Assembly (NCBI GenBank): GCA_003554585.1
Contig: PWGV01000029.1
Coordinates: forward strand, 1-59,904
DNA length: 59,904 bases
DNA from: Halobacteroidaceae bacterium
GTDB taxonomy: Bacteria; Bacillota; Halanaerobiia; B1SED10-174
Reading direction: 5' to 3'
The translations under genes and the position numbers were made by a program. The notes beneath the pieces are model-generated. The model saw only the letters and a program-made list of their open reading frames with translations. It was not told where the DNA came from and made no database searches. This document shows, in pieces, positions 1-59,904 of the stretch (its first letter is position 1; each line of letters opens with the position of its first letter).

Positions 1-40
1 ATTTAAACTTAATTGTGCCAAACTATATAAAGAGTAAGGT

Positions 41-115
41 GCCCTTGTAGCTCAGTGGATAGAGCACTGGACTCCGGATCCAGGTGCGCAGGTTCGATTC
101 CTGCCAAGGGTACCA
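41..115 (+). tRNA. tRNA-Arg (anticodon CCG)
   Basis: A complete cloverleaf is readable. The acceptor stem is gcccttg paired with caagggt, the anticodon arm is ctgga-ctccgga-tccag with anticodon CCG, the T-loop is ttcgatt, and the CCA end is encoded (113-115). CCG reads the arginine codon CGG. An AT-rich tatataa element about 15 bases upstream could be its -10 box. A terminator hairpin follows directly. Confidence 0.95.
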
Positions 116-128
116 AAAATTAAAATGC

Positions 129-154
129 AGGGCCCTATAGAGGGGCCTTTTTTT
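129..154 (+). terminator. Terminator of the tRNA-Arg gene
   Basis: The hairpin ggccct / ggggcc with a short loop is followed by seven T. It lies between the tRNA and the desulfurase start, so the upstream ATG at 125 falls inside the terminator. This argues for the desulfurase start at 173. Confidence 0.75.
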
Positions 155-172
155 GTAAAGGGGGTTAATCTA

Positions 173-1318
173 ATGGAAGCTATTTATCTGGATGCTGCGG
201 CTACTACCCCCGTAAAGCCCCAGGTAGCGGAAGTAGTAAAAATGATGATGACGGCAGAATTTGGTAATCCCTCATCACTGCATGGCCTGGGAGTAAAGGC
301 CGAAAAAGAGGTAAAAAAAGCCCGAAGCCGGGTTGCCAAAAGTATTAAAGCCAGGGAAAATCAGATTATTTTTGCTTCAGGAGGAACGGAAGCCAATAAC
401 CTGGCCATTTCCGGGCTAAAAAAACCTTGTGGTCACGCCATTTCCACGCAAATTGAACATCCTTCCGTCCTGGAGGTCTTGCGAAAACTTGAAGAACAGG
501 ACCAGAGAGTAGATTACCTTGGAGTTGATTTCCAGGGATATATAGATTTTACTGAGTTAGAAGAAAAACTAACTTCGGATACCAGGCTGGTTAGTATTGC
601 GCTGGTGAATAATGAAATAGGGACCATCCCAAAACTGGATGAGATTATTAAAATAACCCGGGAAAAAGCACCCCGGGCTTTAATCCATACCGATGCCGTT
701 CAGGCCTGGGGAAAATATCCCCTTGATGTCCAGAAACTCAGGGTTGATGCTCTTACCCTGAGTGCCCATAAAATGGGTGGCCCCAAAGGGGTAGGAGCCC
801 TTTTTATCCGGAGACCCGAATTACTGAACCCCCTGCTCCAGGGTGGGGGACAGGAAGATGGATTGCGCTCGGGAACTGAAAATACTCCCGGAATTGTGGG
901 TATGGGTGTCGCAGCAACCCTTCTGCCTTCTCAAGAAAAAATGATCGCGGTTGAGAAAATTAAAGAGAAATTTTACAAGGGATTAAAGGAAAAATGGCCG
1001 AAAGTTAAAAGGATTGGTCCTGGGACTGGAAAGGGAGCTCCCCATATTTTGAACCTATCCTTCCCGGGATTTCCAGCCCAGGTTTTAGTTCAGGCTCTCT
1101 CTGAGGAAGGTGTTTATGTTTCTGCCGGGTCGGCCTGTTCCAGCAGGAACGAAGAGGTCAGCTATGTTTTAGAGGCCCTTGGATTGGAAGCAAATTTATT
1201 ACGGAGTGCGGTGCGGTTTAGCTTTCCGGAAAATATTTCAACCGAAGACGCCCAGGAAGCTTTAAGAAGGGTAAGCAAGGTTATTAAAAGACTGGAGAAG
1301 GTGATGGTAAATGTCTGA
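173..1318 (+). CDS. Cysteine desulfurase (NifS/IscS family)
   Basis: This PLP enzyme takes sulfur from L-cysteine as an enzyme-bound persulfide, giving alanine. The 381-residue product carries the family hallmarks: GTEANN near residue 71, the histidine of QIEH (about 95), HTDAVQ (about 172), the PLP lysine in SAHKMGG (Lys200), and the active-site cysteine in SAGSACSSRN (Cys322). I start it at ATG 173, after aaaggggg, because the earlier in-frame ATG at 125 lies in the tRNA terminator. It overlaps thiI by 8 bases, as in the Bacillus nifZ-thiI pair, so its likely role is sulfur donation to ThiI. Selenium delivery to SelD is possible but only inferred. Confidence 0.93.
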   Translation: MEAIYLDAAATTPVKPQVAEVVKMMMTAEFGNPSSLHGLGVKAEKEVKKARSRVAKSIKARENQIIFASGGTEANNLAISGLKKPCGHAISTQIEHPSVLEVLRKLEEQDQRVDYLGVDFQGYIDFTELEEKLTSDTRLVSIALVNNEIGTIPKLDEIIKITREKAPRALIHTDAVQAWGKYPLDVQKLRVDALTLSAHKMGGPKGVGALFIRRPELLNPLLQGGGQEDGLRSGTENTPGIVGMGVAATLLPSQEKMIAVEKIKEKFYKGLKEKWPKVKRIGPGTGKGAPHILNLSFPGFPAQVLVQALSEEGVYVSAGSACSSRNEEVSYVLEALGLEANLLRSAVRFSFPENISTEDAQEALRRVSKVIKRLEKVMVNV

Positions 1319-2456
1319 TTTACTCCTGTTGAGATACGGTGAACTTGGTCTAAAAGGACACAATCGCTCCTTTTTCATTAAGAAATTGAAGGAAAATATC
1401 TGGAAAATTTTAGATGGCAAGGGCCAACTAACTTCAGTCCACGGTCGACTTTTTTTCCACCCTGATGGGAATGAAAAGGAAGCAGTAGAAAAATTGCAAC
1501 GGGTTTTTGGGTTGGTTGGAATTTCTCCTGCCCGAGAAGTTTATCTGGACATGGAAGAAATTGCTGCAGCCGCAGAAGATTTAATTTCCCGTCTGAACCT
1601 GGAAACACCAACTACTTTTAAGGTTGAAACCAGGCGAGCAAATAAATCCTTTTATTTGGACTCAATGGAGATAAACAGGGATATTGGGGAGAAATTATTA
1701 GAAACATTCCCCCGCCTAAAGGTAGATGTTCACCAGCCCCAATTAAGGGTAAGAGTGGAAATTCGCAATAAGGCCTTTGTTTACCTCGATGACAAACCGG
1801 GTCCGGGTGGTTTACCTGTAGGAACCGGGGGTCGGGGGATTTTAATGCTATCCGGGGGAATTGACAGCCCTGTTGCAGGTTGGATGATGCTCAAGAGGGG
1901 ATTGGATGTTTTACCAATGCACTTTTCCAGCCATCCCTATACCAATGAGCGCAGTCTGGAGAAGGTTAAAGAACTGACCCGAGTTCTACAAAAATGGGGT
2001 TTAAAAAGGCCTCTTTATAACGTTAACTTTACGCCTATTCAGGAAGAACTGATCCAGGAAGTTCCCGCAGATTATTTGACAATCCTGATGCGAAGAATGA
2101 TGGTTCGTCTGGCCAATATCCAGGCCGGAAAAAGTGGAGAGAAAAGCATTATTACTGGCGAAAGCCTGGGCCAGGTTGCAAGCCAGACCATTGAAAGTCT
2201 TCATACCACAGGGGTTTTAGCAGAATTTCCAATCCTCCGACCTTTAATTGGGCTTGATAAACAGGAAATTATAACCCGGGCCAAGGAAATAGGAACTTAC
2301 GACATTTCCATCGAACCCTTTGAGGACTGCTGCCAGGTTTTTGTCCCAACTCAACCTGTAACCCGGCCAGCGCTCTCTGATATTGAAAAAATAGAAGAAA
2401 ACCTTGATCTTGAACAAAAGCTAATAGAAGCCATAGAAAAAGCAGAAAAATTATAA
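1311..2456 (+). CDS. thiI: tRNA 4-thiouridine synthase ThiI
   Basis: ThiI adenylates U8 of tRNA and replaces its oxygen with sulfur; the family can also supply sulfur for thiamine thiazole. The 381-residue protein has a THUMP domain in the first about 165 residues and then the PP-loop ATP-binding motif SGGIDSP (181-187). There is no C-terminal rhodanese domain, so it matches the short Gram-positive form rather than the 482-residue enteric form. Sulfur must then come from the overlapping cysteine desulfurase. The overlap of start and stop codons suggests translational coupling. Confidence 0.94.
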   Translation: MSDLLLLRYGELGLKGHNRSFFIKKLKENIWKILDGKGQLTSVHGRLFFHPDGNEKEAVEKLQRVFGLVGISPAREVYLDMEEIAAAAEDLISRLNLETPTTFKVETRRANKSFYLDSMEINRDIGEKLLETFPRLKVDVHQPQLRVRVEIRNKAFVYLDDKPGPGGLPVGTGGRGILMLSGGIDSPVAGWMMLKRGLDVLPMHFSSHPYTNERSLEKVKELTRVLQKWGLKRPLYNVNFTPIQEELIQEVPADYLTILMRRMMVRLANIQAGKSGEKSIITGESLGQVASQTIESLHTTGVLAEFPILRPLIGLDKQEIITRAKEIGTYDISIEPFEDCCQVFVPTQPVTRPALSDIEKIEENLDLEQKLIEAIEKAEKL

Positions 2457-2498
2457 GTTAATATTGACAAGTTAAAGGAAAAGTAATAACCTAATCGT

Positions 2499-2593
2499 GG
2501 GAGCAGTTGGAGGACTGGTGTCTCCCTTGGACTTCAAATCCAATGGCGGGCTAGTTGGTCCGCGGTGGGTTCGATTCCCACATGCTCCCGCCA
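2499..2593 (+). tRNA. selC: tRNA-Sec (selenocysteine, anticodon TCA)
   Basis: A 95-base tRNA with an enlarged acceptor stem (gggagca... pairing with ...tgctccc), anticodon arm ttgga-cttcaaa-tccaa with anticodon TCA at 2534-2536, a long variable arm at about 2544-2565, T arm gtggg-ttcgatt-cccac, discriminator G and an encoded CCA (2591-2593). The length, the long variable arm and the UGA-reading anticodon are diagnostic of selC. A TTGACA at 2464-2469 could be a -35 box, although its spacing to taataa (2484-2489) is short. A terminator follows. Confidence 0.96.
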
Positions 2594-2606
2594 ACATGGT
2601 CTTTTG

Positions 2607-2631
2607 CTCTCGGTTTTCCGAGGGTTTTTTT
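2607..2631 (+). terminator. Terminator of the tRNA-Sec gene
   Basis: The stem ctctcgg / ccgaggg closes a TTTT loop and is followed by seven T, 13 bases after the tRNA CCA end. Confidence 0.85.
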
Positions 2632-2730
2632 ATTTTTCGCTGTAATTTTGCCAAAAAAAAGACAGGGAAGATGTAAAAAAATGTAGAAATTTATCGAAGA
2701 AAGCAGAAATTCTTAAGGGGAGGGAAAAAG

Positions 2731-3789
2731 ATGAAGAGGATGGGTTTCTTTTTGGTTGGTTTTCTACTACTCGCTTTAATTTTTTCTGCGGAAGTTATTG
2801 CCGAAGACCTGCTGGTTCATTTTATTGATGTTGGCCAGGGTGATGCAATTTTAATCGAAAGCCCGGAGGTTTTTATTTTAATTGATGGCGGGGATAGGTG
2901 GAGTTGGGTTGGGGAAACCCTGGTTTCATATTTAGAGGAACGGCAGGTAAGCACCCTGGATGCCATTTTTTCAACCCATCCACATGCTGACCACATTGGG
3001 GGCCTCCCTGTTGTAATGGAAAAATTCGATGTCCTTAAAATTTACGATAGTGGAAGGGTTCATACCACCAAAACTTATGAAAATTACCTGGAATTAATTT
3101 ATGAACTGGAGATACCCTATGCAACACCCAGGAGGGGTGATGAAATAACAATAGGAGACCTGGATTTCCAGGTTTTACATCCAGGAGAAAACGTAGAAGA
3201 TTATAGCATTAACAACGCTTCAATAGTGTTGCACCTGGAATACGGGGAGGTCTCTTTCCTTTTTCCCGGCGATGCTGAAGAAAGGGCAGAAAGAGAAATG
3301 ATAGAATCCGGCCTTCCCCTCGAAGCCACTATCCTGAAAGTAGGTCATCACGGGAGCAGGACCTCCACTAATCCTTTTTTCCTGGAGGAGGTAACTCCGG
3401 AAGTGGGAGTAATCCAGGTTGGGGAAGATAACCGATTTGGGCACCCCCACCCCGAGGTGAAAGAAATATTGGCAGAGGAGGACACAAAAGTATTAAGAAA
3501 TGACCTGCATGGAAATATTGTAATCAAAACTGACGGCGAGGAATACTGGGTAAAAAAGGAAACCGAAAGGGAAAAGGAGCCAGGAAAAGAAGAGGACTTA
3601 ATCAATATTAACAAAGCTTCTCTCGGAGAACTGGAGCAATTGCCTGGGATTGGTGAAGTTCTCGCAGGTAGGATTGTCGAGTACAGAGAAGACCATGGTC
3701 CTTTTTCCAGTTATAAAGAAATTAAAAAAGTTAGAGGAATTGGACCTGGAACGCTGGAAGGAATTAAGGACTTAATTGTTCTTGAATAA
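2731..3789 (+). CDS. Exported ComEC-like metallo-hydrolase with HhH domain
   Basis: The 352-residue protein starts with a signal peptide (hydrophobic residues 4-24). A metallo-beta-lactamase fold like the C-terminal part of ComEC follows, with DVGQGDA (33-39), the metal motif HPHADH (83-88), FPGDAE and GHHGSR. The C-terminal about 65 residues hold tandem helix-hairpin-helix motifs (ININKAS, LPGIG, VRGIGPGTLEGI) of the ComEA type. The product would act outside the cytoplasmic membrane on DNA or another phosphoester. Its substrate is unknown, and unlike ComEC it has no channel segment. The start is well placed after aggggaggg. It stands alone between tRNA-Sec and a HAD gene. Confidence 0.85.
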   Translation: MKRMGFFLVGFLLLALIFSAEVIAEDLLVHFIDVGQGDAILIESPEVFILIDGGDRWSWVGETLVSYLEERQVSTLDAIFSTHPHADHIGGLPVVMEKFDVLKIYDSGRVHTTKTYENYLELIYELEIPYATPRRGDEITIGDLDFQVLHPGENVEDYSINNASIVLHLEYGEVSFLFPGDAEERAEREMIESGLPLEATILKVGHHGSRTSTNPFFLEEVTPEVGVIQVGEDNRFGHPHPEVKEILAEEDTKVLRNDLHGNIVIKTDGEEYWVKKETEREKEPGKEEDLININKASLGELEQLPGIGEVLAGRIVEYREDHGPFSSYKEIKKVRGIGPGTLEGIKDLIVLE

Positions 3790-3822
3790 TAGGGACGGAA
3801 AAATTTCAGGAGGGTAATTTCT

Positions 3823-4554
3823 GTGCCAGGAATTAAATGGGTGTTTTTTGATTGCATGGAAACCATAATTGATGTAAAAAAGATTCCCGACCAGAGGTTA
3901 TATGCCTCCTGGGGTTTTTATGGTTCAAACCTCGAAAATTTCTGGGACGGGTTTTCTGCATTTTTCGAGGAGTACATGGTCGTGACTCGAATGCTTGAAG
4001 AGAGATATGGACCATACAGGGAATATGGACTGGAAGAGCGTTTTGATTTAATGGTAAGCAGGCTTTCTGGAGTTGATTGTTCCCAACAAACAAAAACCCT
4101 TTCCAGCAAACTTCTGGAAAATTACTGGGCAAATTACAAAAGGAACTGTCAGGTAAAAAAAGAATTACCTCAAATCCTTAAATTTATTCAGGATAATTTT
4201 CCCATGGGGGTAGTGTCTAATTTTAAAAAACCGGGAGGCATAAGAGAACTCCTGGAAATTCATGAGCTAATCAGTTTCTTTTCCTTTTTAGTAACCTCCA
4301 TCGGGGTGGGCTGGAAAAAGCCGCACCCCAAAATTTATGAAGAAGCTTTAAAAAAAGCAGGGGTGAAACCGGAAGAAGTAGTTTTCATTGGGGATAATTT
4401 TTCCTGCGATTATTCTGGACCAAAAGAATTGGGGATGAAACCTATTTTGCTTGACCGGGGAAGCAGGTATGAAAAAATTCCTTCCCGGGTTATTTCTATT
4501 GAAGAATTGCCGGGAATTTTTTCAGAACTTATTAGGAAAAATAACCAGGTTTAA
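3823..4554 (+). CDS. HAD-family hydrolase
   Basis: The 243-residue protein is a class I HAD phosphatase-like enzyme. Motif I is FFDCMETIID near residue 8. The threonine/serine motif II is VVSNFKKPG (about 128), the lysine is in GWKKPHP (about 165), and motif IV is FIGDNFSCDYSGPKELG (about 187-203). Motif I lacks the second aspartate (DCMET rather than DxDGT), as in dehalogenase-like members, so phosphatase activity is not certain. The start is GTG after caggaggg. The substrate is unknown. Confidence 0.8.
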   Translation: MPGIKWVFFDCMETIIDVKKIPDQRLYASWGFYGSNLENFWDGFSAFFEEYMVVTRMLEERYGPYREYGLEERFDLMVSRLSGVDCSQQTKTLSSKLLENYWANYKRNCQVKKELPQILKFIQDNFPMGVVSNFKKPGGIRELLEIHELISFFSFLVTSIGVGWKKPHPKIYEEALKKAGVKPEEVVFIGDNFSCDYSGPKELGMKPILLDRGSRYEKIPSRVISIEELPGIFSELIRKNNQV

Positions 4555-4638
4555 AACCTTTGCAGAAGAAAATTGGAGAGAGGATTAAAAGAAAAAGGAA
4601 CTTTTGATCTACTATTTTTTCTAACGAGGAGGAATTTG

Positions 4639-5400
4639 ATGGAATTAATTTCCTGGAACGTAAATGGGGTTCGGGCTGTGGAGAGAAAAGGTTATTGGGA
4701 CTGGGTTTATAATAATAAGGCGGATATTATTTGCCTGCAGGAAACCAAGGCCTGGGAAGAACAGCTTTCGGATAGAATCAAAAATATCCCCGGCTTTCAT
4801 TCCTATTTTTCCAAGGCGGAAAGAAAGGGTTACAGCGGAGTGGCTTTATATTCCCGGCAGGAACCTGTTGAAGTAGAATATTCTTTTGGGGATGAAAGGT
4901 TTGACGACGAAGGTAGAATAATTTTTGCCCGTTATCCTGATTTTGTCCTTTATAACATCTATTTTCCCAATGGTAAGGCTTCCCGGGAAAGGTTGCTTTA
5001 TAAAATTGATTTCTACGCCTCTTTTCTGGAACAAGTCCGGGAAATGAAGAAAAAGGGAGAAAATATTATTATCTGCGGGGATGTAAATACAGCTCACACG
5101 GAAATAGATCTGGCTCGCCCCAGGGAAAATGAAAAAACCTCAGGTTTTCTTCCCGAAGAGAGAGAATGGATAGATGAACTTTTAGAAACCGGGTTTATAG
5201 ATACCTTCCGGGTTTTCAACCAGGAAGGAGAAAATTATTCCTGGTGGGACCTCAAAACAAGAGCGCGGGAAAGGAATGTTGGCTGGCGCATAGATTATTT
5301 TATCGTTAGTGAAAACCTAAAGGATAGTTTGAAAAACGCCTATATATTGCCCGAAATATACGGCTCTGATCATTGCCCGGTTGGGCTCATTCTCTCCTGA
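4639..5400 (+). CDS. xth: Exodeoxyribonuclease III (AP endonuclease)
   Basis: A base-excision repair enzyme of the EEP fold that cuts at abasic sites and trims 3' ends. The 253-residue protein shows WNVNGVRA (Asn7), LQETK (Glu35), GDVNTAHTEIDL, WWDL and the terminal SDHCPV (Asp244-His245), all active-site motifs of ExoA/XthA. I place the start at ATG 4639, nine bases after gaggagg; an upstream in-frame start at 4573 would add 22 residues with no homology signal. A terminator follows. Confidence 0.93.
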   Translation: MELISWNVNGVRAVERKGYWDWVYNNKADIICLQETKAWEEQLSDRIKNIPGFHSYFSKAERKGYSGVALYSRQEPVEVEYSFGDERFDDEGRIIFARYPDFVLYNIYFPNGKASRERLLYKIDFYASFLEQVREMKKKGENIIICGDVNTAHTEIDLARPRENEKTSGFLPEEREWIDELLETGFIDTFRVFNQEGENYSWWDLKTRARERNVGWRIDYFIVSENLKDSLKNAYILPEIYGSDHCPVGLILS

Positions 5401-5477
5401 ACAGGGGAACAATATTTTGACCAAGGTTTTAAACTCTTGTTGGAACAGAAAAAAAGCTGGGAAGAAACAGAAAAAGA

Positions 5478-5506
5478 GGGTTTGCAGATCATCTGCAAAC
5501 CCTTTT
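5478..5506 (+). terminator. Terminator after exonuclease III
   Basis: A perfect 11-bp stem gggtttgcaga / tctgcaaaccc with a 3-base loop, followed by TTTT. Confidence 0.85.
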
Positions 5507-5576
5507 CTAAACAAGTTATTTGTCTTTTCGTTTAGGGAAGATTGCGATTAAAGTAATTTAAAGTGTAGAGGAAAGA

Positions 5577-5611
5577 AAAAACCGTGGAGTATACTTAGCC
5601 CGCGGTTTTTG
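5577..5611 (-). terminator. Terminator of the transporter operon
   Basis: Just past the stop of the minus-strand transporter, aaaaccg(c)gg pairs with cc(a)cggtttt around a 12-base loop. T-runs flank it on both strands, so it may stop transcription from either side. Confidence 0.65.
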
Positions 5612-5624
5612 TTTTGGTTGGTTT

Positions 5625-7013
5625 TTACATCATAAAGATCGCAACGATTGTGGCTACAAATAGTCCGGCCAGAACCGGAATGAAGTTCTTCCTGGCTAAG
5701 TCCAGGGGCTTAACACCAGCGATACCGGCGGTTGCAACCAGGCCAAAAGCCCAGGCGATAATAGTTCCGCCACCGGTCCATATTGAGCCCATTTGGCCAA
5801 TGGCTGCCATGGCTTTTACATTAATCCCGGCAGGTCCACCAAGAGCTTCAGCAAGGCTGGCTGTAAGGGGTAGACCGGAAAAACCGGAACCGTCCAGCCC
5901 GGTTGTGATTCCAACCAGGAGGTTACCAAAAGCCAGAGCGATTGAGTTCAGAGGAATAGCCTGGGCCAGGTTTTCTCCAAGGTCAAATAAGAGGGGAGGA
6001 GCTCCGGCACCCATAATGCTTTCCACGTTTCCTGAGCCCAAAAAGAAGAAACCGGCTATGGGAATTACGGGAGCAAATATTTTGATGGCAAACAAAAATC
6101 CTTCCCGGAGGTAACCAACAATTTCTTCCAGGGCTTTTCCTTTGTGTTCAACCATTCCTGCGAGAACGAGGAGTGCACTGGCAGTTCCACCCAGGAGGGC
6201 TGTTGCTCCACCACCCCGGATTCCCTGGGTAACCATGGCCACAATTACGCCCAGGAAGACAAGGGGAACTAATACAGCAAAAACTGAAGCCTTTGTAGTC
6301 TTTTCAACAGGGCCATCGTCAGCTCCCGAGATCAGGTCAGAAGAGAAACCTCCTTCACCGGGTTTTTTGAATTCCTTACGCATCATGAAAAAGGCAATTG
6401 TAGCAGCAACAATACCAGTAATAATTGAAAGGACGCCAACATAAGGGAGCATTGATCCTGCAGGGAGCCCGGCGCTGGATTCACTTAAACCAGGGGCACC
6501 CTGGATAACCAGGTCTCCACTGAGGGCCATTCCGTGGCCCAGAATGTTAACGCTCATGGCCGCAGCCATGGGTGGGAGTCCAGACTTCAAAGCGATCGGA
6601 ATAAGCATTGTTCCAACCAGGGCAGTAGCCGGGGTTGGCCAGAAGAAGATAGCCGCCAAATACATGACTCCACCTAGAACCCAGAAACTCGCGGTGGGCG
6701 TTTTCATCAATTTCTGGGCGGGCGCGACCATCAAGGCGTCCGCTTTCATGGTCTGTAAACTCTTGAGCATGGCTACCATCAAGGCAATAACCAGCATTAT
6801 ATCAAAGAGTTCTTCTCCCGCGGTCAAAAGACCCCTGAAGAGGATCTGGACAGAATTAACCAGGCTTCCAGAATAGGCGAAGCCAACTACGAATAGACCA
6901 ATGAGAGACGGGAGCACAACATCCCGTCGCATTACCATGAATACAACAATTACCAGAATGGATACAAGATATAGCCAGTGAGCAGAGGTTAATGCTTGGG
7001 CATCAATATCCAT
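5625..7013 (-). CDS. Multi-pass membrane transporter (ion transporter superfamily-like)
   Basis: The 462-residue protein is very hydrophobic with roughly 11-12 membrane segments and two glycine/proline-rich re-entrant-like stretches (WPTPATALVG near 135; FGNLLVGITTGLDGSGFSGLP near 385-405). This organisation resembles organic-acid carriers of the DcuC/GntP/CitMHS type, but I cannot assign a family or substrate firmly. It is the last gene of a three-gene minus-strand operon behind an FAD oxidoreductase and a small protein, so it probably imports or exports the substrate or product of that enzyme. Confidence 0.75.
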   Translation of the reverse strand: MDIDAQALTSAHWLYLVSILVIVVFMVMRRDVVLPSLIGLFVVGFAYSGSLVNSVQILFRGLLTAGEELFDIMLVIALMVAMLKSLQTMKADALMVAPAQKLMKTPTASFWVLGGVMYLAAIFFWPTPATALVGTMLIPIALKSGLPPMAAAMSVNILGHGMALSGDLVIQGAPGLSESSAGLPAGSMLPYVGVLSIITGIVAATIAFFMMRKEFKKPGEGGFSSDLISGADDGPVEKTTKASVFAVLVPLVFLGVIVAMVTQGIRGGGATALLGGTASALLVLAGMVEHKGKALEEIVGYLREGFLFAIKIFAPVIPIAGFFFLGSGNVESIMGAGAPPLLFDLGENLAQAIPLNSIALAFGNLLVGITTGLDGSGFSGLPLTASLAEALGGPAGINVKAMAAIGQMGSIWTGGGTIIAWAFGLVATAGIAGVKPLDLARKNFIPVLAGLFVATIVAIFMM

Positions 7014-7039
7014 GAGATTCCCTCCTATAAAATATTTTC

Positions 7040-7378
7040 TTATTTGGTTTTAAGAGTTCGCAGGGCATTAATTATGGTTTCCAGTAAACCTTCCCCCGAA
7101 TTAAGAACTTCTTTTTCTTTACCTTCATGCTCGGCTAAAAGCCGCATTGTTACAAGCCTCTTTTCATATGGTCCCCGAACGGCATTCATCAACAGTCTTT
7201 CATTTTTGATTTCTCCTACTTCGTCATCCAGCATCCTGCAAAAAGCATTACCGATTGCTCCCAGAAGGGTTTCACCCACTGCTTTGAAGTTTTTTTCCTT
7301 ACCATCAATAGTGGTTTCCAGAAAAACCTTGATATTGCCGTCGTCAATTGGTTCGCTTCTCATGCTTGCGATTTGCAT
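7040..7378 (-). CDS. Small conserved-looking protein of unknown function
   Basis: The 112-residue soluble protein has an alpha/beta pattern and no recognised motif. It has one cysteine (AFCRML near residue 47) and many charged residues. It sits between the oxidoreductase and transporter genes with gaps of 45 and 26 bases, which supports a real gene in one operon. The ribosome site is unusual: a run of nine G on the coding strand, 7 bases before the ATG, takes the Shine-Dalgarno position. Confidence 0.65.
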   Translation of the reverse strand: MQIASMRSEPIDDGNIKVFLETTIDGKEKNFKAVGETLLGAIGNAFCRMLDDEVGEIKNERLLMNAVRGPYEKRLVTMRLLAEHEGKEKEVLNSGEGLLETIINALRTLKTK

Positions 7379-7385
7379 TTTTTCA

Positions 7386-7394
7386 CCCCCCCCC
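7386..7394 (-). repeat. G9 homopolymer at a ribosome binding site
   Basis: Nine consecutive G (C on the + strand) lie 7 bases upstream of the small-protein ATG, flanked by A-runs. They replace the usual AGGAGG. Slippage would change Shine-Dalgarno length and spacing. Confidence 0.7.
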
Positions 7395-7423
7395 TTTTTG
7401 ATCCCGAAGATCTTTTATTAATT

Positions 7424-8713
7424 TCAGTCAATTTTTTTGCTGAAAATATCGGTCAGGCTGACTTTTTCAATCCGCTTTCTGATTTCCTCTTTATCCGTGG
7501 TGTAAAAGCCTTTTTCTTTCAGGTGATCAAAAAGAACCGACCCCGAGAAAGTATATTTTTTGCTTCGCCCGGGCTCAGTTTGCATTTCTTCATTGACATA
7601 GGCAATTGCTTCTCCAATTGAAGTTTCCCGGGATAGTTCGAGGAGTTCCTTGCCTTCGGCTTGGCGTACGGCATTATGCCCCGCCAGGGTTCCGGTAACA
7701 ATAGCCTCGGTATGTCCGACCAAGAGTCCTGCTTTTTCTCCGCCGCAGAAAAGATTATTCAAGCCCTGTACTTTTAGGGCGTTGTCCCGGGGAGAAAGGG
7801 CCATATAGCGCATGGAATTCCCCATGTCTCCTGCGTAAGGATCTTCGTAACGGGCGTTTTCAAAGCCAGGAATCATTCGGAGAGCTTCCAGGGGGAAGAA
7901 AGGGGACATCAGTTTGGCATGCCCGGTGTCGAGGAGAATTACATTCGCTGCGTATTCCGCCAGAGCATACTGCTGGCAGGCTTTTGAACTGAGGGAATCT
8001 TCTCCTTTTTGCAGTTCTTCAGGGATTGGGACAACTGCAACACCTTTGGTATTTAATTCTTCCTGGATTTCTGGGGATAAGGATTCTTTGAAAATTTTGC
8101 AGGATCCGCTCATGGCTCCTATAGAGCCATCACCTTTGCGGCCTACCATTTCCTCTATTCCGAGTTTACCAGCAATGCTAACCCTGTTCCCGTAACTGTG
8201 GCAGCGGATTACGCACATTGCACAACCATTGCCGTACTTAATACAATTGGCCATGGGACCAGCAGTTCCGGTTGCTTCAACAAAAACATCCCCGGTAATT
8301 TTCTCCTTATCCTCGTCCAGGATAACAGCTGTGATATTGCCGTTTTCATCTTTCTCTGCATTAACAGCTCTAGCTGTTAAACGTACTTCAATTCCCAGAT
8401 CCAGTAAATGTTTTTTTACTGCAGGTTCCACCAGGCTGATATCATATAGGTTAGCGTGTTTGTGGCCGGGGAATTCAATATTATGGTGTCGGGATACCCG
8501 GTCAGTAATTTGGAAAAGATCACCACCGCCCATAGCGATGGCTTCTTCAGTCGCGGTATAGCGCCCGTTATTGCGCATAATACCCCCCACGAGACCTGTT
8601 CCAAGAAGCATTTCCATTCTCTCGATTACAATAACTTCCGCACCTTGTTTCCTTGCAGCGATCGCGGCAGCAGAACCTGCCCACCCGCCACCGATTACAA
8701 CGACCTTGCTCAT
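7424..8713 (-). CDS. FAD-dependent oxidoreductase
   Basis: The 429-residue protein opens with a Rossmann dinucleotide motif, VVVIGGGWAGSAAA (4-17), and the acidic end of strand two, VIVIER (27-32). FAD-contact motifs follow: FVEATGTAG (144-152) and NNLFCGGEKAG near 330. The C-terminal half resembles FAD_oxidored-type flavoproteins. Four cysteines (157, 164, 167, 171) form a cluster in NGCAMCVIRC that could bind an Fe-S centre or act in redox. No quinone or NAD domain is seen, so the electron partner is unknown. It is the first gene of the operon with the small protein and the transporter, with ribosome site aaaggagg. Confidence 0.82.
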   Translation of the reverse strand: MSKVVVIGGGWAGSAAAIAARKQGAEVIVIERMEMLLGTGLVGGIMRNNGRYTATEEAIAMGGGDLFQITDRVSRHHNIEFPGHKHANLYDISLVEPAVKKHLLDLGIEVRLTARAVNAEKDENGNITAVILDEDKEKITGDVFVEATGTAGPMANCIKYGNGCAMCVIRCHSYGNRVSIAGKLGIEEMVGRKGDGSIGAMSGSCKIFKESLSPEIQEELNTKGVAVVPIPEELQKGEDSLSSKACQQYALAEYAANVILLDTGHAKLMSPFFPLEALRMIPGFENARYEDPYAGDMGNSMRYMALSPRDNALKVQGLNNLFCGGEKAGLLVGHTEAIVTGTLAGHNAVRQAEGKELLELSRETSIGEAIAYVNEEMQTEPGRSKKYTFSGSVLFDHLKEKGFYTTDKEEIRKRIEKVSLTDIFSKKID

Positions 8714-9016
8714 TTTAAAAGTCCTCCTTTGAAATTTTTTTATAAAAATGGGGGAAAAGTAGGATCAGGCTTTTTTTACTAAAAGGGACATCACCTCTGC
8801 AATAGTTGGAAAGGGGAAAGAGAGTTTTTGGAAAGAAAAAGAAATTTTTGGCGCTCATCAATGATGAGCCGATATATATATATTTCGACAAAAAAAATTA
8901 ATTCCTGCAAGGAGGTAGGAAAAAATTAAAAAATTTTCCTTTCGGTTGGGAAGGGAGGAGTTGCTCTAAAGAAATAGAATGGGAAAGAAGGATCAATTTT
9001 TAAAGGAGTTGTAAAC
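8714..9016. promoter_or_regulatory. Divergent intergenic region
   Basis: This AT-rich region separates the minus-strand flavoprotein operon from the plus-strand methyltransferase. It holds the ribosome sites of both genes, an alternating AT stretch (8872-8881) usable as a -10 region on the minus strand, and a perfect palindrome (listed separately). I see no open reading frame or RNA gene in it. Confidence 0.5.
8853..8869. promoter_or_regulatory. Palindromic operator candidate
   Basis: A perfect inverted repeat, gctcatca-a-tgatgagc, lies next to the AT-repeat and about 140 bases upstream of the flavoprotein start. Its size and position fit a dimeric repressor or activator site. No T-run follows on either strand, so it is not a terminator. 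The cognate regulator is unknown. Confidence 0.5.
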
Positions 9017-9655
9017 ATGGAAAACTGTTTTCTCTGCGGATGGGGAAAAAGAGAAGAGAAAAGCTTGTCCCAGGGAATTTATCGTTTTTGCCCCAATTGC
9101 GAATTGATTTCTCTGGACCCGCGAAATTTAATCAGCCTCCGGGAGGAAAAAGAAAGATACCTTGAACACGATAATACTCTGGAAAATGAGGGTTATGTGA
9201 AAATGTTTAATGACTTTATTTCCCGGGCAGTAAACCCTTTTGTCGGGTCACCGGGGCAAGTTCTTGATTATGGATGCGGTCCAGAACCTGTTTTGGGAGA
9301 ACTTCTCCTACGGATGGGTTTTCAGGTTGAAGTTTTTGACCCGTTTTTTTATCCCCAAAAAAAATTAGAAAAAGAAAGTTTCGATTTAATTACCTGCACA
9401 GAAGTTCTGGAACACATCAGTAAAGCGGCGGATTTCTGGGGGATGGTATTTTCCCTTCTTCGCCCGGGAGGGTTGCTTGCTATAATGACTCATTTTCACC
9501 CGGACTGGGAAGAATTTCCGGGTTGGTGGTATCACCGGGACCCAACCCATATCACTTTTTATAATCGCCGGACCCTGGACTGGATAACTGAAAACATGCC
9601 TTTTGAACTTCTTTACCAGGATAACCATAAAATGGCTTCCCTCAGAAAGCAATAA
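9017..9655 (+). CDS. Class I SAM methyltransferase with N-terminal zinc ribbon
   Basis: The 212-residue protein begins with two cysteine pairs, CFLCGW (4-7) and CPNC (27-30), that look like a small zinc ribbon. A SAM-binding domain follows: VLDYGCGPEP (about 87-96), the acidic VEVFDP, then TCTEVLEHI and LLRPGGLLAI. The layout matches ribbon-bearing methyltransferases of small molecules or sugars; the substrate is unknown. It precedes mtnA by about 100 bases. Confidence 0.82.
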   Translation: MENCFLCGWGKREEKSLSQGIYRFCPNCELISLDPRNLISLREEKERYLEHDNTLENEGYVKMFNDFISRAVNPFVGSPGQVLDYGCGPEPVLGELLLRMGFQVEVFDPFFYPQKKLEKESFDLITCTEVLEHISKAADFWGMVFSLLRPGGLLAIMTHFHPDWEEFPGWWYHRDPTHITFYNRRTLDWITENMPFELLYQDNHKMASLRKQ

Positions 9656-9757
9656 TTGCCAGCGAAAAAACAAAAATGTTTTTCCATTCAATATTTTTCC
9701 TAATATAGAAAAATTAGGGAGAAAACCGATTTGGGACAAAATCAGGGGAGGGTTTTT

Positions 9758-10810
9758 ATGAAATGGGAAACGATGCTTTTAGAAGAGGATTGCCTCAAGC
9801 TAATTGACCAGCGCAAGATCCCCCAGGAGATCGAGTATTTCAAGGCCCGGGATTATCAGCAGGTTATTTTCGCGATTAGAGAAATGGTAGTCAGGGGTGC
9901 TCCGGCCATAGGGGCTACTGCTGCCCACGGAGTTTACCTGGCAGCAGTGGAGTTTAAGGATCTGGAGAATGAGGATTTCCAAAAGGAAATGGACAGGGCC
10001 ATGCAGGAACTGGCTGAATCCCGACCCACTGCTGTTAACTTAACCTGGGGAATTCGGAGGATGGAGAAAATAGTTAAAGAAAGTGAGATCTTGGAGAGGG
10101 GAAAATTATTAGAAAAACTGCTCAAGGAATCAAGGACAATAGCCCGGGAGGATGTTGAGATTAATAAAGAACTGGGCCGGGTGGGACAGAAAATCATTCC
10201 CCCCGGGGCAGCGGTTTTGAGCCACTGCAATACAGGCGCACTTGCTACGGTGGGCTTTGGAACAGCTCTGGGGGTGATCAGGGCGGCCCATGCTGCGGGA
10301 AAAAATATTAAAGTTTTTGTTGACGAAACGCGGCCTCGCCTGCAGGGGGCAAGATTGAATGCTTTTGAGTTACTGGAAGAAGGGATCCCCGCTACCCTGA
10401 TTGTGGACAGTACCGCTGCAGTTTTAATGCAGAAGGGAGAGGTTGACGTCATAGTTGTGGGTGCGGATAGGATTGCCGCCAACGGAGACACTGCCAATAA
10501 AATAGGTACTTTTATGCTATCCCAACTGGCCAAGGTCTTTAACATACCCTTTTATATTGCTGCTCCTATCTCCACAATTGATTTTAACCTGGACGGGGGA
10601 GAGGATATCGAAATTGAAGAAAGGGATCCCCGGGAAATAACCCACTGGCAGGAACAGCCGATCGCACCGGAGGGTATAAATGTTTTCAATCCTGCCTTTG
10701 ATGTTACTCCTGCAGAGAATATTACGGGCATAATTACTGAAAAGGGCATAGTCCAGGCTCCATTTAAAGAAAACCTGGCCTCAATTGCCCCGGGTGGTGA
10801 TAAAGGTTAA
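9758..10810 (+). CDS. mtnA: S-methyl-5-thioribose-1-phosphate isomerase
   Basis: The enzyme converts 5-methylthioribose-1-phosphate to methylthioribulose-1-phosphate in methionine salvage; relatives also act on 5-deoxyribose-1-phosphate. The 350-residue protein has RGAPAIG (46-52), the catalytic cysteine in HCNTGALAT (Cys157) and the catalytic aspartate in GADRIAANGD (Asp237), which separate true MtnA from eIF2B-like proteins. The start is ATG 9758 after aggggaggg; an earlier TTG at 9731 has no ribosome site. It overlaps the next gene, an alcohol dehydrogenase, so the two are likely co-translated. Confidence 0.93.
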   Translation: MKWETMLLEEDCLKLIDQRKIPQEIEYFKARDYQQVIFAIREMVVRGAPAIGATAAHGVYLAAVEFKDLENEDFQKEMDRAMQELAESRPTAVNLTWGIRRMEKIVKESEILERGKLLEKLLKESRTIAREDVEINKELGRVGQKIIPPGAAVLSHCNTGALATVGFGTALGVIRAAHAAGKNIKVFVDETRPRLQGARLNAFELLEEGIPATLIVDSTAAVLMQKGEVDVIVVGADRIAANGDTANKIGTFMLSQLAKVFNIPFYIAAPISTIDFNLDGGEDIEIEERDPREITHWQEQPIAPEGINVFNPAFDVTPAENITGIITEKGIVQAPFKENLASIAPGGDKG

Positions 10811-11759
10811 AGCGCTAGTCTTGGAAAATGGTGAAGTTTTTTTAAAAGATGTCCCAACCCCCACACCCCAGGAAGAAGAGGTTTTAATCAGGGTCTCCCT
10901 GGGTGGAATCTGCAGCACTGACCTGGAAATGGTAAAGGGATATGTTCCTTTCACAGGGGTTATGGGGCATGAATTTGTGGGGAGAGTGGAAATTGACCCC
11001 CAAGGTGAATTTACCGGAACAAGGGTTGTTGGAGAAATCAATATTGGTTGTGGAAGCTGTTCTTTTTGTCAGGCAGGTCTTAAGAATCACTGCCAGAAAA
11101 GAGAGGTAGTTGGAATTCGCCAGAGGCAGGGTGTTTTTGCAGAGTATGTTGCCCTTCCCCGGGAAAACATTTACCCGGTTCCGGTTGAAAGCCCGGATGA
11201 GGAAGCGGTCTTTGTAGAACCCCTGGCAGCGGCCTTGCAGGTTTTAGAGCAGGTGCACATTCCACCTTCCCATAGGGTTGTGGTTTTAGGAGACGGCAGA
11301 CTGGGCTTGCTTGTGGCCATGGTTTTGGCGGAGGCAGGGCTCGAATCAATAATCCTGGGACATCACAAAGAAAAAATGGATATCGTAAAACCCCTGGGAG
11401 TAACGGGGGTAGTTGCGGAAGAATTTTCTGAAAAAGTAGATTTGGTAGTTGAATGTACCGGAAGCTCAGCAGGATTTCAGAAGGCCCAGCAAATCTTGCA
11501 TCCACGTGGGACTATTGTTTTGAAAACCACAGTCGCTGGAAAAGCATCTGTTGATCTCGCTTCCCTGGTTACAGGGGAAATAACCGTTGTTGGATCACGC
11601 TGTGGTCCGTTTCTCCCCGCCCTAAATCTTTTAAAGAGGGGAAAGCTCCCTTTGAGCAAAATGGTGGATAAAGTTTTCACTCTGTCACAAGGTAAAGAAG
11701 CCCTGGAATATGCTTCCCGCAAAGGCGTGAAAAAGGTTTTGCTTGATATGGAGTGCTAA
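10797..11759 (+). CDS. Zinc-type alcohol dehydrogenase family protein (MDR)
   Basis: A medium-chain dehydrogenase/reductase of about 320 residues. The catalytic zinc region GGICSTDLE and GHEFVGRV comes first, then the structural zinc cysteines GCGSCSFCQAGLKNHC, and a Rossmann motif VVLGDGRLGLLVA near residue 165. It would oxidise an alcohol or reduce an aldehyde/ketone with NAD(P). The start is uncertain: GTG 10797, GTG 10794 and TTG 10785 are in frame and none has a clear ribosome site, so translation may be coupled to mtnA, whose end it overlaps. The placement suggests action on a product of the MtnA pathway. Confidence 0.85.
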   Translation: MIKVKALVLENGEVFLKDVPTPTPQEEEVLIRVSLGGICSTDLEMVKGYVPFTGVMGHEFVGRVEIDPQGEFTGTRVVGEINIGCGSCSFCQAGLKNHCQKREVVGIRQRQGVFAEYVALPRENIYPVPVESPDEEAVFVEPLAAALQVLEQVHIPPSHRVVVLGDGRLGLLVAMVLAEAGLESIILGHHKEKMDIVKPLGVTGVVAEEFSEKVDLVVECTGSSAGFQKAQQILHPRGTIVLKTTVAGKASVDLASLVTGEITVVGSRCGPFLPALNLLKRGKLPLSKMVDKVFTLSQGKEALEYASRKGVKKVLLDMEC

Positions 11760-11923
11760 AACAGAATAAACAGTAGGGAAATAAAACATTCCTTTCACAT
11801 TACTTTCTGGTAACTTTTTTCGGATTTTATAAATTCTTTGCAGGATTAAGACAATGCGGAACGAATTTTTTGAAAAAAGAGAGGTTCTGGAAAAAACGAA
11901 AAGAAGGATGGGAGAATTGATTA

Positions 11924-12160
11924 ATGCCGGATCAGAGGATAAGGGTAAAAATTCGGGATCAGCGGGGAATGGAAGATTCTTTACCTGGAGAAATGCAAAT
12001 CCCTAAAGATACAACACTGGGGGATTTTTTAGAAACTCTTCCTCTTCCCGGCGGTCCTGGTTATTATACAATTTTACAAAACGGAAAGATGGGGAAACGC
12101 AGAGATGTTCTCCGGGAAGGAGATGAAATTGCAATCCTGCCCCTGTCTGTGGGAGGATGA
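11924..12160 (+). CDS. MoaD/ThiS-like sulfur carrier protein
   Basis: A 78-residue beta-grasp protein ending in the diagnostic Gly-Gly (LPLSVGG). It carries the GDEIAILP motif just before the tail, as in MoaD. Such proteins are thiocarboxylated at the terminal glycine and donate sulfur to molybdopterin. It lies 3 bases upstream of the AOR gene, so it probably serves assembly of the tungstopterin cofactor for that enzyme. Confidence 0.88.
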   Translation: MPDQRIRVKIRDQRGMEDSLPGEMQIPKDTTLGDFLETLPLPGGPGYYTILQNGKMGKRRDVLREGDEIAILPLSVGG

Positions 12161-12163
12161 AGC

Positions 12164-14059
12164 ATGGAAACCAGCGAAAACAAGTTTCTTTTTGTCGATC
12201 TTACAAATTCGAAAACATGGGTAGAAGAACCAGACCAGGTTTTTTGCCGAACTTTTTTAGGGGGGCGCGGCTGGGCACTTCCTTACCTTTTAAAAAACCT
12301 TAAGCCCAGGACTGATCCTCTAAGCCCGGAGAACATCCTGGCAGTTACGACCAGCGTGATTTCCGGTGCAAGGGGTCCGGCCATGCCCAGGGTAATTGTT
12401 TGTGCGAAATCTCCCCTAACTGGAGCATTCGGGGAGAGTGAAGCAGGAGGGTACTGGGGCCCGGAACTCAAAAAAGCTGGCTTTGGGGCGGTATTTGTCC
12501 TGGGGAAAGCTCCCGAACCAGTTTATATCTGGATAAGTGATGGGGAAGTGGAAATTAAAAACGCCGCCCAACTCTGGGGGTTAGAAACCGGAGAAACCCA
12601 GGATTTAATTCGCAGCGATTTAGGAGAATCCCGGGCCCGAGTTCTGCAGATTGGTCCTGCAGGTGAAAACGGAGTTCTTTATGCAAATATTGTCAATGAA
12701 CTGGCTCATTTTAATGGTCGAAACGGTCTGGGAGCAGTCATGGGGTCCAAAAACTTAAAGGCTATTGTAGTTCGGGGAAGTAGAGAAGTAACTGTAGCTG
12801 ACCCCGAGAGGGTAAAAGAAATTAATGCCTGGACAGCAAAGGAAGGATTACAAAAACCTCTGGGAGAGATACTACACCGGCACGGGACCCTACCCCTGGT
12901 CAGGGGTTTCCAGGAAATGGGTGCTTTACCCACCCGTAACTGGACCCGGGGGGTTTTCCGGGGTGGAGAAGAAATTTCGGCAGAGAATCTTCATAAAACA
13001 ATATATATTGAACCCAAAGGCTGTTATTCCTGTCCCATTCGCTGTAAAAGGCGGGCCAGAGTGGATAATGATGATTTCCAGGTAGACCCCCGTTTTGGAG
13101 GTCCTGAATATGAAACAATCGGCGCCCTTGGTTCGATACTGGAAATTTCGGATCCCTATTTGCTGGCCAAGGCAAATGAAATGTGCAATCGTTATGCAGT
13201 TGATACCATTTCCCTTGGAATGACCATTGGCTGGTTGATGGAGGCTTTTGAAAAGGGATTGGTTGACCAGGATGATTGCGATGGTCTGGATATAAGGTTT
13301 GGTAATGGTAAGGTTTTGCTGCCCTTGATTGAGAAAATTGTTTTCAAAAAGGGTTTGGGAGAAAAAATGGCTCAGGGTAGCAAGCGCTTGGCCCGGGAGT
13401 TGGGGTTAGAAGACCAGGGCTTCTTAATGGAGGTTAAAGGTCAGGAGGTTCCAATGCACGATCCCCGGGTAAAAACCGGAGTTGGCCTGCAATATGCTCT
13501 ATCTGATTATGGGGCCGATCACATTGTAGCTCCCCACGATACAGTTTTTGCCACAGAAGATGGGCCGGGGATCAAAGAAGCTTCTGCCCTGGGGATTTTC
13601 CAGCCTGTTGATCCCCTGAGTCTGGGTCCGGAAAAGGTCAGGCTTTTCTATTACTCGGATCTATTCTGGAGCCTGATTGATATGCTGGGTTTTTGCACTT
13701 TTGGCTTTGTTCCAAGGGGCCCAATACCTCTAGAAATGATGGTTGACCTGATAAAGGCAGTTACTGGCTGGCCGGTTTCTCTCTGGGAACTTTTTAAGGC
13801 CGCAGAAAGAACCATTCACCTGGCCCGGCTTTTTAACCTCCGGGAAGGCTTTACCATTGAAGACGATAGGTTGCCCCAGAGATTTTTCCAGGATTTTGAG
13901 GATGGACCCCTTAAAGGAAAGGGAGGTATTGATCAAAATCAATTAAAAGCTGCAATGCGAACGCGCTACATTATGATGGGGTGGGATCCGGATACTGGAA
14001 AGCCCCTACCCGAGAGATTATATGAACTTGGTTTGAGGGAATTTGTAAAAGATGAATAA
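12164..14059 (+). CDS. Aldehyde:ferredoxin oxidoreductase (tungsten, AOR family)
   Basis: AOR oxidises aldehydes to carboxylic acids, or the reverse, with ferredoxin and a tungsten bis-pterin centre. The 631-residue protein has the full family length. Domain 1 shows SGARGPAMPR (68-76) and GRNGLGAVMGSKNLKAI (185-201). The [4Fe-4S] cysteines are Cys287, Cys290, Cys294 (GCYSCPIRC) and Cys511 (GFCTFGF). It has its own MoaD-like carrier just upstream and an Lrp-type regulator downstream. The exact substrate cannot be read; context suggests an aldehyde from sugar-phosphate or amino acid breakdown. Confidence 0.92.
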   Translation: METSENKFLFVDLTNSKTWVEEPDQVFCRTFLGGRGWALPYLLKNLKPRTDPLSPENILAVTTSVISGARGPAMPRVIVCAKSPLTGAFGESEAGGYWGPELKKAGFGAVFVLGKAPEPVYIWISDGEVEIKNAAQLWGLETGETQDLIRSDLGESRARVLQIGPAGENGVLYANIVNELAHFNGRNGLGAVMGSKNLKAIVVRGSREVTVADPERVKEINAWTAKEGLQKPLGEILHRHGTLPLVRGFQEMGALPTRNWTRGVFRGGEEISAENLHKTIYIEPKGCYSCPIRCKRRARVDNDDFQVDPRFGGPEYETIGALGSILEISDPYLLAKANEMCNRYAVDTISLGMTIGWLMEAFEKGLVDQDDCDGLDIRFGNGKVLLPLIEKIVFKKGLGEKMAQGSKRLARELGLEDQGFLMEVKGQEVPMHDPRVKTGVGLQYALSDYGADHIVAPHDTVFATEDGPGIKEASALGIFQPVDPLSLGPEKVRLFYYSDLFWSLIDMLGFCTFGFVPRGPIPLEMMVDLIKAVTGWPVSLWELFKAAERTIHLARLFNLREGFTIEDDRLPQRFFQDFEDGPLKGKGGIDQNQLKAAMRTRYIMMGWDPDTGKPLPERLYELGLREFVKDE

Positions 14060-14117
14060 AATTGTCGTGGGCTTGAAGTGAAAAATAAAAATTAATTTGG
14101 AATGAGGGGGAGTACCA

Positions 14118-14576
14118 TTGCGTTTTAAAGGCTTGGACGAGGTGAATCGAAAAATACTTGAACACCTTACCGAGGACAGCCGTATTTCTTATGCTGAGCT
14201 GGCTAGGAAAATTCATCTTTCCCGGGTAGCAGTCAGGGAAAGAATTAATAACATGATTAAAGAAGGAATTATTTCGCAATTTACTACGGTAGTTAATGCC
14301 TCCAAGGTTGGTTACCCGGTTCCCGCGTTTCTGGAAATTGAGGTCCGACCGGAAAAAATTCAGGGTGTGATTTCTGAGCTCAAAAACAAAGATGAAATAA
14401 AGGCAATCTATCAGAAAACCGGCTCTACTGCGGTTCAGGCCCATGCTTTTCTGGAGAGTACTGAAAAATTAAATGAGTTCCTGCAGGAAGAAGTTTACCT
14501 TATTGAAGGAATTGAGGGGGTGGATTGTCAGCTGCTGTTAAGTTGTTTTAAGTCAGACCTGAACATAAATATATAG
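14118..14576 (+). CDS. Lrp/AsnC family transcriptional regulator
   Basis: The 152-residue protein has an N-terminal helix-turn-helix (RKILEHLTEDSRISYAELA, then VRERINNMIKEGII; residues 7-50) and a C-terminal RAM ligand-binding domain. TTG start after gaggggga. Lrp proteins sense amino acids or related small molecules. Downstream of AOR, it probably controls this cluster or amino acid metabolism more widely. A terminator follows. Confidence 0.88.
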   Translation: MRFKGLDEVNRKILEHLTEDSRISYAELARKIHLSRVAVRERINNMIKEGIISQFTTVVNASKVGYPVPAFLEIEVRPEKIQGVISELKNKDEIKAIYQKTGSTAVQAHAFLESTEKLNEFLQEEVYLIEGIEGVDCQLLLSCFKSDLNINI

Positions 14577-14605
14577 AAAAAAACCCGGTTCCCCCGGGGT
14601 TTTTC
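14577..14605 (+). terminator. Terminator after the Lrp gene
   Basis: aaacccgg pairs with ccggggttt around a C-rich loop, followed by TTTTT, right after the stop codon. Confidence 0.75.
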
Positions 14606-14656
14606 ATAGATAGAGGGTTTTTTCTCTCTTTTATTAAATCCCAATTTATGGGTTTA

Positions 14657-14686
14657 TTGACACTTATCAAAACTTGATGTTAAAAT
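14657..14686 (+). promoter_or_regulatory. Promoter of the ArsR-family gene
   Basis: TTGACA (14657-14662) and TAAAAT (14681-14686) are separated by 18 bases. The -35 box is a perfect sigma-A consensus. It lies 40 bases upstream of the start codon. Confidence 0.75.
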
Positions 14687-14696
14687 AGTATATGGT

Positions 14697-14714
14697 GATA
14701 TTGAAATATATTAT
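14697..14714 (+). promoter_or_regulatory. Candidate ArsR operator 1
   Basis: gatattgaaatatatt lies just downstream of the -10 box of the ArsR gene. It shares the core TTGAAAT preceded by ATAT with a site at the same position after the radical SAM promoter. Binding by the encoded ArsR protein is inference. Confidence 0.4.
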
Positions 14715-14726
14715 ACGGAGGGAGCC

Positions 14727-15050
14727 ATGGATCATTTAGCTGAGTTATTTTGGGTTTTGGGAGAGAAGGGTCGCTTAAGAATTCTCCAGCTTTTAGCAGA
14801 AGGGGAGAAGTGTGTTTGTGAATTAATTGAAGAACTTGAATTGTCACAGGCTGCAATTTCTCACCATCTCAGGATTTTAAGGAAGATTGGATTAATTAGA
14901 GTTCGAAGGGAAGGAAGATGGGGTTTTTATTCTCTCGACAAAGATGCTTTCGCTAGTTTAAAGCTCCTTTTAGATAAGGAACTTTTTCAGCTGGTTGCCA
15001 ACGGTTCGGAAAATAAACCTCGTTCTTCTGTTACCTGTGAGAAAAAATAA
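14727..15050 (+). CDS. ArsR family transcriptional regulator
   Basis: A 107-residue winged-helix repressor. The helix-turn-helix is LELSQAAISHHLRILRKIG (38-56), followed by the wing RREGRWGFYSL. Two cysteines in KCVCELIEEL (29 and 31) occupy the place of the ArsR/SmtB metal or metalloid site (ELCVCDL type), and another Cys is near the C-terminus. It may therefore sense a thiophilic metal or metalloid or a redox signal. A good promoter precedes it. It is followed by a radical SAM gene with its own promoter and a similar putative operator. Confidence 0.88.
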   Translation: MDHLAELFWVLGEKGRLRILQLLAEGEKCVCELIEELELSQAAISHHLRILRKIGLIRVRREGRWGFYSLDKDAFASLKLLLDKELFQLVANGSENKPRSSVTCEKK

Positions 15051-15078
15051 TATTCTCCCAGGAGAAAAAGGGCTTTAT

Positions 15079-15107
15079 TTGACGATAGGTGTAAAATTTA
15101 GTAAAAT
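15079..15107 (+). promoter_or_regulatory. Promoter of the radical SAM gene
   Basis: TTGACG (15079-15084) and TAAAAT (15102-15107) have the ideal 17-base spacing, about 120 bases upstream of the start codon. Confidence 0.7.
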
Positions 15108-15116
15108 CAAATTAGA

Positions 15117-15134
15117 AATATCTTGAAATGATTT
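15117..15134 (+). promoter_or_regulatory. Candidate ArsR operator 2
   Basis: The sequence atatcttgaaatgattt, with the partial inverted repeat gaaatatcttgaaat, lies about 10 bases after the -10 box. It matches operator candidate 1 in the TTGAAAT core and in its position relative to the promoter. Confidence 0.4.
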
Positions 15135-15225
15135 GCAATACTGGTGGAAAAATGGAGGTGTTTTTTTCTGATTTTTCCTTGCGAACTGTAAAACTAAGGG
15201 TTTACTATGTTAAGGGGGGAGCCGC

Positions 15226-16572
15226 ATGGCTTACTTAGAGGTAAAACGAGCTGCCCGGGAATTGGCCCTGGATAAAGCTGTTCATTACCTGGCCAAGGAT
15301 CCGGATAAAAACCTTTTTGTTTTGCTGGATTTTGCTGAAAGACTTGCGTTCGACAAGGAACAAAAAAGAAAAATCCGGGTTTTGCGCGAACATTTCAAGG
15401 ATAATGAGCAGGTCCGGGAACAGGTCCGCCGTCTTTCCAAAAATCCCCGCATGATTTCTAAATTCATGATAAACTGGGTTGGCAACAACATGCTGGATGG
15501 ACAGCGGAAAAGAGTGGAGAAGGCGAAAGAACTCGGTGTTTCGGTTCCTTCCCTGATACTGGTTGACCCCACCGCCGCATGTAACTTAAGGTGCCCCGGT
15601 TGCTGGGCGGGGGATTATAGTAAAGCTGATAGCCTGGCACCTGACCTTTTTGACCGAATTTTAAGGGAGGCCAAGGAGTTAGGGATTTACTGGATTGTGC
15701 TTTCAGGTGGAGAACCCTTTGCCTATCCCCACCTTCTGGATATAATTTCTGATCACCAGGACATGGCTTTCATGGTTTATACCAACGGGACTTTAATTGA
15801 TGAGGAAAAGGCCCGCCGTATGGGTGAAATGGCCAACATTTCCCCTGCTTTTAGCCTTGAAGGATGGGAGAAAGAAACCGATGCCCGTAGAGGCAAGGGG
15901 ACCTTTGAAAAGATAAGAAATTCTATGGCTTTGATGCGGGAAAATGGAATTTTTTTTGGCGCCTCCGTAACTGCAACCAGTGAGAATGTGGACATTTTAT
16001 TTAGTGATGATTATATTGACTGGCTTGTAGAAGAAGGCGCAGTTTACATGTGGAGTTTCCATTACGTTCCCGTGGGGAGGAATTCGGATACTAACCTGAT
16101 GTTATCGGTGGACCAGAGAAGAGATCTTATCAATAAAGTCAGCCGTTTGCGGAATGAAAAACCTATCCTGATCGCGGACTTCTGGAATGATGGTGAAGCA
16201 ACCCAGGGCTGTATTGCCGGCGGAAGGCTTTATTTCCATATTAATGCGGCGGGAGATGTTGAACCCTGTGCCTTTGCCCACTTTTCAACAGATAATATTA
16301 AGGATAAAAATCTTGAAGAAGTTTTGCAGAATCCTCTTTTCAAGGCCATGCAGAAAAGGCACCCCTATAGTGAAAACTATCTTATGCCCTGCCCCATAAT
16401 TGACCATCCCCACGTTTTAAGAGAAATTGTAGCGGAAAGTGGAGCGCGGCCGACTCATAAAGGTGCTGAATACCTGATTGATGGTGATATAGCTGACCAA
16501 CTGGACAAAATTTCTTCCCGCTGGAGGGAAGAAGCTGAAAAAGTAAAATCGGATCGAGCGATCAAAACATAA
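15226..16572 (+). CDS. Radical SAM protein (SPASM-like C-terminus)
   Basis: The 448-residue protein has the radical SAM cluster CNLRCPGC (Cys119, 123, 126) after an about 110-residue N-terminal extension. The GGEP motif for SAM binding is at about residue 165. The C-terminal part contains further cysteines in TQGCIAGG, VEPCAFAH and LMPCPI, which suggest a SPASM-type auxiliary Fe-S cluster. Such proteins modify peptides, enzymes or small molecules. No peptide substrate or partner gene is adjacent. It follows the ArsR gene and has its own promoter and ribosome site (aaggggggag). The function is unassigned. Confidence 0.85.
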   Translation: MAYLEVKRAARELALDKAVHYLAKDPDKNLFVLLDFAERLAFDKEQKRKIRVLREHFKDNEQVREQVRRLSKNPRMISKFMINWVGNNMLDGQRKRVEKAKELGVSVPSLILVDPTAACNLRCPGCWAGDYSKADSLAPDLFDRILREAKELGIYWIVLSGGEPFAYPHLLDIISDHQDMAFMVYTNGTLIDEEKARRMGEMANISPAFSLEGWEKETDARRGKGTFEKIRNSMALMRENGIFFGASVTATSENVDILFSDDYIDWLVEEGAVYMWSFHYVPVGRNSDTNLMLSVDQRRDLINKVSRLRNEKPILIADFWNDGEATQGCIAGGRLYFHINAAGDVEPCAFAHFSTDNIKDKNLEEVLQNPLFKAMQKRHPYSENYLMPCPIIDHPHVLREIVAESGARPTHKGAEYLIDGDIADQLDKISSRWREEAEKVKSDRAIKT

Positions 16573-16600
16573 ACCGGGAGCATATCCCGGTTTTTCTTTT
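16571..16600 (+). terminator. Terminator of the radical SAM gene
   Basis: aaccggga / tcccggtt (8 bp) with a 5-base loop, followed by TTTCTTTT. Confidence 0.85.
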
Positions 16601-16677
16601 CCAGGCTTTTTTTGCAAAAGGATTTACCCAAAAAATGAAGAAATCAAAATTGTAATTGGAAAAAGGAGTGAGCTTTC

Positions 16678-17766
16678 TTGGTTGAATTTTTAAACTCAAA
16701 ACCTGCTGAAGATGGATATCGAATGCCTGGAGAATTTGAACACCATAAGGGTTGCTGGATTTTATGGCCAGAAAGAACTGATAACTGGCGGTTAGGAGCA
16801 AAGCCTGCCCAGAAGGCTTTTTCTAGGGTCGCGGAAGCTATCAGCAAATTTGAACCTGTGACTGTTGGAGTTTCTCCGGAGCAATTTAAAAACGCCCGGG
16901 CAGTTTTGAGTTCAAAAATCCGGGTAGTGGAAATTTCCAGCAACGATTCCTGGGTTAGAGATACTGGCCCCACCTTTGTAAAAAAAGACCAGAAAATCAG
17001 AGCTATTGATTGGAAATTCAATTCCTATGGCGGGCTGCAAGGCGGAGCCTACTTTCCCTGGGATCAAGATGAGCTAATTGCGGGAAAGATTGCCGAGATA
17101 GAAGGAACGGATTGTTACCAGGCCCCCTTAATTTTAGAAGGAGGGTCCATCCATGTGGACGGGGAGGGTACCTGCTTAACCACCGAACAATGCCTTTTAA
17201 ATCCCAACCGCAATCCCGATCTTAGTAAAGAAGAGATGGAAGAGTTTCTTCGCAAGTATTTGAATGTTGAAAAGGTCATTTGGCTGGGAAAGGGGGTTTA
17301 TTGTGATGAAACAGACGGGCACGTGGATAACCTGGCCTGTTTTATCAGGCCCGGGGAAATTCTCCTTACCTGGACTGATGATAAAAATGATCCCCAGTAC
17401 GAAATCTCCAGCCAGGCTCTGGAAAGCCTGAAAAAGGCTCGGGACGCTCGGGGTAGAAAGCTCAAAGTTTATAAAATCCACCAACCTGGGCCTTTATATA
17501 TTACTGAGGAGGAAAAGGAGGGGATTGATTTTTCAAGTACTCATTTAGAGCGGAAAACTGGTAATCGTCTCCCTGCTTCTTATGTAAACTTTTACCTGGC
17601 AAATGGTGCTGCAATCATTCCTGCTTTTTCTGACCCCCTCGATAGGGAAGCCCTGGAAATGTTCAGGGATTTGTATCCTGAAAGAAAAATAATCGGAATT
17701 CCCTCTCGGGAAATAATCCTGGGGGGAGGTAATATCCACTGCATAACCCAACAGGTTCCGGGTTAA
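16678..17766 (+). CDS. aguA: Agmatine deiminase
   Basis: The enzyme hydrolyses agmatine to N-carbamoylputrescine and ammonia in the arginine decarboxylase route to putrescine. The 362-residue protein shows the N-terminal substrate region DGYRMPGEFE, NDSWVRDTGP (about 97-106), LEGGSIHVDGEG (about 156), DETDGHVDN (about 215) and the catalytic cysteine in GGGNIHCITQQ (Cys355), all typical of the family. TTG start with ribosome site aaaggagtga. It stands alone here, without the carbamoylputrescine amidohydrolase (aguB) or the carbamoyltransferase/carbamate kinase found in other aguA clusters. Confidence 0.93.
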   Translation: MVEFLNSKPAEDGYRMPGEFEHHKGCWILWPERTDNWRLGAKPAQKAFSRVAEAISKFEPVTVGVSPEQFKNARAVLSSKIRVVEISSNDSWVRDTGPTFVKKDQKIRAIDWKFNSYGGLQGGAYFPWDQDELIAGKIAEIEGTDCYQAPLILEGGSIHVDGEGTCLTTEQCLLNPNRNPDLSKEEMEEFLRKYLNVEKVIWLGKGVYCDETDGHVDNLACFIRPGEILLTWTDDKNDPQYEISSQALESLKKARDARGRKLKVYKIHQPGPLYITEEEKEGIDFSSTHLERKTGNRLPASYVNFYLANGAAIIPAFSDPLDREALEMFRDLYPERKIIGIPSREIILGGGNIHCITQQVPG

Positions 17767-17907
17767 AAAACTAAAAATTGGGTTTTTCCAGCAGGTGCAG
17801 CAGGACAAATATAAAAAAGAAGGGTAAATATTTTTTGGTTTAAACCCAGTAAAACGATTTGTTTTTAGGAGAAAACATATAAAAGATAATTGGAAGGAGG
17901 AAAAAAG

Positions 17908-19101
17908 ATGAGTAAATTTTCGGGAGGGAAAAAACAAAGACAGGAAGTCCTAAAACAAATTGTTTTGGATCTACACCGGGGAAAGGATGAGGAAAAAGCA
18001 AAGGAACAGTTCAAGCAAATGGTAAGAAATATTAGTCCTCAGGAAATATCCGAACTGGAACAGGCTTTAATCGAAGAGGGAATTGCGCCCGAAGAAATCC
18101 AGGAACTTTGCGACGTCCATGTAGAAGTTTTTAAAGGATCCCTTGAGCAGACGAAAATCCCGGAAGAGGTCCCAGGACACCCTGTTCACACTTTTATGCT
18201 GGAAAACCGGGAAATTGAGAGGGTAATAGATGAGTGGAAACAACTCCTGGAAGATTTAGAAAAGAAAGAGGATAAAGACAATTTAACACAACCCCTGGAA
18301 AAGGCACTAAACAAAATTAAAGAAGCAGAAAAACATTATCTGCGGAAAGAAAACCAACTGTTTCCCTATCTGGAGAAAAAAGGAGTTCGAGGCCCCTCCC
18401 AGGTGATGTGGGGGATTCACGATGAAATAAGGGATAAACTAAAAGAGCTCAGAAATTTGCTTAAAGAAAAAGACTACCCATCCCTGGGGAAAAAGGGAAG
18501 AGAAGCCAGCCAGCAGATGGAAGATATGATTTACAAAGAAGAGAAAATCCTGTTCCCCATGGCTTTAGAAAAGCTGGACGAACAGGAGTGGGCCAGAGTT
18601 AAAGAAGGGGAAGAGGAAATAGGGTTTGCCTTCATAACTCCTGAAGACAGGTGGTCCCCTGAAAAAATTGATGTTGAAGAAAAAGCTGGTTCTCCGGAAA
18701 TGGTTGAATTAAGCAGGGGTTTTCTTACCCCGGAGCAGCTGGACCTGATGATAAAAAATCTACCTGTTGATATTACTTTTGTTGACGAAAATGACGAGGT
18801 TTGCTTTTATACTGCCAAAGAAAACAGGATTTTCCCCAGGAGCCCGGGTATTATAGGCAGGAAGATCCAGGATTGCCATCCCCCGGACAGTGTGGATATC
18901 GTCGAAAAAATTCTAAAAGAATTCAAGGCCGGAACCAAGGAAAGAGCAAATTTCTGGATTCAGATGGAAGGAAAATTTATTTTTATCCAGTATTTCCCCC
19001 TTTTTGACCAGGATAAAAATTACGGGGGGGTAATCGAGGTAACCCAGGAAGTTGACCAAATTCGTCAATTGGAGGGAGAAAAACGACTGCTGGACTGGTA
19101 A
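17908..19101 (+). CDS. DUF438 / hemerythrin / PAS protein
   Basis: The 397-residue protein has three parts: an N-terminal DUF438 helical domain (about residues 5-75), a hemerythrin-like HHE domain (about 88-220; ligand-type residues in GHPVHTFM, KHYLRKENQLFP, GIHDEI and KEEKILFP), and a C-terminal PAS domain (about 275-395; DVTFVDENDEVCFYT, GRKIQDCHPP). This architecture is common in anaerobic Bacillota and Thermotogae and suggests sensing or handling of oxygen, NO or iron. I start it at ATG 17908 after ggaaggagg; an upstream TTG at 17890 overlaps the ribosome site. Convergent with the next gene. Confidence 0.88.
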   Translation: MSKFSGGKKQRQEVLKQIVLDLHRGKDEEKAKEQFKQMVRNISPQEISELEQALIEEGIAPEEIQELCDVHVEVFKGSLEQTKIPEEVPGHPVHTFMLENREIERVIDEWKQLLEDLEKKEDKDNLTQPLEKALNKIKEAEKHYLRKENQLFPYLEKKGVRGPSQVMWGIHDEIRDKLKELRNLLKEKDYPSLGKKGREASQQMEDMIYKEEKILFPMALEKLDEQEWARVKEGEEEIGFAFITPEDRWSPEKIDVEEKAGSPEMVELSRGFLTPEQLDLMIKNLPVDITFVDENDEVCFYTAKENRIFPRSPGIIGRKIQDCHPPDSVDIVEKILKEFKAGTKERANFWIQMEGKFIFIQYFPLFDQDKNYGGVIEVTQEVDQIRQLEGEKRLLDW

Positions 19102-19104
19102 GCA

Positions 19105-19133
19105 AAGAAGAGGGTGTTTAGCACCCTCTTCTT
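19105..19133. terminator. Convergent terminator
   Basis: A perfect 12-bp stem aagaagagggtg / caccctcttctt with a 5-base loop lies between two converging genes. The T-rich side is modest on both strands, so it may serve both. Confidence 0.7.
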
Positions 19134-19172
19134 AAATATTCAAATTAATTTGGTTGCAAATATTTAAACGCT

Positions 19173-20549
19173 TTATTCTACAGAAGAAAAAAGGTTATTT
19201 AATGCCTCGACAAGGGTTGGATGGGCAAAGGGAGTATCGCGAAGCGTGGTATAGGGGAGGTTTCCCAGCATAGCCATCTGAACCGCTCCCATTACTTCTC
19301 CACCCTGGGAACCCAGCATGGTAAAGCCCAAGATTTTGTCCGTTTTCTTGTCAATGATTGCCTTCATAAAGCCTTCCGTTTCCCCCGTTTCTATGGCCCT
19401 GGCTACGGCGGACATGGGAATCTTTGCTTTAAGGTATTTCCTGGTCCTTTTCTTTGCTTCACGCTCGGTAATTCCAACTCGCCCCAGCTGAGGGTCAATG
19501 AAAATAGTATAGGGAACAAGCCGGTTTTCAAGGGGGAGATGCTTGTTTTCAACCAGATTTGAGTACAAGAACCGAAAATCATCATAGGATATATGAGTAA
19601 AAGCGGGCCCTCCTTTAACATCACCGATGGCAAAGACTCTCTGGCTAGCGGTCTCCAGCCACTGGTCAGTTTTAATAAATCCCCGGGAGTCAGTTTCAAC
19701 TCCCCTCTCTTCAAGGTTGAGTTCTTTGGTTACAGGAGTTCTCCCTGCAGCAAGGAGGAGGTGAGAGCCTGTTATTTTTTTCTTTTCCTTTCCCACTGAA
19801 TATGTAAGCTCAATGTTACCGCCTTTTTCTTGCACTTCTTCAACCTGAGATTGTAGGTTTATATTAATGCCCTCTTTTTCCATAATAGTTTTAATTTCCT
19901 GGGCCACGTCCTCATCTTCATTGGAAAGGAGCTGTTCGCCTCTCTGCAGGATAGTTACCTTGCTACCAAAGCGGTTAAACATCTGGCCAAATTCGAGCCC
20001 GACATAACCTCCACCGGTTATAAGGAGGTGGTTGGGTATTTTTTTAAGGTCCATAATATTGAGATTGGTTAAGTAGGGGGTTTCTTTTAATCCCTTGATA
20101 GGGGGAATTGCCGGTCTGGTTCCGGTATTTATAATTACAATGCTGGCTGTGATTTTTTCTTCACCGGAATTGGTGGCAACCAAAATTTCCTTTTTCCCCG
20201 AAAAAGATGCTTTTCCATGTATGTAATCTAATCTGGGGGTGTTTTGGATCCCTTTTTCTATTCCTTCTCGGAAAGATTTAACTATTTTTTCTTTCCGCTC
20301 CCAAACTTTTTCCATATTAACAGAGGGTTTTTCCACTTCAATTCCCAGCTCTGCTGCTTTTTTAATCTGATGGGCCTTATGAGCAGAAGCCATCATAGTT
20401 TTAGTTGGAGTGCATCCGTAATTAACGCAACTCCCTCCTAAATTATGTTTTTCGACCAGCGCTGTTTTCCATCCTTTATTGGCAAGGCCAAAAGCCAGTG
20501 GAGTTCCGCCCTGTCCGGAACCGATAATAATGGCGTCATATTTTTTCAT
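19173..20549 (-). CDS. Pyridine nucleotide-disulfide oxidoreductase
   Basis: The 458-residue flavoprotein belongs to the dihydrolipoamide dehydrogenase/mercuric reductase class. It has the FAD motif IIIGSGQGG (7-15), the redox disulfide GGSCVNYGC (Cys41/Cys46), an NAD-binding motif LLITGGGYVGLEFG near 170, the FAD motif VFAIGDVKGG near 305 and a C-terminal dimerisation domain. In the last domain the usual HxHPT is FAHPT, so one of the two histidines is missing. No E2/E3 complex genes or merA heavy-metal domain are near, so the substrate is open. The start at 20549 follows aaggagggc; a start nine codons upstream is less likely. Confidence 0.87.
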   Translation of the reverse strand: MKKYDAIIIGSGQGGTPLAFGLANKGWKTALVEKHNLGGSCVNYGCTPTKTMMASAHKAHQIKKAAELGIEVEKPSVNMEKVWERKEKIVKSFREGIEKGIQNTPRLDYIHGKASFSGKKEILVATNSGEEKITASIVIINTGTRPAIPPIKGLKETPYLTNLNIMDLKKIPNHLLITGGGYVGLEFGQMFNRFGSKVTILQRGEQLLSNEDEDVAQEIKTIMEKEGININLQSQVEEVQEKGGNIELTYSVGKEKKKITGSHLLLAAGRTPVTKELNLEERGVETDSRGFIKTDQWLETASQRVFAIGDVKGGPAFTHISYDDFRFLYSNLVENKHLPLENRLVPYTIFIDPQLGRVGITEREAKKRTRKYLKAKIPMSAVARAIETGETEGFMKAIIDKKTDKILGFTMLGSQGGEVMGAVQMAMLGNLPYTTLRDTPFAHPTLVEALNNLFSSVE

Positions 20550-20771
20550 TTTTTTGCCCTCCTTATCAATTATCAATACTCATTTCTGCAAAAGGTTATT
20601 AAATACCTTCATTTTTGAAAGCTCAAAAGGGAAGTTTGCTAAACTAAAGGCAGATTTAATTCAGGTGGATTTTTGCTTCCGGGAAAACTAAAAAAGGAAT
20701 TGACCCCGGTTAAAGCGTATTATTTTTTTGACGAGGGAAACAATTAAAGGGAAAGAAGAGGAGGTAATTTT

Positions 20772-21956
20772 ATGAGATTAACTATTGGAAAAGATGAACT
20801 TATTAACCGGCAGGGAGCCATTAAGGAGGAAACGATAAAGAGAGGGAAGAAAGCTTTTTTAAGTTTTTCGGCAGTATCAATCTTTTACCTTACGGGATTC
20901 CATTTCATCCCCACCGAAAGACCTGCAGCTCTGGTAATACCCGTGGAAGGTCCTTCTTTTATTTTTCTCCCCAAACTGGAAATTGAGCATGCCCAGCTGG
21001 CCCTGGTGGAAGAGATTATTACTTACCCTGAATACCCTGGGGATCAACATCCCATGGAAAAGCTGGCCCAGACTCTTAAGGAATGGGGTCTGGAAAAGAG
21101 TAGCTTCTTTGCAGAAGGGGGTTCGTATGGTAGTTCAATGGGTTATAGGGGACCTGCTTTAAAGGACGTCCTTCCTGAAATTGATTTGGAAATTGACCCC
21201 AATCCAGTTGAAGAGATGCGGATGATAAAAACCCCGGCTGAACTTGAACTGATCCGGGAAAGTGCTCGCTGGGGGAACCTGGCTCATGTTCTCCTGCAGG
21301 AGTATTGTGCTCCAGGAAAAACAGAAAATGAGGTTTCCATGAGAGCCTCCCAGGAAGCAACCCTGGCCATGATGAAAACCCTGGGACCTGCATATAAACC
21401 CCTGGGGCAGGCCGGAGCAAGAGCAGGTTTTCGCGGGCAAATAGGTAAGAATTCAGCCTTACCCCATGCGGTCAATATTAATGCAGTCATGAAAGAAGGA
21501 GATAACCTGGTTACAGGTGCAGCGGCGGGAGTGGGAGGTTATACGAGCGAGCTGGAAAGAACAATGTTTTTGGGTAAACCCTCTCCAGAACAGAGGAAGT
21601 ACTACGGATATATGATGGAAATGATGGAGGCAGCTTTTGACGCCATTCAGCCGGGGCGACCCTGTTCTGAAGTCGACCAGGCCGTTAGAAAAATATATGA
21701 TAAATATGACCTGTGGGAAACCTGGCGCCATCATACTGGCCATGCCCTGGGAATTTTAGGCCACGAAGCCCCATTTTTTGATACTGGAGATCAAACCATA
21801 ATGAAACCTGGAATGGTTTTCAGTATTGAACCAGGGATTTACCTTGCCGATGTGGGAGGTTTCAGACATTCGGATACAGTTTTCGTAACAGAAAGAGGAA
21901 TGGAGTTCCTAACCTATTACCCCAGAGAACTGGAAGATATGATTATACCGGTATAA
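20772..21956 (+). CDS. M24-family (creatinase/Xaa-Pro peptidase-like) hydrolase lacking metal ligands
   Basis: The 394-residue protein has the two-domain layout of prolidase and aminopeptidase P: a creatinase N-terminal domain (1-145) and a pita-bread domain (155-390). It keeps the His of LPHAVN (232), GHALG (His324) and SIEPG (Glu353). The first Asp of the metal site is Thr248 (LVTGAA), the second is Glu260 (TSELERT), and the last Glu is Ser367 (FRHSDTV). Loss of these ligands recalls creatinase and ectoine hydrolase, which hydrolyse without the dinuclear metal. The substrate is therefore probably not an Xaa-Pro peptide. Ribosome site agaggagg. Confidence 0.82.
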   Translation: MRLTIGKDELINRQGAIKEETIKRGKKAFLSFSAVSIFYLTGFHFIPTERPAALVIPVEGPSFIFLPKLEIEHAQLALVEEIITYPEYPGDQHPMEKLAQTLKEWGLEKSSFFAEGGSYGSSMGYRGPALKDVLPEIDLEIDPNPVEEMRMIKTPAELELIRESARWGNLAHVLLQEYCAPGKTENEVSMRASQEATLAMMKTLGPAYKPLGQAGARAGFRGQIGKNSALPHAVNINAVMKEGDNLVTGAAAGVGGYTSELERTMFLGKPSPEQRKYYGYMMEMMEAAFDAIQPGRPCSEVDQAVRKIYDKYDLWETWRHHTGHALGILGHEAPFFDTGDQTIMKPGMVFSIEPGIYLADVGGFRHSDTVFVTERGMEFLTYYPRELEDMIIPV

Positions 21957-21959
21957 AAA

Positions 21960-21990
21960 AAGCCCCTCCAGTGGGAGGGGCTTGAAATTT
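21960..21990. terminator. Bidirectional terminator
   Basis: aagcccctcc / ggaggggctt (10 bp) lies between converging genes. The minus-strand side has a run of seven T, so it is a strong terminator for the beta-helix gene and probably also serves the M24 gene. Confidence 0.85.
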
Positions 21991-21998
21991 GTTAAATT

Positions 21999-23369
21999 TC
22001 AATTTTTGGATTCGCTCCAGGGATATACCTCAATAGGCCCAACCACCGGATCTCCACCTTGAGCGGGGGAAGGTCCGTCTTTTGAACCCCACCAATTGCC
22101 TCTTGCATCAATTGTTATGTTATAATCCAAGGACTCCCAATCAATTTCTCCTGCCCCCAAAGCGATTTTGTTACCAGAAAAATTATTTTTTCTAATATAA
22201 GGATTGCTATTATCAGAAATAATTTCTGTTAAATCCTCGAAATAAATCCCAATCTCAGAATTGTTATGGAAATTATTTTCCTCAATTATTAGGCTTGGTT
22301 GAGTATAATCCTGGTATTTAGATAAATAAATCCCTGTTAAGGAATCGCGAAAAGTGTTTTTCTTAATAAAAATATCGGATGAATAATTCGCATCACTAGT
22401 AAAGTTTATCCCCGCCGCGACCTCTTCGAAAGTATTGTTTTCTATATAAATTTTTTCTTGTAAGATCCCCTGGAAAAGCAACCCTTCTCCCCAGACCTCA
22501 AATGTGTTATTTTTTATACTAATAGAACCATAAATATCTTTTTGAAATAAAGGGCCAGTTGCTCCAGCAAACAAATTTTGGTTTATAGAAATCAATCCAT
22601 CAATGTCCCCTTGAAATTTAATGGCCTCCTCACCTTGGAAGCTATTGTTTTCAATTAATAAGGGGAGTAATATATCATTTTCAAAAACTATTCCATTCCC
22701 AGTTTTAAAGATATTAAGTTTCAATTCTAATTCTTCTTCTGTTGGGTCTAGGAAAGTAATCGCTGTATTGTTTTCCCCTGGGTCAAAGGTGAAGCCTTTT
22801 AACTCTAAAAGCCCCCTTGTTTTTACTTCCATATTGCCTATGATTTTTGTTTTTTGTGGACCTAGTAAAGAATAAATAGAAAGAAAAGGGTGGGTTATTG
22901 GAATGTCGTTTTCAGTATAAGTCCCGGGAAAAACCCAAAGAGTACGATTGCTTCCAATTGCACTGGAAATGGAATTTTCCATTTGATCAAACCATTCTTC
23001 ATTTTGAGTATCATAAATTGCAACACCTTTATCCAATTCGAATTTCGCAGTTATTTGCATAGATTTATTCATTAATAATTCACCAGTATATTCATTAACT
23101 AAATGGCCATCCCGTCCACCCCAGCCAATGAATTTAATTCCGACGGGGAATAAAACGTCTGCGTTTAATCTTGCGATATCTCCATCATTATGAAAACTAT
23201 ATAATCCTGATTTGCCCTCAACATTTACATTAACATATCCTAAATCATGGATTTCTTTAAAAGGTTCAATAGAAATTGATAGGGAATAATCCCCGATTAC
23301 TCCACAACCCGAAAGAGAAAAGAGCAAAAGTGAAATGGCTAACAATAGAAAAAACTTTGATTTACTCAT
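21999..23369 (-). CDS. Lipoprotein with InlB-like repeat and parallel beta-helix
   Basis: The 456-residue protein has a lipoprotein signal (hydrophobic residues 7-20, lipobox LSGC with Cys22). Next comes a segment of about 60 residues resembling divergent InlB B-type repeats (ending ...MQITAKFE). From about residue 120 it is a right-handed parallel beta-helix built of repeats such as IENNSF, IKNNTFEV, IENNTFEE and IKKNTF, closing with GNWWGSKDGPSP, a typical end of NosD/pectate-lyase-like helices. No catalytic residues are obvious. It would be displayed on the outer face of the membrane and may bind or cut polysaccharide. Its coding sequence is visibly more AT-rich than neighbouring genes, which hints at acquisition. 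Confidence 0.8.
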   Translation of the reverse strand: MSKSKFFLLLAISLLLFSLSGCGVIGDYSLSISIEPFKEIHDLGYVNVNVEGKSGLYSFHNDGDIARLNADVLFPVGIKFIGWGGRDGHLVNEYTGELLMNKSMQITAKFELDKGVAIYDTQNEEWFDQMENSISSAIGSNRTLWVFPGTYTENDIPITHPFLSIYSLLGPQKTKIIGNMEVKTRGLLELKGFTFDPGENNTAITFLDPTEEELELKLNIFKTGNGIVFENDILLPLLIENNSFQGEEAIKFQGDIDGLISINQNLFAGATGPLFQKDIYGSISIKNNTFEVWGEGLLFQGILQEKIYIENNTFEEVAAGINFTSDANYSSDIFIKKNTFRDSLTGIYLSKYQDYTQPSLIIEENNFHNNSEIGIYFEDLTEIISDNSNPYIRKNNFSGNKIALGAGEIDWESLDYNITIDARGNWWGSKDGPSPAQGGDPVVGPIEVYPWSESKN

Positions 23370-23525
23370 GGTGGACCTCCTTTATACGATTTAATTGGGT
23401 TTGGGTTTTTTTGCAGGAATTAACAAAAGAATGAGGAAAACTTCTTTGTTTGGAAAACTTGGCTTAAAGAAAAAATGCAAGGTTTTTTCAGGGGAGATTT
23501 TTCAATTTACCTGGGGGTGTTTTAA

Positions 23526-25769
23526 ATGGGAAAAAAACAAAAATTAGGGGCTTTTTTAACCCTTCTTTTCCTTGGTTTGGCTGTGGTTTTGGGAGTTTTA
23601 CAAATTACTCCTCCCCAACCAAAAGGTCTTGAGGTTGAAAGTGAAAGGTTTTCGGCTGAAAGAGCTTTAACTCATCTCGAGGTAATTGGAGAAAACCCCC
23701 GGGTTCCGGGAGAACCCTTTCATCAAAATGCCCGGGAATATATAACTGGTTATTTGCACGAACTCGGAATTGAAACGGAAGTCCAGGACATAATTAGTAG
23801 TTCGCCAGATTTAAGACAGGTTCCTTTTTCTTCTGGTAAAGTAAAAAATATTGTTGGATTTTTACCTGGCTTGGATCCCAGAGGAACAATTCTCTTAATG
23901 GCTCATTATGATTCGGTTCCAACTGGTCCTGGAGTAGGTGATGATGCCATTGCAGTTGCTGCGATGCTGGAAACAGCCAGAGCTTTAAAGGCTGGGGAAG
24001 GATTGCGCAATAACTTGATTTTCCTTTTTACTGATGGCCACGAATATGGTTTGTTGGGAGCCCGGGCCTTTTTAAATGAACACTCCTTTGCGCAAGAAAT
24101 TGACCTTGTTTTTAATTTTGAGGGCCAGGGACCCAGGGGACCGGTATTTATGTTTGAAACCAGTGAAAGTGGAAGGGAACTAATTGGAGGTTTAAGCCAA
24201 GGAGTCTCAAAGCCCCTGGCCAGTTCTCTGAGTGAAGATGTTTATGATTTATTAAACTTTGATAATGATTTCCGCTTATTTGCCGATCGGGATTATCCAG
24301 GCCTGGGGATGGCTATAGTCTCAGATATGGCCTATTACCACTCGGCAAAAGATAACCTGGAAAGACTTGACCCTGCAACTTTACAGCATCAGGGAAAATA
24401 TGCTATTGGTCTGGCTGAATACTTTGGGAACCATAATATGGAAAACTTAGAAAAGGAAAATCTGGTTTTCTTTAACCTTACTGGGGAACACCTTGTTTAT
24501 TATTCCCAGTTCTGGGTTATCCCTTTAAGCCTTTTCGGAGCGCTATTAACTCTTTTTGTCTGGATTATTCGTAAACCCAAATTATCGGGAATTCTTACCG
24601 GGCTCCTGGTCCTTGTAGTGAGTATTGGAGTTGCTATTGGTTTGGTTTATACCTTAAAAGAGTTGGCAGGTTGGAATGTTGATACATACCGCAGTAATTA
24701 CCTGCAGGGAGGTCTTGCGGGACTAACAATTGCTTTTACTCTGGCCCTTTTTTATCTGGGGTCTCGAAATTTTTCTCCCCGGGACATGGGCTGGGGAGTA
24801 ATAGTTATCTGGTCTATTCTGGCTGTAACAAGTGCTTTTTTTCTTCCAGGAGGGAGCTATGTTTTTGTCTGGCCCCTCTTGGTTGGATTAATTTATTTTC
24901 TGTTACCGGAGAAAATTGAAACTATTGTCCCGCTTGGTTTGCTTACAGCAATCGCCCAGATTTTTTTCCTTATACCTTTGATCATTATCCTCTACCGGGC
25001 TTTAACCATGGAACTACCAGAGGCTGCAATTATCCTGGTTATTCTCCTTTTGGGTTTATTGGTTCCTAGTTTAAAAGGCGCTTTTTCTCAATTGGGCTGG
25101 TGGCTTCCCGGAACAGCCTTGATTGTGGGTTTGATATTTCTGCTTTCTGGTTTTGCTACCCACGACTATGAATACCCCCTGCGAAACACCCTGCTTTATC
25201 ACATTGATACAGATCTAGACCAGGCTGAATGGGTCACCTTTGGTAATGAAATGGATCCCTGGCTTGAAGACTATCTTGGGGAAAACCCGAGGAAAGCCGG
25301 TGTAACTGCAATGGCGCCATTTGTCCCGGTGGAATATTTAAAGGGCCAGGCTTCTGTTCTGGATCTGCAAGCTCCAGAAGTGGAGATAATGGAGGAAGCT
25401 TTTCTTGGGGAGAACCGGCTTTTACGTTTCCGGGTTTATTCGCCCCGGGGAGCCTCTGTGGTAAATATGTACCTGGAGCAGGGGACCAGGATAATTTCTT
25501 CTCAGGTTGGAGGAAAAATGGTAACCAGAGAGTTTTCGCCCGAGTGGTACTGGGGCCTGCGGTTCTTTGGGCTTCCTCCCGAAGGGGTGGAGTTAGAACT
25601 TGTTATACCTGCAGAACAGGAATTTGAACTATTGTTGGTAGATCAGTCTTTTGGTCTTGAGGAATTGGAAACAATAGGGTGGGAACCCAGGCCAGAAAAT
25701 ATGATGGCAGATCCCAACTTTTACCGCCAGACTGATTCCATTTTTATTTCCCGGAGTTTTAAGTTTTAG
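23526..25769 (+). CDS. Membrane-anchored M28-family peptidase
   Basis: The 747-residue protein has an N-terminal membrane anchor (8-26), an M28 zinc peptidase domain (about 40-310), then about eight membrane segments (about 335-560) and an extracytoplasmic C-terminal domain of about 180 residues, as in vacuolar/ER membrane M28 peptidases. Metal-ligand candidates are His127 (MAHYDS), Asp139 (GVGDD), Glu173 (DGHEYGLLGA), Glu199 and the His of YYHSAKDN. The usual Glu-Glu pair after DG is His172-Glu173, so the general-base glutamate appears replaced. Likely an outward-facing aminopeptidase-type enzyme. Confidence 0.85.
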   Translation: MGKKQKLGAFLTLLFLGLAVVLGVLQITPPQPKGLEVESERFSAERALTHLEVIGENPRVPGEPFHQNAREYITGYLHELGIETEVQDIISSSPDLRQVPFSSGKVKNIVGFLPGLDPRGTILLMAHYDSVPTGPGVGDDAIAVAAMLETARALKAGEGLRNNLIFLFTDGHEYGLLGARAFLNEHSFAQEIDLVFNFEGQGPRGPVFMFETSESGRELIGGLSQGVSKPLASSLSEDVYDLLNFDNDFRLFADRDYPGLGMAIVSDMAYYHSAKDNLERLDPATLQHQGKYAIGLAEYFGNHNMENLEKENLVFFNLTGEHLVYYSQFWVIPLSLFGALLTLFVWIIRKPKLSGILTGLLVLVVSIGVAIGLVYTLKELAGWNVDTYRSNYLQGGLAGLTIAFTLALFYLGSRNFSPRDMGWGVIVIWSILAVTSAFFLPGGSYVFVWPLLVGLIYFLLPEKIETIVPLGLLTAIAQIFFLIPLIIILYRALTMELPEAAIILVILLLGLLVPSLKGAFSQLGWWLPGTALIVGLIFLLSGFATHDYEYPLRNTLLYHIDTDLDQAEWVTFGNEMDPWLEDYLGENPRKAGVTAMAPFVPVEYLKGQASVLDLQAPEVEIMEEAFLGENRLLRFRVYSPRGASVVNMYLEQGTRIISSQVGGKMVTREFSPEWYWGLRFFGLPPEGVELELVIPAEQEFELLLVDQSFGLEELETIGWEPRPENMMADPNFYRQTDSIFISRSFKF

Positions 25770-25780
25770 GGGGTTTTGAA

Positions 25781-26527
25781 ATGAATTGGGCTTTGGAGTT
25801 TTACAAAAAACAAAATGAATGGATCGGTGCCTTTCAGGGAGATCCCGGCGAGTTCGAAAGAGAAAAGGTAAAAAAGATAAGAGAGAAAGCAGGAGAACCC
25901 CCTCTGGAAATCCTTGAATTGGGCCCAGGAGGAGGGAAGTTCGCAGTTGCCTGCGCAGAGGAGGGTTATAAGGTTGTGGCTTTAGAACTGGTGCCCCAAC
26001 TTGCTGATCATATCCGCGAACTGGGAAAACACCTGGATCCGGATCAATTACAGGTGATTAATGGAGATTTTTACGAAGTGGAAATAGAAAGAAGGTTTAA
26101 TACAATCTGTTACTGGGATGGTTTTGGGATAGGAGAAAATAGTGATCAGAGGGTTTTGCTGAAAAAAATAACTTCCTGGTTAAAACCCGGTGGCCTTGTT
26201 TTTTTGGATATTTACGCGCCCTGGTTTTGGGCCAGGGAAGCAGGTTGGAAAAAAGATTTCGGAAATTTCACAAGGCAAACTGATTTTGATTTCAGGAACT
26301 GCCGGTTTTTAGATTCTATCTGGCCAAAAAACAAAAAAGAGGAAGCAATAACCCAATCTTTGCGTTGTTACACCCCTTCTGATTTGGAAATGCTTTTAGA
26401 GGGAACAGGGCTGGGAATCCAGGAGATAGATGAAGTGGCAGGATTTGACGGGGAAACCGAAGAATACAGTACCCGGGTAAAATTTAAAGATGCGATGATG
26501 TATGGTGTTACCCTTAAGCAGAATTGA
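25781..26527 (+). CDS. Class I SAM-dependent methyltransferase
   Basis: A 248-residue protein with SAM motif I, LEILELGPGGGKFAVAC (about 43-59), followed by VVALELVP, NGDFYEV and SWLKPGGLVFLDI. The second half is typical of small-molecule methyltransferases. It begins 11 bases after the M28 gene, and the ribosome site (agggggtttt) lies at that gene's end, so the two form one operon with the MFS genes downstream. The substrate is unknown. Confidence 0.83.
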   Translation: MNWALEFYKKQNEWIGAFQGDPGEFEREKVKKIREKAGEPPLEILELGPGGGKFAVACAEEGYKVVALELVPQLADHIRELGKHLDPDQLQVINGDFYEVEIERRFNTICYWDGFGIGENSDQRVLLKKITSWLKPGGLVFLDIYAPWFWAREAGWKKDFGNFTRQTDFDFRNCRFLDSIWPKNKKEEAITQSLRCYTPSDLEMLLEGTGLGIQEIDEVAGFDGETEEYSTRVKFKDAMMYGVTLKQN

Positions 26528-26597
26528 AGTTCATTTGGGAGCAAATTATAGGGGTAAAAAGTCCTGGAAAAATTTAAAAACCCCGGGAGCTGCAAAT

Positions 26598-27812
26598 ATG
26601 GATAATATTAAGCAATTTTTCCCCAGAATTTTGCCTGTTTTTGGTTTGAATATGAATATGGGTTTTTTGCTGGGAGGGTTTGTGGCCCTTTTGCCTTTTT
26701 TACGTGAAGATTTTGGGCTTACAAGGGCGGAAGTAGGCCTTTTTACTACTTCCCTTTTTGGGGCTTCGCTTTTCACCGCCATTTTTGCCGGAAATTTAAT
26801 TGACCGGATTGGAGTCCAGAAAAGCCTTTTTATCGGAGGCATGGCGATGGGAATTTCCGCAGGGCTTTTTGGCTTTTCCCCTTTCTATGCCCTGGTTTTA
26901 TTTTTTGCTCTTTTTGCGGGGTTGGGGGAATGTATTCTTACTCCTGCTGGAAACAAGGCAATAATGGATAGGGCGGGGGGGAAGATTAATAATACTATCC
27001 TGGGTTTATTTCGTTCGGGCCCCGGATTGGGGGCCCTTATCGGGGCTTCGCTCCTTCCCGCCCTTGCAACTCAATTTGGCTGGCGTCCCGTAAGTTTAAT
27101 CGGTCCCTTAATTTTTATTGGCCTGAGCCTTTACATTTTTTTCCGGGGAGATTTCGAAAACGATCAGGTCCAGGAAAAAGGAAAGAGTTCTTTAAAAGGG
27201 GAACTGAAAATCTTCCTCGGGGATTCTCACTGCAGGTTTGCTATCCTCCTGGGTTTTTCTTTTGCCGTGGTTTTATCTGTTGTTGTTACCTATCTTCCTC
27301 TTTGGCTGTATGAGGGACCGGGCCTTTCTTTAACTCTCGCGGGGATTGGACTCGGGGTTTCCAGGCTGGGAGGCGTTTTGGGTAGGCCTTTCTGGGGTTA
27401 CCTTGCCGACCTCAAGGGCGACCAGGAGATAATCCTGCTCTGGGAGGGAGCGATAGTTGCTTTAATAGTTTTGATATTTAGCATTTTCGGAAATAATCTT
27501 TCTCTCTGGCTGCTTATGGTGTTAGCTTTTGGAATTGGTTTTGCCGGAATGGGTTTTGAAGGGGTTTATTTTGGTTTCCTGGGAAAAATTGTTGGAATAG
27601 AAAGAACGGGAACGATGACGGGGCTGGCTTTAACTTTTTTCCGGCTTGCGGTTATGACCTTACCACCACTTTTTGGTTTTTTTGCAGATAAAACGTCTTC
27701 CTACACTATTTCCTGGTTTTTGGTTTCCGTTTTCCCCGTAATTTCAATTATTTATTATTTCCTGGGGGTTAAAGGCAAAAAACCCCTGGCCTGCGATAAC
27801 ACCGTGGGGTAA
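26598..27812 (+). CDS. MFS transporter
   Basis: About 404 residues with 12 predicted membrane helices and the MFS motif GNLIDRIGVQKS between helices 2 and 3 (about residues 62-73), plus a related motif, GYLADLKGDQE, after the central loop. I place the start at ATG 26598, behind gggag. The longer frame from 26502 would overlap the methyltransferase gene and add 32 polar residues. It resembles nitrate/cyanate-type or drug-exporting MFS proteins, but no substrate can be assigned. Confidence 0.83.
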   Translation: MDNIKQFFPRILPVFGLNMNMGFLLGGFVALLPFLREDFGLTRAEVGLFTTSLFGASLFTAIFAGNLIDRIGVQKSLFIGGMAMGISAGLFGFSPFYALVLFFALFAGLGECILTPAGNKAIMDRAGGKINNTILGLFRSGPGLGALIGASLLPALATQFGWRPVSLIGPLIFIGLSLYIFFRGDFENDQVQEKGKSSLKGELKIFLGDSHCRFAILLGFSFAVVLSVVVTYLPLWLYEGPGLSLTLAGIGLGVSRLGGVLGRPFWGYLADLKGDQEIILLWEGAIVALIVLIFSIFGNNLSLWLLMVLAFGIGFAGMGFEGVYFGFLGKIVGIERTGTMTGLALTFFRLAVMTLPPLFGFFADKTSSYTISWFLVSVFPVISIIYYFLGVKGKKPLACDNTVG

Positions 27813-27868
27813 CAGAAGGTAAAAGTTGTATTACCTTTTATAATTAAAAGACATAAGGAGCTGGGACA

Positions 27869-29122
27869 GTGAATTGGAGGAGAGGTTTGCGGTCATCTTT
27901 TTTTTACGGCTGGGTTATGGTTTTCATGGGGGGCCTGGGGGTTTTCTTTTCCGGGCCTGGCCAAACTTATAGTGTTTCGGTTTTTATTGATTCCTACATC
28001 GCTGAATTTGGTTGGAGCCGTTCTTTTGTTTCAGCCCTTTATTCCGGAGGGACGGTTGCAGCGGGGTTCTTGCTTTTTTATATTGGCAGGCTAATTGACA
28101 GATTTGGGCACAGAAAAATGATGCCCCTGATTGCTGGTATTCTCAGCCTGGCCTGCGTCTGGATGAGTATTGTTGTCCATCCCCTGATGTTATTCTTCGG
28201 TTTTTTCTTGATCCGCTTGTTTGGCCAGGGCTCAATGACCCTGGTTTCCACAACTTTAATTCCGCAGTGGTTTGAAAAAAAGAGGGGAAGGGCCCTGAGC
28301 TTTTCAGTTCTGGGTGGAGTTGCGAGCTCTGCTCTTTTACCACCATTGAATTCCTGGATAATATATAATTATGACTGGCGTTTGGGCTGGCAGTTCTGGG
28401 CAGTTCTTTTGCTTGTAGTTATGGTTCCGCTGGCCATTTTACTTGTTAGAAACCGGCCTGAAGATATCGGACAGCTAACCGACGGTGAACCTCAGCCCCG
28501 GAAAGGGGAAGAACAACCTGTAAACAATGACGATAAATCGATTAACCTGGAAATGGCTAAAAAAAGCTTAACTTTCTGGCTTCTGCTTTTTTGTGTTTTC
28601 GTCCCGGCCATGGTAAATACGGGTCTTACCTTTCACCACGTATCAATAATGGACCAACAGGGTATCGATCCCCTGTTTGCTGCTACTATTTTAGGGTTGC
28701 AAGCAGTTTTTGCCCTCCCCTTCAATTTTATTGCGGGCTTTTTACTGGACCGGTATCCTCCCCGGTACATTTTTTTGGGGACCTTTTTAGGCCAGGTAGT
28801 TTCAATGCTCTGGATTGCTTTAATTGTTGGCCCGGGAACAGCAATATTTTATGGAATTCTGCGGGGAATTGTGCAGGGCTTTGAGCGAATGGCAATTAAT
28901 GTAATCTGGCCTGCTTATTATGGCAGAAGATTTCTGGGGAGTATTCAGGGAGCTGCAATGACCATGATGGTTATTGGTTCAGCCTTTGGTCCCCTGCCTT
29001 TTGGGATCTGGTATGATTATTTTGGAAATTACGGGGGAGTAATTATCCTGATGATGGTTTTTTCTATTCTCGCAGCAATTGCTTCTTATTTAGCCCGCCC
29101 CCCTGTTAAGGAGGAGCAATAA
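27869..29122 (+). CDS. MFS transporter (OFA/monocarboxylate-like)
   Basis: A 417-residue, 12-helix carrier. GTG start with ribosome site ataaggagc. The opening FFYGWVMVFMGGLGVFFSGP and the motif GRLIDRFGHRKMM fit oxalate:formate antiporter/monocarboxylate-like MFS proteins. Its stop overlaps the ATG of the Mut7-C gene (taatg), which indicates coupling. Together with the preceding MFS gene it may handle organic anions; the substrate is not readable. Confidence 0.84.
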   Translation: MNWRRGLRSSFFYGWVMVFMGGLGVFFSGPGQTYSVSVFIDSYIAEFGWSRSFVSALYSGGTVAAGFLLFYIGRLIDRFGHRKMMPLIAGILSLACVWMSIVVHPLMLFFGFFLIRLFGQGSMTLVSTTLIPQWFEKKRGRALSFSVLGGVASSALLPPLNSWIIYNYDWRLGWQFWAVLLLVVMVPLAILLVRNRPEDIGQLTDGEPQPRKGEEQPVNNDDKSINLEMAKKSLTFWLLLFCVFVPAMVNTGLTFHHVSIMDQQGIDPLFAATILGLQAVFALPFNFIAGFLLDRYPPRYIFLGTFLGQVVSMLWIALIVGPGTAIFYGILRGIVQGFERMAINVIWPAYYGRRFLGSIQGAAMTMMVIGSAFGPLPFGIWYDYFGNYGGVIILMMVFSILAAIASYLARPPVKEEQ

Positions 29123-29871
29123 TGAAAAAGTCTTATTTCCGTTTTTACGGGCAGTTAAATGATTTCTTGCCCCCGGAAAAAAGACAGAAAACCATTCCCT
29201 ACAGCTACTGGGGCAACCCTACCATTCAGGATGCCTGTGCTGCCCAGGGAGTTCCCCATCCGGAAATATTCTTTGTTTTACAAGGTAGCCAGCCGGTAAA
29301 TTTAAAAGATAATTTAAGAGGAGAAGAGAGAATTTCTGTTTATCCCCGCTGGACAAATTTAGAATTACCGAGCAAATGGCAACAGCATCCCGGTTTTCCT
29401 GCATACCCTCTCTTTGCAGCGGCTGACCATTTGGGCAAGCTGGCGCGTTTAATGAGGATTTTGGGCTTTGATGTTGTTTTTAAAGGGGAAGGTGAAGAGG
29501 AGGGGCGGATTATTTTAACCCGTAAGCTTCCTGATCTAAAAATGAACAGGATTTCTCTGGGTTATATGCCCCGCAGTGATGAACCTTACAGTCAATTAGA
29601 AGAAGTCCTGGATTATTTTAATCTAAGAGAAAAAATAAAACCCCTGAGCCGCTGTCCGGGTTGCAATAGCGGATTAAAACCGGTAGCTGCAGAAAAAATC
29701 TGGGACCGCCTGGAACCAAAGACGAAAAAATATTACCGGAAGTTCAAACTCTGCCCCAGTTGTGACAAAATTTACTGGAGGGGTTCTCATTTTCGGCGGT
29801 TGCAAAAAAAGCTGGGGAACATTGTTCCCAGTGAAGAAGGAGATAAAACTGTTGAGGAGAAAAACACCTAA
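29122..29871 (+). CDS. Ubiquitin-like/Mut7-C RNase-domain fusion protein
   Basis: The 249-residue protein has an N-terminal beta-grasp, ubiquitin-like domain (about 1-78) and a C-terminal Mut7-C PIN-like domain (about 92-190) ending in a zinc ribbon with CPGC (178-181) and CPSC (about 212-215). This fusion is known in bacteria but uncharacterised. Catalytic acidic positions look altered: the usual Asp before xMLG is shifted (AADHLGKLAR), and the LTRD motif reads LTRK. It may bind rather than cut RNA. It is translationally coupled to the MFS gene and followed by a strong terminator. Confidence 0.8.
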   Translation: MKKSYFRFYGQLNDFLPPEKRQKTIPYSYWGNPTIQDACAAQGVPHPEIFFVLQGSQPVNLKDNLRGEERISVYPRWTNLELPSKWQQHPGFPAYPLFAAADHLGKLARLMRILGFDVVFKGEGEEEGRIILTRKLPDLKMNRISLGYMPRSDEPYSQLEEVLDYFNLREKIKPLSRCPGCNSGLKPVAAEKIWDRLEPKTKKYYRKFKLCPSCDKIYWRGSHFRRLQKKLGNIVPSEEGDKTVEEKNT

Positions 29872-29914
29872 AAGAGTCAGGTCCCGATCGGGTATTGCGA
29901 ATGGGAATAAACTT

Positions 29915-29939
29915 AACCCCTCGAAAGAGGGGTTTTTTT
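29915..29939 (+). terminator. Terminator of the M28-MFS-Mut7 operon
   Basis: aacccctc / gaggggtt with a GAAA tetraloop, followed by seven T. Confidence 0.9.
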
Positions 29940-30519
29940 GGGGCCAAAATTACAAATTTCTTAATTTTTGCTCTCTTGAATATTTACTTGTCTTTAACAG
30001 GAGAGTTTTTCTAAGGACTTTCAACCTGCCAAATTTGAAAAACTAACCAGGGCTTTATTATTAAGGGAGAAAAGATATTTTTAAAATGGGATTTCTATTT
30101 TTGCTGGGAAAAGAAAATACCTTAGAAAGGGAAGAAATAATTTTAAATCCTCAAAATCTCTTGCCTGACCCCTTGTGAGAAGGGGGATCAGAGGGCGCCG
30201 GAAAAATAAATTCAGCAAAAAGCATAAAATTACACAGCGAAGGAGACTTGGCTTTGAAAAAAAGAGAATATAGGAGCATTTGCACCCTAAATGTATATAA
30301 AATGCAGGTAATCGCATATCCATTTAAGCATGTACAAAGGGGTTGTTTTTATCGTACTACAGGAGGTTTGCTCCAGCCGTCTTGTTGGATATAATAATAA
30401 AGCCAGTAAAATAGGAACCTTTTGGTAGGTTTCTGAAAAAAATAAAAATTGCTGGTTTATTTTATGACATGTTGGATTTGGCTAAAGCATGTTATCAAAC
30501 TAGGAAAGGGAGATGACAT
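29940..30519 (+). other. Long intergenic region upstream of the amino acid ABC operon
   Basis: About 580 bases with no convincing gene. It contains a hairpin near 30154-30190 (ctga-c-ccctt / aaggg...tcag) without a T-run. It also has a possible 46-codon frame from TTG 30254 to 30394 behind aaggag, rich in Arg and Cys, and a repeated aagcatgt (about 30327 and 30486). The ribosome site aaagggag of the next gene lies at the end. It may hold promoter and leader-RNA control of the transporter, but I recognise no riboswitch class. Confidence 0.4.
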
Positions 30520-31221
30520 TTGCGAAAAATAATTGGATTTGTGCTGGTATTGTTTTTGGGATTAGGAATTGGAACCGGAGTTGTCCAGGGTGGCATTCCT
30601 GACGAGGAGATTAGTTTTGCCATGAGTGGAGCCTACCCCCCCTTTAATTACGTCGAAGTAACCGGGGAAGTAGTAGGTTTTGATGTTGATATTGCCAAAG
30701 AAATTGCTCGCTGGATGGACCTGGAGCCGGTTATTGTGACCACAGCCTGGGATACCATTATTGGAGGACTTCAGGCTAAAAGATATGACGCTATTCTGGG
30801 AAGTATGGCCATAACTGAGGAACGGTCCAAGCAGGTTAACTTTAGCGATCCTTATTATGTATCTGGTGCACAACTGCTCGTCCAGGAAGGTTCTGGAATA
30901 GAATCCTCTGAAGATCTGGATGATGCTCGCCTAGCAGTTGTTGTGGGCACCACCTTTGAAGAGGAAGCCCGCCAGATGCCTGGTGTAACGGATGTTGTTC
31001 TTTACGAGGCAGAAGAACAGACCCTGCAGGATCTACAGCTTGGTCGGGTAGATGGAGTAATTACCGACCGTCTTATCGGCCTTTACATGACCGAAGAAAT
31101 GGAACTTGATTTCAAACTTGCGGGTGATCTTCTTTATGAAGAAACCATTGCTGTTGCTATCCATAAAGATCATCCCGAGCTACTCCAGGCAATCAACACG
31201 GCCCTTGCTGAAATGAAATAA
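30520..31221 (+). CDS. Polar amino acid ABC transporter substrate-binding protein, shortened C-terminus
   Basis: The 233-residue product has a signal peptide (3-24) and the SBP_bac_3 fold: FAMSGAYPPFNYVE, VGFDVDIAKEIA, the Asp/Arg ligand region AITEERSKQVNFSDPYY and DGVITDRLIGLYM. It delivers a polar amino acid to the adjacent permease and ATPase. Translation stops at TAA 31219-31221. The same frame then continues for 18 codons (DGTYLEISEKWFGRDISQ) to TAG 31276-31278, and those residues match the conserved end of the family (KADGTYxxISEKWFG). A GAA-to-TAA change, a sequencing error or readthrough are the options. TTG start after aaagggag. Confidence 0.88.
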   Translation: MRKIIGFVLVLFLGLGIGTGVVQGGIPDEEISFAMSGAYPPFNYVEVTGEVVGFDVDIAKEIARWMDLEPVIVTTAWDTIIGGLQAKRYDAILGSMAITEERSKQVNFSDPYYVSGAQLLVQEGSGIESSEDLDDARLAVVVGTTFEEEARQMPGVTDVVLYEAEEQTLQDLQLGRVDGVITDRLIGLYMTEEMELDFKLAGDLLYEETIAVAIHKDHPELLQAINTALAEMK

Positions 31222-31296
31222 GATGGAACATACCTGGAAATTAGCGAAAAATGGTTTGGCAGGGATATTTCCCAATAGGAAAATAAATAATTAAAG

Positions 31297-31324
31297 GGCC
31301 GGGCCTTTACCGGCCATTTTTTTT
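31297..31324 (+). terminator. Intra-operon terminator or attenuator
   Basis: ggccgg / ccggcc with a 7-base loop and eight T lies between the binding protein and permease genes. Partial termination here would leave the binding protein more abundant than the membrane parts, a common pattern in ABC operons. Confidence 0.8.
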
Positions 31325-31349
31325 GGAGTTTTTTATAAAGGAGGTAGCC

Positions 31350-32024
31350 ATGGCAGTATTAGAATTTATCAAGACATATTCTCCTTTGTTTTTGCCGGCG
31401 ATTTGGATCACCATTCAACTAGCCGTTCTTTCCATTTTACTGGGGATTGTCATTGGCCTGATTACTGCTCTAGCCAAGCTAACCCGGGTAAAACTGGTAA
31501 ACCGGGTCGCAGATTTATATATTACCGCTATCAGGGGAACCCCCCTGATCGTGCAGCTGTCTTTTATCTACTTCGCCCTGCCCGGAATTGGAATTGAGTT
31601 GAGTGCCTTTGTAGCGGGTAGTCTTGGCCTGGGAATTCACAATGGTGCTTATATTGCCGAGATTTTCCGGGGAGGTATTCAATCTATCAGTACCGGCCAA
31701 ACTGAAGCTGCTCGTTCACTGGGGATGACCCAGGGGCAGACCATGAGGAGGATTATCCTTCCTCAAGCCTTGCGCCGGGTAATCCCGCCACTGGGTAATC
31801 AATTTATTATCGCTCTCAAGGATTCGTCCCTTGCGGGGCTGATTACTGTTAACGAAATTTACATGACTTCTCGCCGCTTGGGAGCTTCAACCTACCAGCA
31901 GATGGAGTTTTACATGCTGGCCGGTGCATTTTACTTGATCCTGGTTACCCTGTTTTCAGTTGTGGTCCAGAAGGTTGAAAAAACCCTGGAAACATCTAAA
32001 CGGCAGAGCAGTGAAATTCTTTAA
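31350..32024 (+). CDS. Amino acid ABC transporter permease
   Basis: A His/Glu/Gln/Arg-type (HisM/GlnP) permease of about 224 residues with about five membrane helices. The EAA loop [22 protein letters not shown] (central part) contacts the ATPase. Start ATG 31350 lies directly behind aaaggaggt; the in-frame ATG 27 bases upstream lies before the ribosome site. The gene is 18 bases upstream of the ATPase. Confidence 0.9.
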
Positions 32025-32041
32025 GAACCGAGGAGGTTGCA

Positions 32042-32776
32042 ATGAGCCAGCCTATTGTAAAATTAAAAAATTTAAATAAGGGGTTTGGAGACCTTCACGT
32101 TCTCCAGGATATTTCTCTTGAAGTGGATCCCTCGGAGGTTGTTGTTTTTATCGGGGCTTCTGGTTCTGGGAAAAGCACTCTTTTGCGGTGTATTAACTTC
32201 CTGGAAGAAGCCCAAAAAGGGGAAATCTGGATAAATGGAAAAGAAATCAATCCTTACAAGGAGAATCTGAACAAGGTCCGGAAAAAAATCGGAATGGTAT
32301 TTCAGCATTTCAACCTTTTTCCCCACATGACAGTCATGCAAAATGTTATTGAAGGTCCCGTCCAGGTCGCAGGGACTTCGAGAGGTAAAGCCCGTGAAGA
32401 AGCCATGGAATTACTGGAACAGGTGGGACTTAATGATAAAGCTGATGAATATCCGGAGATGCTTTCCGGTGGACAGAAGCAGCGGGTTGCCATAGCCCGG
32501 GCCCTAGCTATGAAACCGGAATTAATGCTTTTTGATGAACCAACTTCTGCCCTGGATCCCGAACTTGTGGGTGAGGTTTTAAATGTAATGAAAGACCTGG
32601 CCAAAAAAGGGATGACCATGGCCGTTGTGACCCATGAAATGGGCTTTGCCCGGGAAGTAGCGGAGAGGGTATTCTATATGGATGAAGGTAAAATTATTGA
32701 AACTGGAACTCCGGGAGGAATCTTCGATTCCCCACAGCATCCTCGAACCAAACAGTTTTTAAGCCAGATTTTATAA
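32042..32776 (+). CDS. Amino acid ABC transporter ATP-binding protein
   Basis: A 244-residue GlnQ-type ATPase with Walker [10 protein letters not shown] (38-46), Q-loop [10 protein letters not shown] (86-95), signature LSGGQKQR (141-148), Walker B LMLFDEP (161-167), D-loop SALD and the switch histidine in VTHEMGFA. It powers uptake of a polar amino acid through the two preceding proteins. The substrate cannot be read from sequence. A terminator shared with the converging serine hydrolase gene follows. Confidence 0.93.
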
Positions 32777-32797
32777 TACGGGAAAAGAAAAGCAAGA

Positions 32798-32838
32798 AAA
32801 AAACTACCCATCCCGGAACGGGAAGGGTAGTTTTTTTA
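32798..32838. terminator. Bidirectional terminator
   Basis: A two-part stem: aaactaccc/gggtagttt outside and tcccg/cggga inside, with loop gaa. T-runs lie on both strands, between converging genes. Confidence 0.9.
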
Positions 32839-32843
32839 TGGGT

Positions 32844-34238
32844 TTATTTTTTATGGAAACGGTTTCTCTCGACAAAAAGGTCAATTTCCTGGGGGGATTT
32901 TTCCCAAAACTCTATTATTGATTTTTGGCCCGCTCCAGAGTAGACATAAAAGAGGTTTTCCTCCAGGTTTTCGGTTTTTGGGATCAGGGGATAGCTTCCT
33001 TGCTGTCCTTCCAAAAACAATAGTCCACTCTTGCTGACAACGGAAACCTCGGTTATCCCTTTATAAGACTCATATTTACCGGTTAAATTTTCCATTTTTT
33101 CTTCAGCTTTTATTGGAGGGAAATCCTCCATTTTTTTGCCAATAAATTCTAGTAAAGCTGCCTGTAGAATTGATACAGGGAGCCCCCCTACGTTTGCTGC
33201 AGCTGCAATTCCAACCTTCTTACTGGGGAGGAAGGCCAGGTATGCACTGGAAACCCCAGTTGATCCTCCGTGGCTGATTAGTTTATGACCAAAAAAATCT
33301 TCATCTATACTCCAGCCATATCCGTAGCCCGTCCGTCCAAATGGGGAAAGGGAGTTTCGGGAATCTTCTGTTTCACAGTGAATTTCAAACATTTCCTCCA
33401 TACTTTTTGGTTCGAGGAGTTTCTGGCTAAGAGAGGTTGTCCCCTTCATTTGATAAATTAAGTAATTGGCCATTTCGCGAGCCGAACTGAGCAAACCTCC
33501 TGGACCGTGAATAAACAGATGGAAAGGATGCTCAGAAGGTTTTGATACCTGCTTTCCGTCCTTGGATTCCTGCAGGTAAGGGGTCATAATATCTTCATCC
33601 CCGGAGAATTTTTCCCGGGAAAAGGTGGAGCGGTTCATCTGCAGGGGTTTTAAAATTTCTTCCTCAATATACTCAGCGAAGGGCTTGCCGCTAACCCGGG
33701 CTACTATTTCTCCAAGGAGGGTGTAACCAGAATTGAGATAAAACATTCTCTCTCCCGGGTCAGCAGCAATTTCTTTTCCTGCACTGTTAACATGCTGGAT
33801 TAGATCTTCAACACTGCTGATAGGGATGTAATTTTCCGGGCCGCCCAGAAAGCGAAAAATCACCTGTTCGGCGACACCCAGGTTGGGCAGCCCTGAAGAC
33901 ATTGACATCAGGTGATGAATGGTTATTGGTTTTCGTCCCCGGTCCACGGTAATTGGCAAATATTTGCTTACCGGGTCCTGAATATTAATTAAATCCCTTT
34001 CAGCTAACTGCAGAATAGCCAGGGAGGTCAGGGATTTGGTACAGGATCCCACCCCAAAAAGGGTATCCGGAGTAACGGGAAGGTTTTTTTGAAGATTTCT
34101 TGCACCAAAACCTCTTGTGTAAATTAAATCTCCCTTTTTTACAATGGCCACACTCATTCCAGGAATACTTTCTTTGGCCATTTTTTCCGATAACAACCTA
34201 CCAAACTTTTCTTTAAAAGAATCTGAAATTTTCTCCAT
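32844..34238 (-). CDS. Serine hydrolase of the beta-lactamase (class C/PBP4*) family
   Basis: The 464-residue protein has the family motifs SCTK (Ser65-Lys68), YLNSGY (the Y-x-N motif, about 170) and SHGGSTG (the K/HxG motif). A small C-terminal domain of about 100 residues follows, as in penicillin-binding-protein-like esterases and peptidases. No signal peptide is visible from this start. I choose ATG 34238 behind gggagag; an extended frame to 34430 would run through the divergent zinc promoter. Possible roles are D-amino peptidase or esterase; there is no evidence of antibiotic resistance. Confidence 0.85.
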   Translation of the reverse strand: MEKISDSFKEKFGRLLSEKMAKESIPGMSVAIVKKGDLIYTRGFGARNLQKNLPVTPDTLFGVGSCTKSLTSLAILQLAERDLINIQDPVSKYLPITVDRGRKPITIHHLMSMSSGLPNLGVAEQVIFRFLGGPENYIPISSVEDLIQHVNSAGKEIAADPGERMFYLNSGYTLLGEIVARVSGKPFAEYIEEEILKPLQMNRSTFSREKFSGDEDIMTPYLQESKDGKQVSKPSEHPFHLFIHGPGGLLSSAREMANYLIYQMKGTTSLSQKLLEPKSMEEMFEIHCETEDSRNSLSPFGRTGYGYGWSIDEDFFGHKLISHGGSTGVSSAYLAFLPSKKVGIAAAANVGGLPVSILQAALLEFIGKKMEDFPPIKAEEKMENLTGKYESYKGITEVSVVSKSGLLFLEGQQGSYPLIPKTENLEENLFYVYSGAGQKSIIEFWEKSPQEIDLFVERNRFHKK

Positions 34239-34374
34239 CCAGCATCTCTCCCTTGCAAATAAAAAGTTTATATCTTCTAATTCCCCCAGAAAATATTTCT
34301 TCCTGCTTTTTGAAAAACTAAATTTTTTTAACAGGGAAAAGACTTCCTGTTGAAAAAGTAGCGTATTATTTAAC

Positions 34375-34402
34375 TTGACAGCAGGGGATAAATTTAATAT
34401 TA
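34375..34402 (+). promoter_or_regulatory. Promoter of the zinc uptake operon
   Basis: TTGACA (34375-34380) is followed by an AT-rich segment (taatatta, 34395-34402) that can supply the -10 box, although the best hexamer has non-ideal spacing. The operator palindrome starts 12 bases later. Confidence 0.5.
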
Positions 34403-34414
34403 TTAACCTGTAAA

Positions 34415-34429
34415 TGCAAACCATTTGCA
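34415..34429 (+). promoter_or_regulatory. Zur/Fur-type operator candidate
   Basis: The palindrome tgcaaa-cca-tttgca sits between the promoter and the znuA start, where a repressor would block initiation. A Fur-family regulator is the fourth gene of the same operon. The sequence differs from the Bacillus Zur box but has the same kind of dyad symmetry. Confidence 0.55.
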
Positions 34430-34444
34430 AGAGGGGGATATAAG

Positions 34445-35410
34445 ATGAAAAAAGGACGGTTAAGTCTCTTAATTATTTTTTTGTTAATTATATTTGTTTC
34501 TCTCCCAGCTCTGGCCCGGCCCGTTATTTATGTCAGTGTTTTTCCTTTATTTGATTTAGTAGAACTGATCGGGGGAGAAAAAGTTGAAGTAAGACAGCTT
34601 GTTCCACATGGTGCTGATGCTCATGGTTATGAACCATCTCCCCGGAGGCTGGCTGACCTGGAAGGGGCAGATATTTTCTTCTATATTGGCTTGGGTATGG
34701 AACCCTGGGCGGAAAAAGCAGTTTCAAACCTTGATGAAGCTGGGGTTAAGACTGTTAAGGTGAGCGAAGTGGCAAGGTTGCGTAAGTTTGATGAAGATCA
34801 TGATCATGAACACGATAATGACCATGACCAAAGTCACGATCAAGGCCACGACCATGAAGAGCATCACAAACATGGATCATATGATCCCCATATCTGGTTG
34901 GACTTCGATAACATGATAAGAATTGGCGAGCTGGTCAGAGATAAGCTGGCAGAGCTTTCCCCGGAAAAAAGTGATTACTTTGCTCAAAACTTTTCAGAAT
35001 ATGTAGAAAAGGTTGAAGAACTTGACGAGAAATACCAGCAGGTACTTGATCAGAGACACAGTGACTATATTCTTACCTCCCACGCCGCGTTTGGGTACCT
35101 TGCTGCAAGTTTTGGTTTGAAAGAAATTTCGGTTTCCGGAATTTCCCCCCACGCCGAACCTTCTCCCCATGCCTTGGCCCGACTGATCAGGGAAGTAGAA
35201 GAGCACGGAATAAACTATATTTTTCTGGAGACCCTGGCTTCTCCCAGGACCGCCCATGTTTTAGCCGAAGAAGCAAACCTGGAAATTTTAACCCTCAATC
35301 CTGTTGAAGGTTTAACCCTGGAAGAGAGAGAAAAAGGCGAGGATTATTTTTCCCTGATGGAACAGAACCTGGAAAGCTTAAAGAAAGCTCTGGTGGATGA
35401 AAATGGATAA
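34445..35410 (+). CDS. znuA: Zinc ABC transporter substrate-binding protein
   Basis: The 321-residue protein has a signal peptide (5-24), no lipobox cysteine, and the cluster A-I metal-binding fold. Ligand candidates are the histidines of HGADAHGYEPS (about 55-60), DPHIW (His149) and TSHAAFGYLA, plus an acidic residue late in the chain. Between about residues 118 and 143 lies a loop of alternating His and Asp (HDHEHDND...), the zinc-collecting loop typical of ZnuA and absent from manganese proteins. This makes zinc the likely metal. It is the first gene of a four-gene operon with a 14-base overlap to the ATPase gene. Confidence 0.92.
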   Translation: MKKGRLSLLIIFLLIIFVSLPALARPVIYVSVFPLFDLVELIGGEKVEVRQLVPHGADAHGYEPSPRRLADLEGADIFFYIGLGMEPWAEKAVSNLDEAGVKTVKVSEVARLRKFDEDHDHEHDNDHDQSHDQGHDHEEHHKHGSYDPHIWLDFDNMIRIGELVRDKLAELSPEKSDYFAQNFSEYVEKVEELDEKYQQVLDQRHSDYILTSHAAFGYLAASFGLKEISVSGISPHAEPSPHALARLIREVEEHGINYIFLETLASPRTAHVLAEEANLEILTLNPVEGLTLEEREKGEDYFSLMEQNLESLKKALVDENG

Positions 35411-36158
35411 AATCATTGAAATTAATGATTTGTTTTTTGCCTATGAGCAGGATTGGGTGCTTAAGCAAATTAACCTTGAAATAAAAAAAGGCGAATTTGT
35501 TGCTTTCCTGGGCCCAAATGGGTCCGGGAAAAGCACCCTCTTTAAACTTATCCTGGGATTTTTAAAACCCCAGAGAGGCAGTATTAAAATTTTTGGGAAA
35601 CCTGCCGAAAAATTTTCTGCCCGCGGTCGGATAGGTTATATCTCCCAGAATGTCCGGGAGTTCAACCAGAGCTTCCCCGCTACAACGGGAGAAATTGTGG
35701 GAGCGAACCTTTACCAGGAAATGGGTATTGTTAAACTTTTAACCCCTGCTTTAAAGGCACGGGTAAAAAAAGCTTTACAACTGGTTGATATGGAAAGTTT
35801 AAAAAACAAACCTATTGGAAAGTTATCTGGAGGTCAGCAGCAGAGAATTTTCATAGCCCGGACGCTGGTAACCGAGCCAGAGTTAATCCTGCTTGATGAA
35901 CCCCTTGTCGGAGTGGACCAGGAGGCACAAAACGATTTCTACAAGGTGATTAACCAATTGCACAGGGAACTGGGGATAACAATAATAATGATTTCCCACG
36001 ATCTCCATGTAATTAGCAGCCAGGTTAACAGGATTGTGTGTTTTGGCGGGGGCAGGATTTTCCCCCACTGTGCCAGTGAATTTGACTACAATGATTATAT
36101 TCGGCAGGCTCGGAAAGAAGATAAGCTTTTAATCCCCAGTCACCATCACGAGGAGTGA
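35397..36158 (+). CDS. znuC: Zinc ABC transporter ATP-binding protein
   Basis: A 253-residue ATPase with Walker A GPNGSGKST (39-47), signature LSGGQQQR, Walker B ELILLDEP and switch histidine MISHDLHV. It ends in a histidine pair (SHHHEE). It overlaps znuA by 14 bases and lies 5 bases before the permease gene. A second in-frame ATG at 35403 is an equally possible start. It energises zinc import with the neighbouring proteins. Confidence 0.92.
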   Translation: MKMDKIIEINDLFFAYEQDWVLKQINLEIKKGEFVAFLGPNGSGKSTLFKLILGFLKPQRGSIKIFGKPAEKFSARGRIGYISQNVREFNQSFPATTGEIVGANLYQEMGIVKLLTPALKARVKKALQLVDMESLKNKPIGKLSGGQQQRIFIARTLVTEPELILLDEPLVGVDQEAQNDFYKVINQLHRELGITIIMISHDLHVISSQVNRIVCFGGGRIFPHCASEFDYNDYIRQARKEDKLLIPSHHHEE

Positions 36159-36163
36159 GGTAG

Positions 36164-37030
36164 ATGCCGGAAATATTTAGTTACTCATTTATGCAAAGGG
36201 GTTTTCTGGTCGGAAATATTATCGGCCTAGTTGTTCCCCTGATCGGGGTGTTTTTGAATTTAAAAAGGCTTGCTTTAATTGGCCATACCCTTTCCCATGT
36301 GGCTCTTGCAGGAGTGGCCCTGGGTATTTTCCTCGGCGTTTATCCTGTTCCAATTGCTATTGTGGTGGCGGTCTGCGCCGCATTAGGTATTGAAAAGCTC
36401 CGCCATTCAGGGTATCGGGACTACGCCGAATTGTCCCTGGCCATTATTTTGGCCAGTGGGTTGGGAGTGGCTACGATTTTGATTAGCCTTTCTGATAGTA
36501 ACGTTGCCATTTACAGCTATTTATTTGGGAGTATTTCTCTTGTAACGCGTCAGGATTTGCTGGTGATAATTCCGCTGGGGGCAATTATTACATTGGGGGT
36601 TGGAGTCTTTTATTATGGTTTTTTCTTTGTTGCTTTCAATGAAGAAGAGGCCAAGTTATCAGGTGTTCCCGTAAAATTATTCAACACAATTTTTATGGTA
36701 ATGGTTGCAATTGTAGTGGCCGTTTCCATGAGAATAATTGGAGGGCTTTTAATTTCTTCGCTGATTGTCCTTCCCGTGGCTGCTGCCCTCCGGATTGCCA
36801 GGAGTTTTAAAGAAACGGTTTTTTTGAGCATGTTGTTCGGCGTTATTTCAGTAAACGCTGGTTTGGTTTTATCTTTTTACTGGGATCTTGCTCCGGGAGG
36901 AACTATTATCCTGGGTAGTGTTTGCATCCTTTTACTAACATTTGTGGTAAAAGGGCTTAGGAAAGTCCTGGTTCGCAAAGGACTGAGTATTAAGGGAGAG
37001 AGGTTGGAAAATGGTGAGAGAACAGTGTGA
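36164..37030 (+). CDS. znuB: Zinc ABC transporter permease
   Basis: A 288-residue ABC-3 family permease with about eight membrane helices. The opening MQRGFLVGNIIGLVVPLIGV and the segment GHTLSHVALAGVALG are characteristic of ZnuB/TroC. It overlaps the Fur-family gene by 20 bases, which supports one transcript for uptake and its regulator. Confidence 0.92.
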   Translation: MPEIFSYSFMQRGFLVGNIIGLVVPLIGVFLNLKRLALIGHTLSHVALAGVALGIFLGVYPVPIAIVVAVCAALGIEKLRHSGYRDYAELSLAIILASGLGVATILISLSDSNVAIYSYLFGSISLVTRQDLLVIIPLGAIITLGVGVFYYGFFFVAFNEEEAKLSGVPVKLFNTIFMVMVAIVVAVSMRIIGGLLISSLIVLPVAAALRIARSFKETVFLSMLFGVISVNAGLVLSFYWDLAPGGTIILGSVCILLLTFVVKGLRKVLVRKGLSIKGERLENGERTV

Positions 37031-37439
37031 ATTCTGGGAAAAAAAGCTAAAGGAGTGTGGCCTGCGCCTTACTCGCCAGCGGAGAGAAATACTCCGGGTT
37101 CTAATTAAGGCGAATGGTCCCTTGAATGCCCGGGAAATTTTTAGGGAGTTAAAATCAACCGAGGACTTTCTTGAATTATCAACGGTATATCGCAACCTGC
37201 ACGCTTTCAGTGAGCGGGGATTAATCCGAGAAATTGATCTGGGAACAGGAGAGAAGTATTTTGAATTAAATAAAGGCGAACACCACCACCACTTAATCTG
37301 TATGGGTTGTGGAGAAGTGTTACCCCTGGGTTGTCCCCTGCGGCACTTAGAAGAGGATTTAAGTAGAGAAACAAGCTATAACATTATCGAACATCGCCTT
37401 AATGTATATGGGGTTTGTCCAACCTGCCAGGAAGGTTGA
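37011..37439 (+). CDS. Fur-family metal-responsive repressor (probable Zur)
   Basis: A 142-residue protein with an N-terminal winged helix (LRLTRQRREILRVL, then LSTVYRNLHAFSERG) and a C-terminal metal domain. The regulatory site is GEHHHHLICMGC (His91-94), and two CxxC pairs (Cys97/100 and Cys136/139) form the structural zinc site. Placement as the last gene of the zinc operon makes Zur more likely than Fur or PerR. It probably binds the dyad upstream of znuA. Confidence 0.88.
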   Translation: MVREQCEFWEKKLKECGLRLTRQRREILRVLIKANGPLNAREIFRELKSTEDFLELSTVYRNLHAFSERGLIREIDLGTGEKYFELNKGEHHHHLICMGCGEVLPLGCPLRHLEEDLSRETSYNIIEHRLNVYGVCPTCQEG

Positions 37440-37503
37440 GAAAAAAGTTAAATATAAAGGATTCTCAGGGGAAGGAAGGAAATAAAATAGGGGAGGAAAA
37501 AGG

Positions 37504-37857
37504 ATGAAAATTTTAGTAATAATCCAGGGGGCCCCCTACGGAAGCGAGAGGACATATAACGGGTTGAGGACGGCAATGGCTCTGCAGCGCGGAAAAAGGG
37601 ATATAGAACTCTTTTTGTTCCTATTTGCAGATGCTGTAACCGCTCTGCTGGTAAACCAGGAAACAACCCAGGGTTTTTATAATATTGAACGGATGTTGGA
37701 ATCCATATTAAAAAAAGGCGGCAGGGTAAGCTATTGTGGAACATGTTCTCGGTTCAGGGGTTTGGAGAAGCTGGATTTAATTGAGGGAGCGGAGAAAGGG
37801 GAAATGGATTTGCTCGCGGATTGGATTGAAGGAGCAAACCATGTTTTAACTTTTTAA
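37504..37857 (+). CDS. DsrE/DsrF-like family protein
   Basis: The 117-residue protein has a DsrE-type alpha/beta fold: LVIIQGAPYGSERTYNGLR at the start (residues 4-22) and a cysteine pair in SYCGTCSRFRG (about 77-87), where sulfur-relay members carry their persulfide cysteine. It could carry sulfur for tRNA or enzyme modification. No TusBCD or Dsr partners are adjacent. It lies between the Fur gene and a DegV gene with a good ribosome site (ggggagg). Confidence 0.8.
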   Translation: MKILVIIQGAPYGSERTYNGLRTAMALQRGKRDIELFLFLFADAVTALLVNQETTQGFYNIERMLESILKKGGRVSYCGTCSRFRGLEKLDLIEGAEKGEMDLLADWIEGANHVLTF

Positions 37858-37879
37858 TTCAAGACGGGGAGGTTAAAAT

Positions 37880-38722
37880 ATGAAAAATATAGCCTTGGTC
37901 ACAGATAGCACTGCTGATTTACCCCAGGAATTTGCCCGGGAACATAATATAAAAATTGTTCCTCTGCGGGTGATTTTCCCTGACGGGGAATATCGCGATG
38001 GTGAAGATATCAAACCAGCAGAATTTTACAAGCGCTTGCGTTCTTCCGATACTCTGCCCAAATCATCACAGCCCCCTCCCGAGGATTTTATAAGTGTCTA
38101 CCAGGAGTTATTAAAAGATTATCGAGAAATTATTTCTATCCACTTATCTTCCAGTTTGAGCGGGACCATAAATGCTGCTCAGTTGGCCCGGGAGAAAGTG
38201 GAAGGTGCAGTTCATATTTTTGATTCCTATACAGTTAGTCTGGGAATTGGTCTCCAGATCAGAGAAGCCGTAAATGCTATCAAAAGAGGTTACTCTTCTG
38301 CCCAGGTTTTGGAACACCTGCAGAGTGTCCGGGATAACAGCGCGACCTACTTTACCCTGGACAACTTAAAGTACCTTTACCTGGGGGGCAGGATAAGCAA
38401 AGCAAAAAGTCTGATGGGTTCCATACTAAATGTTAAACCCATTCTCCAATTGGTTCCCGAGGGAGTTGCCCCTGCAGGCCGGGCGCGCAGTAAACCCCAG
38501 GTAATCAGGGAAGTGGTGAAAAAATTCCAGGAATTCTCCCAGGGACGAGAACCTGGAGGTCTGGCTATTGCTCAGGGTGATGCCCAGGAAATGGGAAAGA
38601 AAATGGAGCAAGCTCTGGAGAAGGTCTTCGATATCGAGGCGTCTTTCTTTGGGGATATTGGACCCACTCTTGGTGTTCATTCTGGTCCAGGCGTAGTTGG
38701 AGTTTGCATGTATTTCAGGTAA
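37880..38722 (+). CDS. DegV family fatty-acid-binding protein
   Basis: The 280-residue protein shows the DegV hallmarks VTDSTADLPQE (7-17), TSQP-type SSQPPPEDF (about 67), SSSLSGTINAA (about 93) and the late HSGPGVVG (about 268). DegV/FakB proteins hold a fatty acid for phosphorylation by FakA; no fakA is visible here. It is 22 bases after the DsrE gene and ends before the tandem paralogue region. Another DegV gene lies at 54.8 kb. Confidence 0.9.
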   Translation: MKNIALVTDSTADLPQEFAREHNIKIVPLRVIFPDGEYRDGEDIKPAEFYKRLRSSDTLPKSSQPPPEDFISVYQELLKDYREIISIHLSSSLSGTINAAQLAREKVEGAVHIFDSYTVSLGIGLQIREAVNAIKRGYSSAQVLEHLQSVRDNSATYFTLDNLKYLYLGGRISKAKSLMGSILNVKPILQLVPEGVAPAGRARSKPQVIREVVKKFQEFSQGREPGGLAIAQGDAQEMGKKMEQALEKVFDIEASFFGDIGPTLGVHSGPGVVGVCMYFR

Positions 38723-38901
38723 CTTTCCCTGTTGCTCTCCGTTTATATCCAGAAAATATGGGGTCGGAATGTCAAATCGCAGATACTCTTGCTGCAGGGG
38801 GAGGCAGGATAATAATGCGAGGTTTCGGTTCTTCGGATTGCAATTGCCCTTCCCACCTGTATTTTTTCTCCCGATCCTATCCTCTGCCCAGTGAAGAATA
38901 A

Positions 38902-38937
38902 AAAAAGCACCTGTCCCACGGGACAGGTGCTTTTTAA
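38902..38937. terminator. Bidirectional terminator (copy 1)
   Basis: A 15-bp stem aaaaagcacctgtcc / ggacaggtgcttttt lies between the DegV gene and the converging frameshifted gene. It closely resembles the terminator at 40391, as expected if gene and terminator were duplicated together. Confidence 0.9.
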
Positions 38938-38941
38938 ACTA

Positions 38942-40254
38942 TCAGGGGAAAAGGTCAATTCCCAGGTGGAAGGAAGGCCGAATGTCTCCCGTGGTGGGAA
39001 TGATCATGTCAACAATAGCTTCAACCGGTAGACTCAACCTCGCCAGGGAACGGGCCTGAACTCCAGCGGTAAAACGGAAAACAAAGCCCTGGGTTTCACT
39101 GTCACCCAGAGGAGTTGCTACCCGACCCCCGTTCCAATGTAACCTGTTGAAGACCTTTGGATGCCATTTAAGGCGAAAAGGATCTCATCATTGGGATCAA
39201 AATCAAGGTCGAAAGTCATTAATCCGCTGGTTAAAAGAGAGCTAAAAAATGTGCCAATGAAGGCCAGGGGGTTTGTGGGGTCAGTTGTTGCAGCGGGTGT
39301 GGGAGTGGCAGGGACATCCTGTTTCTGTCCGCTCTGGTCAAAGGAAGGAGTAAACCTGAACCCCATCCTGATGGGGAAACCCTCAGTGCCAGAGCGTTCT
39401 GTGAGCAAAGTCCCCAATCTTATCCCAAAGGCGGGAGGAACGACAACTACGGTCATGGTTGCAGGGGGACCCGAACGGGCAGTTCGGCTAATTCCCCGCA
39501 CGCTGACAGTAGTGGTTCCAGGCTGTAGGCCCTTTATTCTGCTTCCTTCATCAACGTAAACCTTGGACTCGTCAGCAGAAATGTATAAAAATGTAGGGTC
39601 TGTTAAGGGACGTCCAAGGCTGTCCAGGGCAATTGCCGATATTTGAAGGGAGGAACCGAGGTTAATCCGGAGTAGACCGGGAATAACAAAAACCTGATCT
39701 ATGGGGCTTTCAATAACCGGAATTTCCGGTGGGAATAGCTTTGTTAGTAAAGGATCGATTTGGGTGGGCACATCTGTTGTCCGGGGGGCGGTTGTCATTG
39801 CCGACCCTAGGATGCGAGGTTTGTCCCGGAAGTAATCATAACGCTGTAAACCGATAATTACAAGATTTTGCATTGGGGCAATAGAACCAGTGATTACCTG
39901 GTCAAAACCATATTGGGTTAGTAAAATTCGGGCCTGTTCAAAGGGAGGCATATCGGCTGGGAAAGGAATTACGTCTATTGTTTCCTGGAGATACATGTGA
40001 TCGTAGACTTCAAAATTACCAAATTGAATTAACCGGGAAGCAACTCCCAAGGGCATTGAACGGGAAAAGGTAATTATTTCTGAGTTTCCCAGGGTCAGGG
40101 GATCTAATAGGTTGCCTTTTTCATCAAGAATAGAGAAGTTTAGAACCGCTATTTCCTCTTTCTGGTCGGGAGTGTTTAGAACCCCGGCGCCTGTCGGTAA
40201 AGAAATTAAAAAAACCAAAAAGAAAGCCAATAGAAAGGATTTGAATTTAAGCAA
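38942..40254 (-). pseudogene. Frameshifted exported protein, paralogue of the gene at 40.4-41.75 kb
   Basis: An intact frame runs from TTG 40254 (ribosome site aaggggg) to TAG at 39118-39120, ending in GYIGTGVG. In the next frame, 60 codons (VATPLGDSETQGFVFRFTAG... to ...GIDLFP, stop at 38942-38944) continue the similarity to the paralogue exactly. One missing G in the GGG run at 39121-39123 explains it. The protein has a signal peptide, an N-terminal TolB/CsgG-like alpha/beta domain (IAVLNFSILDEKGNLLDPL), an Ig-like BIG2-type domain (about 210-280) and a beta-rich C-terminal part. Real decay, a sequencing error in the homopolymer and slippage-based expression are all possible. Confidence 0.8.
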
Positions 40255-40390
40255 AAGAAAAACCCCCTTGAATAAAACCTGGAAATAAAAGAACCAAAAT
40301 TTTTCCAAAAACTCTATTTAACATTAATTAGACCCTAAAGGTTGGGGTAAGTATAGCAAAAAGGAAAAAATCTTATTGTAACCTCGGAAT

Positions 40391-40424
40391 AAAAAAAAGC
40401 ACCTGCAGAGGCAGGTGCGGGCTT
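40391..40424 (-). terminator. Terminator of the intact paralogue (copy 2)
   Basis: gcacctgc / gcaggtgc with a 4-base loop, followed on the minus strand by eight T. Confidence 0.85.
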
Positions 40425-41750
40425 TTAAAGAGGAAAAAGGTCGAGACCAAAATTGACCCCGAAACGGAAGGATGGCCTTCCTGTTCCACTGGTCGGGAAA
40501 ATCATATCTACATTGGCTTCTACGGGCAGAGTTACCCGGGAAAAAGAGAATATTTGAGTTCCGGCTGTAAACCGGAAAACAAAACCCTTGGTTTCACTCA
40601 TCCCCAGGGGAGTAGCATATCCTACACCGGTTCCGATGAAACCACTGGAAGTCCTCTGAATTCCACTTAATGCGAATAGGAGCTCATCACTGGGATCAAA
40701 ATCCAGATCAAAAGTCATTATCCCGCTGGAAAACAGGGAACTAAAGAAGGTCCCAATGTAAGCCAGGGGGTTTGTTGGATCAGCGCTGGCGGCTTTTGAT
40801 GCTTCGGCAAGAGGATCTTTCGGTCCGCCCTGGTCAAATGATGGGGTAAATCTGAATCCCATCTTAACCGGGAAATTTCCACCTTCAAAAGCATCGGGAA
40901 TAAGAGAGCCGACCCTGATACCAAAAACGGGTGGGACAACAACAACGGTCATGGTTGCTGGAGAACCGGAGCTTGCACTCCGGCTAACTCCTCTAATGCT
41001 GACTGTAGTCGTTCCAGGCTTTAATGCTGTAATAACTCCATTATCATCCACATGAACCCGGGTTTCATCACTGGAAATATATAAGAAAGTGGGATCCGGC
41101 ACTGGACGTCCCAGACTGTCTAAAGCGAGAGGGTTAATCTTATGTGAAGAACCAAGACTGATCCTGAGCATGCTGGGGGCAACAAAAACCTGTTCAATGG
41201 AACGCTCGATAACGGGAGTTTCAGGGGGAAATAAAATTGAAAGCAGGGAATCGATCTGGGCTGGAGCATCACTTGTTCGGGGAGCTGTGGCCATGGAGGA
41301 TCCAAGTAGTCTTGGTTTGTCATCTTCCAAATCGAAACGCTGGACGCCAAGGACAACAATATTGGGCATAGAAGTAATTGACCCGGTAATTACCTGGTCG
41401 AAACCATGCTGGGTCAAGAGAATTTGAGCCTGTTCATAGGGAGACATTTCAGGAGGGAAGGGAGCAATATTTTTCTTTTCGCGCAATAACATGGGGTCAT
41501 AAACATCAAAATTCCTGTACTGGACCAGTCGGGAGGCAATTCCCATGGCCATGGTCCGAGACAGGCTTAATAGTTCGGTGTGTTGAAGATGCAAGGGATC
41601 AATTAGATTGCCCTGTTCATCAAGAACAGAAAAGTTTAAAACAGCAACTTTTTGCAGAGAATGGGAATTATCCGATGAGCTGGCAAAACCTGTTGTGGAT
41701 AGTAGGGTAGTTAGCGTAAGAAAAATGAATATAAATTTTAGTTTACCCAA
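40425..41750 (-). CDS. Exported protein with CsgG-like and Ig-like domains, unknown function
   Basis: The 441-residue protein has a signal peptide (1-23) and TTG start with ggagg. The N-terminal domain (about 30-180: VAVLNFSVLDEQGNLIDPL, IASRLVQYRNFDVYDP, GFDQVITGSI) resembles the TolB-like/CsgG fold used in outer-surface assembly proteins. Then comes a BIG2-like Ig domain (LDSLGRPVPDPTFLYISSDE, LKPGTTTVSIRGVSR; about 205-270). The C-terminal 150 residues are beta-rich, alternate polar and hydrophobic residues, and end FRFGVNFGLDLFPL, like a beta-barrel or beta-sandwich edge. The function is unknown. It lies in tandem with a frameshifted paralogue sharing most of its length. Confidence 0.78.
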   Translation of the reverse strand: MGKLKFIFIFLTLTTLLSTTGFASSSDNSHSLQKVAVLNFSVLDEQGNLIDPLHLQHTELLSLSRTMAMGIASRLVQYRNFDVYDPMLLREKKNIAPFPPEMSPYEQAQILLTQHGFDQVITGSITSMPNIVVLGVQRFDLEDDKPRLLGSSMATAPRTSDAPAQIDSLLSILFPPETPVIERSIEQVFVAPSMLRISLGSSHKINPLALDSLGRPVPDPTFLYISSDETRVHVDDNGVITALKPGTTTVSIRGVSRSASSGSPATMTVVVVPPVFGIRVGSLIPDAFEGGNFPVKMGFRFTPSFDQGGPKDPLAEASKAASADPTNPLAYIGTFFSSLFSSGIMTFDLDFDPSDELLFALSGIQRTSSGFIGTGVGYATPLGMSETKGFVFRFTAGTQIFSFSRVTLPVEANVDMIFPTSGTGRPSFRFGVNFGLDLFPL

Positions 41751-42049
41751 TTAAAAAACCTCCGCTTCAAGTGGAAGGAATGAGAAATTGCGGACTCCTT
41801 TTTAAAATTCTCCGCTCATCAACATTATAAACCAGGTAAAAGAAAAAGTATACACTAACTTGCAACAAAAGGTCAAATCTAGTTTAATTTTTTCCTAAGT
41901 AAAGCGGGGAGGAAGAGTTTAAACAAAACTCCTAATTTTTTCAAAGGAATAGGAAGGAGAAGTGACGAAATTTCCAAAAGGTAAGTTATACTGCCTGAGA
42001 CGTAAGTCCGTTTATCGCCAAATAATCCAACCAGAGGGGGACCCGAAAA
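41751..42049. promoter_or_regulatory. Divergent intergenic region
   Basis: It holds the ribosome site and a minus-strand TATAAT (about 41823-41828) for the exported protein, and a plus-strand ttatact (about 41986) with a weak ribosome site for the methyltransferase. The imperfect inverted repeat gagttt-aaac-aaaactc lies near 41917. No gene is seen. Confidence 0.4.
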
Positions 42050-42787
42050 ATGGATTTTTATTCTGCAATAAGTCGTTATTATAACTATATTTTCCCTCTG
42101 AATCCTCAGCAGGTAGAATTTATTACCACAGGTCTTTCCCCCGGGGCAAAAATACTAGAAGTTGGCTCCGCTACTGGAAACCTTACCCGGACCCTTGCAG
42201 AAAAAGGCTATAGGGTAGTGGGGATAGACCTGGATAAAAGCATGGTAAAAAAAGCGAGGGAGCAAAATTCTTACCCCGGCCTGGAATATTGGCATATGAA
42301 TATGCTTGAAGTTGATAGAAAATTTGAGAAAAAAAGCTTTTCCGGGGTGGTTTGCCTGGGGAATACACTGGTGCACCTTCCCTCCCGCGAGAAAATTTCG
42401 GATTTTATAAAAAAAACTGCTGAAATAATGGATCCGAAGGGTTTGTTTTTCCTGCAAATTGTTAATTATGATCGTATCCTGAGAGAAAAAATAAGCGAAC
42501 TTCCCGTAATTGAAAATGAAAAGGTCAAGTTTGAGAGGTTTTATGATATTTCGCAATCAAAAAAAAGTGTTTTGTTCAGGACCCGGTTGTGTGTTAAAAA
42601 TGATAATCGCGTTTATGAACAGGAGGTAAACCTCCAGGCCCTTTGTCGGGGCGAACTTGAAAGGGATTTAAAAGAAGCAGGGTTTAAAAGAATTGAATTC
42701 TTTGGGGATTTCAAACTAACACCCTACTCCAGGAAAAGCCCGGCAATTGTTGTTAGGGCTGGTTTAAGGAACTCTGAAACATTTTAG
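42050..42787 (+). CDS. Class I SAM-dependent methyltransferase
   Basis: The 245-residue protein has a YDxxA-like start (FYSAISRYYNYIFP), SAM motif I ILEVGSATGNLTRTLA (about 35-50), VVGIDLDKSMV and VVCLGNTLVHL. The second half, with a long beta extension, resembles glycine/sarcosine-type small-molecule methyltransferases. No pathway partners are adjacent. Confidence 0.84.
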   Translation: MDFYSAISRYYNYIFPLNPQQVEFITTGLSPGAKILEVGSATGNLTRTLAEKGYRVVGIDLDKSMVKKAREQNSYPGLEYWHMNMLEVDRKFEKKSFSGVVCLGNTLVHLPSREKISDFIKKTAEIMDPKGLFFLQIVNYDRILREKISELPVIENEKVKFERFYDISQSKKSVLFRTRLCVKNDNRVYEQEVNLQALCRGELERDLKEAGFKRIEFFGDFKLTPYSRKSPAIVVRAGLRNSETF

Positions 42788-42830
42788 TTGCCTAAAACCA
42801 GCCAGCTTAATTAAAAGAGGAGGAGTTTGA

Positions 42831-42935
42831 TTGGTTGAAGAAAAACACCTTTACGGTAAGGGAATTAACGTGGGGATTGTGCTGGGTTTAATTTTTGGTT
42901 TACTGCTAAACAATCTTGCACCTGGTTTTTCCTGA
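42831..42935 (+). CDS. Small single-span membrane protein (34 aa)
   Basis: A short frame from TTG with an excellent ribosome site (agaggaggag, 5 bases before). It encodes a polar start (VEEKHLYGKG) and one hydrophobic helix (INVGIVLGLIFGLLL) ending NNLAPGFS. The good ribosome site and the clean membrane helix support translation. The function is unknown. It ends 75 bases before the HExxH gene. Confidence 0.45.
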   Translation: MVEEKHLYGKGINVGIVLGLIFGLLLNNLAPGFS

Positions 42936-43010
42936 GAATAACAATTGGGGCTTTTTCTGATTATTACTCGGCAGAAAAAGAAACCTGAGAAACTGTTGGA
43001 GGTGGTTAAA

Positions 43011-43478
43011 GTGAAATTCAAGGAAAAAGATTTACTTTCTTACCTGGAAAAGTGGCAGGAAGTTTTGCGATTGCAGGACTGGGATATTCGTTTGGAAACT
43101 GTTGACCAGAAATGGCGGAAAACCGGGGATGTCAAAGTTGACCGGGATGATAAAAAAGCTATAGTGCTTATTAACGTTTTCAACCCCACCAGCGAAAATC
43201 CCGAAGAAACGGTTATCCACGAATTGTTACATATTAAGCTCTGGGATATGGACCAGATGCTGGAAGGTTTTTTGCATTCCCTTTTTGGCAAAGACCCGGA
43301 AGACCCTCGTTACAATTTCGCTCTGCAGCAGTTTATGATTCTATTGGAATCTACTGTGGAGGATTTAACCAAAGGGTTTCTTCAACTGGGTGGAGAGGAA
43401 AAAAGGGTGTCTTTTGGGCGAATTGATGGGTTGGTAAAAAAAGAATTGGGGATAGAAAAAAAGGATTCAGGAGAATAA
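43011..43478 (+). CDS. Small HExxH-motif protein (putative minigluzincin)
   Basis: About 155 residues from GTG 43011, which follows ttggaggtgg; an in-frame TTG at 42945 has no ribosome site. An N-terminal alpha/beta segment (WQEVLRLQDWDIRLETV) is followed by VIHELLHIKLWD, an HExxH zinc-protease motif (about residues 65-76), then a helical C-terminal half. Short proteins of this layout resemble minigluzincin or phage/SprT-like metalloproteases. No second ligand is certain, so activity is unproven. Confidence 0.7.
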   Translation: MKFKEKDLLSYLEKWQEVLRLQDWDIRLETVDQKWRKTGDVKVDRDDKKAIVLINVFNPTSENPEETVIHELLHIKLWDMDQMLEGFLHSLFGKDPEDPRYNFALQQFMILLESTVEDLTKGFLQLGGEEKRVSFGRIDGLVKKELGIEKKDSGE

Positions 43479-43497
43479 ATAGGGAGGAGGGGAGCTA

Positions 43498-43815
43498 ATG
43501 GGAAGGTCATTTTTCTATATTACTGCTGGTGATGAGAAAGAAGCGGAACGTGTGGCCAGAAGCCTTGTTGAGAAAAACCTGGTTGCCTGCGCTAACGTTA
43601 TTCCCCAGGTAAAATCCTTTTTCCGCTGGGAAGGAGAGGTCCAGTCAGAAAAAGAGTGCCTGGTGGTTGGAAAAACAAGAACTTCTTTAATCGAGGAACT
43701 GGTCCAGGAAGTTAAAAATGTGCACTCCTATGATGTTCCCTGTGTGCTCAGCTGGCCAATTGAAAAAGGTAATCCTGATTTCCTCCGCTGGATTGACAGC
43801 GAAACAAAGAAATAG
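43498..43815 (+). CDS. cutA: Divalent-cation tolerance protein CutA
   Basis: A 105-residue trimeric PII-like fold protein. The conserved core CANVIPQVKSFFRWEGEV (30-47) and the tail YDVPCVLSWPIEKGNPDFLRWI are distinctive. It was named for copper tolerance in E. coli; its real role is not settled. Located 19 bases after the HExxH gene. Confidence 0.92.
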   Translation: MGRSFFYITAGDEKEAERVARSLVEKNLVACANVIPQVKSFFRWEGEVQSEKECLVVGKTRTSLIEELVQEVKNVHSYDVPCVLSWPIEKGNPDFLRWIDSETKK

Positions 43816-43886
43816 CCCAAAGGCAATTTGCGGTAATAGCTTTTTCGGTTTTCGTGGCAGTTTAGAAGCTTTGGAGAGAGGGAGTG

Positions 43887-44489
43887 ATGGCTATTAGCTT
43901 TAAATATATTGCACCTGTATACAATGCTCTGGTCAAAGCCCTGGGCATTCATTACCCGGAAAGGGTAATCCGACTTCTGGTTCTGCGGGGTGAAAATAAG
44001 GCCTGTGCAATTCTCGATATTGGCGGGGGTACTGGTTTGCTGGCCGAACGGATTATTTCCAAAAACCCCGGTCCTAGCCTGCATTTTACTGTACTTGATC
44101 CCAGCAAGGAAATGCTCCAAAGGGTTCCCCAAAAGGAGAATATTAAAACCGTGCAGGGAAGAGGCGAGGAGCTTCCCTTTGGGGAAAATAAGTTCGACCG
44201 AATTACCGTAATTGAAACTCTTCACCATTCTGATGACCCGCCCAGTTTGTTCAGGGAAGCTTTCCGGGTTTTAAAACCGGGTGGGATCATGGTGGTCCAG
44301 GAACCTGACCAGGATAAATTTCCAGTAAAAATGATCATTGGCTTGGAAAGGATTTTTTTAAGGTCAATTAAAAAGGTTGATGAAGACCTGATCAAAAAGT
44401 GGGGAAAAGAAGCTGGTTTTACCGGGAGATTAACTCTGCGCAGAAGTCAACAGATTTTCTGGAAAGGAATTAAAAGGGCGGGAGATTAA
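43887..44489 (+). CDS. Class I SAM-dependent methyltransferase (UbiE-like)
   Basis: A protein of about 200 residues with motif I ILDIGGGTGLLAERI (about 35-49), FTVLDPSKEML, the post-motif GRGEELPFGENKFDRITVIETLHH and RVLKPGGIMVVQEP, all close to UbiE/COQ5-type enzymes. GTG 43884 and ATG 43887 are both available after ggagagaggg. The terminator stem overlaps the end of the gene. The substrate is unknown. Confidence 0.85.
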   Translation: MAISFKYIAPVYNALVKALGIHYPERVIRLLVLRGENKACAILDIGGGTGLLAERIISKNPGPSLHFTVLDPSKEMLQRVPQKENIKTVQGRGEELPFGENKFDRITVIETLHHSDDPPSLFREAFRVLKPGGIMVVQEPDQDKFPVKMIIGLERIFLRSIKKVDEDLIKKWGKEAGFTGRLTLRRSQQIFWKGIKRAGD

Positions 44490-44520
44490 ACTTTTGAGTT
44501 TATCACCCCGCCCCTTCTTA
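44474..44520. terminator. Bidirectional terminator
   Basis: A long imperfect stem: gggcggg...gattaaact pairs with agtttatc...cccgccc, loop tttg, between converging genes. Its 5' arm lies inside the last codons of the methyltransferase gene. Confidence 0.8.
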
Positions 44521-46299
44521 TTATTTAAAACATTCCAGAAATTTTTCCATGAGCTTGAAAATCCGGATTTTCTGCTGGATATCCTGGGTCCCATGCCCTT
44601 CTTCGGTCAGTTCCTCATAGAAGAAGTCTTCGTTTTCTTCATAACCAAGTTCAATTAATTTGTCCCGGAAAATTGTGGCCTGCTCAAGTGGAACCCGGGG
44701 GTCGTTTACCCCGTGAATAATTTGCAGGGGTGCTCTTAAATTTTGAGCAAGGTGAAGGGGAGATCGTTCCCGGTATAGTTTTGATTTTTCCGGGAGAGCT
44801 TTGAAGATGTGTTCCAGTAAATATTTAAAATGCTCAACAGAGGAATCGAATAACTTTTCCCAGTCAGTTATTCCAATCCAGGCAATTCCTCCTGCCCACT
44901 GTTCAGGGCGGGTTACCAGCTGCCAGTAGGTCATGTAGCCCCCGTAACTACCTCCAATACAGAGAATTCTTTCCGGATCAATTTCCGGTAAACTCTCCAG
45001 ATATTTTGCTCCCTGGGCTACGTCTTCAGCTTCCATTCCTCCGATGTCACCCAGGATTTTTTCCCGGAATTCTTTTCCATAGCCGGTTGAACCCCGGTAA
45101 TTGGGCCTTAGAACTGCAAAACCAAGGCTTGTCAAAAACTGGCAGAAAGGGTTGAAGGACAGGAAATCCTGAGCAAGTGGTCCGCCGTGGACCATTACAA
45201 TTGCAGGATGGGGGCCTTTGCCCGGGGGTAAATAGAGAATTGCTTCGATTTTGAGACCATCGGTGGAGGGGTAGGAAATTAACCTGCCAGGAGAAAAATC
45301 TTCTGGTTTGTATCCATTATAAGATGCGGGGATAATCACCTTTCTTTCGGGGAAGGAAATTAGTTCGGGGCGATGGGTGGTATCTTCAAACAGAGCCAAT
45401 ATTTCTTCTTCCGACTTATATTCTCCCCAGGAAGTAAACCCATTTTCTATCTCCGGGTTACTGATTTTACCGGTTAGGAGATCATATTCTCTTAACCTGA
45501 GACTGGCGTGGTGGTTTATCCTGATTAAACACTTTTCACTGGTGGGGCTAAAATCCATGAAATGGCTTTCGCCATCACCGGTTTTTGGATAATAAACCGT
45601 CCCGGTTTCGAGGTGCAGAATTGCGGCCTGGGTTCGACCCTCTTTTTCTGTGTTCAAGCCCAGGTATTTTCCGCAGGGCGACACCTTACTGCACTGATCA
45701 TTGTTTCCCGAACCGGAAGAATAAATTTTCTCAGTTTTTCTGCTTTCGAAATTTAGCATGTAAATATCACCATTCCTGGTATCGCTGGTTTCATTTGTAC
45801 TGAAATAAATTACCTCCCCGTGGGGAGACCAGTAACCTCCAGAAACCGGGCGGGAAAAAGAAGTCATTTTCTCCAGCTCTCCGGTATCCAGATTTAGGAG
45901 AAACAGATTTAACTGACCTTCCCTGTTGGAATTCAGGCTCAAGTATTTGCCTTCCCTGTCTACATCAACAGGGTAATGCTGGGCAGAATAACTGGTTAAT
46001 GGTTTTATGTTCCCGTTTTTGATGCTAAGCAGAAACAGGTTATGGTTTTCGTCTCCATCCCGATCTCTGGGAAAGATGATGTGCTCATTATTTGGATGCC
46101 AGATAAACTGAGCCCTTATAGAGCGAGGTGCCTCACCATTTGTTACCTGTTTGGTAGCACCGGTTTCCAGATCCTTTATAAAGATTTCCATCTGGCCGGA
46201 ATAATCTCCAAAAAAAGCCAGAAGATCGCCTTTTGGTGACAGGCGGGGTAAATAAAATGACGGCAATGAAGCCAGTTCTTCAATATTAATTCTGGTCAT
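44521..46299 (-). CDS. S9-family (prolyl oligopeptidase-like) serine peptidase
   Basis: A protein of about 592 residues with an N-terminal seven-bladed propeller (about 1-340, repeats such as LSPKGDLLAF, VSPCGKYLGL and DFSPTSEKCLI) and a C-terminal alpha/beta hydrolase. The catalytic triad is the Ser of GGSYGGYM (about 435), the Asp of HGVNDPRVP and the His of EEGHGTQD. It has no signal peptide, so it acts in the cytoplasm on small peptides, as dipeptidyl or acylaminoacyl peptidase types do. Start ATG 46299 follows ggaggg; a TTG just before is too close to it. It is 18 bases downstream of the ABC permease gene on the same strand. Confidence 0.9.
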   Translation of the reverse strand: MTRINIEELASLPSFYLPRLSPKGDLLAFFGDYSGQMEIFIKDLETGATKQVTNGEAPRSIRAQFIWHPNNEHIIFPRDRDGDENHNLFLLSIKNGNIKPLTSYSAQHYPVDVDREGKYLSLNSNREGQLNLFLLNLDTGELEKMTSFSRPVSGGYWSPHGEVIYFSTNETSDTRNGDIYMLNFESRKTEKIYSSGSGNNDQCSKVSPCGKYLGLNTEKEGRTQAAILHLETGTVYYPKTGDGESHFMDFSPTSEKCLIRINHHASLRLREYDLLTGKISNPEIENGFTSWGEYKSEEEILALFEDTTHRPELISFPERKVIIPASYNGYKPEDFSPGRLISYPSTDGLKIEAILYLPPGKGPHPAIVMVHGGPLAQDFLSFNPFCQFLTSLGFAVLRPNYRGSTGYGKEFREKILGDIGGMEAEDVAQGAKYLESLPEIDPERILCIGGSYGGYMTYWQLVTRPEQWAGGIAWIGITDWEKLFDSSVEHFKYLLEHIFKALPEKSKLYRERSPLHLAQNLRAPLQIIHGVNDPRVPLEQATIFRDKLIELGYEENEDFFYEELTEEGHGTQDIQQKIRIFKLMEKFLECFK

Positions 46300-46317
46300 C
46301 AAATCCCTCCAGTAAGT

Positions 46318-47526
46318 TTAATATTTTTTCCGAAGGATCTTGGATAAATCTTTTAAACCCAGCGCTTCATATTGGAGAATGCCCCGGGAAAAAATTCGGC
46401 TCCCAATGTAAATAAAGAGGACAATTGACAGTAACAGGGACAGGATGATGGTTCCCATCTCCCACCAGGGGATGGTTGTTGCCCCCATTCGTAAAAGGGC
46501 CATGGCAGGGATAAAGGGTGGAATGTGAGTGAAGATTCTTACCCAGAGGGCATTGGGAGCAGTTATTAAAAGACCAGAGAGAAATAACGGGATCATGGGA
46601 ATCAAAATTATTAACCCCTGGGCCTGGGAACCTTCTTCTGCTTCTTTCATGGTTGCTCCCAGGGCTGCGAATAAAGATGCCAACATTACATACCCTAACA
46701 GGAAAATAATAAAGGGAGGAAGGATTATTTCCAGGCTCAAACCCAGGTCCTGGAAGTTAACAAATCTTGAAGCAGTAAAGAGACCGGCTATGGTCCATAT
46801 TCCTACCTGTAAAAGGCTGAGAAGCCCATAGCCCATTATTTTCCCGGTAAGAAGGTCAAAGGAAGAAATAGAGGAGAGAAGGATTTCCACCACACGATTT
46901 CTCTTTTCTTTTATTACGCCATACATCAACATTTGCCCGGAAAAAATTACCGATAAAAGAAGGATCATGCCCAGGGCAATTGGGACCAAAAATCTCGCAA
47001 TAGCAAAGGGAGCCTCCTCTTCTAAAGCCTGGACGGCTAAAGAGACTGGTCTTGTGGCGGAATCGATCTCCTCTTTTACCAACCCCAGGGATTGCAAACG
47101 AAATTCTGTAATTACTTTTTCCAGGTGTGGCCGAACCTGGGCGGGAGCAATATTGCGGGGATCACCGGAGAAAATCTGAAAATGTCCTTCTCTGAGGGTT
47201 TCCGGAGAAATTATGAAAAAACCTTCATAGTCCCCCTCAAGGGTTTTTTGTTTTAATTCCTCCTGGTTCCCGGTAAAAAGCTCTAACTGAATATTGGTGT
47301 TCTCTGTCTGTTCTAATAGCCGGGGTCCAATTTTTCCAGTTTCGTCGATTAAGGCTAATTCCATTGTTTGCGTCTGCCTGAATTCATGGGTAAAAAATTC
47401 TAAACTTCCAATTCCCAGGATGAGCAGGGGAATGACAAAGGTAAGTACCAAAAACATGGGGGTGCGAATTCCCTTGGTGAATTCCCATTTTGCCACTTTT
47501 TTTGCATTAGACAAACTGATCTTCAT
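46318..47526 (-). CDS. ABC-2 type exporter permease (NatB-like)
   Basis: The 402-residue protein has one N-terminal membrane helix (about 22-42), an external domain of about 140 residues and five or six C-terminal helices, including LVPIALGMILLLSVIFSGQML and the conserved VKEKRNRVVEILLSS (about 228). This matches NatB and related sodium or multidrug ABC-2 exporters. It overlaps the ATPase gene by 20 bases. Confidence 0.88.
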   Translation of the reverse strand: MKISLSNAKKVAKWEFTKGIRTPMFLVLTFVIPLLILGIGSLEFFTHEFRQTQTMELALIDETGKIGPRLLEQTENTNIQLELFTGNQEELKQKTLEGDYEGFFIISPETLREGHFQIFSGDPRNIAPAQVRPHLEKVITEFRLQSLGLVKEEIDSATRPVSLAVQALEEEAPFAIARFLVPIALGMILLLSVIFSGQMLMYGVIKEKRNRVVEILLSSISSFDLLTGKIMGYGLLSLLQVGIWTIAGLFTASRFVNFQDLGLSLEIILPPFIIFLLGYVMLASLFAALGATMKEAEEGSQAQGLIILIPMIPLFLSGLLITAPNALWVRIFTHIPPFIPAMALLRMGATTIPWWEMGTIILSLLLSIVLFIYIGSRIFSRGILQYEALGLKDLSKILRKKY

Positions 47527-48445
47527 CGACCTCTTCCCCCCTTTCCTGGACGGCGTTGATGAAAATATCGTGGAGAGGAGGAGTGGAAGCCTGAATTTCT
47601 TTTAGGTCAAGATTTGCCGTAATTTGGCCAATAAGTTTGTTAATGTTGTTATCTCCCCGGAAAGTAAAATTGAGGTATCCCACCTTCTTTTTGTTGATCT
47701 GAATTTCGGGGTGGTTGAGTAAAAAGGAAGGATCATCCTCGGGATTAAAAAAGATGCTCACATTATATTCTTTATAGCTTTCTTTTATTTGCTTGAGGTT
47801 ACCACTTAGTATTTGTTTCCCCTTATTTATCAAAAAGATTGAATCACAGATCTCTTCAACAAGGTTCATTTGATGGGCGGAAAAAAGAATGGTTTTGCCT
47901 TGTTCTTGCAGTTCTCTGACAACTCCCATGAAAAAATTCTGGTTAACCGGATCAAGTCCGGCAAAAGGTTCATCCAGGACTAAAAAATCTGGATCGTGGA
48001 GAACTGAGGCTATGAATTGGACTTTCTGCTTCATCCCCCGGGAAAGCTTGTCAAATTTTTGATTGGCATATTCTTCAAGCCCAACCCTTTCCAGCCATTT
48101 TTGGGCTTTTTGGCGGGCACTGTTTTTTTCCATCCCTTTCAACTGACCGATATAGATCAGGTTGGGAAGGACTTTTGCTTCCTCATAAAGACCTTTTTCT
48201 TCGGGAAGGTAACCCACCTTTGTTTTATCCAGGGTAGAGGGTTTACCGTTGAAGTTAAAGAAAATTTCCCCGCTATCCGGGTTTAAAATGCCCATGATTA
48301 TCCTTAAAGAAGTGGTTTTTCCTGCGCCATTTGGGCCCAGGAACCCCAGGATTTGCCCTCTGGGGACAGAGAAACTGATATTGTCAACTACAATTTTCCC
48401 CCCGAAACTTTTGGCAAGGTTTTCAACCCGCAGAACTTCTTCCAT
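47507..48445 (-). CDS. ABC transporter ATP-binding protein (NatA-like)
   Basis: The 312-residue ATPase has Walker A GPNGAGKTT (36-44), signature LSRGMKQK, Walker B FLVLDEP and a C-terminal extension of about 90 residues ending in a DUF4162-type segment, as in NatA-like proteins. With the overlapping permease it forms an exporter. Substrate candidates are Na+, antibiotics or lipids; none can be chosen. Ribosome site tgaaaggag. Confidence 0.9.
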   Translation of the reverse strand: MEEVLRVENLAKSFGGKIVVDNISFSVPRGQILGFLGPNGAGKTTSLRIIMGILNPDSGEIFFNFNGKPSTLDKTKVGYLPEEKGLYEEAKVLPNLIYIGQLKGMEKNSARQKAQKWLERVGLEEYANQKFDKLSRGMKQKVQFIASVLHDPDFLVLDEPFAGLDPVNQNFFMGVVRELQEQGKTILFSAHQMNLVEEICDSIFLINKGKQILSGNLKQIKESYKEYNVSIFFNPEDDPSFLLNHPEIQINKKKVGYLNFTFRGDNNINKLIGQITANLDLKEIQASTPPLHDIFINAVQERGEEVDEDQFV

Positions 48446-48582
48446 AAAATAACTCCTTTCAGATGGAAAAAACCCGGATATTGACTTTGTTTTTTTAATC
48501 TATCATAATAAATTTAGGTTGTAAATAAAAACATGGAATAAAAGGAAATGGCTGGCCTTGAAAAAAATATTTTTTTGAAAAC

Positions 48583-49890
48583 TTACGCCTGGTCATTATT
48601 TTTCCCCAGAAGTTTATGCTTAAAATACTTTTGGTGAAGGTAAAAATAAAAACTGCCAACTCCAAGCCAAAGGGCCAGGGAAAGGAAAATTTTGGGATCT
48701 TCCCAGAAAGAAGACAGAGTTAAAAGGATAGTAGAAGTTATCGTAAAAAGGGCCCAAAAGCGCAGAGTTCCTTTTTTTAATATCATTGGAGCCCGGGCTA
48801 CCTCCCGGGGAAAACGCCGGGAAAGTTGTAGAGAAGCCCCGGCTGTTAAGGCCATACCGACAAGGGCTACCAGTGAGTTTAGGGCACCTAAAAAAATTAT
48901 AGAAAGATCAAAGAGAACAACAACAATACCGAAAATTAAGTTTATGGTCAGCGCGAGCCCCGGAGCTCCAAAATAGTTGGTGTGGGTCAGGAATTTAGGT
49001 AGAAATCCGTCCTGGGCAAGGCTGAAAAGAAGACGACTGCTGGCAGTATAAATGGCATTAATCGGAGTGAAAATGGCGACAACAGCACTCAAACGAACCA
49101 GGCTCGCAAGCTGGGGTGGGAGCAGGACTCCTGCGGCCTGGGCCAGGTTAGGCTGAATTTGTTTTATTTGTTCCCAGCCCAGGCCTCCCGAGAAAACGAT
49201 GGCTACGGAGAGGTAAATGACTCCTAGAATTATTGAAGACAGGAAAATGGCCAGGGGAATATTTCGCTGAGCGTTTTTAACTTCATCCCCGATTTCGGCG
49301 ATAAAATACAGTCCAGTGTAGGCAAAAAAAGCAGCGGCGGTTCCCTGGAGCAGTGGACCCCAGCCCACTTCAGTCCACCCCCCAAGGCGGGAGAGTTCCG
49401 TGGAGGGAAGCCCCCATCCCGCAAAGGAAAGAAGTCCACTAACCACAATAACGACAAGCATACCCTGCACCAGTTGAGTTGTCTTTAGACCAAGAACATT
49501 TACTATGTAGAAAAAAAGCATGATTCCCAGGGCCAGAAATTTTTTGTCCAGGTTTAAAACTGGACCCAGATAATCTGCAAAACCCATTCCCATTAAAGCC
49601 AGGGCATAACAGGCTGTTATCCACCTCAGCCAGCCCACAATGAAACCAATATAATCGGAGTAAAACATTCTGGCATACCGGTAGGTTGCTGCTGTAGTTG
49701 GGAAAACTGCCGCTACCTGGGCGTAGCAAACTGCAGACCCTGCCGCAACAATCAAAGCTGCTAAATAACAGAAAAAAAGACCGGGTCCTGTAGTTACACC
49801 GAGCGGACCAATCAGAATAAAAATTCCTGCTCCGATCACCGTTCCCACCGTCATTATTACTGCTCCGGCAAGGCCCATTTTATGGTACAT
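48583..49890 (-). CDS. APC-family amino acid permease
   Basis: The 435-residue protein has 12 membrane helices. Helix 1 carries the APC signature VGTVIGAGIFILIG (about 16-29), and the later segment NAIYTASSRLLFSLAQDGFLP is typical of amino acid/polyamine/organocation carriers. It is divergent from a guanidine-modifying-superfamily hydrolase gene, so an arginine-like substrate is possible but only inferred. Confidence 0.88.
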   Translation of the reverse strand: MYHKMGLAGAVIMTVGTVIGAGIFILIGPLGVTTGPGLFFCYLAALIVAAGSAVCYAQVAAVFPTTAATYRYARMFYSDYIGFIVGWLRWITACYALALMGMGFADYLGPVLNLDKKFLALGIMLFFYIVNVLGLKTTQLVQGMLVVIVVSGLLSFAGWGLPSTELSRLGGWTEVGWGPLLQGTAAAFFAYTGLYFIAEIGDEVKNAQRNIPLAIFLSSIILGVIYLSVAIVFSGGLGWEQIKQIQPNLAQAAGVLLPPQLASLVRLSAVVAIFTPINAIYTASSRLLFSLAQDGFLPKFLTHTNYFGAPGLALTINLIFGIVVVLFDLSIIFLGALNSLVALVGMALTAGASLQLSRRFPREVARAPMILKKGTLRFWALFTITSTILLTLSSFWEDPKIFLSLALWLGVGSFYFYLHQKYFKHKLLGKNNDQA

Positions 49891-49991
49891 GAAAAAACCT
49901 CCTTGGAGAAAAGGAAAGTGCCGTTATTTTTAGAAGAAGTAATTTTAAGGGAATAAAATCTCTTTTGGGATTGGAAGAGAGAGGCGATTAA

Positions 49992-50831
49992 ATGGTCAAA
50001 AATGAATACGGGAAATTAAAAAAAGTCTTGATATGTCCACCTGAAAACCTGTGTATTGATGAGCCAATAAATATTATCGCCGCCAGGCATAACGAAAATG
50101 GAGGGGTTGATATAACAAGGGCTAAAGAAGAGCACGAGGAATTTTCCTACTGCCTCAAGGAAAACGGAGTCCAGGTGATAAAACCAAAGACCTATAAGAG
50201 GTTTTCCTACCAGATAAATGTGCGAGACCTTGGTTTGACCACACCCAAGGGAATAATTCTGGGCCGGATGTTAAAACCAGAAAGGTGGGGTGAACACAGG
50301 CCAGCAGAGAAAATTTTCCTGGAGAAAGGGATCCCGATTTTCCATAAAATAGATCGAGGAATCCTCGAAGGCGGGGACTTCATGTTTTTGGACGAGAATA
50401 CAGCCCTGGTAGGCATCGGTGCGAGGACCGATAGTCTAGGTTGCAAAGTTTTAGAAACACTTCTTTACGATGCAGGAATTGAACTTGTTTCGGTAGATTT
50501 TCCTGCTGAATATCTACACCTGGATATGATCTGCAATGTAATCGCAGAAAAAGTTGTTTTGCTCTGCCCCGAGGCATTGCCGGTTTCTTTGTTTCAACTC
50601 CTCAGGCAAAAAAAATTTGCGATCATCGAAGTCGAAAGGGAAGAAGTGTTTCAGCATTCCTGCAATCTGTTAAATATAGGTGGAGAAAAAATTATCAGCC
50701 ATCCTGGAGCAGAAAGAGTCAATGAGCTATTAAGAAGCCTCGGAATGGAGTTATTTGTCCTTCCTCTGAATGAGGTCCGTAAAAGCGGGGGTGGGCCGCG
50801 CTGCATGTCCTTTCCAATTGAGAGGATTTAA
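49992..50831 (+). CDS. Guanidine-modifying superfamily hydrolase (DDAH/arginine deiminase-like)
   Basis: The 279-residue protein has the fold features of dimethylarginine dimethylaminohydrolase and short arginine deiminase relatives: FSYQINVRDLGLTTPKGIILG (about 70-90), ILEGGDFMFLDENTALVGIGARTD (about 122-145), LHLDMICNVI and the nucleophile cysteine in GGGPRCMSFP (about residue 270). It should hydrolyse a guanidino group, for example of arginine, methylarginine or a derivative. It is divergent from an amino acid permease. The exact substrate is not readable. Confidence 0.85.
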   Translation: MVKNEYGKLKKVLICPPENLCIDEPINIIAARHNENGGVDITRAKEEHEEFSYCLKENGVQVIKPKTYKRFSYQINVRDLGLTTPKGIILGRMLKPERWGEHRPAEKIFLEKGIPIFHKIDRGILEGGDFMFLDENTALVGIGARTDSLGCKVLETLLYDAGIELVSVDFPAEYLHLDMICNVIAEKVVLLCPEALPVSLFQLLRQKKFAIIEVEREEVFQHSCNLLNIGGEKIISHPGAERVNELLRSLGMELFVLPLNEVRKSGGGPRCMSFPIERI

Positions 50832-51191
50832 TCAGTCCTGGTTTGCCCGCCAGAGAAGGAAAATCCCAAGGGCTACAAGGGCCAGGGGCCAGAAAAACCT
50901 GGCAAAAGGAATGGGGATTAAATAGCGGAGGAAAAGAGCAATACCAACAATGATAAGGATTAATCCAAGGCCCTGCATTCCGGGTTCGTTTCGCTGCTGT
51001 TCTGGTCCATTGTTTCCTTCGGGAATAATCAACCAGCCAATCAGGTAAGCAAAAATACCTGCTCCACCGAAAAAAATGGATATGATCCAGATTAAACGGA
51101 TCAGGACCGGGTCTACACCAAAGTATTCTGCCAATCCCCCAGCAATACCAGCAATCATTCTGTTTTCTCTTGAACGATAGAGTCTTTTCAA
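50832..51191 (-). CDS. PspC-domain membrane protein
   Basis: The 119-residue protein starts with KRLYRSRENRMIAGIAGGLAEYFGVDPVLIRLIW (residues 2-35), the full PspC signature with one hydrophobic helix, and has a second pair of helices near the C-terminus (about 77-110). PspC proteins take part in envelope stress responses. Its stop codon abuts that of the convergent hydrolase gene, with no room for a separate terminator. Ribosome site aaaggagat. Confidence 0.88.
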   Translation of the reverse strand: MKRLYRSRENRMIAGIAGGLAEYFGVDPVLIRLIWIISIFFGGAGIFAYLIGWLIIPEGNNGPEQQRNEPGMQGLGLILIIVGIALFLRYLIPIPFARFFWPLALVALGIFLLWRANQD

Positions 51192-51341
51192 GTTTCGATC
51201 TCCTTTCTTTTGTGATCAATGTCTATTTCGTTCAAAAAAAACCATTTCCTGCCTTTACAGAGGGAGGAGAGAGAGAAAAACTGGAGAAATTGTTAATGTA
51301 GAAAAGTTTGTGCATTGAAGCCGTGGATGGGAGTTGAAACA

Positions 51342-52118
51342 ATGGAGAATAGATTAAATCGGTTCCGGATAATCGCTGACGGAAAGAAATTTAAAAAGGT
51401 TTTCGATCTGAATGATCCTAAACCAAAAGGATTGCCCAATGGAATGATAAAAAATGATGAACTGGAGCAAATCGAGGTAGGGAATTCTTTCAACCTGGGC
51501 GGGAAGAGGTTTTTTGTCCTACCCTGCTCCTTACAGGAATACATAATGGAATATATGCATCGAAAGACCCAGATAATCTATCCTAAAGAAGCAGGATACA
51601 TACTCCTCAACCTGGATATTTTCCCCGGGAAAAAAGTTGGTGAGGCGGGGACAGGTTCTGGTGCTTTAACCACAATTCTTTCCCGCGCAGTGGGGGAAAA
51701 AGGGGAAGTGCATACTTTTGAAAGAAGGTCGGATTTTGCGGAAATAATCCAGCGTAATCTGGAAGCCTGCCGGGAATATGATAATACAGTTTATTATAAT
51801 AAACCTCTGCAGGAATTTGAATTTTCTCCTGAATTTGATGCTTTTTTCCTCGACATGAAATACCCCTGGGAAGTTTTGTTTAAGGTGGATGCTGCCCTTA
51901 AACCAGGCGGTCGGCTGGGGTTGTTGCTGCCCCCTACAAATCAGGTTACCCGGATTATCTCCACTCTACAGGCTTCTGGTTATTTTATCAACGAAATTTC
52001 TGAAATTTTCCGTAGAGGTTACAAGCTTAATGCAGAGAGATTTAGACCAGAGGATGTGATGACTGGTCATACCGGCTATCTTGTTTTCGCCAGTAAGTTA
52101 ATTAATTCAAAGGAGTGA
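51342..52118 (+). CDS. tRNA (adenine-N1)-methyltransferase, TrmI-like
   Basis: A protein of about 258 residues in the TrmI/Gcd14 family that methylates A58 in the tRNA T loop. It has the N-terminal GNSFNLGGKRFFVLPCSLQEY domain, then SAM motif I GEAGTGSGALTTIL, HTFERRSDFAEII, FFLDMKYPWE (the catalytic DxPxPW variant) and LKPGGRLGLLLPP. The start at ATG 51342 follows gggag; TTG 51315 has no ribosome site. It is 6 bases before the nitroreductase gene. Confidence 0.86.
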   Translation: MENRLNRFRIIADGKKFKKVFDLNDPKPKGLPNGMIKNDELEQIEVGNSFNLGGKRFFVLPCSLQEYIMEYMHRKTQIIYPKEAGYILLNLDIFPGKKVGEAGTGSGALTTILSRAVGEKGEVHTFERRSDFAEIIQRNLEACREYDNTVYYNKPLQEFEFSPEFDAFFLDMKYPWEVLFKVDAALKPGGRLGLLLPPTNQVTRIISTLQASGYFINEISEIFRRGYKLNAERFRPEDVMTGHTGYLVFASKLINSKE

Positions 52119-52123
52119 TTCTA

Positions 52124-52654
52124 ATGGAAGAACGTGTTCAGTGGATTTTTAAACGAAGAAGCATCAGGAGGTACAAGGACAAGCCGGTGGAGGAAGAGAA
52201 GATTGATCTTTTGATGAAGGCTGCCATGGCCGCTCCTTCCGCCGCAAATCGCCAGCCCTGGCATTTTATTGTTGTAACTCAGAGGGAGGTACTTGATCAG
52301 CTTGGGGAAATTCATCCTTATGCAAAAATGATGAAGGAAGCACCTCTTTGTGTTGTGGTTTGTGGAGATCCCGAAGAGGCAACCAGTAAAAACTCTGGCC
52401 TCTCCTACTGGGTTCAGGATTGCTCTGCAGCCATGCAAAACCTGCTACTTGCTGCTTCTAGCCTGGATCTTGGTGGTGTCTGGCTGGGAGTCCATCCCAA
52501 TGAGGAAAGGGAAAAAGTAATTAAAGATCTGCTCAAAATTCCTGAAAAGATAAGGCCTCTTGGCCTGGCTGCAATAGGCTATCCCGAAGAAGAAAAAGAA
52601 CCCGATACTCATTACCGGGAGGAGAGAATTCACCGCGAAGTATTTGAAGGATAG
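52124..52654 (+). CDS. Nitroreductase-family FMN protein
   Basis: A 176-residue NADH oxidase/nitroreductase-type protein with the FMN-contact motif RRSIRRYKDKPV (7-18), MAAPSAANRQPWHF (about 33-46) and GGVWLGVHP (about 122). The start at ATG 52124 follows aaggagtg. It reduces nitro, quinone or other acceptors; the natural substrate is unknown. Confidence 0.9.
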   Translation: MEERVQWIFKRRSIRRYKDKPVEEEKIDLLMKAAMAAPSAANRQPWHFIVVTQREVLDQLGEIHPYAKMMKEAPLCVVVCGDPEEATSKNSGLSYWVQDCSAAMQNLLLAASSLDLGGVWLGVHPNEEREKVIKDLLKIPEKIRPLGLAAIGYPEEEKEPDTHYREERIHREVFEG

Positions 52655-52664
52655 GAGGGGGAGT

Positions 52665-53195
52665 ATGATTGAACGGAAGGTAAATGGGTCCCAGTTGGAA
52701 TTAGTGCAGGGAGATATTACCCGGCAGGAAGATTGTGAGGCTGTGGTAAACGCTGCCAACGCTGAATTATTGCCCGGGGGAGGCGTTGCCGGGGCGATTC
52801 ACAGGGCTGCGGGACCAGAGCTGCTTGAAGAGTGCAGACCCCTGGCTCCAATTACCCCCGGAGAAGCTGTTCTGACCCGGGGTTATAACCTTCCCAATTC
52901 CTATATTATTCACTGCTTGGGGCCGATTTATGGGCATGACCACCCCGAAGAGGAACTGTTAGCCAGGTGTTATGTGAATGCAATAAGGCTTGCCCAGGAA
53001 AATGAAATCAATTCAATTGCTTTCCCCGCCATTTCAACAGGAGCTTTTGGATACCCTTCAAAAGATGCAGCAAAAATAGCTATTAAAACTGTCCTGGAAG
53101 AATTACCCAAAAATCCAGGATTAAAACTGGTTCGTTTTGTCCTTTTCGGGGAAAAGGATTTTGAGATTCACAAAAATGAATTAAGGGGAATTTAA
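52665..53195 (+). CDS. Macro domain protein (ADP-ribose hydrolase type)
   Basis: A 176-residue macro domain close to the YmdB/MacroD type, with VVNAANAELLPGGGVAGAIH (about residues 24-43) and FPAISTGAFGYP (about 119-130) forming the ADP-ribose pocket. It may remove O-acetyl- or protein-linked ADP-ribose. Start ATG 52665 lies 6 bases after aggaggggg. A terminator follows. Confidence 0.92.
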   Translation: MIERKVNGSQLELVQGDITRQEDCEAVVNAANAELLPGGGVAGAIHRAAGPELLEECRPLAPITPGEAVLTRGYNLPNSYIIHCLGPIYGHDHPEEELLARCYVNAIRLAQENEINSIAFPAISTGAFGYPSKDAAKIAIKTVLEELPKNPGLKLVRFVLFGEKDFEIHKNELRGI

Positions 53196-53197
53196 GG

Positions 53198-53224
53198 AGC
53201 CGCTTTTTGCGGCTTCTTTTTTTT
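53198..53224 (+). terminator. Terminator of the TrmI-nitroreductase-macro operon
   Basis: agccgc / gcggct with a T5 loop, then C and a run of eight T. Confidence 0.85.
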
Positions 53225-53377
53225 GTGCCCTTGCAAAATAGGGTTTTTCAGTATTAATTCCCTAACTTAAATTTTTGTAAAATTATCCTTGTTATGCAAA
53301 GGTATAATATGTTATGATACATCAGTAGTAATAAAGTAAAGGAGCAAAGTAGTAATTCGAGAAACAGGAGTGGTTGA

Positions 53378-53977
53378 GTGATTAAAAATATAGTTTTTGA
53401 TATCGGGGAAGTCCTACTCAGTTTTAGGCCTCGGGATTATTTACAGGAAAAATACGGACCCGGAGAAAAAACGGATAGATTAGAAGGTATTATTTTTCAA
53501 GGAAAATACTGGGAACAACTGGACCGGGGGATAATAACAAGTGAAGAAGCAAAAAGTCAATTGAAGAAAGAATTTACCCAGTACAGTAAAGAAATTGAAG
53601 ATATTCTGGAAGATTGGCCGCAAATTTTAAAGCCCCTTCCGGCTTCTGATTTAATAAAACCAATAAAACAAAAGGGATTTATCCTTTTCTTTTTATCAAA
53701 TTTTCATATCCGGGCCTGGCAAATAGTTCGGGAAAAATTCGATTTCTTTTCTGTTTTCCAGGGGGGGGTAATATCCGCGGAGGAAGGTCTTTTAAAACCG
53801 GAGGAGGAGATTTATCTTAAATTATTGGACACCTTTTCCCTTAAAGCTGAAGAATCATTGTTTATCGATGATCGACCTGAAAATATTGAAGCCGCTGAAA
53901 AGATCGGTTTTTCGACCCATCGTTACCTGGAAATAAAGGGTCTTAAAAAGGAGCTCCAGAAAAAGGACATCCTGTAA
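53378..53977 (+). CDS. HAD-family hydrolase (HAD-IA)
   Basis: The 199-residue protein has motif I VFDIGEVLLSF (6-16), motif II LFFLSNFHI (about 101), the lysine in GLLKPEEEIY (about 138) and motif IV SLFIDDRPENIEAAEKIG (about 165-182). In motif I the second Asp is Gly, as in several epoxide-hydrolase-like and dehalogenase-like relatives. GTG start. An AT-rich tataatatg at 53303 may be its -10 box. The substrate is unknown. Confidence 0.84.
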   Translation: MIKNIVFDIGEVLLSFRPRDYLQEKYGPGEKTDRLEGIIFQGKYWEQLDRGIITSEEAKSQLKKEFTQYSKEIEDILEDWPQILKPLPASDLIKPIKQKGFILFFLSNFHIRAWQIVREKFDFFSVFQGGVISAEEGLLKPEEEIYLKLLDTFSLKAEESLFIDDRPENIEAAEKIGFSTHRYLEIKGLKKELQKKDIL

Positions 53978-54054
53978 TAAAGTAAAACAATAAAGGGAAA
54001 ACGAACTAAAGCGCGAATATATTAAAGTAGAACTATTTGGAGAGGAGTATTTAG

Positions 54055-54462
54055 ATGAATGGAGTTGTTGCAGACTCGACCATTGTTTGTGAAACTTCCC
54101 GCTACAGAATATGGATTGAGCCTGCCGGAAGGCGAAATAAAAGCAAGTTAATTTTGGAAGTTGATCCCACTGAAGAAAAAAGCAAACCCCGCAGGCTTCC
54201 TTTTGATTCTAATTATTTTGACGCTGTTATTTTAAAACAGAAATATCCTCTGCGAACGACCCTGTTCGAGGAGAGCCTGCGTGTTTTAAAAGAAGGAGGT
54301 TCATTTTTCTGGACCGACTTGAAAGAAGAACAAATTCCCTCTGCCAGCCACCTATTAATTCATGCAGGACTGGTTGAAGTAGGGAAAAAAATATTTGGGC
54401 TTGGCGGGAAGGACTTATTGGGGATTGGAGGCAATAAACCGGTGCAGTTAAGCCGCCACTAA
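54055..54462 (+). CDS. Methyltransferase-like fragment protein, probably without SAM site
   Basis: A 135-residue protein whose middle part (LPFDSNYFDAVILKQ... to ...SLRVLKEGGSFFWTDL) matches the second half of class I methyltransferases, the region after the SAM-binding glycine loop. No GxGxG motif exists in its about 55-residue N-terminal part. It has a good ribosome site (gagaggag), so it may be a working non-enzymatic protein rather than debris. The function is unknown. Confidence 0.6.
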   Translation: MNGVVADSTIVCETSRYRIWIEPAGRRNKSKLILEVDPTEEKSKPRRLPFDSNYFDAVILKQKYPLRTTLFEESLRVLKEGGSFFWTDLKEEQIPSASHLLIHAGLVEVGKKIFGLGGKDLLGIGGNKPVQLSRH

Positions 54463-54758
54463 AAAAATCTTTATTTTTGCTTTTAACCCCGATATTTTTG
54501 GGGATAAAAATCCTCCATCTGGCTTACCAGTGGAGGATTTTGTTTTTCATACTCTTTGCTTCCAGGCTGTTGAATTGGACTGGGGCCGATTGGATTTTGG
54601 AGAAGAAAAAAAGAGGGGATGATTCTCCGAAAAATTTGTTATTCAAGTATTTTTGGGCAGCTGAAATTTTTTATATAAGAAGGATTTAATAGCCTTATTG
54701 CTAATTAATAGAGTAGGGAAACCGAAGATGAATAAATCAAAGGAAAGGGGAATTTAGC
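54463..54758 (+). other. Intergenic region with terminators
   Basis: Besides the strong terminator at 54507-54546 there is a smaller hairpin (cccc-gatattttt-gggg, about 54486-54502). A 70-codon frame (54477-54689) runs through the terminator, has no ribosome site and is probably not a gene. The ribosome site aaagggg of the next DegV gene is at the end. Confidence 0.5.
54507..54546 (+). terminator. Terminator after the methyltransferase-like gene
   Basis: aaaatcctcca / tggaggatttt (11 bp), loop of 13 bases, followed by GTTTTT. Confidence 0.85.
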
Positions 54759-55634
54759 ATGGGTAAAATTGCTATTGTTACTGATACGAGCTGTGATTTG
54801 CCCCAGGACTTTTTCGCCGAACATAATATCCGTCGGGTAAGCATGCATATCCATTTTGGGGAGGAGGAGTTGATCGACCAGAAGACAATCAGCCATGAAG
54901 AGTTTTATGATCGGATGGCTGAAGAAATGGAAGTCCTTCCCCGGACGACTCAACCCCAGGCCAAACATTTTGTTGAAGTATTTGAAAACTTAAAAGAAGA
55001 AGGTTACGATACTGTCCTTTCTTTACATATTTCTCATAAAATGAGTGGAACGGTACAAGCGGCAAGGCTTGCTTCAGAAATGGTACCGGATATGGAGATC
55101 ATACCTATTGATTCTGGCCAGGTTGGCCCTCCTTTAGGCCTCTTTGTCTACGCGGTGGTGGAAAAAATGAAGAAAGAAAAAGACAAGGATAAAATTGTTC
55201 AGTTTGTAGAGCAACTTATCGAAGAAGAACCTATTTTTGAAGCTTTTTCAGTGGAAACAATGGATTACCTGGTGAAAAATGGGCGAGTTGGAAGGGCCAA
55301 GGGATTTGTTGCGGGCTTTTTAAATATTAAGCCGATACTGACGGTTTCTAAAGGGGAAATTGCTCCCCTGGATAAGGTCAGGGGAACCAAAGGGCTTTAT
55401 AAGAAGATGGCTGATCTTGCCGTGGAAAGAATGAGTTCTGCTGATAAACCCGTTCTCCTGCTAGCCTGGGGAGGTATACCTCAAGAAAAAAGTATTGAAC
55501 AGGTCAGGAGTTTGATCGAGGAAAAGATGAATAAAGACTTTGTTACATTGCACGCCCGCCTTGCTCCAACTATTGCCTGCCACAGCGGACCGGAAACCAT
55601 CTCTATCACCACTTTTGATGCAGGATTGATCTAA
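54759..55634 (+). CDS. DegV family fatty-acid-binding protein
   Basis: The 291-residue protein has the DegV motifs VTDTSCDLPQDF (7-18), RTTQPQAKHF (about 64), HISHKMSGTVQAA (about 90) and HSGPETISI near the end. It is a paralogue of the gene at 37.9 kb. It lies 21 bases before yjbQ and appears to open the DegV-YjbQ-SelA-SelD run, although its own role there is probably lipid-related. Confidence 0.9.
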   Translation: MGKIAIVTDTSCDLPQDFFAEHNIRRVSMHIHFGEEELIDQKTISHEEFYDRMAEEMEVLPRTTQPQAKHFVEVFENLKEEGYDTVLSLHISHKMSGTVQAARLASEMVPDMEIIPIDSGQVGPPLGLFVYAVVEKMKKEKDKDKIVQFVEQLIEEEPIFEAFSVETMDYLVKNGRVGRAKGFVAGFLNIKPILTVSKGEIAPLDKVRGTKGLYKKMADLAVERMSSADKPVLLLAWGGIPQEKSIEQVRSLIEEKMNKDFVTLHARLAPTIACHSGPETISITTFDAGLI

Positions 55635-55655
55635 TTCCCTGGAGGGGGTTTTAAA

Positions 55656-56051
55656 GTGCAGTTTCAGGTTGAGACCAACAAAAAAATGGAAATGATTGAT
55701 ATTACAGAACATTTAAAAAGGATGCTGCCCGATAAAGGTGAGGGGGCCCTCCTGGTTTTTGTTTCCCACACCACGGCAGGAGTTACCATCAATGAAGGGG
55801 CAGACCCTGATGTCCAGGAGGATATTCTTCAACACCTGGAAAGAATCGCCAGGGGAAGTTATCTCCACCGGGAAGGGAATGGGCCAGGCCATTTACAGGC
55901 AACCCTGGTCGGCTCCTCAGTTCTTATTCCCTTTAAGGGCAATCATCTGGACCTGGGAACCTGGCAGCGGATTTTCTTCTGTGAATTCGATGGACCTCGC
56001 TCCAGGGTAGTTCAATTTCGTCTGCTCAAAGGACTTGATTATGATGGATAA
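55656..56051 (+). CDS. YjbQ/UPF0047 family protein
   Basis: A 131-residue single-domain protein with VSHTTAGVTINEGADPDV (about 35-52), the conserved Glu/His cluster HREGNGPGHLQATLVGSS and the end FCEFDGPRSRVV, which define UPF0047. Family members show weak thiamine-phosphate synthase activity; the real role is unclear. GTG start 6 bases after ggaggggg. It overlaps the selA start by about 11 bases. Confidence 0.9.
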   Translation: MQFQVETNKKMEMIDITEHLKRMLPDKGEGALLVFVSHTTAGVTINEGADPDVQEDILQHLERIARGSYLHREGNGPGHLQATLVGSSVLIPFKGNHLDLGTWQRIFFCEFDGPRSRVVQFRLLKGLDYDG

Positions 56052-57429
56052 TTCTTTATTAAGGCAACTCCCCGGGATTGATAGCGTTTTGGGGGACCTG
56101 AAAAAACAGGGGATACCCTCTTCTCCTGGGGTCAAAAGATTGGCCCGGTTTATTGTCGATGAACTCCGCAGGGAAATCTCCCAAACCGCAGCAGAAAAAC
56201 TGCCCTGGGAAGGGGAAGAGGATTTTTTCCAGGAAGTGATTTTACGCTGTCAGGAACTTTTGAAACCCCGGCTGCAAAAAGTGGTAAACGCAACCGGGAT
56301 TATTTTGCATACCAACCTGGGCAGGGCTCCCATTGCCCCTGCGGCGATAAAAAACTTAAGGTGGACAGGGTCGGGCTACTGCAACCTGGAGTATGACCTC
56401 TCTACCGGGAAAAGAGGTTCGCGCCAGGAAATTTGTGACTTTCTTTTGTCCCTCCTGACTGGAGCCGAAAAAGCACTTATTGTTAATAATAACGCTGCTG
56501 CCGTTTTACTGGTTCTTGATACCCTGGCTCGGGATGGAGAAGCAATAATATCCCGAGGTGAACTGGTCGAAATCGGTGGTTCTTTCCGGGTTCCAGAAGT
56601 TATGTCCAAAGGAGGGGTTTGCCTGCGGGAGGTTGGCACTACTAACAGAACCCGCCTGGAGGACTATGAGGAGGCCATAGGAGAGCATACGAAACTTTTA
56701 ATGAAAGTCCACCCATCCAACTATCGGATCAGTGGATTTACAGAAGAAGTTGGGGTTGAAGAACTGGGATCGCTGGCCCAAAAGTATAACCTTATTTCTT
56801 ATTATGACCTGGGAAGCGGTTCTCTCTGGCCCTTAACCAGCGAACCCTCTTTAGATGAAATTACTTCGGGGAAGTTAGATTTAGTTTCTTTTAGCGGGGA
56901 TAAGCTTTTGGGAGGTGCACAGGCGGGAATTATCCTGGGCCGAAAGGATTTAATTGAGAAAATGGGCCGAAACAATTTGTTGAGAGCTTTAAGGATTGAC
57001 AAGCTTTCCCTTGCTGCCCTTGAGGCTACTTTGCGCCATTACCTGATGGACCAGCCCGATTTTATCCCCGCCTATAAAATGTTTCAGATGACAGAAGAAG
57101 AACTTCTTGCAAGAACAGAAGAAATTCATGCTTGTCTTGAGGAGAAAATTCCCTCCGAGTTTAAATTATCCATCGGTGAGGGCACTTCATTTAGTGGTGG
57201 AGGGACACTTCCCCAGGAGGCAATTCCGGGCCCTGTGTTACATCTGCAGGGTAACAATTCGGAATTAAGCCAAATTCATCAAAAATTAAGGGAAGCTGAA
57301 ATTCCTGTAATTGCAAGTATTTTTAAAGGAAAAATTGAAATTAACCTGCGAACAGTTTTTCCAGAGGAAGAAGACATCCTAAAAACAGAACTAGCCAGGA
57401 TTGCGCAGGAGGTGAGGGAAAGTGAATGA
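56041..57429 (+). CDS. selA: L-seryl-tRNA(Sec) selenium transferase SelA
   Basis: SelA is a PLP enzyme that converts Ser-tRNA(Sec) to Sec-tRNA(Sec) with selenophosphate. The protein of about 462 residues has the N-terminal LRQLPGIDSVL, the core KVVNATGIILHTNLGRAPI, the arginine loop SRGELVEIGGSFR, and the PLP lysine in SFSGDKLLGGAQAG (about Lys288). ATG 56041 and 56044 follow aaagga; TTG 56035 is less likely. Its stop overlaps the GTG start of selD. Together with the tRNA-Sec at 2.5 kb this shows the organism decodes UGA as selenocysteine. Confidence 0.95.
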   Translation: MMDNSLLRQLPGIDSVLGDLKKQGIPSSPGVKRLARFIVDELRREISQTAAEKLPWEGEEDFFQEVILRCQELLKPRLQKVVNATGIILHTNLGRAPIAPAAIKNLRWTGSGYCNLEYDLSTGKRGSRQEICDFLLSLLTGAEKALIVNNNAAAVLLVLDTLARDGEAIISRGELVEIGGSFRVPEVMSKGGVCLREVGTTNRTRLEDYEEAIGEHTKLLMKVHPSNYRISGFTEEVGVEELGSLAQKYNLISYYDLGSGSLWPLTSEPSLDEITSGKLDLVSFSGDKLLGGAQAGIILGRKDLIEKMGRNNLLRALRIDKLSLAALEATLRHYLMDQPDFIPAYKMFQMTEEELLARTEEIHACLEEKIPSEFKLSIGEGTSFSGGGTLPQEAIPGPVLHLQGNNSELSQIHQKLREAEIPVIASIFKGKIEINLRTVFPEEEDILKTELARIAQEVRESE

Positions 57430-58471
57430 TCGGGAAAAGGTTCGTCTGACAAGTTTTTCGCAAAAAGCCGGCTGAGGATGTAAAATGGGGCCGGAGGCCC
57501 TGAAAACTGTTCTTTCCCAGTTGCCTCAACCGAAATCTCGGAAGGAAGTCCTCGTAGGCCTGGATATTATTGATGATGCGGGGGTTTACCAGATTAATGA
57601 GGACCAGGCCCTGGTCCAGACAATTGATTTTTTCACCCCGATCGTGGATGACGGACGAGATTTTGGTAGAATAGCTGCTGCAAATGCTCTCAGTGATCTT
57701 TATGCAATGGGAGCAGAGCCTATTACTGCGCTCAATGTTGTGGGCTTTCCTTCCCAAAAAATTCCCCTGGAAATCCTGGGTGAAATTTTAAGAGGGGGGC
57801 AGGAAAAAGTCGAGGAAGCTGGAGCTGTTCTTATTGGTGGTCATACAGTAGATGATGATGAGCCGAAATACGGGCTTTCTGCAACCGGGTTAATCCACCC
57901 CCAAAGGATAATTAAAAAAGGAGGCGCTCGCCCGGGGGATGTGCTAGTAATGACCAAACCCATCGGAGCAGGGATTCTGACAACAGGAGTAAAAGGAGAA
58001 ATGGTCGAGGAAAAAGATACCCAGAATGCTGTAGAAATTATGGCTAAATTAAATAAAGCTGGAGCCAAGTGTTTGAATTTTGACGTAGTAAACGCAATGA
58101 CAGATATCACCGGGTTTGGACTTATGGGACACCTTTTCGAGATGATGCAGGCCAGTGGAACCGGGGCCCGGTTAAAAATTAGCTCAAATTGGTTCATTGA
58201 CGGCAGTGAGGTTCTAGCTCAAAAAGGAGTGGTTCCCGGCGGAACGCTACGAAATATTAAATTTTTGGAAAACAACGTTAACTGGAATAATGCCCCCCGC
58301 CACCATAAATTTTTGCTCTGCGATGCAATGACCTCGGGTGGATTACTGGCAGCTGTTAAACCCGATAAAGTGGGCAGGGTAATAAAGGAACTGGAAAAGG
58401 ATGCTGATGTTCCGTCTTCAATTATAATTGGCGAGGTAATTTCGGGAGAACCAATTATCGAGGTATTTTAA
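57422..58471 (+). CDS. selD: Selenide, water dikinase SelD, itself a selenoprotein (TGA at codon 18)
   Basis: SelD makes selenophosphate from selenide and ATP. The full frame starts at GTG 57422, overlapping the selA stop, and reads VNDREKVRLTSFSQKAG-TGA-GCK-MGPEAL. The TGA at 57473-57475 falls exactly where SelD has its catalytic Cys or Sec (xGxGCK; Sec18, with Lys21 next). Automatic calling would start at ATG 57485 and lose the active site. A hairpin 11 bases after the TGA fits a bacterial SECIS. The ATP-binding part follows: VQTIDFFTPIVDDGRDFGRIAAANALSD-like and GGHTVDDDEPKYGLSATG-like segments. About 349 residues with Sec. Confidence 0.93.
57487..57501 (+). promoter_or_regulatory. Bacterial SECIS hairpin in selD
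   Basis: ggggcc / ggccct, a 6-bp stem with loop GGA, begins 11 bases after the in-frame TGA, so its tip is about 18-20 bases downstream. This spacing and the G in the apical loop suit recognition by SelB. Verified only by eye. Confidence 0.6.
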
Positions 58472-58505
58472 TCCAAAAGTAATTAAAATAAACGGTTAAA
58501 AACCT

Positions 58506-58579
58506 AACCCCTTTTGCCGATAAAAAGATAGTAGAAGGAAATTCAACTGTCTTTATTGGGTAAAGGGGTTATTTTATTT
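58506..58579 (+). terminator. Long hairpin terminator after selD
   Basis: aaccccttt (58506-58514) pairs with aaaggggtt (58562-58570). Inside, ccgataaa can pair with tttattgg. It is followed by attttattt. The interior loop is unusually long for a simple terminator. Confidence 0.65.
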
Positions 58580-58638
58580 CCCCGGTTCAATTTAAAATTC
58601 AATAGTCAGGTAGTTAAAAGGCAGTGGGAGGTTAAAGG

Positions 58639-59109
58639 ATGGCGAAGAACCAGCAAATTCAGCTTGTGACTTTTCAACTTTCAGGCGAAAAATATGGAAT
58701 TGATATTCTCAAGGTTCATGAAATCAAACGCTTAAAAGAAATTGGCATAACCCATGTTCCCCGGGCTCCAGAATTTGTAGAAGGTGTAATTAACCTGAGG
58801 GGAGCCGTTATACCAATAATTGACCTGGGGAAAAGATTTGTCCTGGAAAACAAAAAAGCAGATAAGGAAACCAGAATAATAGTTGTAAAACAAGAAGATA
58901 AATATATTGGGCTTACAGTTGATAGGGTAAATGGAGTTTTAACTGTTGAAGAAGAGGTTATTGATGAACCTCCCCGGGAAATCTCCCAGATAAATTCTTT
59001 TTTCATCTCTGGGATCGCCCGATATAATGAAAGATTGGTTATTGTTCTTGATATTGGAAACATTTTATCTCCTCGTGAGGATGAAGCATTATCAAAAATC
59101 GCCAGGTAA
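58639..59109 (+). CDS. cheW: Chemotaxis coupling protein CheW
   Basis: The 156-residue protein is a single CheW domain: FQLSGEKYGIDILKVHEI (12-29), the receptor/CheA-contact motif VPRAPEFVEGVINLRGAVIPIIDL (about 41-64) and ARYNERLVIVLDI near the end. It links chemoreceptors to the CheA kinase encoded 12 bases downstream, in the same operon, so the organism is likely motile and chemotactic. Confidence 0.94.
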   Translation: MAKNQQIQLVTFQLSGEKYGIDILKVHEIKRLKEIGITHVPRAPEFVEGVINLRGAVIPIIDLGKRFVLENKKADKETRIIVVKQEDKYIGLTVDRVNGVLTVEEEVIDEPPREISQINSFFISGIARYNERLVIVLDIGNILSPREDEALSKIAR

Positions 59110-59121
59110 GGGGAGAAAATT

Positions 59122-59904
59122 ATGGAGAACATTGACTTTGAAAAATTCAAAAAGCTTTTCTTACAGGAAGCCGATGAACAGCTTGAAATAATGGAAAAAG
59201 CAGTTATGCAACTTGAAGAAAATGGGGAAGAGCGGGAGATAATTGATGAGTTTTTCCGCATGGCCCATTCTTTAAAAGGTTCTGCGGGAAGTATGGGTTA
59301 TACTGCTATCGCCAACCTAACCCATGAAATGGAAAATGTCCTGGATAAACTCCGTAATAGTCCCGGAATTTTAAGTGATGATATAATTGATCTTTTGTTT
59401 ATTTCCCTTGATACCCTCAAACATCTCCGGGAAATTGTGGAAAAGGATCTTCCGGAAACCGAAAACCCGGAAATTGATCATCTACTGCAAAGGTTTCGAG
59501 AAATCACCTCCCGGGGTGATGAAAAAAAAGCAGCAGCTGTTGACAAGAAAATATATTTGACCTCCCAGGAATTAAAAAATTTAAAGAAAAAAAACGAAGA
59601 AAAAAATGTTTTCCTTATTTCCTTTGAGCTAATTCATCAGCAAGAGATGCAAAGCATGGTGGCCTTTTTGGTTTTTAATAATCTGAAAGACGAAGGGCAG
59701 ATAATAAAAACTTATCCACCGCACCTGGATGAAGTTGAAGGGGATTTACCCTTTTTCTCAATGCTTATTTGTACCGAAAAACAAAAAGAAGAGATTTCCA
59801 GGGTTATTGAGGAATCTCTGGACAGGGAAGAATTCAAAATACATTCCCTGGAAGATATTGAAAATGGAAAGGCCGGGGGATATTGCCAGGAGGTAAAAGA
59901 AAGC
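59122..59904 (+). CDS. cheA: Chemotaxis histidine kinase CheA (partial, runs off the window)
   Basis: An open frame of 261 codons reaches the window end without a stop. It has an N-terminal Hpt domain with the phosphorylated histidine in FFRMAHSLKGSAGSMGY (His49) and a linker. A P2-like segment with alternating strands (KNVFLISFELIHQQEM, about 170-250) is the CheY/CheB-binding region. The dimerisation, kinase and CheW-like domains would lie beyond. Ribosome site aagggga just after the cheW stop. Confidence 0.9.
   Translation, partial: MENIDFEKFKKLFLQEADEQLEIMEKAVMQLEENGEEREIIDEFFRMAHSLKGSAGSMGYTAIANLTHEMENVLDKLRNSPGILSDDIIDLLFISLDTLKHLREIVEKDLPETENPEIDHLLQRFREITSRGDEKKAAAVDKKIYLTSQELKNLKKKNEEKNVFLISFELIHQQEMQSMVAFLVFNNLKDEGQIIKTYPPHLDEVEGDLPFFSMLICTEKQKEEISRVIEESLDREEFKIHSLEDIENGKAGGYCQEVKES

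Follow-up and report, generated by a model that had tools for sequence, protein, structure and literature searches.

The N-terminal alpha/beta domain of the proteins considered here appears to share the fold of the CsgG/PelC/LpoB/TolB-N group, which is among the closest described systems. CsgG carries a lipobox cysteine in a lipoprotein signal and forms a nonamer with a shared beta-barrel, and CsgG, PelC, and LpoB all use lipid anchors. PelC, CsgG, and FlgT form rings. TolB, which is part of the Tol-Pal system, has a C-terminal beta-propeller, and OmpA consists of an N-terminal barrel followed by a C-terminal OmpA-type domain. BIG2 domains are often carried by cell-surface proteins. The Halobacteroidaceae, to which the genome analysed here belongs, are within the Halanaerobiales. 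The outer membranes of Firmicutes have been argued to be ancestral, and outer-membrane markers have been reported from both Limnochordia and Halanaerobiales, in the part of the published account that is drawn on here (PMC11456536).

The window, by which is meant the whole 59,904 nucleotide stretch analysed (contig PWGV01000029.1), contains two tandem genes on the minus strand. Copy A (40425..41750) is complete, encoding 441 aa and a stop, with a TTG start preceded by GGAGG. Copy B (38942..40254) has the same architecture and a TTG start at 40254, but in this assembly its reading frame is broken at 39118, where it stops with TAG (39118-39120), and the remainder (38945-39121) is in another frame. 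Over residues 10-378 the two copies share 62% identity, and a search of the same genome found no third copy. A sequence-only reading had described this as a duplicated gene, and the tandem pair is indeed present, although copy B is not intact in this genome. In the sister genomes G003 and G002 both copies are intact and in the same order as in the window. Against G003, the DNA of the window copy B has a one-base gap at the frame break and a 9-base gap near its end, the latter falling in the last predicted strand. In a further sister, G004, copy A is intact and copy B has lost a large internal part in frame, which leaves an open frame of 254 aa; G001 has only a fragment, at a contig end. It looks as if copy B is decaying in the window genome, the damage to it being either recent or an error of assembly.

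Terminator-like hairpins, both on the minus strand, are found 3' of copy B (38902..38935) and 3' of copy A (40399..40418) and have the outer stem GCACCTG/CAGGTGC in common. The similarity of the two terminators, from which it had been proposed that gene and terminator were duplicated together, is therefore real in the window. The stem 3' of copy A recurs in all three of the sister loci examined, whereas that 3' of copy B is altered in G003 (TCACCTG) and differs in G002 and G004. That gene and terminator were duplicated as a unit is not supported, since the copy B stem varies among the sisters.

The order of signal peptide, TolB/CsgG-type domain, BIG2-like domain, and beta-rich C-terminus proposed for both proteins is borne out by separate hhalign, Pfam, and structure tests. 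Both copies share this architecture and the DLFP end, which corresponds to the last predicted barrel strand. The signal peptide of copy A, identified by eye at approximately residues 1-24 (41679..41750, minus strand), is without a lipobox. Among the 28 family rows, two of which are without the N-terminus, no lipobox is present at the cleavage site in any that reaches it; the lipobox pattern occurs only in L064, at residues 2-5 counted from a script-chosen start. The mature chains are nearly cysteine-free.

The TolB-N/CsgG/PelC-type domain follows at residues 31-178 of copy A (41217..41660, minus strand), as located by hhalign and VIA-align. By hhalign, the N-terminal domain (84 columns, residues 33-128) scored 86.7% against an alignment of 13 proteins from the phylum that carry a CsgG domain; the reversed alignment scored 0.1%, 40 column-shuffled decoys 1.0% or less, and the middle and C-terminal parts of the protein 0.3% and 0.1%. 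In VIA-align, the model of this domain matched TolB (Z 12.0), PelC (10.3), FlgT (10.0), and CsgG (4q79; Z 9.5 over 119 residues, 4.1 Å, 13% identity), in a comparison where unrelated folds score Z 7-8 and with a model pLDDT of only 35-74. Foldseek returned six matches to it at E 0.001 or better, TolB being first (2.1e-4). The Pfam CsgG family (PF03783) matched just one of the 28 members, at E 0.085 and under the cut-off, and the homologue in genome G358 reached 14 bits where the cut-off is 20.8. On the profile and model comparisons, the N-terminal domain would appear to have a CsgG-type fold.

Other CsgG-like proteins are present in the sister genomes. One, on the minus strand at 751-2040 of locus L110 in G002, is 430 aa long; its N-terminal part scored 96.0% against CsgG by hhalign, with a weak Pfam CsgG match (0.2). 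It is not a close relative of the family, against which its N-terminal part scored 0.1% and its tail 8.2%, and the tail, ending RFSVGLGF, has by eye the appearance of an outer-membrane barrel. Another, at 1288-2607 of L102 in G003, is a CsgG-domain protein of 439 aa that scores above the Pfam cut-off, with a C-terminal part assigned to no family, and has a relative, L103, in G002.

The BIG2-like Ig domain of copy A occupies residues 180-272 (40935..41213, minus strand) and was recognised through Pfam Big_2 (PF02368), which matches 26 of the 28 members (best E 1e-8), the window protein itself at E 0.007, below the curated cut-off. In sequence searches of the PDB the 28-row profile matched an Ig-type entry (0.0021) and FlgT (0.36-0.51), and a 7-row profile had no match. 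As in other BIG2-domain proteins there is a BIG2-like domain, but here it is in single copy between two other domains. Matches to PHROGs (best 9.6e-8, from a homologue) are confined to the Ig-like stretch and were set aside.

The C-terminal module of copy A, residues 273-441 ending LDLFPL (40428..40934, minus strand), is predicted to be an outer-membrane barrel on the basis of AF2, Foldseek, VIA-align, and face-resolved conservation. The full-length AF2 model is poor (pLDDT 40), particularly beyond approximately residue 150-180, and does not resolve the C-terminal half; the module was therefore folded alone. The result has eight strands plus helices (pLDDT 60, pTM 0.55), from seven sequences of one genus, with three of the five models below pLDDT 42. 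The best 27 rows in VIA-align (Z 15.8-10.7) consist entirely of outer-membrane barrels and designed transmembrane barrels, among them 9nh2, NspA, OprF, OmpW, OmpA, and PagL, with the OmpA, NspA, OprF, and OmpW barrels at Z 13-16. Foldseek gave no match to the module at E 0.001 or better, its best being PagL (1.3e-3, TMq 0.46). Since PagL heads the Foldseek matches, a PagL-like enzyme was weighed as an alternative but rejected, as none of the module's conserved polar residues is a histidine.

Strongly beta-periodic positions make up 19% of the C-terminal module, against 4 +/- 3% in its own shuffles, 10% of the Ig-like part (7 +/- 5%), and 1% of the N-terminal domain (5 +/- 3%), on a hydrophobicity scale in which the values of Tyr and Trp were raised by hand. 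The strands have a variable hydrophobic face (mean entropy 1.21 bits, 48 sites) and, opposite it, a conserved one (0.63 bits, 51 sites; p ~1e-4), with some strand ends extended in this analysis past those of the AF2 model. The near-invariant residues of the conserved face, R279, R300, D348, D350, R366, R393, Q399, E411, D415, R429, and D437, belong to a set of charged and small residues. Seven of the eight strands follow this pattern; strand 4 runs contrary to it, with the invariant Q365 on its hydrophobic face. Between strands 2 and 3 there is a conserved NPL and helix (residues 326-343; 40722..40775, minus strand), picked out by entropy and in the model, which has the lowest entropy of any inter-strand segment (0.88 bits) and lies in a segment of 32-45 residues. 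Of the putative outer segments in the 25 long rows, three span 6-10 residues and the fourth is a short turn. The final strand terminates in LFPL, LFP, LFQ, or LYP, and the textbook terminal aromatic is absent. The module is best read as an eight-stranded outer-membrane barrel, modelled at middling confidence.

Whether any named family covers the whole protein was answered in the negative by the sequence-only reading, and on this point it stands. Scans of all 28 members found only Ig-type families and weak scattered matches in Pfam, and only weak matches in NCBIfam, the best being 0.0033 to a YidC model in four members. A literature search found no paper describing this architecture. The family is real and conserved, has no Pfam or NCBIfam model spanning its full length, and combines known folds in an order that is new. 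Unlike the CsgG/PelC/LpoB/TolB group, it has no lipobox, no beta-propeller (no propeller family is among the Pfam matches of the 28 members), an added Ig-like domain, and a predicted C-terminal barrel of its own, which in the model appears complete in one chain where that of CsgG is shared by the nonamer. The predicted eight strands and the conserved charged face are as in OmpA-TM, NspA, OprF-N, OmpX, and PagL, with identities of 4-15% to small outer-membrane barrels in the structural alignments shown. Unlike in these, the predicted barrel is C-terminal after two domains, with short outer segments and a conserved, putatively inward-facing helix. The order is the reverse of that in OmpA, and no OmpA-type family was matched. 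OmpM of diderm Firmicutes shares the plan of periplasmic N-terminal module and C-terminal barrel, as given in the part of the source cited here (PMC10628300), but it combines SLH with a porin where this family combines TolB/CsgG-type and Ig-like domains with a predicted small barrel; no SLH family is among the Pfam matches of the 28 members.

Within the class of the window, the family is present in five of 59 genomes, all of the same genus and one of them (G001) with a fragment. Among 398 genomes sampled from the phylum, five (G000, G119, G157, G358, and G378) have matches that extend beyond BIG2, that in G378 being to the C-terminal part only. The class of G358, which is probably Limnochordia, has the family in 24 of 72 genomes, 20 with full-length homologues and four with partial ones (G378, G446 in two pieces, G471, and G478), including 18 of the 22 genomes of a single family, f150. 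The stretch of the G358 genome covered here is 71.7% GC. Matches limited to approximately residues 165-305 were put down to BIG2 domains in other proteins and excluded from the counts, which left out 8/32 genomes in the class of G358, 3/8 in that of the window, and 8/13 in the 398-genome sample. Four weak matches of the first profile in the class of the window were rejected; those in G012 and G006 are sequences without the architecture, and those in G049 and G053 cover only residues 1-53 and 3-39. None of the four returned with the larger profile at E 0.01. The family profile searches were kept within the phylum of the window, and of 74 pattern matches in viral contigs none is a relative.

In a tree of 25 of the 28 rows, from which the broken copy B of the window was left out and in which the root was set by hand and the backbone is unresolved, the six rows of the genus form one group (97/99), within which copies A (100/100) and copies B (100/98) are separate. 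The duplication therefore took place before G002 and G003 diverged. The window genus might have acquired the family by lateral transfer. Between the window and G003, copy A has a dN/dS of 0.045 and copy B, in the part still in frame, one of 0.067; the neighbouring DegV and methyltransferase genes have 0.051 and 0.173. Purifying selection has maintained both copies, and their conservation is far beyond chance.

These two neighbours, which we take from their translations to be DegV and methyltransferase genes, flank the pair in the window genus, both on the opposite strand, and it forms an operon with neither. In six f150 loci (L083, L085-L088, and L090) a DUF2207 membrane protein is encoded directly upstream of the homologue, and in most of these a CZB-domain chemoreceptor is downstream, one representative of each having been named by Pfam. 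No stable gene partner was found across the lineages, and none is claimed, because the f150 neighbours are not kept elsewhere. Further away in the window there is a tRNA gene for selenocysteine (2499-2593), and open reading frames within 56035-58471 presumably correspond to selA and selD, which they resemble. A 456 aa open reading frame on the minus strand (21999-23369) carries a lipobox-like LSGC signal as well as repeated segments rich in N, and by eye resembles a beta-helix lipoprotein.

It had been suggested that the proteins might form an outer-membrane structure if the cell has such a membrane, and this suggestion is strengthened. The window genome has Omp85, as do 30 of the 31 genomes searched alongside it and 70 of the 72 genomes of the G358 class, including 23 of the 24 with homologues; the two homologue-bearing genomes in which the search did not find it are G480 and G001. 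The C-terminal module, for its part, models as an outer-membrane barrel. The domains, the barrel-like model, the lack of a lipobox, the outer-membrane machinery, and the purifying selection are all computed observations, and an outer-membrane location is likely. The function we infer is that of an integral outer-membrane protein, in which a barrel anchor displays a periplasmic TolB/CsgG-type docking domain and an Ig-like domain, and this is probably, though by no means certainly, correct. The protein would be exported by Sec, and Omp85/BAM would fold its last ~170 residues into a small closed eight-stranded barrel, leaving the TolB-N/CsgG/PelC-type and Ig-like domains suspended in the periplasm. 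Given that the strand number is even and the N-terminus periplasmic, the short segments would be outside and the NPL-helix segment periplasmic, which suggests that the barrel is an anchor whose working side is the periplasm. The TolB/CsgG-type domain would there most probably dock or scaffold another envelope component, the barrel standing in for the lipid anchor of CsgG, PelC, and LpoB. Lol and Pal are reported to be restricted to Gracilicutes, leaving out the Firmicutes, in the portion of the source used here (PMC10628300); if Lol lies only outside the diderm Firmicutes branch, a barrel would be a natural substitute anchor, as in OmpM.

That PelC, CsgG, and FlgT share the N-terminal fold, with 'dodecamer' and 'ring' in PDB titles, would also suit a large ring of N-terminal domains, the barrels surrounding or lining a portal for export of polysaccharide or fibre. 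Each subunit, however, seems in the model to own a complete eight-stranded barrel with a charged interior and would therefore add no strands to a shared pore, and inspection of the neighbours by eye revealed no curli or polysaccharide-export gene, so that such a portal is improbable. Equally slight is the chance that the periplasmic domains bind peptidoglycan, making the protein an outer-membrane tether parallel to OmpM. TolB belongs to the Tol-Pal system, and OmpM has the same order of periplasmic N-terminus and C-terminal barrel, according to the part of its description cited here (PMC10628300), but no SLH, OmpA-type, or LysM family is among the Pfam matches of the 28 members, and presence in only 24 of 72 genomes of the G358 class would be odd for a general tether.

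The C-terminal module might instead be a soluble beta-barrel or sandwich, in a protein that is periplasmic or, as is common for those with BIG2 domains, at the cell surface. Soluble avidins do come next in VIA-align at Z 10.6, but the 27 membrane barrels rank ahead of them, the lowest tied with the first avidin. A soluble barrel would have a conserved hydrophobic core, and here it is the charged face that is conserved and the hydrophobic face that varies, which argues for a membrane barrel and makes a soluble module unlikely. The barrel-anchored docking protein is thus the reading retained here. It is conceivable, if rather doubtful, that in outer-membrane bacteria without Lol periplasmic domains of the CsgG/PelC/LpoB type have repeatedly been moved onto small barrels, with the protein in L110 as a second case.

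Few outer-membrane proteins of the Firmicutes have been characterised. The family described here is under selection, is common to two Omp85-bearing lineages, and has a domain order found in no family model searched. It makes testable how domains that are usually lipidated stay at the outer membrane where no Lol pathway has been reported.
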